Positions 1 through 64,000 of a DNA stretch of 64,000 bases are shown here, piece after piece. The DNA lies in assembly GCA_021778845.1 (NCBI GenBank), contig JAJYBU010000014.1, positions 34,801 through 98,800 on the forward strand. The letters run 5' to 3'. The notes below the pieces were generated by a model. It did not search any database and was not told the origin of the DNA. It saw only the letters and a list, made by a program, of their open reading frames with translations. Source of the stretch: Acidobacteriota bacterium (GTDB lineage: Bacteria; Acidobacteriota; Terriglobia; Terriglobales; Acidobacteriaceae). The translations under genes and the position numbers were made by a program. The stretch's first letter is position 1, and the number at the start of each line of letters is the position of its first letter.

Positions 1-390
1 GTGGCGCCGATGGCCCTGCGGTTGAGTGGTGGCCTGGCGGCAACGCTCATTCTGGCAGGCGGATTGAGCTGGATCTTCGGGGCACCGATTGCTGTGCACG
101 CCAATGATGACGCCATGGCGCACCTGGTAGCGCCGCGTTATCTATACTCGGAGATTCCTCCAGAGCCGATCAGCACGCAGCGGGACGTGCCGATCGTAGT
201 AGAGGCGATGGTGGATGACCATGGCCGGGTTTATCACTATTCCATTCTCCAGGGACCGCAAGACCCCGAGGTCAAGGTGCGGGTCGAAAACAACCTGCTG
301 AGCAGCGTCTTCAAGCCAGCAACGGTCTTTGGCGTTCCGGTGCGGGGTCATGTGGTGATGACCTATACCGGGGTCTCGGTGCGAGGCTAA
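1..390 (+). CDS. TonB C-terminal-domain-like protein, probably 5'-truncated by window edge
   Basis: ORF open at window start; 'PIVVEAMVDDHGRVYHYSILQGPQDPEVKVRVENNLLSSVFKPATVFGVPVRGHVVMTY' resembles TonB C-terminal / energy transducer fold. Confidence 0.5.
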   Translation: MAPMALRLSGGLAATLILAGGLSWIFGAPIAVHANDDAMAHLVAPRYLYSEIPPEPISTQRDVPIVVEAMVDDHGRVYHYSILQGPQDPEVKVRVENNLLSSVFKPATVFGVPVRGHVVMTYTGVSVRG

Positions 391-449
391 GCCTATACCG
401 CCGTCCTGCCGCATTGCGCAGGCTGCTCACGCTTCCATAGACTGTACGA

Positions 450-2306
450 GTGCGTCGAATCAGTATTGTGAAACTCCCGTCTCTTTTCGTTCCTCGGCAG
501 ATTGAGCAGCCAGGACTGTGCCTGTTCGGCATTTTGCTGCTGGGCATGTGCGCGTGCGTTGGGGGGAGTGCGATGGCACAGAGTTCATCGTCTTCCTCCT
601 CTTCGCCATCAACCACTCCTGCGCCCACACTGGACAACCGCTCGCCGGACACTGTAAATCCGGTGGACCGTCCGCGGGCCGCGCAGGTGGAGCGAGGCGG
701 CGCCGCCGTAACGCTGGAGACAAGCGAGCCGCTGTTTCAGGTTGCATCTGCGCTCAATGCCTGCGGCTACGATGCGGATCTGAACAAGTCGGCGGCGGTG
801 CGCTCGGAAGTGCGCTCGGATATGAATGCGGCGTTGGCCTCTTCAGAGGCAGCACGCGACAGCCGGGACAAGCTGTGTGCCTACATTTCAATCCATCACC
901 TGAATGACCTTGGGCTGGATGTAGGACAGTATGTGTCGCTGGCGATGTACCTTTCGCCGCCCCCGGAGCTGACACCGAACGTCGAACTGACGCAACTGCC
1001 TCCGCAAGCCGCTGAAGTGGTGAATGTACTTCCGCTGCTGCGCACATTTGCCGAAGAGATTGACCTGCACTTTATCTGGCTGAAGCATCGTTCGGAGTAC
1101 GAGGCGCTGACTGCGCGGGTCCATGACCCGATGACAGATATGATTCTCGACACAAACCTCTATCTGCATCAGCCGGTAAGCACGTTTGACGGCCGGAGGT
1201 TCCTGGTGCTGCTGGAGCCGATGCTGTCGCCGAACCTGACGAATGCCCGGGTGTATGGCACCGACTACATCATCGTCATGTCACCGGACAACAGCGCTAC
1301 CGGCGACCCGGTGAGCATGGCACAGATTCGCCACATCTATCTGCACTACGTTGTGGAACCGCTGGTGTACAGCCGCGGCGCTGCAATGGAACGTATGCAG
1401 CCATTGCTGACGACCGTGCAAGACGCGCCACTGGAGTTTTTCTACAAGAGCGACATCGTGGCACTGATGACGGAGTGCGTGATCAAGGCCATAGAGGCGC
1501 ATCTGTACCTGATTCCCGAGCCGCCGCCGAAGAAGCTCTCTGGTACCAAAGCACGCGATGAGCAGGCGGCCTACGACATCGAGAAGGCGGCCTACGATGC
1601 CAAGACAACGGTAGCCCGTGACGAACTGGTCACGCTGGATGAGCGGCAAGGGTGGGTGCTGACGCGTTACTTCTACATGGGGCTGACCTTAATGCAGCAC
1701 AACGGCGACGGCCTGCGGGACGAAATGGCGCCGATGATCTATGGCATGGACGTCCAGCGGGAGAAGAAGGCTGCGCAACAGATTCTATTTGTGAAGAGCG
1801 TGCCGCCTGACCCGCTGCGTCCTGCCGAGCAGCCCCATGAGATCACGGGGATGGCGCTGGCGGAGTTGGACCTGATGAAGGGCGACAACGACGACGCCGC
1901 GGACCTGGCGGAGAAGGCGCTGGCGGACCCGGCCGGAGACCATGCGAGAGCTACCTACGTTCTGGCCCGGATCGACCTGATGGAGGGGGATCCGGACAAG
2001 GCGTCGCAGGGGTTCCAGAAGACGCTGGAACTGAGCAAGGATCCGCGCACTCTGGCGTGGTGCCACATCTACCTGGGCCGGCTGTATGACACGATGCAGC
2101 CACCGGAGCGGGCCAAGGCTGTGGCCGAGTACCAAGCGGCGATGACCGTGAGGGACGCGCGCCCGGACACCAAGAAGGCTGCCATGAGCGGGATTGCGAG
2201 GCCGTTCATGCTGCCGCAGCGGGAGACGACTACGGACGACAGCCAGCCGTTCGACCCGACCGGCAAGGCGGAGAAACAGGCGTATAAGCCGCCTGCTCCG
2301 CAGTAG
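450..2306 (+). CDS. TPR-containing secreted protein, hypothetical
   Basis: 618 aa ORF; TPR-like repeats in C-terminal half (DDAADLAEKALADPAGDHARATYVLARIDLMEGDPDKASQGFQKTLEL); start codon uncertain. Confidence 0.65.
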   Translation: MRRISIVKLPSLFVPRQIEQPGLCLFGILLLGMCACVGGSAMAQSSSSSSSSPSTTPAPTLDNRSPDTVNPVDRPRAAQVERGGAAVTLETSEPLFQVASALNACGYDADLNKSAAVRSEVRSDMNAALASSEAARDSRDKLCAYISIHHLNDLGLDVGQYVSLAMYLSPPPELTPNVELTQLPPQAAEVVNVLPLLRTFAEEIDLHFIWLKHRSEYEALTARVHDPMTDMILDTNLYLHQPVSTFDGRRFLVLLEPMLSPNLTNARVYGTDYIIVMSPDNSATGDPVSMAQIRHIYLHYVVEPLVYSRGAAMERMQPLLTTVQDAPLEFFYKSDIVALMTECVIKAIEAHLYLIPEPPPKKLSGTKARDEQAAYDIEKAAYDAKTTVARDELVTLDERQGWVLTRYFYMGLTLMQHNGDGLRDEMAPMIYGMDVQREKKAAQQILFVKSVPPDPLRPAEQPHEITGMALAELDLMKGDNDDAADLAEKALADPAGDHARATYVLARIDLMEGDPDKASQGFQKTLELSKDPRTLAWCHIYLGRLYDTMQPPERAKAVAEYQAAMTVRDARPDTKKAAMSGIARPFMLPQRETTTDDSQPFDPTGKAEKQAYKPPAPQ

Positions 2307-2440
2307 GCTCTGCCGAGCGGCTTCTGGGGAGATGCGGTTCCGCGTTAGGTTCACCTGAGATGGTGGAGCCTCGATTTGCAGTGCGCGCCGCGTAGAGTAG
2401 AGGGCAGGGACCAAGAACCGGGTCCGAGGACGAAGGGGCG

Positions 2441-3322
2441 ATGACGACGGCACGCAGGACGCGCAGCACGAAGCGGGATCAGGCTGCTGGAGCGCTTGAG
2501 AGCAGGACCGGGCGGCAGGAGCTGGAGGACAAGCTGGGCCATCGGTTCCAGCGGCCGGAGTTGCTGGAGCTGGCGCTGACGCACCGGTCGCATACGTATG
2601 AGGCGCGCAATGGGGTTCCGGCGGTGATTCTGCCGGCGCATCCGGAGCAGCGGGACCAGCGGAATGCTCCGGGCACAGACAATGAGCAGATGGAGTTCCT
2701 GGGCGATGCGGTGCTCGGGATGGTGGTGACCGAGGCACTATTCCGGGAGTTTCCGCAGTGCAGCGAAGGCGAGCTGACGCGGCTGCGGTCGAACCTGGTG
2801 AGCCGCAAGCGGATGGCCGAGATGGGCCTGGAGCTAGGGCTCGGCGAGGCGCTGCTGATGGGCCGAAGCGCGGAGCAGAATGGGGGCCGACGCAAACCGG
2901 CGCTGCTGGCCAATGCGGCAGAGGCTGTGCTCGCGGCGGTGTATCTGGACGCGGGTAAGGAAGGATTAGCGGTGTTGCAGGCAATCGCCGAGCGCTATTT
3001 GGTGCGGCCGGAGCTGGCGGCGATGCGCGCGGCGCTGGCCGAAGGTGCGGGACGCGGCGCGATGCGCGACCACAAGACACTGCTGCAGGAGCGGGTGCAG
3101 GCCGAGGGCGCGGGGAAGCTGCGGTATATCGACACGGCGCAGAGCGGGCCAGCGCATCAGCGGGTGTTTTCGGTGGAGGCCCGGATCGAGGATGAGACGG
3201 GAGAACGCGTGCTGGCTGCGGCTGAGGGATCGAGCAAGAAGGAGGCGCAGCAACGGGCGGCGGAGCTGGCGCTGCTGCACTGGAACGGAGCGGGTGAGGC
3301 TGGGACGCGAGGCAAGCGTTGA
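2441..3322 (+). CDS. rnc: Ribonuclease III
   Basis: RNase III signature 'NEQMEFLGDAVLGMVVTEALF' and C-terminal dsRBD 'GSSKKEAQQRAAELAL'. Confidence 0.95.
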   Translation: MTTARRTRSTKRDQAAGALESRTGRQELEDKLGHRFQRPELLELALTHRSHTYEARNGVPAVILPAHPEQRDQRNAPGTDNEQMEFLGDAVLGMVVTEALFREFPQCSEGELTRLRSNLVSRKRMAEMGLELGLGEALLMGRSAEQNGGRRKPALLANAAEAVLAAVYLDAGKEGLAVLQAIAERYLVRPELAAMRAALAEGAGRGAMRDHKTLLQERVQAEGAGKLRYIDTAQSGPAHQRVFSVEARIEDETGERVLAAAEGSSKKEAQQRAAELALLHWNGAGEAGTRGKR

Positions 3323-4041
3323 GTGCGACACATCATGAAGCAGAGAGCGATGGAGTACTCACGACGCTGAAGTCGATCCTCGAGATTGTTGTGTTTGCGG
3401 TGTTTCTGATCACGTTTGTGGTGCAGCCATTTCGGATTCCATCGGGCTCGATGGAGCCGACGCTGCGGGTGGGTGATTTTTTGCTGGTGGATAAGCAGGC
3501 GTATGGGCCGGCAGGGGTGCTGGACCGGCTGCTGCTGCCGCCCACGCAGGTCAGGCGTGGAGACCTGGTGGTGTTTCACTATCCGGTGGACCCGGGGCTG
3601 CATCTGGTGAAGCGGGTGGTCGGGCTGCCGGGAGACAGGATCCGGCTGCGCGAGGGACGCGTGCTGGTGGATGGGCAGCCGCTGAGCGAGCCGTATGCAT
3701 ACTACTCGCCGTCGCGGCCGAACGGGTTCCGCGACGACTTCCCTTCCCTGCTGGAGGCGGACCCGAATGTGGACCTGCGGTGGTGGATCGAGCTGCGGAA
3801 GACGGTGCGGGGCGCAGATGTGCTCGTTCCGCCAAACGAATATTTTGTGATGGGAGACAACCGCAATGACAGCGAGGACAGCCGGTACTGGGGGTTTGTG
3901 CCGCGGAACGCGATTGTGGGACGGCCGCTGCTGGTGTACTTTACGCTGCCGCTGGCGGAGGATCTGAGCGGCGCGACCGTGCTGGGGCGCGTGCGGGCGG
4001 CGATTCGGGCCGGTGTACGGAGTTGGCGGGTAGTGCGGTAG
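3319..4041 (+). CDS. lepB: Signal peptidase I (copy 1)
   Basis: 'IPSGSMEPTLRVGDFLLVDK', 'VKRVVGLPGDRIRL', 'FVMGDNRNDSEDSRYWGFV'; overlaps rnc stop by 4 bp. Confidence 0.95.
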   Translation: MSATHHEAESDGVLTTLKSILEIVVFAVFLITFVVQPFRIPSGSMEPTLRVGDFLLVDKQAYGPAGVLDRLLLPPTQVRRGDLVVFHYPVDPGLHLVKRVVGLPGDRIRLREGRVLVDGQPLSEPYAYYSPSRPNGFRDDFPSLLEADPNVDLRWWIELRKTVRGADVLVPPNEYFVMGDNRNDSEDSRYWGFVPRNAIVGRPLLVYFTLPLAEDLSGATVLGRVRAAIRAGVRSWRVVR

Positions 4042-4406
4042 TTCTCAGCAGATGGGCCCACCCCCTCCCCCCCCTATACTTTTCGACCTAAAGTATTCTC
4101 TTCCGGTGGGTTAGGGGCGGACTTATGGCAGTCCGTCTCTCTCTTTTCGGCAGAAAAGCGGTGGCCTGCGACCACGTTCGGAAGATGTCGGGACGCGGGC
4201 TCTTGGTGGCGGGCAGAATGGGGTTGAGGCACTGATTCAATTGTAGGTGATGGGTGGGGGTAACTATGCCAAGTTGGCGGGAGAGAAATCGGCAGTGGGG
4301 ATGCGGGTTTTGTAGGATTTGAGGGCTGATGGGGGGTTGACATGCGAGTTTTGGGGCGTTTTTGAGGAGATTATTTTGGGGTGGGTGGCGCTCGGTGGGC
4401 GAGCGG

Positions 4407-4950
4407 GAGGCGGTTCCTTGCTGCGCTCGGAATGACAAGCGGAAAGGGAAGGGCAACGGCAAGGGCAAAAACAAGCAGCAGCAACGGCAAAAACAAGCAG
4501 CAGCAACGGCGAAAACAAGCAACGGCAACGACAACAGCAGATTCCTCCGCTTCGCTGCGGAATGACAACCAAAAATGCAACGGCAACGGCAACGACAAAA
4601 GCAACAGCAACGACGAAAACAAACAACAGCAACAGCAGATTCCTCCGCTTCGCTGCGGAATGACAACCAAAAAATGCAAGGACAAGGGCAACGGCAACAG
4701 CAACGACAACGACAAAAGCAACAACAACGACAAAAGCAACAGCAACGACAACGACAACGACAAAAGCAACAACAACGACAAAAGCAACAGCAACGGCGAA
4801 AACAAGCAACGGCAACAGCAGATTCCTCCGCTTCGCTGCGGAATGACAACCAAAAAAGCAAGGGCAACGGCAACGGCAAAGGCAAGGGCGACGGCGAAAA
4901 CGTGGATCCTTCGTTGCGCACTGGATGACGGCGAGAAGCCTGGGCGATGG
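4407..4950. repeat. Low-complexity (GCAACGGCAACGACAA)n array with three 38-bp copies of CAGATTCCTCCGCTTCGCTGCGGAATGACAACCAAAAA (4538-4575, 4636-4673, 4819-4856) and one divergent copy near 4410-4437
   Basis: Direct reading; each copy has a short ATTCC...GGAAT inverted repeat. Confidence 0.9.
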
Positions 4951-5087
4951 GGTGGCGCGGAGGTTTGAGGGGATGCGGGGTGGCGGGGCAGGATACACTG
5001 ACTGTGCCGCGAGCTTCGCTGATGGAGCGAGGCAGGGATGTTTATGGCTGACAAGGCTATGCGGCAGATTTTGAGGAGACGCTTTCG

Positions 5088-5906
5088 TTGAGCATCGAGA
5101 GACCATTGCAAGCAGAGACCGTGGCTGCCGGGCAGGCTGCGGCCAAGCATGAGCCTGCGGAGACGCCGCTGGAGGCGCTGGCTTCGATCTGCACGATCCT
5201 GGCCGCAGGGCTGTTTGTGATGGCCTTCATCTTCCAGAACTTCGAGATTCCATCGGGGTCGATGGAGAAGACGCTGCTGATTGGCGACCACGTGGTGGTG
5301 GACAGAATTACGCTGGCACCGCCGACGACGTGGGCTCCGTTTGTACACTACCGGCCGGTGCGGCGCGGGGATGTGATCGTGTTTATGAAGCCCAATCCGG
5401 AGACGCCGGACCTGATCCTGGTGAAACGCGCGATTGGGATTCCGGGTGACCGGATCCACCTGCGGCATGGGGTGGTGTACCTGAATGGCGTGGCGCAGAA
5501 TGAACCGTATGCGGGGATGCCGAACGATGATGGAAACCCGCAGGATGCGTATCAGCCGTATCGCGACGATTTTCCTTCGGTGACACCTTCGCCTGAGGAA
5601 CAGGTGACCGAACTGTGGCGCGAGGAGTTGCCGACGCATATCCAGGGCGATGACCTGGTGGTGCCGCCGGGGATGGTGTTTGCGATGGGCGACAACCGGA
5701 CCGAGAGCCTGGATGGACGCTACTGGGGGTTTGTGCCGCAGCAGAATATTCTGGGCCGGCCGCTGTTTGTGTACTGGTCGTTCCGGACGCCCGCCGATCA
5801 GGAGGATAAGACCTCGATTGGCGACCGGATGAGTTTCATGTTCCATATTGTGACCCACATTGTTACGGATACGCGGTGGAACCGGACGTTCCACGTGATT
5901 CGGTAA
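5088..5906 (+). CDS. lepB: Signal peptidase I (copy 2)
   Basis: 'IPSGSMEKTLLIGDHVVVDR', 'VKRAIGIPGDRIHL', 'FAMGDNRTESLDGRYWGFV'; TTG start. Confidence 0.93.
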   Translation: MSIERPLQAETVAAGQAAAKHEPAETPLEALASICTILAAGLFVMAFIFQNFEIPSGSMEKTLLIGDHVVVDRITLAPPTTWAPFVHYRPVRRGDVIVFMKPNPETPDLILVKRAIGIPGDRIHLRHGVVYLNGVAQNEPYAGMPNDDGNPQDAYQPYRDDFPSVTPSPEEQVTELWREELPTHIQGDDLVVPPGMVFAMGDNRTESLDGRYWGFVPQQNILGRPLFVYWSFRTPADQEDKTSIGDRMSFMFHIVTHIVTDTRWNRTFHVIR

Positions 5907-5940
5907 GAGCAGCGGATAGAGGGTAGAGGGAAGAAGCACT

Positions 5941-7590
5941 TTGCCGGCACCGGATAAAGAGACGAGCACAGAGACAGGTGGGGGGTCGCGCTGGCGGCGA
6001 CGGTTGTTGTGGACGCTGACCGTGCTGGCGGTGGTGCTGTTGCTGGTGCTGACGCCGCCGATGATCAATGTGAACCGGCTGCAGCGGCGGATTGCGGCAA
6101 GCATCAGTGCCAGTCTGGGACGGCCGGTGACGCTGGACCGGGTGACGCTGCACTTGCTGCCGATGCCGGGATTTACGCTGGAAAACCTGGTGGTGGGTGA
6201 GGAGCCGGGGTTCGGGTCGGAACCGGTGATCCGGGCGAATGTGGTGGAGGTGACGCTGCGGCCAAGCTCGCTGTGGCGACGGCATGTGGAGTTTTCGTCG
6301 ATCAAGTTTGAAGAGCCTAGCCTGAACCTGGTGCGCAATGCGGCGGGCGAGTGGAATGTGCAGAGCCTGCTGATGCATGCGGCAAGCGTGGAGACGGCTC
6401 CGACGGCGCAGCGGAAGGCGGGGCCGGAACCGCGGTTTCCGTATATCGAGGCGACTGGGGCGCGGGTGAATGTGAAGCTGGGCGAGGAGAAGAAGCCGTT
6501 CTCGCTGACGGAGGCGGACTTTGCTCTGTGGCTGACGCCGCCGCAGGAGTGGAGGGTGCGGCTGGTGGGCAAGCCAACGCGCACGGACACGAATGTTTCA
6601 GACCCGGGAACGGTGAAGATGGAGGGGTCGTTGCGGCGGGCGGCGACGATGGATGAGGTGCCGGTGGATTTGACGGCGAGCTGGCAGGGTGCGCCGATGG
6701 GCGAGGCGAGCAAGCTGCTGACCGGGAACGACGCGGGCTGGCGCGGAAATCTGAATGTGGAGGCTACGCTGGTGGGGACGCTGGCCGCGGCAAGGCTGAC
6801 CACGAAGATCCATATGGAAGAGCTGCGGCGGGCGGAGTTTGTGCCGGTGGCGACGATGGACGTGAGCGCGGATTGCGGCGGAACGGTGGATGTGACCACG
6901 ACGGTGGTGCGGAGCCCGGAATGCTCGGTGGCGACGCCGGCGGAGGAGGGGTCGAAGACGGCGGGACGGGTGGTGATGATTGCGGACAGCGTGGATCTTT
7001 CGGCGCAGGAGGCAACCGGGCTGCGGGTGGGAATGACGAAGGTTCCGGACGCCTGGCTGCTGGATTGGGTGAGGCTGTTTTCGCAGCGGATTCCGGCCAA
7101 TGAGCGCCCGGGGGGCGTGATCAGCGGGAGTGTGATGCTGGCAAACGCGAGGAAGCATGAGGCTGCGGGGTGGCAGGGAGAGTTTCATGGGGAGATCAAC
7201 GGGGCGTTGCCGTGGAAGCCGGTGGAGGATGAGGCGGCGGTGCATGCGGTGTCGGTGACGAGCAGCGGGGAGGGGCTGGACCTGGTGCCGCTGAGCCTGG
7301 CGGGAGCGGGTAAGGTGCCGGCGCTGACACTGAGCGGGACGGCGACGAAGGCGGGGTACTTGGCGCGGCTGACGGGGACGGCGACCGAGGCACAGGTGAC
7401 GGCCCTGGTGGCGCTGGCGCCACCGCTGGGCGATGGGGTGCCGGAGGTGCTGGGGAAGGTCGGCGGTGGACCGGGCGCGGCGGCCAGGGCGATGAAGATC
7501 GATGTGACGTGCTCGCGGACGTGGGGCGCGGGACAGACGTGCGCAGCAGGATCGCCGGTGACGACGAAGCACGGACGAAGGCGGCGGTAG
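5941..7590 (+). CDS. AsmA-family protein
   Basis: N-terminal TM followed by 'PPMINVNRLQRRIAASISASLGRPVTLDRVTLHLLPMPGFTLENLVVGEEPGFGSEPVIRANVVEVTLR' typical of AsmA N-terminus. Confidence 0.8.
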   Translation: MPAPDKETSTETGGGSRWRRRLLWTLTVLAVVLLLVLTPPMINVNRLQRRIAASISASLGRPVTLDRVTLHLLPMPGFTLENLVVGEEPGFGSEPVIRANVVEVTLRPSSLWRRHVEFSSIKFEEPSLNLVRNAAGEWNVQSLLMHAASVETAPTAQRKAGPEPRFPYIEATGARVNVKLGEEKKPFSLTEADFALWLTPPQEWRVRLVGKPTRTDTNVSDPGTVKMEGSLRRAATMDEVPVDLTASWQGAPMGEASKLLTGNDAGWRGNLNVEATLVGTLAAARLTTKIHMEELRRAEFVPVATMDVSADCGGTVDVTTTVVRSPECSVATPAEEGSKTAGRVVMIADSVDLSAQEATGLRVGMTKVPDAWLLDWVRLFSQRIPANERPGGVISGSVMLANARKHEAAGWQGEFHGEINGALPWKPVEDEAAVHAVSVTSSGEGLDLVPLSLAGAGKVPALTLSGTATKAGYLARLTGTATEAQVTALVALAPPLGDGVPEVLGKVGGGPGAAARAMKIDVTCSRTWGAGQTCAAGSPVTTKHGRRRR

Positions 7591-7709
7591 GGTTGGGGCT
7601 GCGCTCCGGGGCAGAACAACTTTCAATGCGAGCGAACTGCGGGGCTCTCAGCTACGCCAAACGTTGAAGCTGTTGGGCTTCGGCCGAGATAACAGAACTT
7701 TCGCCGGGC

Positions 7710-8513
7710 CTACTGGAGCTTTTTGCGGAGGGTGACGGGGGCTTCGGCGCGGAGGCTGCCGGCGGGGCGGTTGGGACGGGCCGGAGTGATGCTGATCGGC
7801 TGCAGAAGGGTGACGATGAGAGCGGTAGCGGGTTCGTCGCCGACGCAGGCGTAGCTATGAATGGTGGAGGAGTCGAAGTAGACGGAGTCGCCGGTGTGGA
7901 GCTCGTGGAGAACTTCGCCGTGCTGGACGCCGAGGTTGCCGGCGATGACGTAGAGGAACTCGAAGCCACCGTGCTGGTGGAAGTTGTTATCGGGGCCTTT
8001 GCCGGGCTGAAACTCGGCGAGATAGGGGTCGAGCTGGCGGTCGGGGACGAGGTAGCCGAGGCTCTCGAAGAAGTAGCGGGGATCGTCAGAGCCGGACTGC
8101 GGGAGACGTACGCGCTCGGCGGCGCGATGGACGCGGAAGAGCGTCTGGGGAATGGGGCTGAAGAAGTAGTTGAGGTCCTTGCTGAAGACCATGGCGATGC
8201 GGGCGAGGTTGCGCAGGGTGGGAACGACGCGTCCGGTTTCGAGCTGGGAGAGAAAGCTGGAAGACAGGCCGGTGTGGCGGCCTAGCTCGGCCAGTCCAAG
8301 GCCGGCCTTCTGGCGCAGGGCGCGGATGCGCAGGCCAATGCGCTTCTCGGCGATGAGCGACTCGACGGCATCGCCACCGACCTGGGTGTCGGAGTGGTCG
8401 ATGACGGCGGGCCCGAGATCCTTTTCATCGGGCAGGAGGACAACCTCGGGAATGGGAGGGGGAGTGGGAGCGGGTTGTTTGGCTGCGTCAATCTTGTCTC
8501 GCATGGCAATCAC
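7710..8513 (-). CDS. XRE-family transcriptional regulator with C-terminal cupin domain
   Basis: HTH 'RIRALRQKAGLGLAELGRHTGLSSSFLSQLETGRVVPTLRNLARIA' plus cupin-like 'HQHGGFEFLYVIAGNLGVQHGEVLHELHTGDSVYFDSSTIHSY'. Confidence 0.88.
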   Translation of the reverse strand: MIAMRDKIDAAKQPAPTPPPIPEVVLLPDEKDLGPAVIDHSDTQVGGDAVESLIAEKRIGLRIRALRQKAGLGLAELGRHTGLSSSFLSQLETGRVVPTLRNLARIAMVFSKDLNYFFSPIPQTLFRVHRAAERVRLPQSGSDDPRYFFESLGYLVPDRQLDPYLAEFQPGKGPDNNFHQHGGFEFLYVIAGNLGVQHGEVLHELHTGDSVYFDSSTIHSYACVGDEPATALIVTLLQPISITPARPNRPAGSLRAEAPVTLRKKLQ

Positions 8514-8597
8514 CGTGGACGTACAGATTGTCTACCTAGATGGACTCGATGTACAGAGGCGGTGCGGGGATGCCTCGTGGTGGTACGCGCTGAAGGA

Positions 8598-9140
8598 CTA
8601 TTGGACCTTGCCGCTGCTGAGGTCGTAGACGACGATGCCGAGATCGTTGAGTTTGCTGATGGTGACCTCCATGTTGCGTCGGACGGCGGGCTCGGCGGAG
8701 GTGGGGGTGTTGTTGGCCTCCTCGACGGCGACGACGCGGCCGTAGGGCCAGGAGGACTCAGGGATGGCAGAGATGGCTTCGCCGAGGGAGGGGAGGTTGA
8801 TGTTGAGCTCCTGGCGGCGGGCGTTGACGGGGCGGAACATGCCGCCGACGCCGATGGGGGTGGTGTTGGCGTCGGCCAGCAGGACATGGAGCTCCAACAT
8901 GCCGGGCTGCACGGTGAGGACCGGGTTCTGCCAACTGTCATAGGAGTGGACGGCCATGAAGGTGCCCTTGGTGGGAGGGGGAATGCGATCGAGTTGCTCG
9001 CGCTGAAGTTCGAGCTCGGCGGTCTGCTCGGCACGGACCGGCGATGGGGCGAGCGATACAGTGTGGCCGTGACAACCGGTGAAGACCAGCAGGAGCACAG
9101 GGAGAAAAGAAGCGGGAGTGAGGGTTCGCATTTTCAGCAC
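8598..9140 (-). CDS. Putative lipoprotein, hypothetical
   Basis: Signal peptide with lipobox-like 'LLVFTGC'. Confidence 0.55.
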   Translation of the reverse strand: MLKMRTLTPASFLPVLLLVFTGCHGHTVSLAPSPVRAEQTAELELQREQLDRIPPPTKGTFMAVHSYDSWQNPVLTVQPGMLELHVLLADANTTPIGVGGMFRPVNARRQELNINLPSLGEAISAIPESSWPYGRVVAVEEANNTPTSAEPAVRRNMEVTISKLNDLGIVVYDLSSGKVQ

Positions 9141-9219
9141 AGGTACAGGATATCAAGCACGGAGGGCGGTCCGATGCGGTTGGGAATTGAGTATGCGGGA
9201 GCATCCGGCCAAAAGTAAA

Positions 9220-9247
9220 GCGGCGGGGCCGAGTGGCTCCGCCGCTG
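9220..9247 (-). terminator. Hairpin AGCGGCGG/CCGCCGCT followed on minus strand by TTTACTTTTGG
   Basis: 8-bp perfect stem just downstream of the Gly/His-rich gene. Confidence 0.65.
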
Positions 9248-9269
9248 AAGGATGTTTGTGCTGCTTGAT

Positions 9270-9776
9270 TTAGTGACCGCCGTGGCCTCCGCCACCGCCA
9301 CCATGGCCTCCGCCGCCATGCATCTGCCCGCCACCGCCGCCATGACCGCCGCCGTGTCCGAAGCCATTGCCGTTGCCGTGTCCGTAGCCGTGGCCGAAGC
9401 CGCCACCACGTCCGTAGCCGCCGTCGTGGCCGAAGCGGCCACCGCGTCCGTAGCCACCGAAGCCGGGACCGCCGTGGAAGCGTCCGCCGCCGTCCCCTTC
9501 GAAGCGATGCTCGCCCCAGCCATGGGCGTAACCCCAGTTGGCCCAGGGGCCCATGCCAAGGAAGATGCCGTTGTAGAAGTAGCCTGAACCGTAATAGCCG
9601 TAGGGAGCGCAGGCGTAGGGAGCGTAGCCGTAGTAGCCGTATGCACACATGGGCGGACCGCCGATGTTGATGCCGATACCGATCTGGGCCCGGGCGGCCG
9701 GCACGAGAGCCGGAGAGACCAGAGCGAGAGAGGTGAGCAACGCTGTTGCACAAAGAAACGATTTGAATCCGCGCAT
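9270..9776 (-). CDS. Secreted Gly/His-rich protein
   Basis: Signal peptide 'MRGFKSFLCATALLTSLALVSPALVPAARA' and C-terminal tail 'GHGYGHGNGNGFGHGGGHGGGGGQMHGGGGHGGGGGGHGGH'; start chosen at signal peptide (ORF extends to 9902). Confidence 0.6.
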   Translation of the reverse strand: MRGFKSFLCATALLTSLALVSPALVPAARAQIGIGINIGGPPMCAYGYYGYAPYACAPYGYYGSGYFYNGIFLGMGPWANWGYAHGWGEHRFEGDGGGRFHGGPGFGGYGRGGRFGHDGGYGRGGGFGHGYGHGNGNGFGHGGGHGGGGGQMHGGGGHGGGGGGHGGH

Positions 9777-9962
9777 GTGGGCCCTCATGGACTGCGGTGT
9801 TTGCGGTTCCGATAGGTGCATGGGATGGCGCAGCCTCCGAGTTCGCATTTGTCGATGGTGTATGCAATTGAAGATAGCGCCTGCATGGCAGGATGGCAAC
9901 ACGGGGGATGGGTGGCGGCGGACGTTGTAGTCGGGGAGAGGGCGAACGGATATGCTCGAAGG

Positions 9963-11030
9963 ATGAGATTTGTCGTGGCGCTGCTCTGCTGGGTAATGGT
10001 CTGCGGGGGTGGACCGGCGGAGGCGCAGCAGGCGCCAGGCCAGGCATCGGGTCAGGCGCCGGGGCAGGTTGCTGCGGGGCAGCCGGATGCACAGGCGTTG
10101 CCCGCGCGGACGCTGAGCGGGGTGGTGACCGATGCGGACGGAGCACTGGTGCCGGGGGCGAAGGTGACGCTCGAGAGCGCGGGGTCAACGCAGACACGGA
10201 GCACGGTGACGGGACAGGATGGGCACTTCAGCTTCAGCGGCGTGGAGGCGGGTGGGTATGCGCTGACCATTTCGGCAGCGGGGATGGAGAGCACGACGCA
10301 GGCGGGGGCGCTGAATGAGGATGAGTCGGAGGAGCTGCCGGCGATTGTGCTGCGGGTGGGAGCGGCGAGCGAGCGGGTGGAGGTGTCGTCGCTGAATGAG
10401 CAGGAGCTGGCAGAGATACAGATGAAGCAGGAGGAGAAGCAGCGGCTGCTGGGAGTGATTCCGAACTTTTATGTGACGTACGACTGGAAGGCCGCGGCGT
10501 TGACGCCGAAGCAGAAGTTCAAGCTGGCGGCGCGGGCGCTGGTGGACCCGGCGACGTTTGTGATCGTGGGAGGGTTTGCGGGGATTGAGCAGGCCAGCAA
10601 CGAGTTCAGCGGCTATGGGACGGGCTGGGCAGGCTATGGGAAACGCTACGGCGCGGGGCTAGCCGATGCCAGTATTGGCGGATTTCTGGGAGGGGCGGTG
10701 TTCCCGGTGCTGTTTCACCAGGACCCGAGATATTTCTACAAAGGCACGGGGACGGTGTGGCAGCGCACGCGGTATGCGCTGTCTACGGCGGTGATTGCAC
10801 GCGGCGATAACGGCAAGTGGCAGCCGGCGTATGCGAGCGTGCTGGGTGATTTTGCGTCAGGTGCGATCTCCAATCTGTACTACCCTGCGAGCGATCAGAC
10901 CGGCGTGGCGTTGACGATGGAGAATGGGATGCTCTCGGTGGCGTTTGACGGAGTGGCGAACCTGCTGCAGGAGTTTGTGCTGAAGAAGATCAGCACGGGG
11001 ATTCGATCGCATGGAACTCCGCAGCCGTGA
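9963..11030 (+). CDS. Secreted carboxypeptidase-regulatory-like domain protein (paralog 1)
   Basis: Signal peptide; 'LSGVVTDADGALVPGAKVTLESAGSTQTRSTVTGQDGHFSFSGVEAGGYALTISAAGM'. Confidence 0.72.
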   Translation: MRFVVALLCWVMVCGGGPAEAQQAPGQASGQAPGQVAAGQPDAQALPARTLSGVVTDADGALVPGAKVTLESAGSTQTRSTVTGQDGHFSFSGVEAGGYALTISAAGMESTTQAGALNEDESEELPAIVLRVGAASERVEVSSLNEQELAEIQMKQEEKQRLLGVIPNFYVTYDWKAAALTPKQKFKLAARALVDPATFVIVGGFAGIEQASNEFSGYGTGWAGYGKRYGAGLADASIGGFLGGAVFPVLFHQDPRYFYKGTGTVWQRTRYALSTAVIARGDNGKWQPAYASVLGDFASGAISNLYYPASDQTGVALTMENGMLSVAFDGVANLLQEFVLKKISTGIRSHGTPQP

Positions 11031-11122
11031 GATGTTGACGATGTGCAAGCGGGAGTGTGGTTTGCGAAGGAGCTGACGGAACGTTCCTATCCAGACGGAG
11101 ACTGAAAGGCTATGCTGAGAGG

Positions 11123-12280
11123 ATGGGTTTTTGTCGCTGTATGGGAGCAGGGTTGGGACGTGAACGTGGTTGGGCAAGGGCCGGAAGAGGCGTGGCGTGG
11201 GTGGTGGCCTGCTGCTGGATGACGTCGGCGGGATGGGCGCAACAGGGTGCTGCGGCACCGGGGACAGCCGAGGTGCCGTCGAAGAAGCCAGGCGCGATGA
11301 CGACGCAGAACGCGCAGGGACAGGGGACGGCGACTGGACAGTTGGTAAATGGGCAGGCTGCAGGCATGATCTTTGGGAGCGTGACCGACAGCGACGGCGA
11401 CCTGATTCCGGGCGCGCAGGTGACGCTGACCAGCACGGATGTGAAGGGCGAACGCACGGTCGTCTCCGATAGCGGCGGGAGATTCCAGTTTTCGGGCGTG
11501 GCGGCGGGGGAGTTCCAGATCAAGGCTACGGCGCAGGGGATGTCGGAGGGAACGATCAGCGGGACGCTGGAGCCGGGTGCGGTCTATAACGCGCCGGCGG
11601 TGAAGCTGCAGGCTACGTCAAGCACCGAGATTACGGTGACGCCGCAGACTGAGCACCAGATCGCGCAGCAGGAGGTGAAGGTCGAAGAGTCGCAGCGCGT
11701 GCTGGGCATTGTGCCGAATTACTTTGTCACGTACGACAAGCATCCAGTGCCGCTGGATTCGAAGCAGAAGTACAGCCTGGGATTTCATGAAGTGCTGGAC
11801 CCGACGAGCTTCCTGTTTGCGGGAGCGGCGGCGGGGATCGAGCAGGCGGCTAATATTTTTCCTGGGTACGGATCGGGGCCGGCGGCCTATGGGAAGCGCT
11901 ATGGAGCGTCGCTGGCCGGCGAGACGACCGGCGTGATGTTTCGCGATTCGATCTTTCCGTCGCTGTTTCATCAGGATCCACGGTACTTTTACAAGGGAAC
12001 CGGGACCAAGTGGCAGCGGTTCGAGTATGCGATGGCAACGTCGGTGATCTGCATGGGCGACAACGGGCGGTGGCAGGCGAACTACTCAGGGGTGCTGGGG
12101 AGCCTGACCTCGGGCGCGCTGGCGAATTTGTACTATGCGCCGAGCGACCGGCACGGAGCCAGCTTAACGTTTGTGAATGCAGGACTGAATATCCTGGGCA
12201 CGGGATTTACGCACGTGCTCCAGGAGTTTGTGCTCCGCAGTTTTACGTCACATTCGCACAGCGCAGGGACGCAGCCCTAA
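11123..12280 (+). CDS. Secreted carboxypeptidase-regulatory-like domain protein (paralog 2)
   Basis: 'FGSVTDSDGDLIPGAQVTLTSTDVKGERTVVSDSGGRFQFSGVAAGEFQIKATAQGM'; shared C-terminal domain 'LGIVPNYFVTYD...GIEQAAN...YGKRYGASL...SLFHQDPRYFYKGTGTKWQR' with paralog 1. Confidence 0.72.
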   Translation: MGFCRCMGAGLGRERGWARAGRGVAWVVACCWMTSAGWAQQGAAAPGTAEVPSKKPGAMTTQNAQGQGTATGQLVNGQAAGMIFGSVTDSDGDLIPGAQVTLTSTDVKGERTVVSDSGGRFQFSGVAAGEFQIKATAQGMSEGTISGTLEPGAVYNAPAVKLQATSSTEITVTPQTEHQIAQQEVKVEESQRVLGIVPNYFVTYDKHPVPLDSKQKYSLGFHEVLDPTSFLFAGAAAGIEQAANIFPGYGSGPAAYGKRYGASLAGETTGVMFRDSIFPSLFHQDPRYFYKGTGTKWQRFEYAMATSVICMGDNGRWQANYSGVLGSLTSGALANLYYAPSDRHGASLTFVNAGLNILGTGFTHVLQEFVLRSFTSHSHSAGTQP

Positions 12281-13083
12281 CGACTGTGCCAGACGGCGGG
12301 ACGCTTGGCGAGGAAGGCGGTGACGCCTTCGTGCTTGTCGGCGGTGGCGCAGAGGCGACCGAAGATTTCGGCTTCGGCGTGAAGAGCCTCGGAGAGAGGA
12401 TGGCCTTCGCCGCGGTGGACGGCCTCGAGGACGCCGGCAACGGCGAGTGGCGCCATGGAGGCGATGGTTTCGGCCAGGGCGCGGGCGCGGGGCAGGAGTT
12501 CGGCGGCGGGGACGAGCTCGTCGACCAGACCGAGACGGAAGGCTTCGGTGGCGTCGACAAACTGCGCAGAGAGCATGATGCGGAGGGCGGCGCTGCGGCC
12601 GATGAGCCGGGTAAGACGCTGGGTTCCGCCGTAGCCGGGGATGAGGCCGAGCTTGACCTCGGGGAAGCCGAGACGGGCCTTGTCGCTGGCGATGCGGAGG
12701 GTGCAGGCGAGAGCGAGTTCGCAGCCGCCACCGAGGGCGACGCCGTTGACGGCGGCGATGACGGGCTTGCCGGCGCGCTCGAGGTGGGATTCGATGAGGG
12801 CGAGGACCTGGTGACCGCGCTCGGCGTTGGCACGGCCGGAGACGGCGTCGGTTTCGGCCAGGGCGCGGATGTCGGCGCCGGCGGCGAAGGCGCGATCGCC
12901 GGAGCCGGTGAGCAGAACGACGCGAATGGCGGGGTCGGCGGCAAGGGTGGTGAAGAGGTGCTCAAGCTCGTCGAACATGGTGCTATTGAGCGCGTGGAGA
13001 ACCTCGGGGCGGTCGAGGGTGATGGTGGCGATGGCGCCGTCGAGGGTGCAGTGGAGCGTGGTGAGGGCCTTGGGATCGATCAT
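12277..13083 (-). CDS. Enoyl-CoA hydratase/isomerase (crotonase family)
   Basis: 'AFAAGADIRALAE', 'KPVIAAVNGVALGGGCELALACTLRIASDKARLGFPEVKLGLIPGYGGTQRL'. Confidence 0.92.
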   Translation of the reverse strand: MIDPKALTTLHCTLDGAIATITLDRPEVLHALNSTMFDELEHLFTTLAADPAIRVVLLTGSGDRAFAAGADIRALAETDAVSGRANAERGHQVLALIESHLERAGKPVIAAVNGVALGGGCELALACTLRIASDKARLGFPEVKLGLIPGYGGTQRLTRLIGRSAALRIMLSAQFVDATEAFRLGLVDELVPAAELLPRARALAETIASMAPLAVAGVLEAVHRGEGHPLSEALHAEAEIFGRLCATADKHEGVTAFLAKRPAVWHSR

Positions 13084-13414
13084 TGGGGTTGCGTCCTTTG
13101 AGGGTGGCCAAGGTTGTGCATCGTTTTCATGATGGCCACAAATTACGGTAAAAGAAGCGGGGGGAATGTTGGCACCGCTGCCAACGCTAACAGATAATCA
13201 ACCTAGCCATTATCCGCCGATACGACGCTTCGGTGGGATGGAGAGTGTGCGGTATTGGTGATTCCGGGGAGTTTGCCGGGAGTTATCGGCACTTAGCACT
13301 CGCTCTATGGAGAGATCGAAACTTTTTCGCCCGTTGAACCATCCATAGATGTAACGATTCCCAATGACGGGCAGTTGCGCGTCCTACATACGACACATTG
13401 AAGAGGATTAAGGA

Positions 13415-14713
13415 ATGGCTCTGGAAGATAGCCGGGATATACGACCGCACGGTGAAGATCGGGGCCAGTCGTCGGAGACGCAAGGCAGAAACATGGGCTC
13501 GACGGCAGGGTCAACGGTGATCGTGGAGGAGAAGAAGTCGCACGGGATGCTGTGGGCCATCCTGATTGCGGGGGCGCTGCTGGCGGTGTTCCTGGTGTAT
13601 ACCTTCACCAAGCCTACGGCTGGAAGCGGGGCTGCTGCGGGCGGACCGGGCCGTGGGCAGAACGGACCAGCGGCGATTACGGTGGGCAAGTCGACCACGG
13701 GCAATATCAACATGTACGTGGATGCGCTGGGTACGGTGACGCCGATTACGACGATCACGCTCTACAGCCAGATTACGGGCATCGTGATGTCGGTGCACTA
13801 TCGCGAGGGGCAGATTGTGCGCGCAGGCGATCCGCTGGTGGACATCGATCCGAGGCCATATCAGGCGACGCTGACGCAGGCCGAGGGGCAACTGCTGCAC
13901 GACCAGGGCGTGCTGGCCCAGGCGCAGATGGACCTGACGCGCTACCAGACGGCGTATGCACGGAACGCGATTGCGAAACAGATTCTCGACGACCAGGAGA
14001 AGGCCGTCATCCAGGACCAGGGCACGGTACAGGCAGACCAGGGCACGGTGAACTACGACAAGGTGGAGCTTGAGTACTGCCATATTGTTTCGCCGATCAA
14101 TGGGCGCGTGGGGTTGCGGCTGGTGGATCCGGGCAACACGGTGTTCTCGGGCAGCAGTTCGACGCTGGTGGTGATTACACAGTTGCAGCCGATCACCGTG
14201 GTGTTCGATGTTGCGGAGGACAGCCTGCCGCAGGTGCAGACAGAACTGAAGCACGACGAGGCGATGCGGGTGGATGCGTTCGATCGCGCCAACGAAGCGA
14301 TCATCGCAACGGGCAAGCTCACGTCGCTGGATAACGAGATCGACACGACGACGGGCACGGTGAAATTTCGCGCGAATTTTCCGAACCAGAAGCTCGAGTT
14401 GTTTCCGAATCAGTTTGTGAATGCGCGACTGATGGTGCGAACGCTCGACAATGCCACGCTGGCTCCGACGGCGGCGGTGCAGTACAACGGGACGGCAGCG
14501 TTTGTGTATATCGTGAACGCGAATAACACGGTAAAGGTGCAACCGGTGACGGTGGTGACGAGCAATGACAACGTGACCGCGGTGACCGGCGTGAATCCGG
14601 GCGTAACGCTTGCGACCAGCGGATTTGACCGGCTGGAGGATGGCGCGTCCGTGCAGGTGCATGGGGGCAAGCCCAAGGCAAGCGGAACGATGGGCGGTAG
14701 CACAGCCCCATGA
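13415..14713 (+). CDS. RND efflux periplasmic adaptor subunit (MFP)
   Basis: 'DALGTVTPITTITLYSQITGIVMSVHYREGQIVRAGDPLVDIDPRPYQATLTQAEGQL' MdtA-like. Confidence 0.92.
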   Translation: MALEDSRDIRPHGEDRGQSSETQGRNMGSTAGSTVIVEEKKSHGMLWAILIAGALLAVFLVYTFTKPTAGSGAAAGGPGRGQNGPAAITVGKSTTGNINMYVDALGTVTPITTITLYSQITGIVMSVHYREGQIVRAGDPLVDIDPRPYQATLTQAEGQLLHDQGVLAQAQMDLTRYQTAYARNAIAKQILDDQEKAVIQDQGTVQADQGTVNYDKVELEYCHIVSPINGRVGLRLVDPGNTVFSGSSSTLVVITQLQPITVVFDVAEDSLPQVQTELKHDEAMRVDAFDRANEAIIATGKLTSLDNEIDTTTGTVKFRANFPNQKLELFPNQFVNARLMVRTLDNATLAPTAAVQYNGTAAFVYIVNANNTVKVQPVTVVTSNDNVTAVTGVNPGVTLATSGFDRLEDGASVQVHGGKPKASGTMGGSTAP

Positions 14714-17700
14714 GCCCTTCGCGCCCATTTATTCTCCGTCCGGTTGCGACGGCACTGCTGATGGCAGCGGTGTTTCTCGCGGGTCTTGTGGCATGGACGC
14801 AGTTGCCGGTGTCGGCGCTGCCGGAGGTGGACTACCCGACGATCCAGGTGGTGACGTTCTATCCGGGTGCGAGTCCGGATGTGGTGGCGTCGGCGGTGAC
14901 CGCGCCGCTGGAGCGGCAGTTTGGCCAGGTGGCGGGGCTGAGCCAGATGACGTCGACGAGTTCGGGCGGGTCGTCGATCATCGTGATGCAGTTCCAACTG
15001 AGCCTGGATATCGACGTGGCTGAGGAAGAGGTGCAGGCGGCGATCAATGCGGCGCAGAGCTATCTGCCTGCGGACTTGCCGGCGCCGCCGATCTACAGCA
15101 AATCGAATCCCGCCGATGCACCGGTGTTGACACTGGCGCTGACTTCGACGGAGATGCCGCTGTCGAAGGTGGAGGACCTGGCGGATACGCAACTGTCGCC
15201 GAAGATTTCGCAGGTGTCGGGCGTGGGGTTGGTGAGCATCTCCGGTGGAGAGAAGCCGGCGGTGCGCATCCAGGCGAATCCGACGGCGCTGGCGAACTAT
15301 GGGATCAACATGGAAGACCTGCGCAATGCACTGGTCGCCAACAGCCTGGATGCGGCGAAGGGTAACTTCGATGGGCCATCGCAGGATTACACGATCAACT
15401 CCAACGACCAACTGCTGACGAGCAGCGATTACAAATCGGTAGTGGTGGCCTATCGAAATGGCGCGCCGGTGATGCTTACCAATGTCGCGCGGGTGGTGGA
15501 TGGAGTCGAGAATAACAAGCTGGCCGCATGGAACGATACGACGCCCGCGGTGATTCTGAATATTCAGCGGCAGCCGGGAGCGAACACGATCCAGGTGGTG
15601 GACAACATTGAGAAGCTGTTGCCGAAACTGGAGTCGACGCTACCGAAGTCGGTGCATGTGGAGATCGTTACCGACCGCACGACGGACATCCGCGCGTCGG
15701 TAAAGGACGTTGAGTTCGAACTGATGCTGGTCATCGCGCTGGTCATCATGGTGATCTTCCTGTTCCTGCGCAGCCTGTTGGCGACGATCATTCCGGCTGC
15801 GGCGGTGCCACTGTCGCTGGTGGGTACGCTCTGCGTGATGTACCTGGCTGGCTACAGCCTGAATAATTTAACGATGATGGCGCTGACGATCTCCACGGGC
15901 TTTGTGGTGGACGACGCGATCGTGATGATCGAGAATATTTCGCGCTACATCGAAGAGGGTATGGCCCCGATGGAGGCTGCGCTGATTGGCGCGGAGCAGA
16001 TCGGGTTTACGATTCTGTCGCTCACTGTATCGCTGATCGCAGTGCTGATACCACTGCTGTTCATGGGCGATGTCGCGGGACGGCTGTTCCGCCAGTTCGC
16101 GGTGACGCTGGCGGTAACGATCATCCTCTCGGCGTTCGTGTCGTTGACGCTGACTCCGATGATGTCGGCGCGCATTCTGAAGTACAAACCAGAGAGCCAG
16201 CAGGGCTGGTTCTACAGGAAGTCGGAAAAAGTATTCGAGGACATCATTGCGTTCTATGGACGCACGCTGCGCTGGGTGCTGCGCTACCAGACGATTACGC
16301 TGCTGGTGGCCGTGGCGACGCTGGTGCTGACCGTGCTGCTGTACATGACGATTCCGAAGGGCTTCTTTCCGACGCAGGATACGGGCATCATCCAAGGCAT
16401 CACGCAGGCCTCGCCTTCGATCTCGTTCCCGGCGATGGAGGAGAGCCAGCAGGCGATTGCGAAGGTGCTGCTGGCCGATCCAGCGGTGCAGGGCATCTCG
16501 TCGTTCATTGGAGCGGACGGAACGAATACGACGCTCAACAGCGGACGCATTCAGATTGATCTGAAGCCATTGGAGGACCGGAAGATCTCTGCGACCGAGG
16601 TCATCGACAGGCTGGCACCGAAGCTGGAGAAGGTGCCAGGGATCAAGCTGTACATGCAGCCGGTGCAGGACCTGACGGTGGACGACATGGTGAGCCGCAC
16701 CGAGTATCAGTACACGCTGGAGGACCCAAACCAGGCAGAACTGAACGCGACGGCGCGAAAGCTGGTCGCGAGATTGAAGACGCTGCCGGAGTTGGCCGAT
16801 GTGGTGACGGACCAGCAGCTGGGCGCGGCTGCGGAAGAGGTGGAGATCGATCGCGCGACAGCATCGCGGTTTGGAGTGACGCCGTCGACGATCGACAATA
16901 CGCTGTACGATGCGTTTGGACAGCGGCAGATCAATACAACGTTTACGCAACTGAACCAGTACCACGTGATTCTGGAGACCGATCCGAAGTTTCAACTGGA
17001 CCCGCAAAAATTAAATGACATTTATGTGCAGGCGACGACGACGGGAACGGTGCCAGCGACGGCGACGAATACGGCAGGATCATCGTCGGGCGCTGGAGCT
17101 GCTGCGGCAGGACCGACGAGGTCACTGCTGACGGCGACGGCGACGAACGGAGTCTCGGCGGCAACGGCGGCGACTTCCGCACTGTCGTCGGGCAATACGG
17201 GAGTGACGCTGGCGACGTCGAGCGTGAGTCGGAGTTCGGCGCTGTCGGGTGCGTCGACGACAGGGACAAATCAAACGACACTTTCAAGTGTGAGTACGAG
17301 CACAGGAACGTCTTCCAGTGCGACGACGTCACTGAGCGGAACGTCGCGGACGAGTTCATCAAGCAGCGGCGCTTCGGGTAATGGCGGTGGTGGTGGTGGC
17401 GGCGGATCGGGCAGTTCCAGCAGCACTGGTCCGCTATCAACACCGGTTCCGTTGAGTGCATTTACAAACTTTGTGCCGACGAGTGAATCGCTCTCGATCA
17501 ATCACATGGGCCAGTTCCCTGCCGTGACGATCTCGTTCAATTTGAATACCGGGTATTCGCTGGGAGAGGCACTGGCGGCGATCGATAAGGCGATCCAGGA
17601 GGAGAACCTGCCGACCAGCGTGGTCTCGAATTACCAAGGCACGGCGGCGGCGTTCGAGGGCTCGCTCTCAAATGAAGGGCTGCTGATTCTGGCCGCGCTG

Positions 17701-18237
17701 GCCACGGTGTATATCGTGCTGGGCGTACTGTATGAGAGCTTCATCCATCCGATTACGATTCTCTCGACGCTGCCATCGGCTGGTGTCGGGGCATTGCTGG
17801 CGCTGGAGTTCTTCCATCTTGATTTGGATATTGTTGCGATCATCGGCATCATTCTGCTGATCGGTATTGTGAAGAAGAACGGCATCATGATGGTGGACTT
17901 CGCGCTGGAGGGCGAGCGCCAGCATGGACTGGATGCGACCGAGGCGATCTATCAGGCGTCGCTACTGCGCTTCCGTCCGATTCTGATGACGACGATGGCT
18001 GCACTGCTGAGCGGAATTCCACTGGCGTTTGGTACGGGGATTGGGTCGGAGTTGCGCAAGCCACTGGGCGTGGCAATGGTGGGCGGACTGCTGTTCAGCC
18101 AGGTGCTGACGCTGTACACGACTCCGGTGATCTATATCTTCTTCGACAATCTCGCCGGGTGGTTCATGCGCCGCACGAATTCGACGACGGACCCCGGCGC
18201 TGCGGGCAACGGCGACCACGGAGCGGCACAGGCATGA
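14710..18237 (+). CDS. RND efflux permease 1 (MdtB-like) with a Ser/Thr/Gly-rich insertion
   Basis: 'RPVATALLMAAVFLAGLVAWTQLPVSALPEVDYPTIQVVTFYPGASPDVVASAVTAPLERQFGQVAGL'; low-complexity segment about 17035-17437. Confidence 0.93.
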   Translation: MSPSRPFILRPVATALLMAAVFLAGLVAWTQLPVSALPEVDYPTIQVVTFYPGASPDVVASAVTAPLERQFGQVAGLSQMTSTSSGGSSIIVMQFQLSLDIDVAEEEVQAAINAAQSYLPADLPAPPIYSKSNPADAPVLTLALTSTEMPLSKVEDLADTQLSPKISQVSGVGLVSISGGEKPAVRIQANPTALANYGINMEDLRNALVANSLDAAKGNFDGPSQDYTINSNDQLLTSSDYKSVVVAYRNGAPVMLTNVARVVDGVENNKLAAWNDTTPAVILNIQRQPGANTIQVVDNIEKLLPKLESTLPKSVHVEIVTDRTTDIRASVKDVEFELMLVIALVIMVIFLFLRSLLATIIPAAAVPLSLVGTLCVMYLAGYSLNNLTMMALTISTGFVVDDAIVMIENISRYIEEGMAPMEAALIGAEQIGFTILSLTVSLIAVLIPLLFMGDVAGRLFRQFAVTLAVTIILSAFVSLTLTPMMSARILKYKPESQQGWFYRKSEKVFEDIIAFYGRTLRWVLRYQTITLLVAVATLVLTVLLYMTIPKGFFPTQDTGIIQGITQASPSISFPAMEESQQAIAKVLLADPAVQGISSFIGADGTNTTLNSGRIQIDLKPLEDRKISATEVIDRLAPKLEKVPGIKLYMQPVQDLTVDDMVSRTEYQYTLEDPNQAELNATARKLVARLKTLPELADVVTDQQLGAAAEEVEIDRATASRFGVTPSTIDNTLYDAFGQRQINTTFTQLNQYHVILETDPKFQLDPQKLNDIYVQATTTGTVPATATNTAGSSSGAGAAAAGPTRSLLTATATNGVSAATAATSALSSGNTGVTLATSSVSRSSALSGASTTGTNQTTLSSVSTSTGTSSSATTSLSGTSRTSSSSSGASGNGGGGGGGGSGSSSSTGPLSTPVPLSAFTNFVPTSESLSINHMGQFPAVTISFNLNTGYSLGEALAAIDKAIQEENLPTSVVSNYQGTAAAFEGSLSNEGLLILAALATVYIVLGVLYESFIHPITILSTLPSAGVGALLALEFFHLDLDIVAIIGIILLIGIVKKNGIMMVDFALEGERQHGLDATEAIYQASLLRFRPILMTTMAALLSGIPLAFGTGIGSELRKPLGVAMVGGLLFSQVLTLYTTPVIYIFFDNLAGWFMRRTNSTTDPGAAGNGDHGAAQA

Positions 18238-21200
18238 ACCCTTCGCGCGTATTCATCGAGCGCCCGGTAGCAACGACGCTGCTCACAATCGCGGTTGCGA
18301 TTGCGGGCATCATCGCGTTCGGAGTGCTGCCAGTGTCTCCGCTGCCGCAGGTGGACTTTCCGACGATCAGCGTGGGAGCTGCATTGCCCGGGGCGAGCCC
18401 GGACATCATGGCGTCGTCCGTAGCAACGCCGCTGGAACGCCAGTTCGCGCATATTGCGGGCATCACGGAGATGACGTCGGCGAGTTCGCTGGGCTCGACC
18501 AGCGTCACGCTGCAGTTCGATCTGAATCGCGACATCAACGGAGCAGCGCGCGATGTGGAGGCGGGAATCAATGCGGCGCGCACGTACCTTCCACCGAACC
18601 TGCCGCAGAACCCGACGTATCGGCTGGTGAACCCGGCGGATTCGCCGATCATGGTGATCGGCTTGCAGTCGGACATCTACGATATTCCTACGCTGTACGA
18701 TGAAGCGTCGACGGTGATCCAGCAGCGCATCTCGCAGATCTCCGGCGTGGGTGAGGTGCATGCCGTGGGAGCGTCGCTGCCGGCGGTGCGCGTCGAATTG
18801 AATCCGATGCAACTGAACAGCTACGGGATCAACCTGACGGCGGTGCAGGCGGTGATCTCAGGGCAGAACGCGGATATCGCGAAGGGGCAACTCTCGAGCG
18901 GCTCCACGACCGCGGATATCCTGACGAACGATCAGATATCGAAAGCAGCAGCGTACAAGCCGCTGATTGTGGGCTACCACAATGGCGGCGCGGTCCGACT
19001 GGAAGATGTGGCCGACGTGATCGACTCGCAGCAGTCTGTGCGACAAGCCGGATATCTCAACGGCAGACATGCGGTGCTGCTTATCGTGTTCCGGCAGCCC
19101 GGCGCCAATATCATCACGACCGTAGACGCCATCAAGGCAGCACTGCCATCCCTACAAGCATCGATCCCCAAGGGCCAACACCTTTTCACGATCCTGGATA
19201 AGACGCTGACGATTCGCGCGTCTGTGCTCAACATCGAGGCAACGCTGATTATCTCGGTGGTGCTTGTCATCCTGGTAGTGTTCCTGTTCCTGCGCAGTAT
19301 TCCTGCAACGCTGGTGCCGGCGGTCGCGGTTCCGGTGTCGTTGATCGGGACCTGCACGGTGATGTACCTTTGCGGATTTTCGCTGGACAATTTATCGCTG
19401 ATGGCGCTGGCAATTGCGAGCGGGTTCGTAGTGGACGACGCGATTGTGGTGATGGAAAACATCTCGCGCCATGTGGAGGCTGGGATGACGCCGATGCAGG
19501 CGTCGCTGCGAGGCGCACAGGAGATCGGGTTCACGGTGTTTTCAATCAGCATCTCGCTGATTGCAGTTTTCATTCCGCTACTGCTGATGGGTGGCATCAT
19601 CGGGCGGCTGTTCCGCGAGTTCGCGATCACGCTCTCAACAGCCATCGTAATGTCGATGGTGATCTCGCTGACCACCACACCGATGATGTGTTCGCGGGTG
19701 ATGCGGTCGGAAGAGAACGTGAGGCACGGACGGATGTACAAGTGGAGCGAAAGGGGCTTCGCGTCCATGCTGAATGGCTATCGCCGGACGTTGGCGTGGG
19801 TGCTGAACCACCCCGCGCCGATGCTGCTGATCTTCCTGGCGACCCTGGTGCTCAATGTGTACCTGATCCGAACGGCAGCCACGGGCTTTTTCCCACAACA
19901 AGACACCGGGCTGCTGATGGGAGGCATGCAGGGACCGCAGGATGCATCGTTCTACGCGATGAACAAGGCAGTTCATGCGGCTAACCTGATCATCGCGCAC
20001 GATCCAGGAGTGATGAACTCGATGGCGTTTACGGGTGGCAGCGGATCGACTAACGCGGGATTTACGTTCATTGCGCTGAAGCCACTGAGTGAGCGGAAGG
20101 AGAGCGCGGAACAGATTATCAATCGCCTGCGACCGCAACTGGCGAAGGTGCCGGGGGCTGCGACGTACCTGCAGGCGGTGCAGGATATTCGTATCGGCGG
20201 AAGAAGTTCGAGTGCGATGTATCAGTACACACTGCAGGCGGAGACGACAGGCGAACTACAGAAGTATGGGCCGGAACTGCTGGCCGCGCTACGCAAGGAG
20301 CCGGGGTTCCAGGATGCGAACACGGACCAGCAGAATGACGGCCTGCAGGCGCTGCTGACCTACGATCGGCCAACCGCAGCGCGGCTGGGCGTTACGCCGC
20401 AGATGATTGACAGTACGCTCTATGACGCGTTCGGCCAGGCGGAAGTGTCGGTGATCGATACGGAGTTGAACCAGTATTACGTGGTGATGGAGGTCGCGCC
20501 GAAGTACTGGCAGTCGCCAGAGGGACTCAAGGACACGTACCTGATTCCGAAGAGCGGCGGCGGTGCGATTCCGCTGGACTCGGTGATGAGCTATGCTCCT
20601 TCGACGAGTCCGCTGGCGGTGAATCACACGGGGCTGTTTCCGTCGGTGACGGTGAGCTTCAACCTTGCGCCGGGCGTCTCGCTGGGACAGGCGACGAAGC
20701 AGATTAACGCGATTCAACGAAAGATGGGCGTTCCGGAGTCGGTGCATGGAGAGTACGCCGGCACGCTGCAAGCCTATAAAGATTCGCTGGGGAGCGAGCC
20801 CTACCTGGTGCTGACGGCGGTGCTGGCGGTGTATATCGTACTGGGGATTTTGTACGAAAGTCTGGTGCATCCGATTACGATTCTCTCAACGCTGCCGCCG
20901 GCGAGCCTGGGAGCGATGCTCGCGCTGAGAATTACAAGAACGGACCTGGATGTGATGTCGATCATCGGGATCATTCTGCTGATTGGGATCGTGAAGAAGA
21001 ATGCGATTATGATGGTTGACTTCGCGCTGAACGCCGAGCGCAACGAAGGCAAGAATACGCGGGACTCGATCTTTGAGGCGTCGATGCTGCGCTTCCGGCC
21101 GATTATGATGACCACGATGGCTGCGCTGTTTGGTGCGGTGCCGCTGGCGCTGGGAACCGGCATGGGATCGGAACTGCGGCGGCCGCTGGGCATTTCGATC

Positions 21201-21341
21201 ATCGGCGGGCTGCTGGTGAGCCAGGTGCTTACGCTGTATACGACACCGGTGATTTACCTGTTCATGGACAATCTGCGTTTGAAGATTAAGGGAGACAAGC
21301 GGGCACGGCTTTTCACAGCGTCCCCGGCGACAGCGCAATGA
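18234..21341 (+). CDS. RND efflux permease 2 (MdtC-like)
   Basis: '[40 protein letters not shown]...'; ATGA overlap with upstream gene. Confidence 0.93.
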   Translation: [1035 protein letters not shown]

Positions 21342-22936
21342 AGGCAGGGCCTATGAGAGTGAGAAGGATGACGTCCGACAAATCGATGGCATGTACGAAG
21401 AGCGTTGCAGGCGCGCGGAAGTTTGTGGCCGCGAAGAGCATGGCCTGCGCGGCTTCGATGGCTGCGATGCTGCTGGGTGGTTGCCGCGTTGGGCCGAAGT
21501 ATGTGAAGCCCGCTGCGCCGGCGCCGCCAGAGTTCAAGGAGTCGTCGCCAGCGGCTTATAGCAATGCTCCTTCCGGAACGTGGCAGCCAGCGCAGCCTCA
21601 GGACGCAACGCTCAAGGGCAAGTGGTGGGAGGTCTTCAACGAGCCCGAACTGAATGCGCTTGAAGATCAATTGGATATCAACAACCAGAACATCGCGCTG
21701 TACTTTCAAAACTTCATGGCCGCGCGGGAGGTGGTGAGCGAGGCGAAGTCGCAGTTCTATCCGACGGTGGCCGGAGGTCCAAACTACTCACGATCAAAGA
21801 CGCCGGCTGCGGAGCGTGGATCGGTTGCCGCATCCACTACCGGAGTGACCTCGAACAACTATGCGTTTCCGCTGGACGCCTCGTGGGCACCGGATCTGTG
21901 GGGCAAGGTCCGGAACGAGATGCATGAGGCGCAGTATGCGGCGCAGGTGAGTGCGGCGGATCTCGAGAATATACGGCTTAGCGAACAGGCCGCTCTTGCA
22001 GAATATTATTTTCTGCTGCGTGGCCAGGATGCGCTGCAGGATGTTTTCACCCAGACGGTCGCCGCAGATCAGAAGTCTCTGGACCTGACCAAGGCGCTGT
22101 ATGAAACCGGCATGGCCAACGATGAGGCCGTCGCGCAGGCAGAGGTCACACTGGAAGATGCGCAGGAGATCGCAACGGGGATCGCAACCAACCGCGCAAT
22201 CTATGAGCATGCGATGGCGACGCTGATTGGCAAGCCGGCATCAAGTTTTTCCATGCCAGTACAGGCCCTGACAACGCCAATGCCTGCGATTCCGGTGGGT
22301 GTGCCGTCACAGTTGCTGCAGCGCAGGCCAGATATTGCGGCCGCCGAGCGGACGATGGCGCAGGCCAATGCGCTGATCGGCGTGGAGACAGCGGCGTACT
22401 ATCCAAACCTGGCTCTGACTGGGACGGGAGGGGTGGAGTCCGCTACGCTTGGTTCGCTGTTCTCGGTGCCCGCAATGTTCTGGTCGATAGGCTCTTCGGC
22501 ATCCGAGGTCATCTTCGACGCGGGTCTGCGCAAGGCCACAGTCGCGGAGTATACAGCGACTTACAACGCGGATGTTGCGAACTACCGGGAGACCGTGCTG
22601 ACGGCGTTCCAACAGGTGGAGGACTACGTTGCGACGCTGCGCGTAACGTCGCAACAAATTCAGCAAGAGGATGCTGCGGTGAAGTCGGCGCAGCGCTACC
22701 TGGATATTGCTACGTCACGCTATGAGACGGGGCTTGACCCGTATTTGAATGTCGTTTCGGCACAGACGACACTGCTGAACGATCAGCAGACACAGGTGAC
22801 ACTGCGGATGAGCGAGATGACGGCCGCGGTGCAACTGGTGCAGGCGCTCGGCGGTGGATGGGACGTAACGCAGCTTCCGGCGGCGTCGAAGGTGACCTCG
22901 AATGCGGCGGCGAAACAGGTCGCAGCGACACCATAG
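21338..22936 (+). CDS. Outer-membrane efflux lipoprotein (NodT/OprM family)
   Basis: 'LLGGCRVGPKYVKPAAPAPPEFKE', 'WWEVFNEPELNALEDQL', 'LQRRPDIAAAERTMAQANALIGVETAAYYPNLALTG'. Confidence 0.92.
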   Translation: MKAGPMRVRRMTSDKSMACTKSVAGARKFVAAKSMACAASMAAMLLGGCRVGPKYVKPAAPAPPEFKESSPAAYSNAPSGTWQPAQPQDATLKGKWWEVFNEPELNALEDQLDINNQNIALYFQNFMAAREVVSEAKSQFYPTVAGGPNYSRSKTPAAERGSVAASTTGVTSNNYAFPLDASWAPDLWGKVRNEMHEAQYAAQVSAADLENIRLSEQAALAEYYFLLRGQDALQDVFTQTVAADQKSLDLTKALYETGMANDEAVAQAEVTLEDAQEIATGIATNRAIYEHAMATLIGKPASSFSMPVQALTTPMPAIPVGVPSQLLQRRPDIAAAERTMAQANALIGVETAAYYPNLALTGTGGVESATLGSLFSVPAMFWSIGSSASEVIFDAGLRKATVAEYTATYNADVANYRETVLTAFQQVEDYVATLRVTSQQIQQEDAAVKSAQRYLDIATSRYETGLDPYLNVVSAQTTLLNDQQTQVTLRMSEMTAAVQLVQALGGGWDVTQLPAASKVTSNAAAKQVAATP

Positions 22937-23015
22937 ACACCGAGGCTGGCAGTCCGCCGCAGGGGGATACACCAGGCGCGAGATCGGTGGCGGCTATGCA
23001 GACTATGACAGACAA

Positions 23016-23051
23016 CAACGCGGCATCCTGTTGAAACAGGATGCCGCGTTG
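23016..23051. terminator. Bidirectional terminator-like hairpin (16-bp perfect stem, TGAA loop)
   Basis: CAACGCGGCATCCTGT-TGAA-ACAGGATGCCGCGTTG between convergent genes. Confidence 0.8.
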
Positions 23052-23061
23052 AAGGGTTGAC

Positions 23062-24498
23062 CTACTGGAATCCCATCTCGCTCAAGAGCTTGGGATTGGA
23101 TTCATCCACGGCGAGCAGGTTGTGGCATGCAGCGCAGTCGTTGGTGATGGTCTTTCCATCCTTGGAGGTGTGGTTGCCATCATGACAACGGAAGCAACCG
23201 GGGAAGTTGTTGTGGCCGATGTTGTTCGGATACGTACCCCAGGTCACCTTCATAGCGGGGAAGACATTCTGTTTATAGATGGTGATGAGAGTCTGCGCAG
23301 CCTTCTCCACCTGTTCGTGCTGAGTGTTCCAGACGGTGGGATATTGCGTGCGATAGAAGTCTTCCAGACCCGCCTGGATTTTGGTGGCGGCCTCGCTCTG
23401 CGACGAGTACTTGGCCTGGATCAACTGCAGACCCTGCTTGTGGACGAAGGGAAGATCGGCGCTGGGCGTGCCGATCGCCATGGATTCGTTCACTGCGTCT
23501 GCGGCGGTTTGATAGGCGTGGGCGGCCTGGTTATGGCAGTCCATACAATCCATGACACGGCGTACGCCCTTAACTGGACCCTTCCAGTCAGAGCTGAGGT
23601 ACTCGGTCTGCGAACCATTCGGTCCAGGCTCGTAGACCGCAATAATGGTCTGGTCCTCGTCATCCGTTGCCACATACTCAAAGTGATTGAGATGGTGGCC
23701 GTGGATGCCGCTGAGGCGCGAGAGCGAATCGACGCCGCCCAGATGGAGGACCAGGATGGTCTTGGTCATGGTGTTCTTATCGTCGTCGGCGAAGGAGGTC
23801 TTGACCAGGAGACGGTCTCCGACGAACCGCCTGGGTGCGTGACACGCTTCGCAGGTGGCGCGCGCGGGCCGAAGTTCGGAAAGCGGCGCGAGAATGGGGC
23901 GCGGGTAGGTATCGAACGTGACACCGACGAGCTGCTTCATGCCTGCCATCTTGGCCTGGAAATAGTTCCCGGCGCCACTGCCTACGTGGCACTCGACACA
24001 GTCCACATGCGAATGCGGCGAGTGCTGGTAAGCGACCCACTGCGGCTGCATGGGGACATGGCACGCTGCACCGCAGAAGCCGGGCGTATCCATATAGGCC
24101 ACGCCGCGGTAACTGGCGATTCCGACGATAACGAAATTAATGAAGGTGGCGACGACAACAAAGTTGAGCGCATGACGGAACATGGGCTCGTTGAAGTCGA
24201 TGTCGGGATAGATGGACGGCAGTTGGCCGACAGCGAGCAACTTTTTTCGCTGGATGGCGATGCCGATCGGGATCATGATAAGACCCGCGATGAAAAACCC
24301 CGGCAGAATCAGAAAGGTGATGATGCCAAGGTACGGGTTGGCTGAACCTCCGTGGCCGAGGACATCGACCATCCAGAAGCCAACTATGACAAAGGCAGCT
24401 GCGGTCGTGATCGCGCCGCCGATAAGACTGAGGCTATTCTTTCCTAAAAAGAAGAATGGTTGCAGCCAACGTTTGGTGAAGTTATCGAATACAGACAC
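23062..24498 (-). CDS. NapC/NirT-like membrane multiheme cytochrome c
   Basis: N-terminal TM segments; 'GFCGAACHVPMQPQWVAYQHSPHSHVDCVECHVGSGAG' (CX3CH + CXXCH) then CEACH, CMDCH, CFRCH, CAACH: five CXXCH plus one CX3CH. Confidence 0.85.
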   Translation of the reverse strand: MSVFDNFTKRWLQPFFFLGKNSLSLIGGAITTAAAFVIVGFWMVDVLGHGGSANPYLGIITFLILPGFFIAGLIMIPIGIAIQRKKLLAVGQLPSIYPDIDFNEPMFRHALNFVVVATFINFVIVGIASYRGVAYMDTPGFCGAACHVPMQPQWVAYQHSPHSHVDCVECHVGSGAGNYFQAKMAGMKQLVGVTFDTYPRPILAPLSELRPARATCEACHAPRRFVGDRLLVKTSFADDDKNTMTKTILVLHLGGVDSLSRLSGIHGHHLNHFEYVATDDEDQTIIAVYEPGPNGSQTEYLSSDWKGPVKGVRRVMDCMDCHNQAAHAYQTAADAVNESMAIGTPSADLPFVHKQGLQLIQAKYSSQSEAATKIQAGLEDFYRTQYPTVWNTQHEQVEKAAQTLITIYKQNVFPAMKVTWGTYPNNIGHNNFPGCFRCHDGNHTSKDGKTITNDCAACHNLLAVDESNPKLLSEMGFQ

Positions 24499-24603
24499 TA
24501 ATGAAGCCTCGTTGAGGGATTTTCGTTCCTGTTTCCATCTGTTTGCGACGCGCGGCTGCTAACCATCGTACTTACGATCTAAGCATAAATCGCACGCCGC
24601 TGT

Positions 24604-25506
24604 TTATTCTCGGAAGTAAGCACTGACCGTCAATACGAGCAGGGCGAGCCCGATGAAGACGGCCGTGAATCCTACCAATCTGCTGAAGTTCACAAGCCAT
24701 GTGGGGGGCCTCGTCGTAAGTTTTTCTTCGAGCCTGCCTTCACGGACAAGCTTTTGATACTCGTGTCCGTGCCGTTCCTTGAACTCATCCTCGGTCATGG
24801 CGCCGGTGAAGATCGTTGTATCCATGGGGAAGTTATCCGGGCGCAGGTGCGAGTTGACGAAGTGAATCGAAAAGATGAAGGTAATGGCGAGCAGAGCCTC
24901 TTCGCCATGGACGATCTGAACGGCGTTCAATGCCCAGCCTGGCAGAAACCTTCCGAAGAACGGTCCAAACCACATGACGTAGCCTGAGAACCCGATGATG
25001 ATCATCCCCCAGAAGACGGCCCAGTAGTCGAACTTCTCCCAGTAGGCATAACGTCCGATCTCCGGCTTCGGACCCAGACCGAAGAACCAGCGGAAGTTTC
25101 CAATGATGTCCTTCAGGTCCTGCAGATTGGGCACCATCGAACTCGGTCCCCACAGTAGGCCCTTTTCCTTGCGGAACAGGATGCGAACGGCAATATCCTT
25201 CACGTGGTATAGAAACTCGAAGGTGAGCGTTACGGCGCAAAGTTTATGAACGAAAAGGATGGCGCCGAAGCCGCCAATCGCGAAGGCGAAGTGCTGCGCC
25301 CAGGCATTTGTACTGAAGCGTATGGTAAGCCCCGTCGCCGCCAGGCCCAGAAACGTGGTGAACATGATGGCGTGCATGTAGCGCTGCATCAGCGTGAAGC
25401 GCATGAAATAGCGCTCGCCAGTGGGGCCAAGGGTACTATCTTGTCCTGCCACTGCGTGGTGAGACAACGAGCTTACCCCTGCGGTTTTCGTCTGGTCAGC
25501 CATCAT
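24604..25506 (-). CDS. Membrane cytochrome b (formate dehydrogenase gamma / b561-like)
   Basis: 'ERYFMRFTLMQRYMHAIMFTTFLGLAATGLTIRF', multiple TMs with conserved His; start overlaps upstream stop (ATGA). Confidence 0.85.
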   Translation of the reverse strand: MMADQTKTAGVSSLSHHAVAGQDSTLGPTGERYFMRFTLMQRYMHAIMFTTFLGLAATGLTIRFSTNAWAQHFAFAIGGFGAILFVHKLCAVTLTFEFLYHVKDIAVRILFRKEKGLLWGPSSMVPNLQDLKDIIGNFRWFFGLGPKPEIGRYAYWEKFDYWAVFWGMIIIGFSGYVMWFGPFFGRFLPGWALNAVQIVHGEEALLAITFIFSIHFVNSHLRPDNFPMDTTIFTGAMTEDEFKERHGHEYQKLVREGRLEEKLTTRPPTWLVNFSRLVGFTAVFIGLALLVLTVSAYFRE

Positions 25507-26678
25507 TTCTCTCCTTGTGCGGATGCACTGTTGGTCTTCTCAACCAGGGAGCGAATCAGCCACAGTAAGGTGTGGAGCAGGAAGAACGTCATCACGCCGC
25601 TAATCAGCAGCACCATGAAGAGCCGGATGTAATAGAGCACGGGCGACTGGCGGCGGTTGTGCGGATTCGCATGAGGCTCATACTTCACGAAACCGGCGTT
25701 GGCGTTCTGATGGCAACGGCCGCACGTGTGGACGAGGTTGGCGGGATTGACCGGAGAGCGAGGATCGGAGGCAGGCAGAATCTCGTGCTCACCGTGGCAG
25801 TCCGAACAACGTGCCACCTCGACGTAGCTGCCGAGGTCACTGACCTGAGAGTGGAACGTGTCGCGGTAGGTGGATAGCTGGGCCTGGTGGCAGGTGCCGC
25901 ACATCGGCGTCGACAGAGCCATCGACGGCTGGGTGATCTCATGCGCGGTGTGGCAGTCGGTGCAGGCCGGAGCCTTCAGATTTCCGCCGGCAAGAGCCTG
26001 GCCGTGGACACCCTCCATATATTGCGTGAGGATTCCTGCGTGACATTTTCCGCAGGTGTCTGGAATGTTTGTTTTGGAGGTGGAGCTTTGCGGGTTGGTG
26101 TGGCTCAGGATGTGATGCGACCCGTGGCAGCTCTCACAATTAGCGGCTACCAGCAAGCCTTCCTGGCTCACGGCGTACCCGTGGATGGAATCCATGTAGG
26201 GAAGGTAAACATTGGCCAGATGATTCCGCTTTGCAATCGCTCCATCGCCATGACACTTACCGCAGGTGGCGGGAATATTCAGAGGATAGACTGCGGACTT
26301 CGGGTTGTCCTTGGGCAGAATTGCATGCGCGCTTCCATGACAACTGGTGCAAGGATGGTCGGACGCGTTTTCGTGCACGCTGCCTAGCAGCGCTGCTGCT
26401 TCATCCGCGTGGCAGGAGGCGCACTTTACCGCACGCGGGCGGTCTGAGTGAGGGTACGCCGTGATGGATGTGTGGCATGCACTACATTCCAAGCCGCCAT
26501 GCACGCTGGAGTGAAATACTGGGGCATCCACGCCTATATTTTGACCGGATGCATCCTGCATGGTGACGTCGCCGTGACAGGAGAGACAGTCGGTCTGCGC
26601 ATGCAAGGTGAGGGGAGCCGAGAAGAGAAGCATCGCGACGCATACAGCGATGAGCCTTCCCCACCGAAAGGCCGCCAT
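25503..26678 (-). CDS. Membrane-anchored multiheme cytochrome c (11 CXXCH)
   Basis: Hand count CLSCH, CSACH, CASCH, CTSCH, CGKCH, CESCH, CGKCH, CTDCH, CGTCH, CSDCH, CGRCH; signal peptide from MAAFRWGRLIAVCVAMLLFSAPLTLHAQ; C-terminal TM 'LFMVLLISGVMTFFLLHTLLWLI'. Confidence 0.88.
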   Translation of the reverse strand: MAAFRWGRLIAVCVAMLLFSAPLTLHAQTDCLSCHGDVTMQDASGQNIGVDAPVFHSSVHGGLECSACHTSITAYPHSDRPRAVKCASCHADEAAALLGSVHENASDHPCTSCHGSAHAILPKDNPKSAVYPLNIPATCGKCHGDGAIAKRNHLANVYLPYMDSIHGYAVSQEGLLVAANCESCHGSHHILSHTNPQSSTSKTNIPDTCGKCHAGILTQYMEGVHGQALAGGNLKAPACTDCHTAHEITQPSMALSTPMCGTCHQAQLSTYRDTFHSQVSDLGSYVEVARCSDCHGEHEILPASDPRSPVNPANLVHTCGRCHQNANAGFVKYEPHANPHNRRQSPVLYYIRLFMVLLISGVMTFFLLHTLLWLIRSLVEKTNSASAQGEK

Positions 26679-26977
26679 CGCAACTGCCGGTTTTCCGTGG
26701 CCCTGCTCGTCGCAGCGCAATAGAAAACCGGCAGTCTGAATGGGAAGATTTCTGAGACGGACTGTAATAGATCGCGAGCCTGAACAGGCTGGCAAGTAAA
26801 GAGTTGGGTCTGGTCCAATCAGGTAATTCGCGGTGTGAATAATGGACGGGATAGTGAAAGCTGTTTTTTTTTCTGGCTCTAACGATCTCGCTGGCTTCAA
26901 CCTGCTGGAGAGAAGGGATTTTGCCCACTCTCTCCTTTGCTCACCGAACGGATACATGACCTGCCTCTTTCACATCG

Positions 26978-27295
26978 TCACTTCTGCAACGTGCGGATGT
27001 ACGCTACGACATCCTTGATCTCGCCCGCGCTAAGCTTGCCCGCGTAGGCAGGCATTTTGCCTTTACCATTGGTGACCGAAGCAATCAGCGTTGCGTTCGA
27101 TGCGCTGATCAACTCAGGGGATTTGAACGGCATCGCCTTCAAGGATTTGCCGGCCATCGTGGGCTGTCCATCGGCACCGTGGCACATCAGACACTTCGTC
27201 TTGTAGGTAACCGCGCCATCACCCTGCGCAAGTGCTGGTGAAGCGAAAGATACGGCGAGAAGTGAAGCGGCGGCTGCGGTAAGAATGAGTTTCAT
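26978..27295 (-). CDS. Small monoheme cytochrome c
   Basis: Signal peptide 'MKLILTAAAASLLAVSFASPALAQ'; 'KCLMCHGADGQP'; 'MPAYAGKLSAGEIKDVVAYIRTLQK'. Confidence 0.88.
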   Translation of the reverse strand: MKLILTAAAASLLAVSFASPALAQGDGAVTYKTKCLMCHGADGQPTMAGKSLKAMPFKSPELISASNATLIASVTNGKGKMPAYAGKLSAGEIKDVVAYIRTLQK

Positions 27296-27393
27296 GGTTG
27301 CTCCTGTCTTGTGATGATCTCGAACTACTCGCAGGATGCGGGCTGCTGCATCCAACTTTCGTTCCATAGTACCGGATACAACCAGATGGAAAG

Positions 27394-27436
27394 TGTCGCG
27401 CAGCGCCATATTCAGTGAAGATCACGCTGCGCGACA
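27394..27436. other. Inverted repeat TGTCGCGCAGCG/CGCTGCGCGACA between cytochrome genes
   Basis: 12-bp perfect arms, 19-nt loop; intergenic once the downstream start is set at 27295. Confidence 0.75.
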
Positions 27437-27440
27437 TCTA

Positions 27441-27749
27441 CTACTTTTTAAGGGTCTTGATGTATGTGACCACAGAGGTGATGTCGGCATCGGTCAGCTT
27501 GCCAGCATACGCCGGCATCTTAACGGGGCCTGTGCTGATGCCATTCTTGGTGTCCGCAATCAATGTCGCGGCGGATGCATCGGCGCTGAATGCAGGTACT
27601 TTCATCGCCTTGTTTCCGCTGCCGTCTGCCAGGTGACACATCTGGCACTTGCCCTTATAGATGGCGGCTCCCGGTGACTGGGCAAGCACCGGGGTAGCCA
27701 TGGAGACCGCGAGAAGTGAAGCTGCAACAGTTACTAAGCTGAATTTCAC
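27441..27749 (-). CDS. Small monoheme cytochrome c
   Basis: 'KCQMCHLADGSGNKAMKVPAF'; 'MPAYAGKLTDADITSVVTYIKTLKK'. Confidence 0.9.
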   Translation of the reverse strand: MKFSLVTVAASLLAVSMATPVLAQSPGAAIYKGKCQMCHLADGSGNKAMKVPAFSADASAATLIADTKNGISTGPVKMPAYAGKLTDADITSVVTYIKTLKK

Positions 27750-27761
27750 TTTATGCTCCTG

Positions 27762-28079
27762 TTATTTCTTCTGTAGCGTGCGGATGTAAGCGACTACGTC
27801 CTTGATTTGCGCATCGGTAAGCTTCCCCGAGTAGGCGGGCATCTTGCCTTTGCCAGTGGTGGTAATCGCAATCAGATTTGCGGTGGGCTCCTTTACAGCG
27901 GCCGGGGCCAGGAAAGACGGAGCCTTCATCGCCTTTCCAGCGGGAGTGCTGCCCGAACCATCCGCCGCGTGGCACATCAGGCACTTGGCGGTGTAGGTCG
28001 CCGCGCCCGAGTTCTGGGCGACGGCGGGTAGGGTGGTAGCTGCCATGGCAGCTACCAATACTAGTCCTGGATTCTTCAT
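27762..28079 (-). CDS. Small monoheme cytochrome c
   Basis: 'KCLMCHAADGSGSTPAGKAMKAPSF'; 'MPAYSGKLTDAQIKDVVAYIRTLQKK'; signal peptide MKNPGLVLVAAMAATTLPAVAQ. Confidence 0.9.
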   Translation of the reverse strand: MKNPGLVLVAAMAATTLPAVAQNSGAATYTAKCLMCHAADGSGSTPAGKAMKAPSFLAPAAVKEPTANLIAITTTGKGKMPAYSGKLTDAQIKDVVAYIRTLQKK

Positions 28080-28125
28080 GTTCAATCTCCTGTTCATACT
28101 GAATGCAATTTGCTACAGCGTTGAT

Positions 28126-30711
28126 TTAGAACTCGTAATGCATCGAGAGTGTAAGGAGGTTGGCGTGGAAGTTTCTGGGAGCAGTGAACCCGTAGGCGGG
28201 TCCGCTTCTCGCGGTATTCGGCACCGTGCTGCACAGTACAGGCGTCAGAGACGGTGTGCCAATCGCAGCCAGCGCGTTCGTGTTGCAATACTCCGCGCCG
28301 GAAGGACCGCCCTCACCATAACCGTAGTAGTCGTACTCGCCCTTCCAGATCAGCCCTGGGTGAACCGTCCATGCAACGCTGACAAAGGGGGTCTGGTATG
28401 CGGATACCAATGAACCATTTACATCGCCGGTATCGGTGAAGAGCCGGCTGCCGTTCACGGAGCTGATGCGATAGCCGAGATCCGACTGGAACTTGGGAAC
28501 CGGAATCAGCGACAGAGCGACCGAGCCGTACTGGGTTGGAGCGTCCTCGAAGTCCTTCACTGGGCCAGTCAGGACGGTGTTCGATCCGTACCCTTTAGCG
28601 ATCGGAATGCAGAGGGACCCGGTCGAGGTTGCAACGCCCGAGTAGACGCCCCCTCCGGGCAGGAAGCTCGCCGCGGCTTCAACGCAGCTATTGGTCGACG
28701 TGTACACATCGTCATAGGCGTAGTTGAGGTCCAATCCGTAATGCTGGTTTGGCATCAGATTCGCGCCCAGGCTCACTACCCGGGTGTGGCTGAGGTGGCC
28801 CAGTATGAACGGGGAGGCGGTGCCTGTGTTGTTGGTGTTGTTGTGCTGTTCCAGGTCGTTGTAAGCACCTGAAAGGGTCGCCCACGTCTTCGGGTGATAT
28901 ACCGTGTGCACTCTGTAGTGCTGCGTCTCCCGCGGATCTATAGGCGTGAGGACGTTATCGTTATAAATGAACTCGGCGCTACCATTGACGGTCCAGTTGT
29001 TGGAAGGACGCAGAGCAACCGTGAGGATTCCGCCATTTTCGTTGATTTTCACCACCGCGCTGTTGGTGCCAGTCGCTGCATCCTGAACGATGGTGTTAGA
29101 GCGGTAGCGATAGGTGAGCGAGAACGCGGCGCGTGCTGACGGATCCCAGCCTATCGTCGCGTTGTTGATGATGAACCTTTGACCGAAGTAGCCAGTAAGC
29201 GCCGTACCATAGGCTGGACCTCCTTCAAAGGGCCCGTTGCCAGTGGTCACAGTGGCGGAGCTCAGCGCGGGGTTGTTGATGGTGTCCGTGCCCGAGGCGA
29301 TCTTCTCGGTGGTTCCGCTCGTGAACTCGGCAGCGCCGGGCTGATGGACATTGGAGAAGGTGATCTGATCAGAGAAGTTGACCTTCTTGGTTGCCTGCCA
29401 GGTGATGCCATAGTCCGCGGCGATTACACGCCGCTGGGCGTATGCAAAGCCGGTGTATGAGGTTGAGCGGGTAGTGCTGCTCAAACCTTTGAAGTTCTCG
29501 TAATAGTTGGGCAGATTCATGTTCGCTTTGGTATAGCGCAGATCGCCATTCATCACGATGTTCTTGATGCTGGAGCTTTGCATCCGGAAGATCTCCGTGG
29601 GGAAGATCTCACGCGTCGGCTGAGAGCGGAAGTAGCTGCGGATCACGTAGCACGCGGGATCGATGATCGGCAACCCGCCAGTGGGATTCGCAGTAAGGAT
29701 CGAGGCCCCAACAGCGCTGCTGCAATTGGCCGTGTTGGTGAGCACACCGCTGCTGTTATAGCCATAGGGCATGGAGCTTTGGTAGCTATGCAGCAGCGCA
29801 ACCCTGGTTCCGTCCGCCTCCTGCACGGTAAAGTATTGAGGAGCCATGGTGAAGTAGGAGTCGCCCTTGTAATGGTCGACCTGCTCTTCGAAGGTGAACT
29901 TGGTGCCGTTGACAGGCTTCCAATCGATTCCCCCGGTGAAGTCGTCCGTGCTGTTGCGCTGATATTCCTCGAGGATAAGTTCCTGTCCCGCGATGGAGTT
30001 GCCGCTCGGAGTCTGGCTCGGCCCCTGGAAGATGTTCTGCGAATAGGCGAAGCGCAAAGTCACCTTCGACAGCGGGAAGAGGGTCAGATTGGTGTCCGTC
30101 ATGCGGCGCACCGTGTTGAACATGAAGGGGGATTGCAGGACCTGCGGCGATGGATACGGGGTCGTGGAACCGCTGATGGGAATGGAGTACCCGGCAGGGA
30201 TGTTCGGATTCCCGAGCAGATCGTAGTCAAAGTACTGGCGGTCACGCCGGAAGGTACCGGCGAACTCGTAGAGCTTGCCCTTGGAAAAGTCGAGTCTGGC
30301 GAAGTTGTTGGGGTCTCCGCCAAATCCTGTGGTGAAGGCTGAGAGCTGGTCGAGCAGCGAGTGCTTGCTGCCGGGTACGGCATGCAGTGTAAACGCCTGG
30401 CCTAATACCCTTGGGCCGGAGTGAAGATTGACCAGGGTGTCATACATGGCACCGCTGCCATAGATTCCGGCGACGTGACCACCGAGGTCCGCCGTCTGAT
30501 GGACAACAAATCCATCCTGAAGCGTGGGTTGGGGTTCTTGTGAAACGCTGGAGGAATTCGCAGCAAGGGCAGCGCCCTGAGCACCTGCGATTCCCGTCAT
30601 CAGCAGTAGAATAGCGACTCCAATGCTCCCTGCGACCCGGCGGGTCCTGCTACATGTGGGATCTTCATTGGATTGCCGACCAAGTTTCATCTTTATCATT
30701 TCAAGCCTCAC
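28126..30711 (-). CDS. MtrB/PioB-family decaheme-associated outer-membrane beta-barrel protein
   Basis: 861 aa, signal sequence, 'HQTADLGGHVAGIYGSGAMYDTLVNLHSGPRVLGQAFTLHAVPGSKHSLLDQLSAFTTGFGGDPNNFARLDFSKGKLYEFAGTFRRDRQYFDYDLLGNP', alternating strands, terminal ...SMHYEF; adjacent to a decaheme cytochrome. Confidence 0.82.
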   Translation of the reverse strand: MRLEMIKMKLGRQSNEDPTCSRTRRVAGSIGVAILLLMTGIAGAQGAALAANSSSVSQEPQPTLQDGFVVHQTADLGGHVAGIYGSGAMYDTLVNLHSGPRVLGQAFTLHAVPGSKHSLLDQLSAFTTGFGGDPNNFARLDFSKGKLYEFAGTFRRDRQYFDYDLLGNPNIPAGYSIPISGSTTPYPSPQVLQSPFMFNTVRRMTDTNLTLFPLSKVTLRFAYSQNIFQGPSQTPSGNSIAGQELILEEYQRNSTDDFTGGIDWKPVNGTKFTFEEQVDHYKGDSYFTMAPQYFTVQEADGTRVALLHSYQSSMPYGYNSSGVLTNTANCSSAVGASILTANPTGGLPIIDPACYVIRSYFRSQPTREIFPTEIFRMQSSSIKNIVMNGDLRYTKANMNLPNYYENFKGLSSTTRSTSYTGFAYAQRRVIAADYGITWQATKKVNFSDQITFSNVHQPGAAEFTSGTTEKIASGTDTINNPALSSATVTTGNGPFEGGPAYGTALTGYFGQRFIINNATIGWDPSARAAFSLTYRYRSNTIVQDAATGTNSAVVKINENGGILTVALRPSNNWTVNGSAEFIYNDNVLTPIDPRETQHYRVHTVYHPKTWATLSGAYNDLEQHNNTNNTGTASPFILGHLSHTRVVSLGANLMPNQHYGLDLNYAYDDVYTSTNSCVEAAASFLPGGGVYSGVATSTGSLCIPIAKGYGSNTVLTGPVKDFEDAPTQYGSVALSLIPVPKFQSDLGYRISSVNGSRLFTDTGDVNGSLVSAYQTPFVSVAWTVHPGLIWKGEYDYYGYGEGGPSGAEYCNTNALAAIGTPSLTPVLCSTVPNTARSGPAYGFTAPRNFHANLLTLSMHYEF

Positions 30712-30819
30712 TTGAATAAAACTCGCTTACCTAAAAGCCTTGAATCCGCGTGCAAAGCGATGCGGAGTCCACGCCGCTCCCTCCCTTGGCTGCAAGGGAG
30801 CGACGCAGGTCCATAATCA

Positions 30820-31767
30820 TTACCGGAGGAACGCCGAATTCATGTTTGAACCATGAATGTAGGTGTGGCAGCTCGTACACGGCACGCTGTCCGACGATCC
30901 CTGGCCCTGCCCGTGCACGTTGTCGGCACCGACCAGGCTGTGGCACTGATTGCACAGCGTATTGATGTTGGGCATATTCAACAGCCGGGCATTCACTGAA
31001 CCGTGCGGGGTGTGGCAGGCCAGACAGCCTTCGGCCTTGACCGGCGGATGCTCATACACGAACGGTCCACGCGTCTCCGTGTGGCACTTGGTGCAGATAA
31101 GATTCTGATCCGCGGTCTGCTTCAGATTGTTCGGCAGGAACGTGCCGTGCACATTGTGGCAGTCGCTGCACTTGATGAGGCCTTCGTTTACCCGGTGATG
31201 AAAGGGCATGTTGAACGCCGGCTTGATGTCGGTGTGACACTTGTAGCAGAGGGTCGGCTGCGTGGCGACCAGCAGCTTCGTATCCGGCACCGACTTGTGA
31301 ACGCTGTGACAGCTCAGGCAGGTTACGTCGGCCTTGGCGTGCGGCGAGCGCAGGAAGTCGGGGTGCGTGTTGGCGTGGCAACCCAGGCAGGTCTTGTCGA
31401 TCTGCTGGGGCGTCAGCTTGTCGAAGCGGACGATCTTGGTGACATCGCCACCGCCGTCCACGTGCGCCTGCCCTGGTCCGTGGCAGCTCTCGCAGGTGGC
31501 GCCAGCGCCGCCATGCTTGAGCGCCAGCTTGGAGTGCGGGTTATCAGCCATGGCATCCGCCTTATCCTTGTGGCAGGTTGCGCAGGTATCGTTGCCTACG
31601 TAGCCATTCTGGCTGGCGGCGGGAACAGCCGCGGCGGTCGAATGCTTCAGAGTTTGGGTCTGGGGCTGCGTCTGGGCAGTTGCCACGCGGGCACCGCACG
31701 CGGTCAGAACCCCGACCGCCGCAACCAGAAGGAAGAACATCGTTATTTTGCGGGGCAATTGCCACAT
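30820..31767 (-). CDS. DmsE/MtrA-family decaheme c-type cytochrome
   Basis: Ten CXXCH by hand count (CATCH, CESCH, CLGCH, CLSCH, CYKCH, CSDCH, CTKCH, CLACH, CNQCH, CTSCH), signal peptide. Confidence 0.92.
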   Translation of the reverse strand: MWQLPRKITMFFLLVAAVGVLTACGARVATAQTQPQTQTLKHSTAAAVPAASQNGYVGNDTCATCHKDKADAMADNPHSKLALKHGGAGATCESCHGPGQAHVDGGGDVTKIVRFDKLTPQQIDKTCLGCHANTHPDFLRSPHAKADVTCLSCHSVHKSVPDTKLLVATQPTLCYKCHTDIKPAFNMPFHHRVNEGLIKCSDCHNVHGTFLPNNLKQTADQNLICTKCHTETRGPFVYEHPPVKAEGCLACHTPHGSVNARLLNMPNINTLCNQCHSLVGADNVHGQGQGSSDSVPCTSCHTYIHGSNMNSAFLR

Positions 31768-31873
31768 ACGGTAACACCTCTATTTGGCGCGTTAGTTTTG
31801 TTGCACAATCTGCTGCTTGAAGTCGGCCATGCCATCAACAGCAGCAACCATAGTTCAGCTGTCTCGAACTACC

Positions 31874-31889
31874 TGTGACTTTCATCACA
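31874..31889. promoter_or_regulatory. CRP-type palindrome TGTGACTTTCATCACA
   Basis: Perfect TGTGA-N6-TCACA about 115 bp upstream of decaheme cytochrome start. Confidence 0.75.
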
Positions 31890-32027
31890 AATGCCAATAA
31901 AAAAATGACGCATTTGTCAGATTGCCTCATGCTGGCACATCAAGTAGCTGATAATAAACTTCTTATACTAGAAGAAAGGACTGAATCTTAGGACGATATA
32001 CGGTGAAATAGTGCGAATATCGGATAT

Positions 32028-32043
32028 TGTGATGCGCATCACA
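32028..32043. promoter_or_regulatory. CRP-type palindrome TGTGATGCGCATCACA
   Basis: Fully palindromic 16-mer upstream of cytochrome operon. Confidence 0.75.
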
Positions 32044-32266
32044 GCAGTATGTTCAGCCTAGGCATTCTATGGGGAGGGCTAGGAATTTGTACCGTCGCAG
32101 GTCCGCTTCCAGGGTCGTTGCATGTTGATGCGATCAACCAAGGAAAGTAGACGCTGATAGTAGCGTCAAGAACAGCGGCTCAGGTGTTGATAGTGGATTT
32201 AGCTGGGCCGGCTGCACCTGTACGGGAGCCTGACACCAGACGATGTAACCGAAGACAGAGTGGACG

Positions 32267-32419
32267 TTACCTTGGAAGTTGGGCGAAGCAGATGGTCGTA
32301 GCTAGATTAGCGATGAACAGCACCAGGAATGCGACGAGGATGACTACGACACCGCCCACCGTTAGCCGTTCCCAGAAATCTGAACCCTCACGCATACGCA
32401 TCTCCCGTTTTACTGGCAT
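32267..32419 (-). CDS. Small single-TM protein (50 aa), hypothetical; below ORF-track cutoff
   Basis: MPVKREMRMREGSDFWERLTVGGVVVILVAFLVLFIANLATTICFAQLPR*; hydrophobic helix; GAGGG upstream of ATG. Confidence 0.55.
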   Translation of the reverse strand: MPVKREMRMREGSDFWERLTVGGVVVILVAFLVLFIANLATTICFAQLPR

Positions 32420-32465
32420 GACCATGGCCCTCATCAGCAACTTTACAGCGCGTACTGAGGTTTGC

Positions 32466-32481
32466 AGTGACCACGGTCACA
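32466..32481. promoter_or_regulatory. CRP-type palindrome AGTGACCACGGTCACA
   Basis: GTGACC-AC-GGTCAC in divergent interval about 90 bp upstream of crp-like gene. Confidence 0.6.
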
Positions 32482-32565
32482 TGCGCAGCATGGGCTGTCC
32501 TGTGGCGTTGAAGCACCGCGGGCAGCAAACCCGGCCCCATATTCCTTTCTAGAGAGCAGACACGA

Positions 32566-33279
32566 ATGACACTTCTTCAACAACACGCCAACACCAGCTG
32601 CAACAACTGTTCGGATCGTTCGCTGCGCATCCTGTGCGATCTTTCGGGGCCGGCGCGGGTGGACTTCGAGTCGCTGGGCATGCAGATGAAGCTGCCGAAG
32701 CGCTCGATCATCTTCCAGGAAGATGACGTTTGTGACGCCGCCACGATTGTCTGCATGGGGCAGGTCAAGCTGTCCTGCACCTCGCGCGAAGGCAAGACGC
32801 ACATTCTGAAGATTGCGGTTCCGGGAGACCTGCTGGGGCTGGGCGCGGCGATCTCGGGAACGCACTTCGAGGTGACGGCGGAGACCATCGAGCCGTGCGT
32901 GGTGAAGAAGATTCGCCGCAGCGAGCTTCTGGCGTTTCTGGAGAAGTATGGGCAGGCGAGCATGCTGGCCGCCAAGGCGCTGTCGGAGGAGTACAAGTCG
33001 GCGTTCTTTGATGCGCGACGGCTGGCGCTGTCGGGCTCTACGGCGGGGAGACTGGCTGGAGTGCTGCTGGAATGGGGCCGGGCGGCCGCAGGTTGCAATG
33101 GCACGGACATGCGCTTCACCATGGCGCTGACGCATGAAGAGCTTGCGAATCTGGCGGGGACGTCGCGTGAGACCGTGACCCGCGCCCTGGGCAAGTTCCA
33201 GAAGGATGGATTGATCGAGATTCACGGCTCGTCCTTCCGCGTGATCTCAGCGACTGGACTGGAGAGCCTTTCCACGTAG
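32566..33279 (+). CDS. Crp/Fnr-family transcriptional regulator
   Basis: cNMP-binding-like N-domain and HTH 'LTHEELANLAGTSRETVTRALGKFQKDGLIEI'; N-terminal CNNC...C. Confidence 0.92.
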   Translation: MTLLQQHANTSCNNCSDRSLRILCDLSGPARVDFESLGMQMKLPKRSIIFQEDDVCDAATIVCMGQVKLSCTSREGKTHILKIAVPGDLLGLGAAISGTHFEVTAETIEPCVVKKIRRSELLAFLEKYGQASMLAAKALSEEYKSAFFDARRLALSGSTAGRLAGVLLEWGRAAAGCNGTDMRFTMALTHEELANLAGTSRETVTRALGKFQKDGLIEIHGSSFRVISATGLESLST

Positions 33280-33461
33280 GCGATGGAGACTCGCTCGCCG
33301 GTGGGGTTGGAGCGTCTCTCACCTCATCAACTGATCGGCTAGTACGCGTTTCACGTGCACGACAGACAGGGCCATGGCGGCGTGTGGGCCGCTGCGTCTC
33401 AGCCTGATCGCCGCTTAGATAACAACTTCGTCATGTATTAAATCTTTCATCTACGGTGGCT

Positions 33462-33477
33462 TGTGATAACTGTCACT
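33462..33477. promoter_or_regulatory. CRP-type site TGTGATAACTGTCACT
   Basis: One mismatch in right half; upstream of usp gene. Confidence 0.45.
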
Positions 33478-33624
33478 GCTATTCACTTTGAAACCGCATT
33501 GAATCAAAACACGATTTGCATCGCACATACGTTACATCGGTGGTGGCGATTGTGACCGACGATGTTTGCTTTCCGAGAAATAGGGCGGATGGATCCATCC
33601 GCGCTGAGAAAGGAGTAAAGGAAG

Positions 33625-34533
33625 ATGCCTGGTTTAGCCAAGAAGATGCGCTCTCCCTTTAGGCGGGTTTTATTCGCCAGCAATTTCTCAGTGGGATTCG
33701 AGGGGGCATTCCAGGCCGCACTCCATTTCTGCCAGATGAATAAAGCCTCACTGCGCATCTTGCACGTCTGCAAGGTGGATACTGCGCTCGGTACCGACGC
33801 TGGACTGTTTACGGATACTGGCGCGAGGGAGAAATCTGCGTTACGACTGTTGCGCCAGATGAAGGATCGTGCATCTGCATTGGGTGTGAGTTGCACGACG
33901 CGGCTAGAGACCGGAGTCGCGTCTGAAAAGATTCTTGCGGAGATTGAATCGGCACAGACCGACCTGGCGATTCTGGGCACAAGCGAGCCTCGCGGCTCCA
34001 AGCGGCTTGCCTTTGGACCGACAGCGGAAAAGGTGATGCGCAAGGCTACGTGCCCGATCATGACCGTGGGTCTGGTGGCTGCAGATATGATGACGCCCAA
34101 CGCTGCGCGGGGCCCGGTAATCTTTGCCACGGACTTTCATTCTGTAACTCGACAGGCAATTCACCTGGCCGTGACGTACTGCAAGAGCACAGACTTGCGA
34201 TTGCATTGCCTTCACGTGCTGCCGCGCACACTACAACCTGCGCCCGGCGACCAGACGCTGCCCGAACTTTTGACCTGCGCCTTGAAGCATCTCGTGGCAA
34301 CCAGTCCCGTCCATATCGATGAGTCGGTCTATCACGTGAGTTTTGGAAGCGAAATCTCCAACTCAGTTGTGGACTATGCGCGGCAACAGGCAGCGAGCCT
34401 GATCATTCTGGGGGTTCGCCGCTCCAGCATCCTCTCTGCGGATGATCCGTTACCGATCGTCTACCGGATTATCACGGAGGCTCCCTGCCCTGTCATGACG
34501 ATTCTGTTCGACGCTGATCCCGACCCGGAGTGA
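33625..34533 (+). CDS. Universal stress protein, two UspA-like domains
   Basis: 'FRRVLFASNFSVGFEGAFQAALHFCQMNKASLRILHV' and second 'PVIFATDFHSVTRQAIHLAVTYCKSTDLRLHCLHVLP'; 'LIILGVRRSS'. Confidence 0.88.
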   Translation: MPGLAKKMRSPFRRVLFASNFSVGFEGAFQAALHFCQMNKASLRILHVCKVDTALGTDAGLFTDTGAREKSALRLLRQMKDRASALGVSCTTRLETGVASEKILAEIESAQTDLAILGTSEPRGSKRLAFGPTAEKVMRKATCPIMTVGLVAADMMTPNAARGPVIFATDFHSVTRQAIHLAVTYCKSTDLRLHCLHVLPRTLQPAPGDQTLPELLTCALKHLVATSPVHIDESVYHVSFGSEISNSVVDYARQQAASLIILGVRRSSILSADDPLPIVYRIITEAPCPVMTILFDADPDPE

Positions 34534-34644
34534 CAGTTTAATCCTCGATCGGCGGCATCAGGTCTGACCGAGCTCTTTTCTTCAGCATGTCGATCGCGTA
34601 AGCCGGAGACGGACGAGCGAGCCCATCCACAGATCAAGAACTGC

Positions 34645-34693
34645 GCCTGTAGATCAAGGGCTATGCGTGACGCACAGCCCTTGATCTACAGGC
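34645..34693. terminator. Long hairpin between convergent genes (18-bp perfect stem plus 4-bp apical stem)
   Basis: GCCTGTAGATCAAGGGCT ... AGCCCTTGATCTACAGGC. Confidence 0.7.
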
Positions 34694-34712
34694 ACGGTTT
34701 GCTGTGTGCAGA

Positions 34713-35867
34713 TTAGTGGACAGCGGGTTCGTAGTGGCAGAAGGGATCGCTCGCAAGCGCATCGCCGGTCGCGGCGAAGGCCCGCGCACGCGATCCGCCG
34801 CACAGAGCACGATACTCGCAGCGTCCGCACTTGCCCTTGAACAGATTGGGATTGTGAAGCGCCTGGAACATCGGAGCGTTGCGGTAGACGTCCTGAAGCT
34901 GATCGGTGCGGACGTTGCCCGTGGCCAGCGGAAGGAAGCCGGCCGGGCAGATGTCGCCCTGATTGGAGATGAACATGATGCCGTGGCCATCGCGGATGCC
35001 GAAGCCACGATAGACGGGAGTGCGCTCGATCTCGGCGGCGACCATGCCCGCCTCGCGCATGCGGCTCAGCGCAACGCGGCGATAGGACGGCGCCTCGGTG
35101 GTCGCGACCGCAAACGGAGCAACCTTCGATTGATCGTAGATCCAGTTCATCAACTGCTCGCCGCGCTCGCTGGAGATCGGCTGCAGCACCTTGCCACGGC
35201 CCACTTCGATGAGGAAGAAGAGACTCCAGCGCATCACCGGGAAGTTGCTCTTCAACAGCTCGTAGATCGCCGGAATGTCGTCGACCGTCTCCTCGGCAAC
35301 CAGGGTGTTGATCTGGATGGGAACGCCAAGGCTGGCCGCATTTTTTGCTGCGGCGATGGTCCAGTCGAAGCAGCCTTCCACGCCGCGCACCGCTTCATGG
35401 CGCGCAGCCGTGGAGCCGTCGAGGCTGAGGCCGAAGCTGTCGATGCCATGATCCCTGAGGCGGGCCATCACGTCGAGCGTGAGATCGGAGGTCGCGCTGG
35501 GAGTAATTGAGACGTTGATGCCAAGCGAGCGTGCATAGTCCAGGAGGTCAAACAAGTCCGTGCGGCGGAGGGGATCGCCACCGGTGAAGACCAGGTGCGG
35601 CGTGGGCTTGTTGAAGGCCGCGATTTGGCGCAGCAGGCTCCGTCCTTCCTCATAGGAGAGTTCGTCGGGGTGCGGCGTGGAGACAGCCTCAGCGCGGCAG
35701 TGACGGCACGCCAGGCCGCACGCCTGCGTCATCTCCCAGTAGACCAGCATCGGCTGGCTGGAGTAGTCGTGGTTGGCAGAGTGGTGCGGGTGCGTGGACG
35801 GATGTCCTTGTCTGGTGGGAGTGGTGGGGATGGTGCGAATATCCAAAGACGAAGTTGGGGACGACAT
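34713..35867 (-). CDS. Radical SAM/SPASM protein (AhbD/TIGR04053-like)
   Basis: 'EMTQACGLACRHCRAEA' (CX3CX2C), 'FTGGDPLRR', C-terminal 'GKCGRCEYRALCGGSRARAFAATGDALASDPFCHYEP'; adjacent to hemG-type gene. Confidence 0.88.
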   Translation of the reverse strand: MSSPTSSLDIRTIPTTPTRQGHPSTHPHHSANHDYSSQPMLVYWEMTQACGLACRHCRAEAVSTPHPDELSYEEGRSLLRQIAAFNKPTPHLVFTGGDPLRRTDLFDLLDYARSLGINVSITPSATSDLTLDVMARLRDHGIDSFGLSLDGSTAARHEAVRGVEGCFDWTIAAAKNAASLGVPIQINTLVAEETVDDIPAIYELLKSNFPVMRWSLFFLIEVGRGKVLQPISSERGEQLMNWIYDQSKVAPFAVATTEAPSYRRVALSRMREAGMVAAEIERTPVYRGFGIRDGHGIMFISNQGDICPAGFLPLATGNVRTDQLQDVYRNAPMFQALHNPNLFKGKCGRCEYRALCGGSRARAFAATGDALASDPFCHYEPAVH

Positions 35868-35878
35868 GGGTAGTTCTC

Positions 35879-37351
35879 CTAAGAGGCGACAGGAACGGGT
35901 GAAGCATTGGATTCGGTGCTGCGCGGCGCAGCGGAGGGCTGCTGCATAATTTTTTTGGCAGTATCCATTCCGCTTTGAATGCAATCCGGAATTCCGGAGC
36001 CGCGGAATGCTGCGCCTGCGAGAAAGAGCCCTGGATGCGCTTCGACTGCGCGATCGATCTCATCAACCAGCACGCTGTGGCCGACGTTATATTGCGGGTT
36101 GGATTTCTTCCAGCGATAGGCCCGGGCCAGTACCGGCGTTGCGGTGATGCCCATGATCTCGCGCAGCTCCTGCCGCGCCATATTGATCAGCATCGCCTCA
36201 TCCTGCTCGACCAGATCTTCCGTGAGCGCGCCGCCGATGAAGACGCGCATCAGCACACAGTCGTCGGGCGCACGATGGTTGAACTTCGTGGAAGACCACG
36301 AGCACGCGTTGATCTTGCGACCTTCTGCGGCGGGCACGATGAAGCCAAAGCCGTTCAGAGCGCAGGTTAGTTCACTGCGCCGAAACGCCAGCGACACCGT
36401 CGAGGTGGAAACATAGCGGATGGCGCGCAGCCTGCCAGCCAGTGCGGGATCGAGCTGCTGAACGATGTCCGCAGTCACATACGCGGGCGTGGCGAAGACG
36501 ACATTGTCGGCCAGAATGGACGACCCATCGGACAGATGGATGCTGTACTGATTGCCTTCCATGGTGAGCGATTGCACGCGGCAGTTGAGCCTCACCTGCT
36601 GCGGATTGAGCCGCGCCGCAATAGCGTCAGGAAGCTGCTGGAGGCCGCCGGAGAGCGTCGTGAACATCGCCGGAGGCTTGGCCGTTGACGTCTTCGCTGC
36701 CTTGGACGCCTGGCCTGCCTGCGCCTTCTTCCGCTTCATCATGCCAAGCACCAGGCTGCGGTGAGTCTTCTCCATGTCCGCAAATATCGGGAAGGTGCTG
36801 CGCAGGCTGAGGCGCTCGGGATCGCCGGCGTGGATGCCGGCCATCAGCGGTCCGGCGATCTTGTCCAGCAACTCCTGCCCCATGCGCCGGCGAACAAAGC
36901 TCGCGAGGCTCTCGTCAGGGTCGGATTCGTTTCTTCCTACGAAGATCTCGAGGCCCATGCGCAGCTTGCCTGGCCACGAGATCAATCCCGACCGCAGGAT
37001 GGGAAGGATCATCGTCGGCGCCATCAACATCATGCCCTCAGGCATCGGATGCAGGCGGCCACGGTTCAGAACATAGGTGGACGGCGTCGCGGTATGGTTG
37101 GAGCCGATGATCTGGTCGCCCAGCCCAAGCTCGCGGCAGAGGTCCACCGCTGCGCGCTTCTGCGTGAGGAACGAATCGGGGCCACCTTCGATCAGGAACC
37201 CGTCAGCGGAGTCGGTCGTGATCTTGCCGCCGAGATGGCCGGAGCTCTCCAGTAACTCATAGTTGGCAACCGAGCCTGCGGAAGTTTGAAGGGCATACGC
37301 GGTCGCAAGACCCGAGATTCCTCCGCCGATGACGACTGTCTTCCTCATCAC
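35879..37351 (-). CDS. hemG: Protoporphyrinogen/coproporphyrinogen oxidase (HemG/HemY type)
   Basis: FAD motif 'VVIGGGISGLATAYAL', 'SSGHLGGKITTDSADGFLIEGGPDSFLTQKRAAVDLCRELGLGDQII'. Confidence 0.93.
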   Translation of the reverse strand: MMRKTVVIGGGISGLATAYALQTSAGSVANYELLESSGHLGGKITTDSADGFLIEGGPDSFLTQKRAAVDLCRELGLGDQIIGSNHTATPSTYVLNRGRLHPMPEGMMLMAPTMILPILRSGLISWPGKLRMGLEIFVGRNESDPDESLASFVRRRMGQELLDKIAGPLMAGIHAGDPERLSLRSTFPIFADMEKTHRSLVLGMMKRKKAQAGQASKAAKTSTAKPPAMFTTLSGGLQQLPDAIAARLNPQQVRLNCRVQSLTMEGNQYSIHLSDGSSILADNVVFATPAYVTADIVQQLDPALAGRLRAIRYVSTSTVSLAFRRSELTCALNGFGFIVPAAEGRKINACSWSSTKFNHRAPDDCVLMRVFIGGALTEDLVEQDEAMLINMARQELREIMGITATPVLARAYRWKKSNPQYNVGHSVLVDEIDRAVEAHPGLFLAGAAFRGSGIPDCIQSGMDTAKKIMQQPSAAPRSTESNASPVPVAS

Positions 37352-37384
37352 GCTGTCACACTTCTAGTCAGCATTCTGACTCCT

Positions 37385-37432
37385 GGGAGATAGGCTCGCC
37401 CGTTGCGCGAGCCTGTGAGTTCGTCATCTCCC
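37385..37432 (-). other. Nested stem-loop in hemG upstream region
   Basis: GGGAGAT...ATCTCCC enclosing AGGCTCGC...GCGAGCCT. Confidence 0.6.
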
Positions 37433-37461
37433 TAAGGGTATCGGGGGATGAATATCCTCAC

Positions 37462-37477
37462 TGTGACTCGAATCACA
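37462..37477. promoter_or_regulatory. CRP-type palindrome TGTGACTCGAATCACA
   Basis: Perfect TGTGA-N6-TCACA about 118 bp upstream of hemG-like start. Confidence 0.7.
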
Positions 37478-37635
37478 GAACCGCAGCAACGGCTGTGCGG
37501 GACGCACCATGAGGCCGTCCACCTGATGGGGAAACCCGGCTCTTTCTCGACCGTAAACTCATTGCAAGCGACGGTCAAGGATGGCCCGTAGCACCATTTT
37601 GGGTAGATTGCCCCAGGGCACGCCGGGCTTAAATC

Positions 37636-37674
37636 AGTTGCAGCAGGTAGCGTGAGCCGCCACCTGCTGCAACT
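37636..37674. terminator. Hairpin AGTTGCAGCAGGT/ACCTGCTGCAACT
   Basis: 13-bp perfect stem just downstream of porin gene. Confidence 0.6.
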
Positions 37675-37719
37675 TGTCGATACGGCTTGTGTCCGCATGA
37701 ACTTCGTGCGGTCGCAAGG

Positions 37720-39579
37720 TTAGAAGGTGAAGATCGGGCCACCCTCTTCGCGGACGTCGTTCCACTCGCGGGAGGGAACGCCACGGAAGAGTGGCAACGG
37801 CTCTTCGGGGTTGGCATGCGTGGTGTAGAGCGACTGCTCGTAGGAGAAGGCCAGCCAACGATTCAACTTATAGTTGAGCGTGCCAATCGCCATGGTGCTG
37901 TAGCGGCGATTTCCCTTGAGCGTAACCTCATCCAGATCGCGCGTCTTGGCCTGGTCCACGCCGTAGGTGGCATACAGCGACCAGCCGGCGTTGCGGCCTG
38001 CCGGATCGGCGTTGAAGATGCGCGAGAGCGGAAGGCCTAGCTGTGCGAACCCGCCTTCGGAACGGACCGGGCGCTGTGGTGCGGTCACCTGCACTCCACC
38101 GGCAGTGGTGCCGAAGATCACATTCGAGGCACCGTCTTCCGAGGGGACCACAACCGTATTGGTGAGACCTTTGGTGTCGTTGTAGAAGGAATATAGCTGG
38201 CCGGCGAAGAAGTATCTCAGGTCAGCGCCGCTGTAGAATTTGCCGACGAGTGTGAACCACCTCGAAGGCAGTTGCCATTCAAAGTCCCAACCATCCTGCT
38301 TGCTACCCGCTTCAACGCCTGTGCTGAAGGTCGTGGCATACGCAGTGGGAACCCCAGATGCCAGGACGATAGCAGCACGCCGGCCTTCAAAGCCGCTGAA
38401 GATAAGCTGTGCCGGGGGCACACCCTTGGCATGGTCCAACTGCCATTGCAACACAAGCCTTCCCTGGTACTCGGGACGATTCGAGTCGGGGCCCTGGCGT
38501 TCGCCATAGCCCAGTTGCTGTGCAACGTTGGCCGGTGGAAGGCCCGAGAACGGCATATCGAAGGCGAACTCTGGCGTGATCGACAGGCCGCCCATCTTGT
38601 GCGTGAAGCCAGCGCGCATCTGTGGGTCGCGCTCATACATCGAGCCAAACGCTACACCCAGTCCTGTCGTTTCGAGAATGTTCGGCAGCGTGGAGGATCC
38701 GTAGGTGGTCCAGTCCTGCCCAAACACAGCGGAGAAAGTGTTGTTGGCATTGAAGTGGTAGTCCATGCGCACATAGGCCAGCCGGAGCCCAGGATTACTG
38801 GAACGCAGACTGGATAGATTGCGGTTATCAGACCGGTTGAAGTTGCCTTCGAAATCCATCTCGATCTTGCCGGTAACAACCCATTTGGGGTTGTGGTCAA
38901 ACCATTGGAAGTTGGCGCCGAACCGGGTGCTGCGGGCCTTGACATGAAACTCAGGAGACCCGTTCGGCCCCGTGTCGGTCAGAAACCCGGGAAGCGGAAA
39001 GTCGTCTCCGTTGGGAGAGGAACTGTCCTCATCGAAGGTTGCTTTGATAAAGCCATAGGGGGTAATTCCAACCCCGTCGGCCTTGAACGCCGGATGCTCG
39101 TCAATTTGCAGGCCGCCGATGGGAAAGACGCGAATCGGCGACAGCGCTTCATTGACTGTTGTGGACGGAACTCTCTCCACAAAGCTGGGTGCGCCGGGTT
39201 CAGTGGCGTACGGGGGCTCCTCGGGGTTCAGCCAGGTGGTGGCGGCAGAGGGGTGCTGGGTTTCGGCCTGCACTTCGGGTACAGACGAGATAGCTGCCGG
39301 ACTAGGCAGTGCCGGCGCGGGGGACGCAGCCGGAACGGGAACTCCCGCCTTCTGCCCAGTCAACTGGTTGTATTCATCCTGGGAGATCACGCCCCGGCGA
39401 AGCAGAATGTCGGCTAGTTTCTGATTCGACTGATCGGTGGACGCCGCTGGCGACGCACTCTGCGCCGCCGTGCCGCTGGATGGGCTGCCCGGCTGTTGCG
39501 CCAGGGCAGGCGCCAAGGCAGGTGTGAGCAAAGCCATGCCCAGGCTCACCCATAGGATTTGAATCTTTTTTTGCATCAT
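37720..39579 (-). CDS. Outer-membrane porin (phosphate-selective/DcaP-like)
   Basis: Signal peptide, 'LADILLRRGVISQDEYNQL', long beta-barrel region 'KWVVTGKIEMDFEGNFNRSDNRNLSSLRSSNPGLRLAYVRMDYHFNANNTFSAVFGQDW', terminal F. Confidence 0.78.
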   Translation of the reverse strand: MMQKKIQILWVSLGMALLTPALAPALAQQPGSPSSGTAAQSASPAASTDQSNQKLADILLRRGVISQDEYNQLTGQKAGVPVPAASPAPALPSPAAISSVPEVQAETQHPSAATTWLNPEEPPYATEPGAPSFVERVPSTTVNEALSPIRVFPIGGLQIDEHPAFKADGVGITPYGFIKATFDEDSSSPNGDDFPLPGFLTDTGPNGSPEFHVKARSTRFGANFQWFDHNPKWVVTGKIEMDFEGNFNRSDNRNLSSLRSSNPGLRLAYVRMDYHFNANNTFSAVFGQDWTTYGSSTLPNILETTGLGVAFGSMYERDPQMRAGFTHKMGGLSITPEFAFDMPFSGLPPANVAQQLGYGERQGPDSNRPEYQGRLVLQWQLDHAKGVPPAQLIFSGFEGRRAAIVLASGVPTAYATTFSTGVEAGSKQDGWDFEWQLPSRWFTLVGKFYSGADLRYFFAGQLYSFYNDTKGLTNTVVVPSEDGASNVIFGTTAGGVQVTAPQRPVRSEGGFAQLGLPLSRIFNADPAGRNAGWSLYATYGVDQAKTRDLDEVTLKGNRRYSTMAIGTLNYKLNRWLAFSYEQSLYTTHANPEEPLPLFRGVPSREWNDVREEGGPIFTF

Positions 39580-39728
39580 AAGCCTCCGTTGAAAATGTTT
39601 TGCTGAATGAAGTGCAACCCACCCGCGCAGGCGGTTGGCGTAGCCATTGGCTCAAGTGGTCAGAACTCTCTCTGGCGATGGGCCTGCTGCGCGGGTGGAG
39701 TGGTCAACACTGGTTCGAAATGCCTTTC

Positions 39729-41249
39729 CTAGGCCAACATGCTCCCCGTGCGCAGGAACCGGCTGTGCCACGACAAGGACTCGTCGAGAAGGTGAGGAGT
39801 ATGTTTGCCCGGTGCCAGCTTTTCTGCGCGGTTGTAGTAGTCGCGCAACGCCGGACGGAAGTCGGGGTGCGAGCAGTTCTCAATGATGAGTTGTGCACGC
39901 TGCTTAGGTGAACGTCCGCGCAGGTCTGCCAGCCCCTGATCGGTGACCATGACCTGGAGATCGTGTTCGGTGTGATCGACGTGCGACACCATCGGGACGA
40001 TCGTCGAGATAGCCCCGCCCTTGGCCGTCGATGGCGCCATCATGAACGAGATACAGGCATTGCGCGTGAAATCGCCCGAGCCGCCAATCCCGTTTTGCAT
40101 GCTACAGCCCATCATGTGTGTCGAGTTGACGTTGCCGTAGATATCGCCTTCGATCATGGCGTTCATGGACAGCACGCCAAGCCGGCGGATGATCTCAGGG
40201 TTGTTCGAGATCTCCTGCTGACGGATCACAATCTGGTTCCGGTAGCTGCCAATCCTCGGCATGATCTTCTCGATACCCTCCGGGCTCAGCGAGAAGGCCG
40301 TGGCCGAGAGACTGGCCAGCTTGCCCTTGTCGAGCAGATGCACCATGCCATCCTGAATGACCTCCGTGTAGGCGGTCATACCCTCAAAAGGCGCGGCCTC
40401 CAACGCGAAGAGCACTGCGTTGGCAATATTGCCTACGCCGGATTGCAACGGGAACAGCGTCGAGGGCATGTGGCCCTTCTTCACCTCCGACTCCAGGAAG
40501 TTGATGATGTGGCCGGCAATCTTGCGCGAGGCTTCGTCGGGCGCCTTGAACGGGCTGGCGCGGTCTCCGATGTCCGTACAGACCACCGCAATCACCTTCT
40601 CCATCGGCACTTTCAGATACGGAGTTCCAATCCTCTGGTCAGATCTGACCAGTGGAATAGGCGTGCGGTTGGGCGGAATTCCGAGTCCGTAGTAGACATC
40701 GTGCATCCCTTCCAGTTCCAGAGGCTGGTCGGAGTTGACCTCCAGGATGATCTTGTCGGCCCGGTTAATCCAGGTCGTGTTGTTCCCCATCGAAGAACTG
40801 GGAACGACGCGTCCATCCTCCAGAATGGCGGTCACCTCAATGATCGCCGTATCCATTTTTCCGAGGAACCCATAGTCCACCAACTGCGCCACGTGGCTGA
40901 GGTGAATGTCCATATAATTCGCGTCGCCGTTGTTGATGCGCTTGCGCATCTCGCCATCGCCGTTGTACGGCAGGCGCAGATTGACGCCGTCCACGATCGC
41001 GAGGGCGCCATCCAGTTCCGGGCCGGTAGAGGCACCCGTAAAGACGCTCACCTTGAAACCCTGCCCTTTCTCGTTGGCTGCCGTAATGCGCTCTGCCAAC
41101 GCCGTCGGCACAGCCTTGGGATATCCCGATCCCGTAAAACCACTCATGCCGAGTATGGATCCGGGCTGGATCAGAGCGGCAGCCTCTTCCGCACTCATCA
41201 CCAGCTTGGCGAGAGTGGAGTTCAATATTCTGGAGCTTGTCGCGGCCAT
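39729..41249 (-). CDS. Acetyl-CoA hydrolase / succinyl-CoA:acetate CoA-transferase
   Basis: 'GMSGFTGSGYPKAVPTALAERI', 'FPLQSGVGNIANAVL', 'MNAMIEGDIYGNVNSTHMMGCSMQNGIGGSGDFTRNA'. Confidence 0.9.
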   Translation of the reverse strand: MAATSSRILNSTLAKLVMSAEEAAALIQPGSILGMSGFTGSGYPKAVPTALAERITAANEKGQGFKVSVFTGASTGPELDGALAIVDGVNLRLPYNGDGEMRKRINNGDANYMDIHLSHVAQLVDYGFLGKMDTAIIEVTAILEDGRVVPSSSMGNNTTWINRADKIILEVNSDQPLELEGMHDVYYGLGIPPNRTPIPLVRSDQRIGTPYLKVPMEKVIAVVCTDIGDRASPFKAPDEASRKIAGHIINFLESEVKKGHMPSTLFPLQSGVGNIANAVLFALEAAPFEGMTAYTEVIQDGMVHLLDKGKLASLSATAFSLSPEGIEKIMPRIGSYRNQIVIRQQEISNNPEIIRRLGVLSMNAMIEGDIYGNVNSTHMMGCSMQNGIGGSGDFTRNACISFMMAPSTAKGGAISTIVPMVSHVDHTEHDLQVMVTDQGLADLRGRSPKQRAQLIIENCSHPDFRPALRDYYNRAEKLAPGKHTPHLLDESLSWHSRFLRTGSMLA

Positions 41250-41409
41250 GGAGAATTACCTTCCTTTTTCTATGTAGTTGCAATGTGGTCGTGCTGGTTC
41301 AGAACTGCCTTGCCCGATCAATATCCCGAAGCGGCCTACCGCCATGAGGTTCCACGACAGCAGGCCGCCCGGAAAGATGCTGGAGATACAGCATCTCGCT
41401 TGCTTCGAG

Positions 41410-42729
41410 TTAGTGCGTGGAAACCAGAGCCTCTTCCGTTCTTGCTCCGTAGGTATAGGAATCGGGCAGCGGCCTCTGGTCGTAGCCGATGTATACCTGC
41501 CGCGGCCGAGCGATCTTCTGCTCGGGATCATTGATCAACTCCTGCCACTGTGCGAGCCAGCCGACTGCACGCGGTATCGCAAACAGTACGGTGAACATCT
41601 TGGGCTCGAGTCCCATCGCTTCGTAGATGATGCCGGAGTAGAAGTCGACATTCGGGTAGAGTTTGCGGGAGATGAAGTAGTCATCGCTGAGGGCGATCCG
41701 CTCCAACTCCATGGCCAGGTCGATCTTCTTGTTCCGGCCTGTGATCTCGAAGACCGACTCTGCCGTCTTCTTGATCATGCGGGCGCGTGGATCGTAGTTC
41801 TTATACACACGATGCCCGAAGCCCATCAGCTTCTCCTTGCCTTCCTTCACGCCCTTGATAAAGGCAGGGATGTTTTCCTTGGATCCGATCTCATCGAGCA
41901 TCTTGAGCACTGCTTCATTGGCGCCGCCATGCAGCGGGCCAGCCAGCGCCGCAGCGGCTGCCGCCGTCGACAGGAAGGGATCCGCCTCAGAACTGCCTAC
42001 TGCGCGCATCGCGTTGGTAGAACAGTTCTGCTCATGATCAATATGGAGAATGAACAGCACGTCGAGCGCGCGCGCCAGCACCGGATGCTTCAGGTGCTGC
42101 AGCGGGCTGCGATCCCACATCATGTGCATGAAGTTCTCCGCATAGCCAAGATTCTGCTCGGGAGCAATGTAGTCCAAACCCTTGCTGTGACGATATCCAT
42201 AGGCCGCGATGATCGGAATCTTCCCGATAATCCGGTGAATGCTGTGCATCTGATTCTCGTGGCTGCGCACGTTCTTCGCATCGGGATAGAAGGTCGAAAG
42301 CGCCGCAATGGTGCTGACCAGCATGCCCATGGGATGCGCATCGTAGCGGAAGCCTTCCATGAACTTCTTGATGTTTTCAAAGATGCCCATGTGGATGCGG
42401 ATGGCGGCAAGCCACTCGGCCTCCTGCTCAGGGGTGGGCAGTTCGCCATGGATGACGAGATAGGCCACCTGGGGAAAGGTGCAATGCTCGGCCAGGTCAG
42501 CAATGTCGTACCCGCGATAACGCAGGATGCCCTTGTCTCCGTCGATGAACGTGATCTTGCTCTGGCAGGATGCTGTGTTCATGAAGGCCGGATCATAAGA
42601 CATCATCCCGAAGTCATCAGGGTTTACTTTGATCTTGCGAAGGTCCATCGCTCGGATGGTGTCATGCGTGACCGGAAACGTGTATTGCTTTTCTGTGCGG
42701 TTATCAGTTACTGTAACGGTGTTGTCCAT
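41410..42729 (-). CDS. gltA: Citrate synthase
   Basis: 'ILRYRGYDIADLAEHCTF', 'LFILHIDHEQNCSTNAMRAVGSSEADPFLSTAAAAAALAGPLHGGANEAVLKML', 'GFGHRVYKNYDPRARMIK'; start set at MDNTVTVTDN. Confidence 0.95.
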   Translation of the reverse strand: MDNTVTVTDNRTEKQYTFPVTHDTIRAMDLRKIKVNPDDFGMMSYDPAFMNTASCQSKITFIDGDKGILRYRGYDIADLAEHCTFPQVAYLVIHGELPTPEQEAEWLAAIRIHMGIFENIKKFMEGFRYDAHPMGMLVSTIAALSTFYPDAKNVRSHENQMHSIHRIIGKIPIIAAYGYRHSKGLDYIAPEQNLGYAENFMHMMWDRSPLQHLKHPVLARALDVLFILHIDHEQNCSTNAMRAVGSSEADPFLSTAAAAAALAGPLHGGANEAVLKMLDEIGSKENIPAFIKGVKEGKEKLMGFGHRVYKNYDPRARMIKKTAESVFEITGRNKKIDLAMELERIALSDDYFISRKLYPNVDFYSGIIYEAMGLEPKMFTVLFAIPRAVGWLAQWQELINDPEQKIARPRQVYIGYDQRPLPDSYTYGARTEEALVSTH

Positions 42730-42780
42730 TAGTACTCCCCTTCGATTGGTAAACAATCTTCCTCTGTCATAATTGTTGGC

Positions 42781-42796
42781 TGTGATGGTGGTCACA
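42781..42796. promoter_or_regulatory. CRP-type palindrome TGTGATGGTGGTCACA
   Basis: Perfect TGTGA-N6-TCACA about 60 bp upstream of citrate synthase start. Confidence 0.72.
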
Positions 42797-43390
42797 GTTG
42801 ATATTCAATTCAAGTGCTAAAAATACTCGTCTACTCTTACGTATTTATGCAGCAAGCCAAGCTACTCGGCCGCACAACGACCCTGATTTCGTAAAAGAGA
42901 ACGGGCATATTTCGAAATTCAGCGTCTCGCCTGCCCCTAAATTCTCTCCCCGAGAATCTTATGGCAAGTTTCAAAAGATGGCTCGCGGCGCATCCCTGCT
43001 TGGTCGATTACCGAAGCAAGTTCTTCCGGCACACCTCTCCGTTATCCCCTTGTTATGTGCTCTGGAGCGCACGCAACCTACCTTGTTGACAGCATGATGA
43101 ACGGCGAGACTACCGATCCCGCACTTAGCGAGCCGGACACATGGCAAAAAGAAATATTCAAGATTCGGTACCGGATTTTCTGTGAAGTAGTAACTCGGTA
43201 GAAGCTGATCCAGGAGATAGCCGTATATCGACATGGTCCAGTGTTGATCCAGGCGAATTGTCAAATCAGATCGCTATAATTCTTTGCGATAAGGGCAGTT
43301 CGCGTTGCTCGCAAACAGACCATAGTTATGGATGTTCACGGTGAAGTTACTTTGGCAGAATGCGGCGCGCAGGATGAGGGGAATTAATTT

Positions 43391-44818
<1,428 letters not shown>

Positions 44819-44852
44819 TCGAGCGAAGTCTCAGGTAAATCAAGCAGAACAG

Positions 44853-44878
44853 AGGCGGCCGGGTTGCAGCGGCCGCCT
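44853..44878 (+). terminator. fumC terminator hairpin AGGCGGCC/GGCCGCCT then TTTCTG
   Basis: 8-bp stem 35 bp after stop codon. Confidence 0.65.
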
Positions 44879-44983
44879 TTCTGTCTCTCCGCCAACGCCG
44901 TGCAGGCCGCCATGGGTGATGGCAGGAATTCTCTCCGAGATGAACCGGCGCGAAGGCGAAGCGCTAGAATGATGCCACGCATC

Positions 44984-46177
44984 ATGTTCCAGGCCGCACG
45001 ACGACCCAGCATCGCTGCCACTGCGCGACTGCCCCTGGCAGCGGCACTCCTGCTGCTGCCCGCACTCCACCTGCAGGCGGCCGCTCCAGCGCCAAAGTCC
45101 GCGCAGAAACAGACGCTCCAATCCCTCTTTGGGTTCACCGAAGTCGGCATGCTGGATGGTACGGCTTATCGCATCGACGTACCCACGCACTGGAACCACG
45201 CGCTGGTGGTCTTCTACCACGGCTATGCGCAGCAGCCAGTAACCTTCCACCTTGCCGCGCGCCTCACGTCTGAGCAGATGCCATTCTTCGACCGTCACTA
45301 CGCAGTTATCCAGAGCGCCTACTCGACCCCCGGATGGGCCTTGCAACAGGCCTATCCGGAGACTGAATCGTTGCGGCGCTACTTCACAAAGCAACACGGC
45401 CAGCCGACGGCCACCTATGCCGTCGGACGCTCGATGGGCGGTGACCTGGTGGCCATCACGCTCGAACTGAATCCAAAGCCGTATCTCGGCGGGCTCGATC
45501 TCTGCGGGGCTGTCGGCCCGACGTATCAGGCTATGGAGCGGCGCTTCGCCATGCGAGCTGCCTTCGACGCATACTTCCCCGGCGTGATGCCGCCGCTGGT
45601 GCCCGTGCCCACCGGCTATGAAGATAATCACGCAGACTACGATCGTGTGCTCGCCGCCGTGCGCGCCAACCCTGAGGACGCCATGCGCCTGCGCAATCTC
45701 ATGGGCCTCCGGTCCGATCAGGATCTGGCCCACGACATCGCCTATTGGACCTTCGTGATTGGCGACCTGCAACGCCGCGCCGGGGGCAACCCCTTTGACA
45801 ACCGCAACCACATCTACACGGGCACCAGCCTCTCCAGCAGCGCCGGCGATTTCGAGCTCAACGAGACGGTCAAGCGTTACGCAGCGGAGCCACGCGCACG
45901 CGCCTACCTGATGCGCCACTACACGCCGAACGGACACCTGGGCCGCCCCATGCTCGCCCTGCATACCATCTACGACCCCATCGTCGAGCCCAGCCAACTG
46001 GCGCTCTACAACCACCAGGTGCTGGAGGTTGGCTTCGGAGATAACCTCGTCCAGCAGGTCGTCGACCACGAAGGCCACTGCAACTTTACCGAAGACGAAG
46101 TTGGCGACGCCTTCGACGAGATGGTGCGCTGGGCCAACGGCGGACCGCGCCCCACGCCGGGCGTACTGAAGCCCTAG
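44984..46177 (+). CDS. Secreted alpha/beta-hydrolase-like protein
   Basis: Signal peptide; 'HALVVFYHGYAQQPVTFHLAAR', 'TYAVGRSMGGDLVAITLEL' (GxSxG), C-terminal 'DHEGHCNF'; ORF open from 44864, start uncertain. Confidence 0.65.
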   Translation: MFQAARRPSIAATARLPLAAALLLLPALHLQAAAPAPKSAQKQTLQSLFGFTEVGMLDGTAYRIDVPTHWNHALVVFYHGYAQQPVTFHLAARLTSEQMPFFDRHYAVIQSAYSTPGWALQQAYPETESLRRYFTKQHGQPTATYAVGRSMGGDLVAITLELNPKPYLGGLDLCGAVGPTYQAMERRFAMRAAFDAYFPGVMPPLVPVPTGYEDNHADYDRVLAAVRANPEDAMRLRNLMGLRSDQDLAHDIAYWTFVIGDLQRRAGGNPFDNRNHIYTGTSLSSSAGDFELNETVKRYAAEPRARAYLMRHYTPNGHLGRPMLALHTIYDPIVEPSQLALYNHQVLEVGFGDNLVQQVVDHEGHCNFTEDEVGDAFDEMVRWANGGPRPTPGVLKP

Positions 46178-46264
46178 CCGCTGGTAGAATCCACCCGCCG
46201 CGCTCCTCAGCGCCCGCCCGGCACCGGTTCACGCCATTCGCTCATGCCGCCCGTATAATAGCGT

Positions 46265-48733
46265 ATGGAAATTGCGCGGCCGGAGACACCCATCTCCAGC
46301 GCTCCAGAATCTCACGCGCCCGCTCCCCCTGGCGCGCCCCAAAGCAGTGAAGCCGCCATGGAGCTCGAAGCCGCGCTCCCCGCGACCTCGCACCCTGAGC
46401 GTGTGCCTGCTCGGATTCCCGGATCTTCCGTGGTTCTCGCTGAGCCCGTCGGTGAGTTCGCGCCCTTAGCGACTCAACCTGAACCGTGCGCACCCACGCT
46501 ATCCAGCAGCGGCGACGATCTCGATGCTCGCTTCGAGCATCTCATCGAGACCGTCAAGGCCAACCGCCCCGCCGACGATCTCAACCTCATCCGTTCCGCC
46601 TGGGACTTCTCCCTGCAGAAGCACGAGGGCCAGCGCCGCGCCTCGGGCGAGGCCTACATCGGCCATCCGCTTGAGGTAGCGCAGGTGCTCGCCGAACTCA
46701 AGATGGACGCGACCGCGATCGCCGCCGGGCTGCTCCACGATGCAGTAGAGGACACCGACGTCACCACCGGCGAGATCGCCCGCCGCTTCGGCGAACAGGT
46801 CGCGCACATCGTCGAAGGCGTCACCAAACTCGACAAGATCAAGTTCGCCAACCGCGAAGACCACCAGGCAGAAAACATCCGCAAGATGCTGCTTGCCATG
46901 GTCACCGACCTGCGCGTGGTCATCATCAAGCTGGCCGACCGCCTGCACAACATGCGCACGCTTGAGCACCTGAACCCCGAGAAGCAGAAGCGCATCGCCC
47001 GCGAGACGCTCGACGTCTATGCCCCACTCGCGCATCGTCTCGGCATGGGCAAGCTGCGCGGTGAACTCGAAGACCTCGCCTTCCGCTACATCGACCCCTT
47101 CGCCTACACGCAGCTCTCGTCTGAAGTCGAATCTCTGCGCGGCGAAGGCGAGGCGTTTCTCGAGCGCACCGTCGCCACGATTGAGACCAAGTTGCAGGAA
47201 GCTGGCGTTACGGCCCGAGTCGAATCGCGTATCAAGCGCCTCTATTCGATCCAGCAGAAGCTCGTCGCGCACAACGTTCCCGTCGAGCAGGTCTTCGACC
47301 TCTTCGCCGTCCGCGTCATCACGGAAACCGAGTCTGACTGTTACGCCGTACTCGGTCTGCTGCACAGCATCTGGCGGCCCGTTCCCGGCCGCTTCAAAGA
47401 CTTCATCGCGATGCCGCGGCCCAATCTCTACCAATCGCTGCACACCACGCTCATCGCTGAGGGCGGTCATCAGTTCGAGGTGCAGATCCGCACCGAGGAC
47501 ATGCACCGCGTCGCTGAAGAAGGCATCGCAGCGCACTGGAAGTACAAGGCCACCGACAACGTCAGCGCCAAGGACGAGCAGCGGCTCGCATGGGTGCGTC
47601 AACTCATGGAGTGGCAGCGCGAGATGACCGACCCCAACGAGTTCATGTCGACCCTGCGCATCGACCTGTACCCGGAAGAGGTCTACACCTTCACCCCCAA
47701 GGGCAAGGTCATCGTGCTGCCCAAGGACGCCAGCCCCATCGACTTCGCCTACGCCATCCACACCGACGTCGGCCACGCGACCATCGGCGCAAAGGTCAAC
47801 GGCCGCATCGTTCCGCTGCGCACGCGGCTGCGCAATGGCGACATCGTCGAAGTCACCACCCAGGCCGGCCACTCGCCCTCGCGCGACTGGCTCAGCTTCA
47901 CCAAGAGCTCGCGCGCGCGTAACAAGATCAAGCACTGGCTCAACGAAAATCAGCGCACCCGCGCCATCGAAATTGGGAACAAGCTGCTGCAGCGCGAGGC
48001 CCGCCGCTACAAACTCTCGCTGGACAAGTTCAAGCCCGCGGACTACGAACGCATCGCGACGGAATACGGCCTCAGTTCGGTGCCGGATCTGCTCGCGGGC
48101 GTGGGCTTCGGCAAGTACTCCGCGCGCCAGGTGTTGAACAAGCTGGAACCCGGCAGCACCCTCCCCATCGAAGCTCCGCCGAACGAAGCCGGGACCCCCG
48201 GCAACACGCTCGCGCACATGTCGGAGGCGGTCAAACGCGTCTTCTTCGGCAAGGGTTCGGACTCGCTGCAGGTCGAGGGCCAGGACGATCTGCTGGTCTA
48301 TCGCGCACGCTGCTGCAACCCGATTCGCGGCGAAGAGATCATCGGCTATGTCACACGTGGCAAGGGCGTCGCGGTCCACGCACGCAGTTGTCCCAACGTG
48401 CAGAACCTGCTCTACGAGGCTGATCGCCGCATCGACGTTGCGTGGGCCGAAGCCGCCAGCCCCAGTTCGCCCAACGCCCCCAAGCCGACCACCTATCCCG
48501 TCAAGCTGGTCATCCTCGTCGACGACCGCGCCGGCCTGCTCAAAGAGTTTGCCGCCATCATCTCCGAGGATGGCACCAACATCAAATCCGTCGAGACCCG
48601 CCCTGCCGAAGACGACGCCATCAACATCGACTTCGTCATCGAAACCCTCGACCTTCGTCACCTCACGCGCATCACCCAGAACCTGCGCAAGGTTCCGGGC
48701 GTACGCACCGTGCATCGCGTGCAGAAGGTCTAG
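46265..48733 (+). CDS. Bifunctional (p)ppGpp synthetase/hydrolase (RelA/SpoT)
   Basis: HD 'AAGLLHDAVEDTDVT', synthetase 'YQSLHTTLIAEGGHQFEVQIRTEDMHRVAEEGIAAHWKYK', TGS and ACT regions. Confidence 0.94.
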   Translation: MEIARPETPISSAPESHAPAPPGAPQSSEAAMELEAALPATSHPERVPARIPGSSVVLAEPVGEFAPLATQPEPCAPTLSSSGDDLDARFEHLIETVKANRPADDLNLIRSAWDFSLQKHEGQRRASGEAYIGHPLEVAQVLAELKMDATAIAAGLLHDAVEDTDVTTGEIARRFGEQVAHIVEGVTKLDKIKFANREDHQAENIRKMLLAMVTDLRVVIIKLADRLHNMRTLEHLNPEKQKRIARETLDVYAPLAHRLGMGKLRGELEDLAFRYIDPFAYTQLSSEVESLRGEGEAFLERTVATIETKLQEAGVTARVESRIKRLYSIQQKLVAHNVPVEQVFDLFAVRVITETESDCYAVLGLLHSIWRPVPGRFKDFIAMPRPNLYQSLHTTLIAEGGHQFEVQIRTEDMHRVAEEGIAAHWKYKATDNVSAKDEQRLAWVRQLMEWQREMTDPNEFMSTLRIDLYPEEVYTFTPKGKVIVLPKDASPIDFAYAIHTDVGHATIGAKVNGRIVPLRTRLRNGDIVEVTTQAGHSPSRDWLSFTKSSRARNKIKHWLNENQRTRAIEIGNKLLQREARRYKLSLDKFKPADYERIATEYGLSSVPDLLAGVGFGKYSARQVLNKLEPGSTLPIEAPPNEAGTPGNTLAHMSEAVKRVFFGKGSDSLQVEGQDDLLVYRARCCNPIRGEEIIGYVTRGKGVAVHARSCPNVQNLLYEADRRIDVAWAEAASPSSPNAPKPTTYPVKLVILVDDRAGLLKEFAAIISEDGTNIKSVETRPAEDDAINIDFVIETLDLRHLTRITQNLRKVPGVRTVHRVQKV

Positions 48734-48739
48734 GCGCCT

Positions 48740-49978
48740 CTACCCGAGCAATTCCATCCGCTTCGCCGTACTCGTCAACATCTCCAGCGCCTTATCGATC
48801 TGCGCCCGTGTGTGCTCGCTGGTCATGATGCAGCGCACGCGGGCCTTGCCTTCAGGCACCGTGGGAAACGCAATCCCCGTCGCCATCAGTCCCTGCTCAA
48901 ACAGCGCGCGGCTGTAGTCCATCGTCTTGCGTCCGTCGCCGATGATGATGGGAGTGATCGGCGTCTCGCTCTTCGGCGTCGTCCGGCCACCGATATCGAA
49001 ACCTGCCAGCGCCAACTGCTCCTGAAAATACTTCGTGTTCGCCCACAGCCGCTCGATGCGTTCCGGCTCATTCTCCAGGATGTCGAACGCCGCGATGCAG
49101 CTCGCCGCAACACTCGGCGGATGCGACGTCGAAAACAAAAACGGTCGCGCACGATGGTAGAGGTAGTCAATCAAATCGCGCGAGCCGCAGACGTATCCGC
49201 CCAATGCGCCGATCGCCTTCGACAGCGTTCCCACCTGCACATCCACGCGCTGCGTGCAGCCAAAGTGGTCCACACTGCCGCGGCCATTGCGTCCCAGCAC
49301 GCCGCTGGCATGCGCGTCGTCCACCATCATGATCGCGCCATACTTCTCGCACAGATCCGCCAGCGCACCCACGGGCCCGATGTCGCCGTCCATCGAAAAG
49401 ACGCCATCGGTGATCACCAGCTTGCGCCCCGGCTCGTGTTGAATCTCCTTCAGCAGCTCCTCCGCGTGCGCCACGTCCTTGTGCCGGAAGACCTTGATCT
49501 TCGCGCGCGAAAGCCTCGCCCCGTCGATGATGCTGGCATGATTCAACTCATCGGAGAGGATGAAATCGTCCTTGCCCAGAATGCTCGACACGGTTCCCGC
49601 ATTCGCCGTGAAGCCTGACTGAAAGACCACGCACGCCTCAACACCTTTGAAGCGCGCAATCTTCTCTTCGAGCTCCATGTGGATTCGCATGGTACCGGCG
49701 ATCGTCCGCACTGCACCCGAGCCCACGCCATACTTCTCAATCGCCGCAACCGCCGCCTCGCGCAGCTTAGGATGATCGCACAGCCCAAGGTAGTTGTTCG
49801 ACGCAAGATTGATCACCTCGCGGCCGTCGTAGTGGCACACCGGCCCCTGTGCATCGTCCAGCACGCGCAGCTTGAAGTAGGTCCCGCGCGCGCGCAGATC
49901 ATCTAACTGCGCCGTCAGGTGGGCCAGTTGTGGACGCTTCGAAAGTGTTGTTGCCGAATGGTTTGTCCCAGTACTCAT
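48740..49978 (-). CDS. kbl: Glycine C-acetyltransferase / 2-amino-3-ketobutyrate CoA ligase (AOS family)
   Basis: 'INLASNNYLGLCDHPKLREAA', 'GSGAVRTIAGTMRIHMELEEKIARFKG', 'VDDAHASGVLGRNGRG', 'VQVGTLSKAIGALGGYVCG'. Confidence 0.9.
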   Translation of the reverse strand: MSTGTNHSATTLSKRPQLAHLTAQLDDLRARGTYFKLRVLDDAQGPVCHYDGREVINLASNNYLGLCDHPKLREAAVAAIEKYGVGSGAVRTIAGTMRIHMELEEKIARFKGVEACVVFQSGFTANAGTVSSILGKDDFILSDELNHASIIDGARLSRAKIKVFRHKDVAHAEELLKEIQHEPGRKLVITDGVFSMDGDIGPVGALADLCEKYGAIMMVDDAHASGVLGRNGRGSVDHFGCTQRVDVQVGTLSKAIGALGGYVCGSRDLIDYLYHRARPFLFSTSHPPSVAASCIAAFDILENEPERIERLWANTKYFQEQLALAGFDIGGRTTPKSETPITPIIIGDGRKTMDYSRALFEQGLMATGIAFPTVPEGKARVRCIMTSEHTRAQIDKALEMLTSTAKRMELLG

Positions 49979-50108
49979 AGTGGTTCGATGTTAAACCTTT
50001 CTTGCATCTTAGGGCAGTAATCCACAGCATGACCTGCATCCATATATCTATGGAGATTTGCGTTCATGCCGATCTCCGCACGCCACACCCCAATATGCAA
50101 GGAGATCC

Positions 50109-51062
50109 ATGGCAATTCAGAAGACACTTCGCACCATTCTCGCAGGCGCCGGCCTGACTGCCCTGGTGCTGCTGGCAGGATGCGCGAGCAAGCAGGAAAA
50201 GGCCATCGACCAGGCCAAGGCCCAAGCCACCTCGACCAATATCCCGCAGCAGGTTCAATACATTGACAGTGACGGCAACACGGTCACCAAGACCGTTGAA
50301 CCGCCTTACGCCAAGGGCCAAAAGCCGGTCATCGCCACGACGATCATGCCGCCGCCGCCGGGCTCCAAGCCGAAGAGCACGGACCCGACGATCACTCCGC
50401 TCAACTCGTATGGACAGCCGATGCCAACCGCGGCCGCGCCTCAGCCCTACGGCGATGGACAGCCTGACTCCGCCGGTGGTGGCCAGCCCTTCAATGGCGG
50501 CCAGCCCAACCCCGGCCCGAACGGGCAACCCAATCAGGCGCCGCCCATGTCCATCCAGGTTCCCGCCGGGACCGAACTCGCCATCCGCATCGATCAGCGC
50601 ATCAGCGTCAAGACCACCCGCGCCGGTGACCACTTCGATGGCACGGTGGCCGAGCCCATCGTCAGCAACGGCTCCATCGTGATTCCGCGCGGCACCGACG
50701 TAAGTGGCCGTGTGGATGTGGCTCATCGCCGCGGTCATTTCAAAGGGCGCTCCTACCTCGAACTGCGGCTCACCTCCATGACCCTCAACGGATATGAGTA
50801 CCCGATCGATACCCGCGACAATGTGCAGACCAAGCGCGGCAAGGGACGCCGTTCCGTTGGCATCATCGGCGGCATGACAGGCGCTGGCATGCTCATCGGC
50901 GGCCTCGCCACAGGCGGCGTTGGCCTCGCCATCGGCGGCGCGGCGGGCGCAGGTGCCGGCACCGCCATCGCGGGTCTCACCGGCAACGGCGATATTAATA
51001 TTCCCGCAGAGTCCGTCGTCCACTTCCGCCTCGCCGATCCGCTCATCGTGCACAATCCGTAA
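50109..51062 (+). CDS. Putative lipoprotein with C-terminal glycine-rich segment
   Basis: 'LAGAGLTALVLLAGCASKQEKAIDQAKAQ' lipobox; 'GIIGGMTGAGMLIGGLATGGVGLAIGGAAGAGAGTAIAG'. Confidence 0.7.
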   Translation: MAIQKTLRTILAGAGLTALVLLAGCASKQEKAIDQAKAQATSTNIPQQVQYIDSDGNTVTKTVEPPYAKGQKPVIATTIMPPPPGSKPKSTDPTITPLNSYGQPMPTAAAPQPYGDGQPDSAGGGQPFNGGQPNPGPNGQPNQAPPMSIQVPAGTELAIRIDQRISVKTTRAGDHFDGTVAEPIVSNGSIVIPRGTDVSGRVDVAHRRGHFKGRSYLELRLTSMTLNGYEYPIDTRDNVQTKRGKGRRSVGIIGGMTGAGMLIGGLATGGVGLAIGGAAGAGAGTAIAGLTGNGDINIPAESVVHFRLADPLIVHNP

Positions 51063-51084
51063 TCCCAGCAACAACACAAACCCG

Positions 51085-51120
51085 AGCGGCCCGTCCTCAC
51101 GATGGGCCGCTTGCTTTTTT
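51085..51120 (+). terminator. Intrinsic terminator AGCGGCCC/GGGCCGCT + TTGCTTTTTT
   Basis: 8-bp stem followed by T-run, just after lipoprotein stop. Confidence 0.85.
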
Positions 51121-51181
51121 GTCGCAGCCAACCACCGCAGCCGGCCGCTGCAACGTCCGCGCTCCAGCCTCGTCCAACATC

Positions 51182-51217
51182 CACAGATACACTGGCAATC
51201 ACAGATACACTGGCAAT
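51182..51217 (+). repeat. Perfect tandem duplication of CACAGATACACTGGCAAT
   Basis: Two identical 18-bp copies upstream of VWFA gene, each with TACACT. Confidence 0.9.
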
Positions 51218-51249
51218 GAATCCGTAACCTCAGGTCCTGCCCTCCACCT

Positions 51250-52419
51250 ATGAAGCCTCTCGCCGCTCTCGTATTCTTCGCCGCATCCCTCGCCCTCGCG
51301 CAGGCGCCCGCCCCGACATCGCCAGGCCCTGCCGCAGCGGCCGACGCGCAGGCCGGCACCGAAGCGAGTCTGCCACTGAACACCATCACGGTCAGGTCCA
51401 ACCTGGTCGTGGTTCCAGCGCTGGTCCGCACCAAATCCGGTGAACTCGTCTACACCCTCCAGGCCAAGGACTTCATCCTCACCGACGACGGCGTCGAGCA
51501 GAAACTTCGCCTCGAACAGGAGACCGGCAACCAGCCGCTGGCCATGGTCGTCATCGTGCAAACCGGTGGCGACGCTGCCGTGCATCTCGACCAGTACCAG
51601 GGCCTCGAGCCCATGCTCGACAACATGCTCGGCGGCATCCAGCATGAGGTAGCAGTCGTCGGCTTCGACAGCACGCCCATCCTGCTGCACGGCTTCTCGC
51701 CCAACCTCAGCTTCATCTCCCACTCGCTCGACATCCTCGATCCCGGCGACAACAAGGCCGCCGTCCTCGACGCCATCGTCTTCGCCGTCAACCTGCTCAG
51801 CAAGCAGCCCACCACCTATCGCCGCGCCATCCTGCTGCTCTCGCAGACCACCGACAACGGCAGCCAGACACCGCTCGTCGACGCTCTGCACGCCATCAGC
51901 GACACCAACACCGTCATCTACAGCGTCGGCTTCCACACCACCGGCACCGACGAAGGCAGTGAGGCCGCCAAGTTCAGCTCTGACGATCCCGGCCCGCAGC
52001 ACGGCTGCTTCAGCCGCAACCTCGGCACCGATGCCAACGGCAAACCAATCAAGCCCACCGAGAGCGTTGGCTCGCAAGACCTGAACTGCGTCGAAGAACT
52101 CCTTCCGCCGTTGCGGCTTGCCCACCTCGCCGAAATCGCCGCGCGCCACGCCCTCCGCCGCAACATCTCCGAGTCCGTCGCCCACCTCACCGGCGGCGAG
52201 TACTTCAAGTTTAAGAACGTGAAGACGCTCGACCACGACCTGATGACCATCGCGAACCACATCCCCAACCGCTACGTGCTGACCTTCCAGCCGCAATCAC
52301 CCACGCCCGGCTTCCACTACATCGCTCTGAAGCTGCGCTACGCCTCCAGCCTCTCCGTCGAGGCCCGCAATGGCTACTGGGTAAACGCCGACGGCGGCAC
52401 CTCTACGCCGCAGCCTTGA
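51250..52419 (+). CDS. VWFA-related Acidobacteria-type secreted protein
   Basis: 'VRSNLVVVPALVRTKSGELVYTLQAKDFILTDDGVEQKLRLEQETGNQPLAMVVIVQTGG' characteristic start of this family. Confidence 0.85.
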   Translation: MKPLAALVFFAASLALAQAPAPTSPGPAAAADAQAGTEASLPLNTITVRSNLVVVPALVRTKSGELVYTLQAKDFILTDDGVEQKLRLEQETGNQPLAMVVIVQTGGDAAVHLDQYQGLEPMLDNMLGGIQHEVAVVGFDSTPILLHGFSPNLSFISHSLDILDPGDNKAAVLDAIVFAVNLLSKQPTTYRRAILLLSQTTDNGSQTPLVDALHAISDTNTVIYSVGFHTTGTDEGSEAAKFSSDDPGPQHGCFSRNLGTDANGKPIKPTESVGSQDLNCVEELLPPLRLAHLAEIAARHALRRNISESVAHLTGGEYFKFKNVKTLDHDLMTIANHIPNRYVLTFQPQSPTPGFHYIALKLRYASSLSVEARNGYWVNADGGTSTPQP

Positions 52420-52443
52420 CGCAGCATCCCCGACGTCGCAGCC

Positions 52444-52821
52444 TCACCGTCCGCGAAAACGATTGATCTCTCGCCGATCGCGCTTCGACGGTCTGCTCAC
52501 CGGTACAACCTCCGCCGCAAACATCGCCTTGCGCTCCTCGGCCACCTTCGCGCGCGCCGTCTTGCTCTCGTCGGTCTCGCGATAAAGACCCTGCGCCACA
52601 GCCGCAGGCCCGCGCACCTCGCTGAGCGTCAGCACCTCGATCACAAAATCCCCGCCCTCATTCCGCACCTGCAGCACATCACCCACGCGCACCTCGCGCG
52701 CCGCCTTGGCCACCACGCCATTCGACTGCACGCGCCCCAACTCGCATGCCTTCGACGCCAGCGCCCGCGTCTTAAAGAACCTCGCCGCCCACAGCCACTT
52801 GTCGATCCGCACGCCGCTCAC
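52444..52821 (-). CDS. RNA-binding S4 domain protein (Hsp15-like)
   Basis: 'RIDKWLWAARFFKTRALASKACELGRVQSNGVVAKAAREVRVGDVLQV'. Confidence 0.9.
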   Translation of the reverse strand: MSGVRIDKWLWAARFFKTRALASKACELGRVQSNGVVAKAAREVRVGDVLQVRNEGGDFVIEVLTLSEVRGPAAVAQGLYRETDESKTARAKVAEERKAMFAAEVVPVSRPSKRDRREINRFRGR

Positions 52822-53825
52822 GCCAGACTCCCTCCTGCCACCAACTCACGCGCCAGCATCAGCGCCTCTTCCTGCGCCGCCGCCTCATCGCCAAAGCCCG
52901 CCAGCCATCGCATCGACACATCGCGCCGAAACCATGTGCCTTGCCGCTTCGCATAATTGCGATGCCCCTGCTGGGCCGCAGCCACCGCCACATCGAGCGT
53001 CATCTCGCCGCACAGCACGGCCATCGCCTGCACATAGCCCAGCGCTCCCAGCGCGCGGCACTCATCGCCGAATCGTTCGCGCAGCATCTCCGTCTCAGCC
53101 ACCAGTCCGCGCTCAAACATCTCCGCCGCACGATCGTTAATCCGCGCATACAGCCGCTCACGCATCTCCTTCGACGTCACCGGCGCCAGCCCCATCTGCA
53201 CCACACGATACCCGCGCAGCGGATCGCGTCCCGCCTGCCACTGCTCGGTCTGTGGCTTACGCGCCCCCATCGTCACTTCAATACTGCGAATCAACTTCGG
53301 CGTATCGTTGGCATGGATCAACGCTGCTGCGCGCGGATCGAGCCGCTGCAACACTCGATGCAGCCAAGCCGATCCCCTGCGTTCCACACGCTCCCGCAGT
53401 CGCGCGCGCAACGCCTCATCGCGCTGCGGTGCGGGTGCCAGCCCGTCCAGCAACGCACGCAGATACAGCCCCGTTCCGCCCGCAACTATCGGGATTCGTC
53501 CGCGCTCACGAATCCCCGCAAGCGCCTCGCGCGCATGCCGCGCATAGTCGCCCGCCGTGCACGCCTCATCCGGCCAGTACAGATCGATGCAATGATGAGT
53601 GACGCGCGCGCGTTCTTCCGGCGTCGGCTTGGCCGAGCCAATCTCCATCAGGCGATAGACCGCAACCGAATCGCAGCTCACAATCTCGCCGCCCAGTTCT
53701 TCGGCCAGACGCAGCGCCAACGCCGTCTTTCCGCTCGCGGTCGGCCCTGCCACCACCAGCAGCGGATACCCGTTTTCTCCGCGCTCCGTCACCAAGCCCT
53801 CCGGCACGTTCTCATTCTTCTGCAC
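52818..53825 (-). CDS. miaA: tRNA dimethylallyltransferase
   Basis: 'LLVVAGPTASGKTALALRLAEELGGEIVSCDSVAVYRLMEIGSAKPT', 'GTGLYLRALLDGL'. Confidence 0.94.
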   Translation of the reverse strand: MQKNENVPEGLVTERGENGYPLLVVAGPTASGKTALALRLAEELGGEIVSCDSVAVYRLMEIGSAKPTPEERARVTHHCIDLYWPDEACTAGDYARHAREALAGIRERGRIPIVAGGTGLYLRALLDGLAPAPQRDEALRARLRERVERRGSAWLHRVLQRLDPRAAALIHANDTPKLIRSIEVTMGARKPQTEQWQAGRDPLRGYRVVQMGLAPVTSKEMRERLYARINDRAAEMFERGLVAETEMLRERFGDECRALGALGYVQAMAVLCGEMTLDVAVAAAQQGHRNYAKRQGTWFRRDVSMRWLAGFGDEAAAQEEALMLARELVAGGSLA

Positions 53826-53864
53826 TGCGCGCGGCGCACCTCTCGGCGCAGTGGCGAGCGGCAG

Positions 53865-54101
53865 CTAAGGCTTCCACCAACCGTGCACAAACACCCTATC
53901 CAACCCTGCGCGCGCGATGCTTCCCAGCAGCACCAGCACCGCCAGCAGGATCAACCCACGCACCATGCTGCGGCGCTCGATCGTCTCACGCTGGCTGCGA
54001 TACCGTTCGTACTCCGCGCGCTCACGCAGGAACTCTGGCGTCAGCGGCGGTCGCTGCGGTGGTGCTGCGCGTTGCTCGCTGCCAGGCTCAGAGCTCCGCA
54101 T
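53865..54101 (-). CDS. Small single-TM protein, hypothetical
   Basis: 'MRSSEPGSEQ...RSMVRGLILLAVLVLLGSIARAGLDRVFVHGWWKP'; start chosen downstream of tonB-like stop. Confidence 0.5.
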   Translation of the reverse strand: MRSSEPGSEQRAAPPQRPPLTPEFLRERAEYERYRSQRETIERRSMVRGLILLAVLVLLGSIARAGLDRVFVHGWWKP

Positions 54102-54106
54102 CGCTG

Positions 54107-55249
54107 CTACTCCGAATCTTGATTGACCAGGTAATGAATGCGCAGCTCCAGGTTCGGTCCGTGGAACTGCTTCGGCAGCGGCGGAAACTGTCCCACGCCT
54201 GTAATCGATCCCCACGCCGCGCGGTTCAGCGCATCGTCGTGGCTCGACCCATCCAGGTGCATCGCCGCAATCGTTCCATCCGCATTGATCGTAAAGCGAA
54301 TCTGCGTCGTGCCCTGCTTGCGCAGCGGCGGCCGCGCCTCCTCGGGGATCAGTGGAATCCACTGCTGATAGATCTCGCGCAGAATCCGTTGCAGATACGG
54401 CTGGAAGTCGACCCCCTGCGTGTCCGAGAGGATATCCACCCCTTGCCCTAACTTCGTTCCACCACCGCCGCCCTGGATGCCCACACTGCGATCACTGCCC
54501 CCGCCCTCCGATCCACGCATGGCCTGTTGCAGATTCTCGCTCGCGGACGAAGGCGTATTGAAGATCGACCGGCTCGGGGCCTGCGGCAACGGAGCATTCG
54601 GCTCAGGCTCCGCCACATGCGGCTTCGGCGCTGCCGGCAACGGCATCTGTGGGGCCGGAACCGGCGGTGTCGGCGTCATCGCCGCGGGCGGAGGTGGTGG
54701 CGGCGGCGGTGCAACAGGTGCTGGCAGCGGCTTCGGCTCCATCGCACGCAGCTTCGCCAGAGTTCCCTTGTCGATCTTCGGTGGCGGAGAAACCGCCCGG
54801 TGCGGCAGTCGCGGCGCATTCAACTGCACCAGCGCCTGCTGCTGTAGCGCTGTTGTCGGGGTAATCAGTTGCGGAGAGTGCCACAGATACTTCGGCCCAT
54901 AAAACAGCACCCACGCAATCGCAATCCAGACAAACATCGAGATGTAGATCGACTCGCGGAACCGACCGCGCGCGCGCTCATCCTCAATCGTGTCCAGCAG
55001 CCGGATGAGTTCATGTTCCTCCAGATCGCCATAGCGATTGGTGCGAATCCGGACTGGCGCAGACACCACGCCACTCTTCGCCTCATGCGGCACCACCGAC
55101 AGCACCCCGCCGGACTCCGCAGCCTCGTTCGCTTGCTTGACAGCCTCTGTAGAGGACGTCTCTGCATCATTCGGCGCAGCCCCATCCTGCGGGGTCTCAG
55201 GCTGCGTGCGCGGGGACTCGGGATCGATCTGGGGCGGTATTGGCTGCAT
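54107..55249 (-). CDS. TonB-family energy transducer
   Basis: TM, Pro-rich linker 'PLPAPVAPPPPPPPPAAMTPTPPVPAPQMPLPAAPKP', TonB C-terminal 'TTQIRFTINADGTIAAMHLDGSSHDDALNRAAWGSI'. Confidence 0.83.
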   Translation of the reverse strand: MQPIPPQIDPESPRTQPETPQDGAAPNDAETSSTEAVKQANEAAESGGVLSVVPHEAKSGVVSAPVRIRTNRYGDLEEHELIRLLDTIEDERARGRFRESIYISMFVWIAIAWVLFYGPKYLWHSPQLITPTTALQQQALVQLNAPRLPHRAVSPPPKIDKGTLAKLRAMEPKPLPAPVAPPPPPPPPAAMTPTPPVPAPQMPLPAAPKPHVAEPEPNAPLPQAPSRSIFNTPSSASENLQQAMRGSEGGGSDRSVGIQGGGGGTKLGQGVDILSDTQGVDFQPYLQRILREIYQQWIPLIPEEARPPLRKQGTTQIRFTINADGTIAAMHLDGSSHDDALNRAAWGSITGVGQFPPLPKQFHGPNLELRIHYLVNQDSE

Positions 55250-55384
55250 CGGGTCGTTAGTCTGTGACGGACCAGCCGCGGCGTAGATTGCGCACCGCGA
55301 CGAATCGCCAGACCAAAAAGACGCTGGCTCCTCTATTTTCTCATCTTTGTCATAATTCCGCGCGTCCGCAGATATTCTTGATCT

Positions 55385-55900
55385 ATGCCGTCCCCCACGC
55401 CTCTCACCGGCCGCACCGCCGTCGTCCTCACCATCAGCGACCGCTGCTTTGCCGGCACGCAGACCGACCTCTCCGGCCCCGCGCTCGCGCAACTCCTCAC
55501 CCACGCCGGCGCCCAGATCATCGACGCGCTCACCCTCCCCGACGAGTCCGCGCAGATCATCCCCGCGCTGCACGCCGCCGCCAGCCGCGCCTCGCTGGTC
55601 CTCACCACCGGCGGCACCGGCCTCGCCCCCCGAGACATCACCCCCGAGGCCACGCTCGCCGTCTGCACTCGGCTGGTCCCCGGCCTTGCCGAACTCATCC
55701 GCCAGGAAGGCGCCAGCCGCACCCCCTACGCCGCCCTCAGCCGCGGCGTCTGCGGCATCCTCGACAACTGCCTCATTCTCAATCTCCCCGGCAGCCCGCG
55801 CGGAGCAGAAAGCTCACTCCGCGCCGTCCTCCCGCTCCTGCCCCACGCTCTGGACCTCCTCGCCGGCAACACCGAGCATCCTACTCGAACGATAGAATGA
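55385..55900 (+). CDS. Molybdenum cofactor biosynthesis protein MoaB/Mog-like
   Basis: '[30 protein letters not shown]', '[19 protein letters not shown]', '[30 protein letters not shown]'. Confidence 0.92.
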
Positions 55901-55907
55901 AGATTCC

Positions 55908-56555
55908 GTGAAACTGCATCCCATCGTTCTTTTGCATAAGTTCTCTGCCCTCCTGCTGGCCTTCCTGCTGCCTCTCGGCATCTGGGGCGTCGCCGGCCTC
56001 GCCCTCATCGACTCAGCGCTGGTCCCCATCCCCGGCGGCCTCGACGGCGTCCTCACCGTGTACGTCAAGGCCAACCACAGCCTCTTCCTCGTCTATTGTC
56101 TGGTGGGCGCCGCCGCAGCCGCTCTCGGCTCTCTGGCCCCCTTCTTCATCGGCCGCGCCGGTGGCGAACTCTTCCTGATGAAGCACATCGATCGCAAGCG
56201 CTACGAGCAACTGCGCGACCGCTTCGAGCGTCAGGAGTTTCTCGCCATCCTGATCCCATCCATGGGTCCGCCGCCCACGCCGCTCAAGGTCATCCAGTTC
56301 GCCGCCGGGGTCTTTGAGATGAAGGCCGTGCCCTTCGTTCTGGCAACCTTCCTCGGGAAGCTCGTGCAGTTCGTCATCTGGTCGCTGCTGCTGATCTGGT
56401 TTGGCCCCACCATCGTCCACACCTGCAAGCACCTACTGCGCAGCCACCACGATGTGATCCTGGGCATTGGCGCAGCCGCCTTCCTGGGGCTGATCTACTA
56501 TGTTGTGCGCAAGGTCTTCGACAGCCGCAAGGGCATTACCCTCCCCAACGAATAA
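55908..56555 (+). CDS. DedA/VTT-domain family membrane protein
   Basis: 'GLALIDSALVPIPGGLDGVLTVYVKANHSLFLVYCLVGAAAAALGSLAPFFIGRAGGE'; GTG start. Confidence 0.75.
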   Translation: MKLHPIVLLHKFSALLLAFLLPLGIWGVAGLALIDSALVPIPGGLDGVLTVYVKANHSLFLVYCLVGAAAAALGSLAPFFIGRAGGELFLMKHIDRKRYEQLRDRFERQEFLAILIPSMGPPPTPLKVIQFAAGVFEMKAVPFVLATFLGKLVQFVIWSLLLIWFGPTIVHTCKHLLRSHHDVILGIGAAAFLGLIYYVVRKVFDSRKGITLPNE

Positions 56556-56568
56556 TCCCGCACACACG

Positions 56569-56599
56569 ACAAAGGCCGCGCACCCGGCGCGGCCTTTGT
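56569..56599 (+). terminator. Hairpin ACAAAGGCCGCG/CGCGGCCTTTGT
   Basis: 12-bp stem, 7-nt loop, after DedA-like gene. Confidence 0.75.
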
Positions 56600-56620
56600 T
56601 GATTCATCTCTTCGCAGCGT

Positions 56621-57172
56621 CTACGCTACGGTCCCGTGCGCTGGCTGCATCCACTCCGCCAGCCGCGTCGCCAGCACCGGCAGCCCGAAGAACGCCGCCG
56701 CAAACAAGCCCGTCGACATCAGATCGTTGCCATAGAACGGCAGCGCTGCAGCATAGCAACTCGCCAGCCCGGCCATGCTGTGCGGATACATCACCATGCT
56801 TCCGCCGCCCATCCACACCATGAAGTTGCTCAGCAGGAAGAAGCTCGTTGCCGAAGCCAGCACCCCGGCCACCACACGCAGCGCCGTCACCTTGCGCAGC
56901 AGCACGCTGCCCATCAGACACACGGCTCCATACCACGCCCACGTCACCAGATATCCGCTCACATGGAACGCATACCCATACACCTTCGTCGTCAGCACGA
57001 CATCCATCAAGGCCATCACCGCCACCGCCAGCACCGCCTGCCAGCGCGGCCTGCGCGAGCCGAAGAACAGCAGCCCCGCACCCACGGCCGTAAAGTTGAA
57101 CGCAACATTATGGAAGACGTGCGGCAGAAGGCGACTCAACGCGGCGAGCAGGAGAACAAGAATGGCGAGCAT
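56621..57172 (-). CDS. Multi-pass membrane protein, hypothetical (DUF6580-like)
   Basis: 'NVAFNFTAVGAGLLFFGSRRPRWQAVLAVAVMALMDVVLTTKVYGYAFHVSGYLVTWAWYG'. Confidence 0.6.
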   Translation of the reverse strand: MLAILVLLLAALSRLLPHVFHNVAFNFTAVGAGLLFFGSRRPRWQAVLAVAVMALMDVVLTTKVYGYAFHVSGYLVTWAWYGAVCLMGSVLLRKVTALRVVAGVLASATSFFLLSNFMVWMGGGSMVMYPHSMAGLASCYAAALPFYGNDLMSTGLFAAAFFGLPVLATRLAEWMQPAHGTVA

Positions 57173-57283
57173 GATAGTGAGCCCTTCGACGATAAGGTTC
57201 GCGGCGACGAAGCAACCGCTCTCCCCCGATTGTAGCCTGAGCCTCTGCCATGCCCCACAAGGAGCCTTTCATCCCATCAAATC

Positions 57284-58516
57284 CTATGGCTCCACGCGCC
57301 CATCCATCGTCTGGCGCACCACCCGGCCCGCCGCATCCAACTCCACCGTCCCCACCAGCGGCTGCCACCCCGCATCGCTCATCCACCCACGCATAAACCG
57401 CGGATCGCGAAACGTGACCACCGTGTCCACCGCGCCATCGCTGCCCGCAGCCAGCCCCCGATCTCGTCCGATCGCCTGCACAATCGGCATCGGCGACCAG
57501 TCCATGTACACGCGCCCGAGTTTACTCGCCTCCGCCGCCAGCACCGCTGCATCCCTCCCCGGCTTCGGATACGTCGTCTCGCCCAGCGTCACCGTACCGC
57601 CCAGCGTATCCATCTCCGCCAACTGATACACCGGTCCAAAGTCCATCGCCGCCGACCAGCGAAACGGGCTCAGCGGATCAGGGCTCGCCAACGCCCGCTG
57701 CGCCTGCAGATAGACCGGCGCCATCTCCCCCGGCGCTGCAATGCTCTGCTCCATCGCCAACTCCACCGCACGCGCATGCTCTACCGTGCGCAATCCCCAC
57801 CACGCCACCACGCCCAGCAGCGCCGCTATCGCCCATCCCCGCGCCGGAAACGGCTGCTTCTTCGCCCCCACCTCCGCGCTGACCAACCCAAACAGCAACG
57901 GCGCAACCAGCGCTCCCACCAGCAGCGCAAACATCACCGGATCGAAGATGAAGACGATCGACGCCGCATACCATCGGTCGTCGAACGGAAAGAACGGCCG
58001 CAGCCCATAGTTATTCGTGTAGTCCAGCAGAAGATGGCTCAGCAGCGCCACCAGCGCCAGCCCATACAGCACGCCCCATCGCACCGGTGCCACCGTCAAC
58101 GCCTTCACCGCTGTTGTCGCTGCTGTTGCTCTTGCCTTTCTGGTTGTCATCCCGTAGGGATCTGCTTCTTCTTTTGCATTTGCCGTTGCTGGCTTTTCGC
58201 CGTCATCCTGGCCCTGAGCACGTCGACGGGAAAGGATCTCAGTATTGGCTGCTGCACTCGCACGCGCCACCCGCCACCGGTGCCACGCATACACCCCGCC
58301 CACAACAAGGGCCGCCTCAAAAGGCAGCCCCAGAAAAGCATGCGTAATTCCGCGATGATGCTGAAACCCCTCGACCGGCCCGCGCAGAGCCCACAGTGTA
58401 TCGACGTCAGGAAACTCCGCAGCCACCACCATCGTCAGCGTGGCATAGGCCGCGCGCCGATTGAGCCCGGTACGCGACAGACACGCGCCTGTAAGCAGAT
58501 GCGTGACAGGCTCCAT
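57284..58516 (-). CDS. YdjM-like metal-dependent membrane hydrolase with repeat-derived insertion
   Basis: 'MEPVTHLLTGACLSRTGLNRRAAYATLTMVVAAEFPDVDTLWALRGPVEGFQHHRGITHAFLGLPFEAALV'; insertion 'QGQDDGEKPATANAKEEADPYGMTTRKARATAATTAVKA'. Confidence 0.82.
   Translation of the reverse strand: MEPVTHLLTGACLSRTGLNRRAAYATLTMVVAAEFPDVDTLWALRGPVEGFQHHRGITHAFLGLPFEAALVVGGVYAWHRWRVARASAAANTEILSRRRAQGQDDGEKPATANAKEEADPYGMTTRKARATAATTAVKALTVAPVRWGVLYGLALVALLSHLLLDYTNNYGLRPFFPFDDRWYAASIVFIFDPVMFALLVGALVAPLLFGLVSAEVGAKKQPFPARGWAIAALLGVVAWWGLRTVEHARAVELAMEQSIAAPGEMAPVYLQAQRALASPDPLSPFRWSAAMDFGPVYQLAEMDTLGGTVTLGETTYPKPGRDAAVLAAEASKLGRVYMDWSPMPIVQAIGRDRGLAAGSDGAVDTVVTFRDPRFMRGWMSDAGWQPLVGTVELDAAGRVVRQTMDGRVEP
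58110..58210 (-). repeat. Copy of the 4.4-4.95 kb repeat family inside a CDS
   Basis: Minus strand: CAGGATGACGGCGAAAAGCCAGCAACGGCAAATGCAAAAGAAGAAGCAGATCCCTACGGGATGACAACCAGAAAGGCAAGAGCAACAGCAGCGACAACAGC. Confidence 0.8.
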
Positions 58517-58525
58517 CGATGCCTG

Positions 58526-59506
58526 TTACCGCTGCATGGCAATTTGATGGATGCCCAGGGACTGCTGCGCTGCACTGGCGCTCTCCGCCTCGCGCTCATC
58601 ACGCACGGCGCGCTCACGCTCCAGTTCACGCTCCTGCGCCCGCCGCGATCCCGCCGTAAATGCCGTCAACTCCGCGGGCGCCAACATGTCCGGCTTGAAG
58701 CCCGCAATGGCCACAAACCCGGGCTCGTCGCCCAGCGCCTCCGAGATCCGGTTCCACAGGAAGAAAGGCGAAGTCGTCGGCAGCAGAATCATCTTCCGCT
58801 CCGGCACCGGCATCGCAAAGTACGTCCCCCACGTCAGCAGCACCGCGCAGGCCCCAAGGGCACTGAAAAGATAGATAGGAGAATAGAACGAAGTCGCGCC
58901 GCTGGTCGAAATCAATGCAGACTCGACCAACTCAATCACGGCATAGATACCAAGCCCCAGGCTCACACCGAATATGTGGCTTCTGTAGGTAAGCCCCAAG
59001 TAACGCGTGGCGAAACAGACAAACAGCAAAAGGCAGAGCATCAGCACACTAAGACCTTGCTGCATCTGGCTCGCCAACACCAAGGCGAGAGCAGCTCCCC
59101 GCGTTGCCAAATGGGGTCCAATCGCTATGCCCACGGACAGGATCAGCGATACGCCCATCACCCAGCGGAAAATGAGCTTACCCGCCCGATGCAGTCCCTC
59201 CAGTGGCTTCATCGCCTGCCGGAAAACGCTGTAAATGACCAGCAGAATCAGGGCAAACTCCAGAAAGAAGTATGTCCAAAAGGAATACTCATAGATGGCG
59301 TAACAAAGAGGCTTGGATATCCCCATCGCCTGCCGGTAAAATAAACACAGAACGGCCATACCATTCTCAAGGCCCCAGACAGCCAGAAGTGCTGTCAGAG
59401 CTGCATGCTCGCGAACCAGTCGCTTGCGCCAGATAAGAGCGATGGCCCCCAGCGACAGGAAACTCACTGCAAACAATGCATATTTAAGAAGCAGCTTCGT
59501 ATCCAT
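58526..59506 (-). CDS. Multi-pass membrane protein, hypothetical
   Basis: 326 aa with several hydrophobic helices and a charged C-terminal tail. Confidence 0.65.
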   Translation of the reverse strand: MDTKLLLKYALFAVSFLSLGAIALIWRKRLVREHAALTALLAVWGLENGMAVLCLFYRQAMGISKPLCYAIYEYSFWTYFFLEFALILLVIYSVFRQAMKPLEGLHRAGKLIFRWVMGVSLILSVGIAIGPHLATRGAALALVLASQMQQGLSVLMLCLLLFVCFATRYLGLTYRSHIFGVSLGLGIYAVIELVESALISTSGATSFYSPIYLFSALGACAVLLTWGTYFAMPVPERKMILLPTTSPFFLWNRISEALGDEPGFVAIAGFKPDMLAPAELTAFTAGSRRAQERELERERAVRDEREAESASAAQQSLGIHQIAMQR

Positions 59507-59604
59507 GGCAAACGCCTCCTGCTACGACTAATGTAATCGCAGACTGGAGGCGGTGCAAAATTAAATATGGAAAATCTCTGTCCGAAGAAACGACAGTGGC
59601 GAAG

Positions 59605-59793
59605 TTAGTCCATGCCACAGAAGGCTGCACCGCCAGTGCAACCCGCGGTAGGCACACTCGCCACCACGACGGTTGGCACAACAACCTTCGAGGCCTTGGT
59701 CGCCTGGGTGGCCGAGGCCGACGAGATGGACGAGGCGCTGAAGCCTACTACTGCGAGGGCGACGACGAAGGTGCGGATGGCGATGTTTTTCAT
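59605..59793 (-). CDS. Small secreted peptide, hypothetical
   Basis: 'MKNIAIRTFVVALAVVGFSASSISSASATQATKASKVVVPTVVVASVPTAGCTGGAAFCGMD'; signal peptide; AGGAGAA upstream of ATG. Confidence 0.6.
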   Translation of the reverse strand: MKNIAIRTFVVALAVVGFSASSISSASATQATKASKVVVPTVVVASVPTAGCTGGAAFCGMD

Positions 59794-60115
59794 TTTGCGT
59801 ATTTCTCCTTGGCGGTATAAAAAGATTTCTAAGATTTCTCTGGACAAACCAGATACACACAACATAGAGTGATAGAAATGCTAAGTCTATCCATATCAAC
59901 TACATAACCATGTACTCTTTAGTTAACATTACTGAGGTAATTTCATTACCTTAACTATGTTACCTATAGTTACTCTGGTTCATTTCATGGGTGACCGCAG
60001 CGTCGTTCCTGCTATTCATTACGGCTCAAAGGTGGCTAATCAATCGCACGCCATGCTTCTCCTGGGCTCCTACGCGGCCTCCCGGGGCCTCCCGCGCGTA
60101 TGCTCGTGTTAGACC

Positions 60116-63073
60116 ATGGCCCGGACGCCCTATCCCCGCGCTGATCGCAACCTGCCCTCTCGCAGCGACCGCGACCTGCTCGCCCGCATCAGCCGCTCCG
60201 CTGGCGGCAAAGCAGGGTACAAACAACTCATTCGCGAACTTGGCCTAGGAGGTGGTCGCGAGCGACGACTGCTCGTTGAGCAGCTTACGCGCATGGTCGC
60301 CCGCGGCGAGCTTGCCCGCACCGGCGAAGACATGTGGGCGATCCCCAAGCGAGAACCCATTGCGAATCAGCCTGGTAGGGCATCGTCACGGCCTGACGGC
60401 CAACGCGGCCGATGGGACGGCATGGAGGCTGCGGTGCGCGGAGGCCGTGAGCGGCTGGTCAGTGGCCGACTCGATCTGCATCGGGATGGGTTTGGGTTTG
60501 TGCGGCCTGAAGCGCCTACGTCCCAAAGCCGCGCTGAGAGTGGCGATTTGCAGCCCAACATTGCGCTGAGATCGCACCCAAAACAGGAAGACATTTTCAT
60601 CCCGCCCAATGAGATCAACGGGGCCATGCAGGGAGACTTAGTCCTTGTAGATGAAGCACTTCCGGGCCGCGACGGACGCCGTTCCGGGCGCATTGCCCGC
60701 GTTCTCACCCGCCGGAACCCCACCATCGTCGGCATCTTCCACTATGCACGACCTCATCAACGCGCTGATTCCATTACTCTTACAGGCAATTACGTCACTC
60801 CGCTCGACGAGCGAATCGGAGGCGCCATAGCCATCGCCGACGGCGATGAAGTCGTCTCGGATGGGACGGAATCACCACATCGGATGCTCGGGGATGAAGC
60901 TCGACGAGTGCTGCAAGCTGCTGAATCAAAAGACTCTAGGCACCCTCTCGAAGGGATGGCTGTAGACGTCGAGATCACCAGCTTCCCAACGCCAGGGCGG
61001 CCTGCGAGGGGACGGGTCATCGAGGTACTGGGGCCGCCCGATGCGTTCGGTGTGGACGTCGAGATCATCATCCGCAAACATCACATTCCACATACTTTCC
61101 CGGCGCCGGTGCTGACTGAGGCGGAGCAGCGGGCACTTGAAACAGTTGCATCCCTTGACCCGGAAGTACTTGAAAACAGAGAGGATTTCCGTGACTTGCC
61201 CATCGTCACCATCGATGGAGAGACGGCCCGGGACTTCGATGATGCGGTGCTTGTGCGTCGCATGTCCAATGGAAACAGTGAGTTACAGGTTCACATTGCG
61301 GATGTGAGCTGGTACGTGCGGCCGGGGTCGGCGCTGGATACGGAGGCGCGGCTGCGTGGAACCAGCGTGTACTTTCCTGATCGGGCCGTTCCGATGCTAC
61401 CTCATGCGCTCTCCAGCGGCATGTGCAGCCTACTGCCAAATGAAGACAGGCTTGCACTTAGTTGCATCATGGAGATCGATTCGGAGGGCGAGATCGTCGC
61501 CTATCGGCTGGCTGAGGGAGTGATCCGCAGCGTCCGGAGGATGACGTATACCAGCGTCCAGCACTGCATAAACGCGGGCGCAACTGGCGAAAGCGGTGCA
61601 GTCTCAGCGCAATCCTGGGCTGCAAATCGACACTCTCAACAAGGATTTCGACCTCCGGCTGCGGAAGACCTCGCGGAACGGGAGAGGGTGGGGGCGGAGC
61701 ACCCGGAATTGCCGGCGGCCTTCGACGCGATGCTCGAGCTGGCGCTGCGGCTGAACGCGAAGAGGGTGCGTCGTGGGTCGATAGATTTTGATCTGCCGGA
61801 GCCTATTGTGGAGTTCGATCCGGATGGGAACATGAAGGCCATCGTAAGGTCGGAGAGAGGGTGGGCGCATCGGCTGATCGAGGAGTTCATGCTGTCGGCC
61901 AATGAGTGCGTCGCGCATTGGCTGGAGGGACGAGGGCTGGATCGGGACGGGGTGGCGTCGATCTATCGGATTCATGAGATGCCGGACCCGAAGCGGATTG
62001 TGGATTTTGAGGAGACGGCGGCGGGGTTTGGGCACTCGCTGGGGCTTGGAAATCTGCCGGTTCGGAAGCTGACGATGAAGGCGGATCGGCGGGAGTCGAG
62101 GCAGCGGTCGGCGCGGGGGAGGGATTCGCGGGCGGCGGAGCAGCATGAGATTCCGGAGAGCATTCCGGTGACGCCGCAGATGTATCAGAAGCTGGTGCGG
62201 CGGATCAGCGGGACGCCGGAGGAGCGAATCCTCGCGTACCTGATGCTGCGATCGCTGAAGCAGGCGCGGTATGCGGAGAAGAATGAGGGGCACTTTGCGC
62301 TGGCGTCGCCCTCGTATACGCACTTTACGTCGCCGATCCGGCGGTATCCGGATTTGATTGTGCACCGGCTGGTGCGGGCGTTGCTGCGGCAGGGAGTGGA
62401 TCCGCGAGGCGGGGCGATTCGGAGCGATGATTGGCAGCCGTGGGCTGCGGAGTTGGCGCGGACGCGGGGGAAGCATGCGGAAGCTGCGCTGGGAGTTGGT
62501 GGTGATTCGCGCAAACTACAGAGGTCCGTCGCTACGCGCAGGATGACGAAAGACGTAGAAGGGCCGATAGCAGCGGAGGAGTTGAGCGATATTGCGGTGG
62601 AGAGCTCGCAGGCGGAACGGCGGGCAGCCGATGCGGAACGCGAGCTGATTGAGTGGAAGAAGATGAAGTTCATGGCCGACAAGATCGGCGATGACTTCCC
62701 TGCTGTGATCTTGTCCGTGACGAAGTATGGATTTTTTGTGGAGCTCGATGACATGTTCATCGAGGGACTGGTGCCGCTGGGATCACTGGTGGGCGACTAC
62801 TATACGTATCGCGATACGGACCGCACGATTGTAGGGTCGCGCACGGGGCATGTGTTCGCGCTGGGGCAGAGGGTGGAGGTGCTGCTGGACCGGATTGACC
62901 GGCAGCAGCGGCGGCTGCAGTTTGCGCTGTTGCCGGGGACCGAGCCGAAGGTGGATGCGGGTGCTGCGAAGGGTTCGCTGCGCGGCGGGAAGAGTGCGGC
63001 GAAGAAGGATAAGGCCAAGGAAAAGAAGAAGGTGAGTGGGAAGGCGAAGGCTCGGCAGCGGAAGAAACGCTAA
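60116..63073 (+). CDS. rnr: Ribonuclease R
   Basis: 'TIDGETARDFDDAVLVRR', 'HIADVSWYVRPGSALDTEARLRGTSVYFPDRAVPMLPHALSSGMCSLLPNEDRLALSCIMEID', 'YTHFTSPIRRYPDLIVHRL', C-terminal S1 domain and basic tail. Confidence 0.95.
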   Translation: MARTPYPRADRNLPSRSDRDLLARISRSAGGKAGYKQLIRELGLGGGRERRLLVEQLTRMVARGELARTGEDMWAIPKREPIANQPGRASSRPDGQRGRWDGMEAAVRGGRERLVSGRLDLHRDGFGFVRPEAPTSQSRAESGDLQPNIALRSHPKQEDIFIPPNEINGAMQGDLVLVDEALPGRDGRRSGRIARVLTRRNPTIVGIFHYARPHQRADSITLTGNYVTPLDERIGGAIAIADGDEVVSDGTESPHRMLGDEARRVLQAAESKDSRHPLEGMAVDVEITSFPTPGRPARGRVIEVLGPPDAFGVDVEIIIRKHHIPHTFPAPVLTEAEQRALETVASLDPEVLENREDFRDLPIVTIDGETARDFDDAVLVRRMSNGNSELQVHIADVSWYVRPGSALDTEARLRGTSVYFPDRAVPMLPHALSSGMCSLLPNEDRLALSCIMEIDSEGEIVAYRLAEGVIRSVRRMTYTSVQHCINAGATGESGAVSAQSWAANRHSQQGFRPPAAEDLAERERVGAEHPELPAAFDAMLELALRLNAKRVRRGSIDFDLPEPIVEFDPDGNMKAIVRSERGWAHRLIEEFMLSANECVAHWLEGRGLDRDGVASIYRIHEMPDPKRIVDFEETAAGFGHSLGLGNLPVRKLTMKADRRESRQRSARGRDSRAAEQHEIPESIPVTPQMYQKLVRRISGTPEERILAYLMLRSLKQARYAEKNEGHFALASPSYTHFTSPIRRYPDLIVHRLVRALLRQGVDPRGGAIRSDDWQPWAAELARTRGKHAEAALGVGGDSRKLQRSVATRRMTKDVEGPIAAEELSDIAVESSQAERRAADAERELIEWKKMKFMADKIGDDFPAVILSVTKYGFFVELDDMFIEGLVPLGSLVGDYYTYRDTDRTIVGSRTGHVFALGQRVEVLLDRIDRQQRRLQFALLPGTEPKVDAGAAKGSLRGGKSAAKKDKAKEKKKVSGKAKARQRKKR

Positions 63074-63175
63074 ATCTGCGTTGACACGATTTCTCGTACG
63101 GCGAGCCGCAAGGCCCATCGATTCAGAACGCAGGCTTGAGTAGAGATTTTCCGGGACTGGAGAGCAGCATCGGAG

Positions 63176-63631
63176 CTAGAGGCCGACGTATTCGGGGGTG
63201 TAATTACCGAAGAGGCCGACGCCGGGATAGAGGACGCGGACGGGCATGCGGTCGTCGTGGGGGCCCATGCGGGCCCAGTGCCAGGCGTGGTTGAGTTCGG
63301 AGGAGAGGAAGTAGCGGGTCTCGGCCTGCATGCCGCCGACGGTGTTCATGGCCATCTCGGAGACCTGCTGCCAGTCGAGGTCGCAGATGACGGCGAGGCG
63401 GGCAATGTAGTCGGAGTGGTGATGGAGGAAGTGGAGCTCGTCCCAGCGCGCCGACCAGGTGGCGCCGTGCATGGCGGTGAGGTCGGAGAGCAGGCCGATG
63501 GGCTTGTCGTGGTTGGCGGCGATGGCGGCGTCGATGAGGGTGGCGAGGGTGGTCATGTCGTCGGCGGTGAGCTGGCCGGTAACTTTGAAGCCGAAGGCCG
63601 GGGGGATGCTTTGTTTGAGGGGCTCGATCAT
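63176..63631 (-). CDS. SpoIIAA-like / STAS-SEC14-type protein
   Basis: 'VTGQLTADDMTTLATLIDAAIAANHDKPIGLLSDLTAMHGATWSARWDELHFLHHHSDYIARLAVI'. Confidence 0.7.
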   Translation of the reverse strand: MIEPLKQSIPPAFGFKVTGQLTADDMTTLATLIDAAIAANHDKPIGLLSDLTAMHGATWSARWDELHFLHHHSDYIARLAVICDLDWQQVSEMAMNTVGGMQAETRYFLSSELNHAWHWARMGPHDDRMPVRVLYPGVGLFGNYTPEYVGL

Positions 63632-63847
63632 CGGTGGGTAGACTCCTGTGTGTCCATAACGTTAGACGGGCATGCAGGGCGGAGAGGTGTACGTGGGCGA
63701 TGGAAGGTGGACGTTGCTGTGGGCGTTGGGATGGGGTCGACTGGCGGGCGGAAAGAATCTTTGCGGCGCGCACAATATTCTTCAAGCTGAAACGTTAACC
63801 CGTATAGGCCGCTGGTTAGCGCGCTGGGCGGTTGTATAAGGAGCAGG

Positions 63848-64000
63848 ATGCAGAGCCCGGATTTGACAGTGAGCGAGCAGGACCGGTTCATCGCCGAGGC
63901 GCTGGAGCGCGATGAGTCGCGGCTGCGGGGGTTCATACGCAAACGGGTGCTGGATACGGCCGATGCGGAGGATGTGCTGCAGGATGTTTTCTATGAGCTG
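63848..64000 (+). CDS. RNA polymerase sigma-70 family factor, N-terminus (truncated by window end)
   Basis: 'MQSPDLTVSEQDRFIAEALERDESRLRGFIRKRVLDTADAEDVLQDVFYEL' = sigma region 2. Confidence 0.8.
   Translation, partial: MQSPDLTVSEQDRFIAEALERDESRLRGFIRKRVLDTADAEDVLQDVFYEL

Follow-up and report, generated by a model that had tools for sequence, protein, structure and literature searches.

A dispersed, REP-like composite palindrome was found in frame within the gene of a YdjM-family inner-membrane protein in a Granulicella-like genome (G000; 3.77 Mb in 79 contigs, with an estimated completeness of about 89%). With good confidence, this copy is regarded as an in-frame insertion into a linker of the protein, probably kept there by tolerance and presumably translated as a passenger. 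The window, i.e., the whole stretch of DNA that was analysed, comprised 64,000 nt, and the 101-nt segment highlighted by the original prediction matched exactly once within it, at positions 58110–58210 of the minus strand, with zero matches expected by chance. Its placement inside a membrane-protein gene without loss of frame was borne out: ydjM formed a single ORF of 410 aa running without interruption across the insert, with no frameshift caused by the segment. Named relatives of the gene came from Granulicella MAGs and from G. mallensis, so that a Granulicella-like acidobacterium is the very probable source of the window.

Orthologues of ydjM were aligned across the genus, a check that had been proposed together with the original prediction. 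In 24 of the 25 congeners, no clear copy of the segment was present, and the segment does not represent an ancient domain common to the orthologues. The closest orthologue (L194 of G020) was 86% identical, and 39 residues of the G000 protein were gapped in the alignment, which corresponds to a net insertion of 117 nt (39 codons). By protein alignment the insertion occupied about 58121–58237, with ambiguous exact ends. Judged from these alignments, the segment is most likely an in-frame insertion in a linker that varies in length and joins two predicted membrane segments.

The linkers were also scored against consensuses of the repeat family. A score of 108 was obtained for G000, compared with a maximum of 36 among shuffles, while G020 reached 18, i.e., chance level, as did most of the other congeners. 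The linker of G005 (L047, following GTGGCGAGTGCGACG) scored above all 200 shuffles, and it contained NN followed by ATGACAGAAAGAAAGACAACAGC, the right-hand part of a related hairpin; G005 ydjM thus appears to carry an insert of its own at the same linker, adjoining an assembly gap. Since this NN scaffold gap falls exactly at the hairpin, Granulicella assemblies may hide or break such inserts, and the genomes compared were largely draft assemblies, some of them broken at family repeats. Linkers of G004, G026, and G013 were weakly above shuffles (matched by 0–1 of 200), which is only suggestive of decayed copies, 26 linkers having been tested.

The coordinates of the individual parts are given in Table 1. 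Although the location given in the original prediction was real, its upstream limit was not: only the right arm of the first hairpin (ATCCT...AGGATGACG) had been recognized. Because the in-gene copy contains both hairpins, the element extends about 36 nt further in the 5′ direction, beginning at AATACTGAGATCC (about 58246).

Table 1. Positions in the window of the ydjM gene, the parts of its inserted element, and the related array.
Feature	Position	Strand	Remarks
YdjM-family inner-membrane protein gene	57284..58516	-	intact 410-aa ORF, PF04307 E=8.6e-26
Entire segment homologous to the family: two hairpins, spacer, and A-rich tail	58110..58246	-	family matches
Hairpin 1, long-loop: ATCCT TTCCCGTCGACGTGCTCAGGGCC AGGAT + GACG tag (reverse complement CGTC)	about 58201..58237	-	
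Spacer between hairpins, GCAA-rich as in dispersed copies	58162..58200	-	
Hairpin 2: ATCCC TAC GGGAT + GACA tag (reverse complement TGTC)	58145..58161	-	core in 26 genomic copies
Right tail ACCAGAAAGGCAAGAGCAACAGCAGCGACAACAGC, GCAA-rich spacer type	58110..58144	-	
Same-family array	4429..4940	+	long-hairpin cores 4541-4570, 4639-4668, 4822-4851; hairpin-1 copy 4905-4930

Folded on its own, hairpin 2 formed a 5-bp stem and a 3-nt loop. For the whole segment, RNA folding was no more stable than that of shuffled sequences (z = 0.04), so that the term palindrome denotes here a short stem and not a strong RNA structure, and RNA structure was rejected as a conserved feature. The AlphaFold model of the YdjM protein had a mean pLDDT of 55.8 and left residues 102–142 without regular secondary structure; given its low confidence, the placement of the insert in an exposed loop is drawn solely from the alignments. 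The peptide that the insert would encode is of low complexity and probably disordered.

In pattern searches, the loop sequence of the ydjM hairpin 1 had no second occurrence in this genome. Long-loop hairpins of this type (CTCAGGGYCAGGATGACG) occurred there in two gene copies only, in ydjM and at G000:C45:83888-83924 (L202), whereas in G013 and G001 they were observed away from clear genes. In the GTCC form of hairpin 1, the first stem position is a G-T wobble.

Membership of the in-gene copy in a dispersed family was evident from comparison with its own genome, the survey covering the stretches around pattern and BLAST matches. BLAST with the segment returned 67 matches, the best of them other than itself being 88% identical over 82 nt (E = 1.9e-23), in agreement with the claim that one repeat family occurs in the gene and elsewhere. 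A pattern with one free stem position (ATNCC..GGNATGACAACC) gave 61 matches in the genome and none for the reversed control. Of these cores, 26 were short ATCCCTRCGGGAT hairpins and most of the others belonged to a longer ATTCCTCCGCTKCGCTGCGGAAT hairpin; many family copies also carried a second hairpin, AATACGGAGATCCTTCGCTTCGCTCTGGATGACGGCG. GCAA was markedly enriched, with 5.6 occurrences per element of about 95 nt compared with 0.46 in window segments, and the spacer around the cores was hexamer-like, as were the GCAA-containing spacers between the cores of the array at 4429–4940. Exact short cores were detected in only 3 of 61 genomes, all of one genus.

At the free third stem position, the 61 cores contained T-A in 34 cases, C-G in 26, and T-G in one, with no mismatch. 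The original prediction had matched the in-gene copy to segments of the array at 4.4–4.9 kb and had described a compensatory change from ATTCC/GGAAT to ATCCC/GGGAT within the gene. The array is indeed of the same family; the closest copies, however, are the 26 dispersed ATCCCTRCGGGATGACAACC cores. Likewise, the paired change is real family-wide, although one or two historical switches may explain the counts, but it is shared by those 26 copies and not private to the gene. The in-gene copy is one of the short subfamily, so the compensatory change represents a difference between subfamilies and not an event of the ydjM copy.

Tested copies of the family lay mostly outside open coding frames. When all six frames were considered, the elements had a mean of 3.8 open frames, somewhat above the 3.2 of window segments. 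The sense frame A.TGA.C contained a stop in every core and was open in none of the 61; the sense frames RAT.GAC and ATG.ACA were open over about 95 nt in 48 and 45 cores, respectively, and antisense frames in 140 of 183 cases. In-gene sense copies are read in the two open sense frames.

Four more genes held in-frame copies: a GH13-like gene, carB, rlmN, and one for an lhr-like helicase. The last three were flagged when the repeat copies were scanned for codon usage, with long window ORFs as the training set, and one of the orthologue searches combined three proteins into a joined query purely as a search device. The descriptions of the repeat as one family, in frame, and like the in-gene palindromes of Rickettsia hold for ydjM and extend to these genes. 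Other long ORFs lying across repeats (L146, L129, L149, L013, L022, and L004) were judged spurious on account of low-complexity translations and weak codon scores, which is a judgement and not a proof.

In the GH13/alpha-amylase-like ORF on contig C45, the insert was found by peptide search and was read in the same frame as in ydjM (ANTGVLPLRQAQGQDDGEKQ; ANT..AQGQDDGEK). It was private to this genome, the aligned congeners having no insert. The carB gene of G000 (L240:816-4232, minus strand) comprised 1139 codons, with about 38 extra residues at the position of three residues (82–84) in E. coli CarB. Six aligned congeners (G001, G005, G021, G022, G003, and G008) had short linkers at this site. 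A related but longer in-frame insert, containing tandem units about 24 nt long, was present at the same site in G019 (L259), and the contig of G013 began there inside a different palindrome type. The inserts of G000 and G019 are compatible with either shared ancestry or independent insertion.

At the rlmN linker, G000 had two hairpins and G001 a short ATTCCC..GGGAAT hairpin; G021 and G007 had a third palindrome type (GGTCTC..GAGATGACA), and G008 and G022 had no palindrome. Three types in four Granulicella genomes suggest that this linker (L255, L256, L257, L258) is a recurrent insertion spot. The lhr-like helicase ORF (L242:440-4999, minus strand; 1520 codons, cut off at the limit of the sequence examined) contained three in-frame antisense palindromes, encoding CHPEQSEGSA, VISTGAQRSG, and VIQSAAKDLS. 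Near one of these sites, a different palindrome was found in G001, G019, and G005, and none in G021. The long-loop hairpin 1 was considered as a hallmark of all in-gene copies and rejected, as it occurred only in ydjM and the GH13-like gene, and the lhr-like and rlmN copies had an ordinary loop.

Taken over the genus, it is rather likely that the Granulicella composite palindrome entered the same linkers (those of carB and rlmN, and probably that of ydjM) repeatedly and independently, with types differing by species. The element itself would be a composite, in which short hairpins with an unpaired CGTC/TGTC end tag are embedded in a GCAA-rich, hexamer-like spacer. Some activity would have spread its copies through the genome, for the most part to places where no gene is recognisable. 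Those landing in a gene would survive only if their length keeps the frame, if the reading frame through the hairpin is open, and if the linker tolerates the extra residues. The survivors would then be translated as passenger peptides of low complexity, probably disordered and presumably neutral, and their spacers could lengthen by multiples of three. The insert sites were linkers of species-variable length, which fits survival by tolerance; such tolerance may also be the cause of the recurrence.

Recurrence at the same linkers in several congeners, together with the carB insert common to G000 and G019, could also be expected if a flexible, charged linker peptide were useful and maintained by selection. 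Under selection, however, the peptides should converge in sequence, and the same site holds different palindromes or none depending on the species; the carB insert of G019 moreover differs in length through internal tandem growth, and domestication of this kind is considered improbable. A function of the repeats as DNA or RNA elements outside genes (terminators, mRNA stabilizers, or protein-binding sites), with the gene copies being incidental, would agree with the prevalence of copies outside open coding frames and with the RNA-level action proposed for published REPs (PMC3733652). It is doubtful as an account of the in-gene copies, given that the ydjM copy showed no excess folding stability, and as a description of that copy it does not compete with in-frame insertion.

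Two further explanations concern the ydjM locus and the assembly. The weak signals in the G004, G026, and G013 linkers, if they were decayed old copies, would allow for a common ancestor with a long, repeat-like linker that was shortened in most species. Such an ancestral segment is very improbable, as G020 and most congeners have short linkers at chance score, and the segment of G000 closely resembles copies dispersed elsewhere in its own genome. Repeat-driven misjoining, placing repeats inside genes, has to be considered in an incomplete assembly of this many contigs, all the more as some contigs of relatives break at repeats (the NN in G005 ydjM and the contig end at carB in G013). Nevertheless, both halves of each gene are in one frame around the insert, the loop sequence of the ydjM hairpin 1 had no second match in the pattern searches of the genome, and the separate assembly of G019 has a carB insert at the same site, which makes an artefact highly unlikely. 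In-frame insertion followed by tolerance remains the preferred reading.

Among known repeats, the closest resemblance was to the superfamily of CGTC/TGTC-tagged palindromes described by Di Nocera et al. 2013, whose stems start with A-T, which has copies inside genes, and which has no dedicated transposase (PMC3733652). This superfamily includes Neisseria dRS3 (CGTC-1) and Rickettsia RPE-4 (CGTC-4) and RPE-6 (CGTC-1) (PMC3733652). The tags of the present family agree, its reverse complements reading CGTC-ATCC...GGAT (hairpin 1) and TGTC-ATCCC-GTA-GGGAT (hairpin 2), and so do the first and second stem positions of the ATTCC/GGAAT and ATCCC/GGGAT cores. Common to both are thus the unpaired end tag, the A-T/T-A stem start, many dispersed or clustered copies, and ORF copies of tens of residues. 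CGTC-REP families 1–4 have stems of 8–9 bp, loops of 4–5 nt, and a mostly CCA unpaired tail (PMC3733652). In contrast, the Granulicella-like hairpin 2 has 5 bp and a 3-nt loop, the loop of hairpin 1 is much longer, the hairpin-2 copies that were listed have a CTG tail (reverse complement of CAG), and GCAA-rich, hexamer-like spacers join the hairpins. With tag and stem start shared, and stem length, loop, tail, and spacers differing, the family is regarded as a variant close to the CGTC superfamily, assigned to none of its listed families.

In behaviour, the inserts resembled the palindromic elements of Rickettsia, for which unusually frequent in-frame insertions were described in a 2024 review (PMC10969869). 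As in Rickettsia, inserts of tens of residues lie in frame in unrelated housekeeping genes, with several palindrome types per genome, and for ydjM, the GH13-like gene, carB, rlmN, and the lhr-like gene there were orthologues without the insert. Differences lie in the phylum, in the hexamer-like spacers, and in the same linker carrying different palindromes across species. Compared by description, Neisseria dRS3 shares the short tagged palindromes in large clusters; dRS3 is not known to form in-frame coding inserts.

In the part of the literature searched, no description of such inserts in Granulicella was found. The word 'Acidobacteria' occurs once in the CGTC-REP paper, in connection with transposases (PMC3733652), and G. 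aggregans was among the genomes scanned in a 2025 REP survey (PMC12306157).

No mobilising enzyme was found for the family among the Y1 transposases examined across congeners. Such transposases were present in 26 of 28 congeners regardless of family abundance, and the best PF01797 (Y1) match in the genome had no family hairpin within the approximately 1.5 kb examined on each side. A Y1/RAYT transposase was therefore rejected as the carrier, its presence not tracking the repeat and its best copy lacking flanking hairpins. GTAG REPs with their RAYTs are likewise short dispersed palindromes, and Y1-type transposases do occur in Granulicella; the tag of the present family, however, is not GTAG, and the best Y1 gene is not flanked by it. 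The check for flanking hairpins covered the best PF01797 match of the genome. For the CGTC-REPs, the enzyme that moves the repeats could not be identified in the 2013 survey (PMC3733652).

Palindromes that code for protein are known best from the reduced genomes of Rickettsia, a lineage of intracellular bacteria. If the present reading is correct, a protein-coding palindrome system exists outside Rickettsia, and the same-linker inserts in several probably free-living soil species, including the core gene carB, would serve as natural replicates. Two questions follow: do the inserts ride along neutrally or supply material from which new protein segments can arise, and which enzyme moves CGTC-tagged repeats? 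With inserts in at least five genes, and with relatives alike at some sites, these genomes seem tolerant of parasitic-looking DNA in working genes.

Other repeats were also noted in the window. The direct repeat D9 (3844 and 5679) lies on either side of the array at 4429–4940 and possibly belongs to two signal-peptidase-like genes. At 26981–28007, the direct repeats D6 and D10 contain spaced GGCACATC motifs on the plus strand, perhaps reflecting a repeat protein or a multi-haem cytochrome encoded on one strand.
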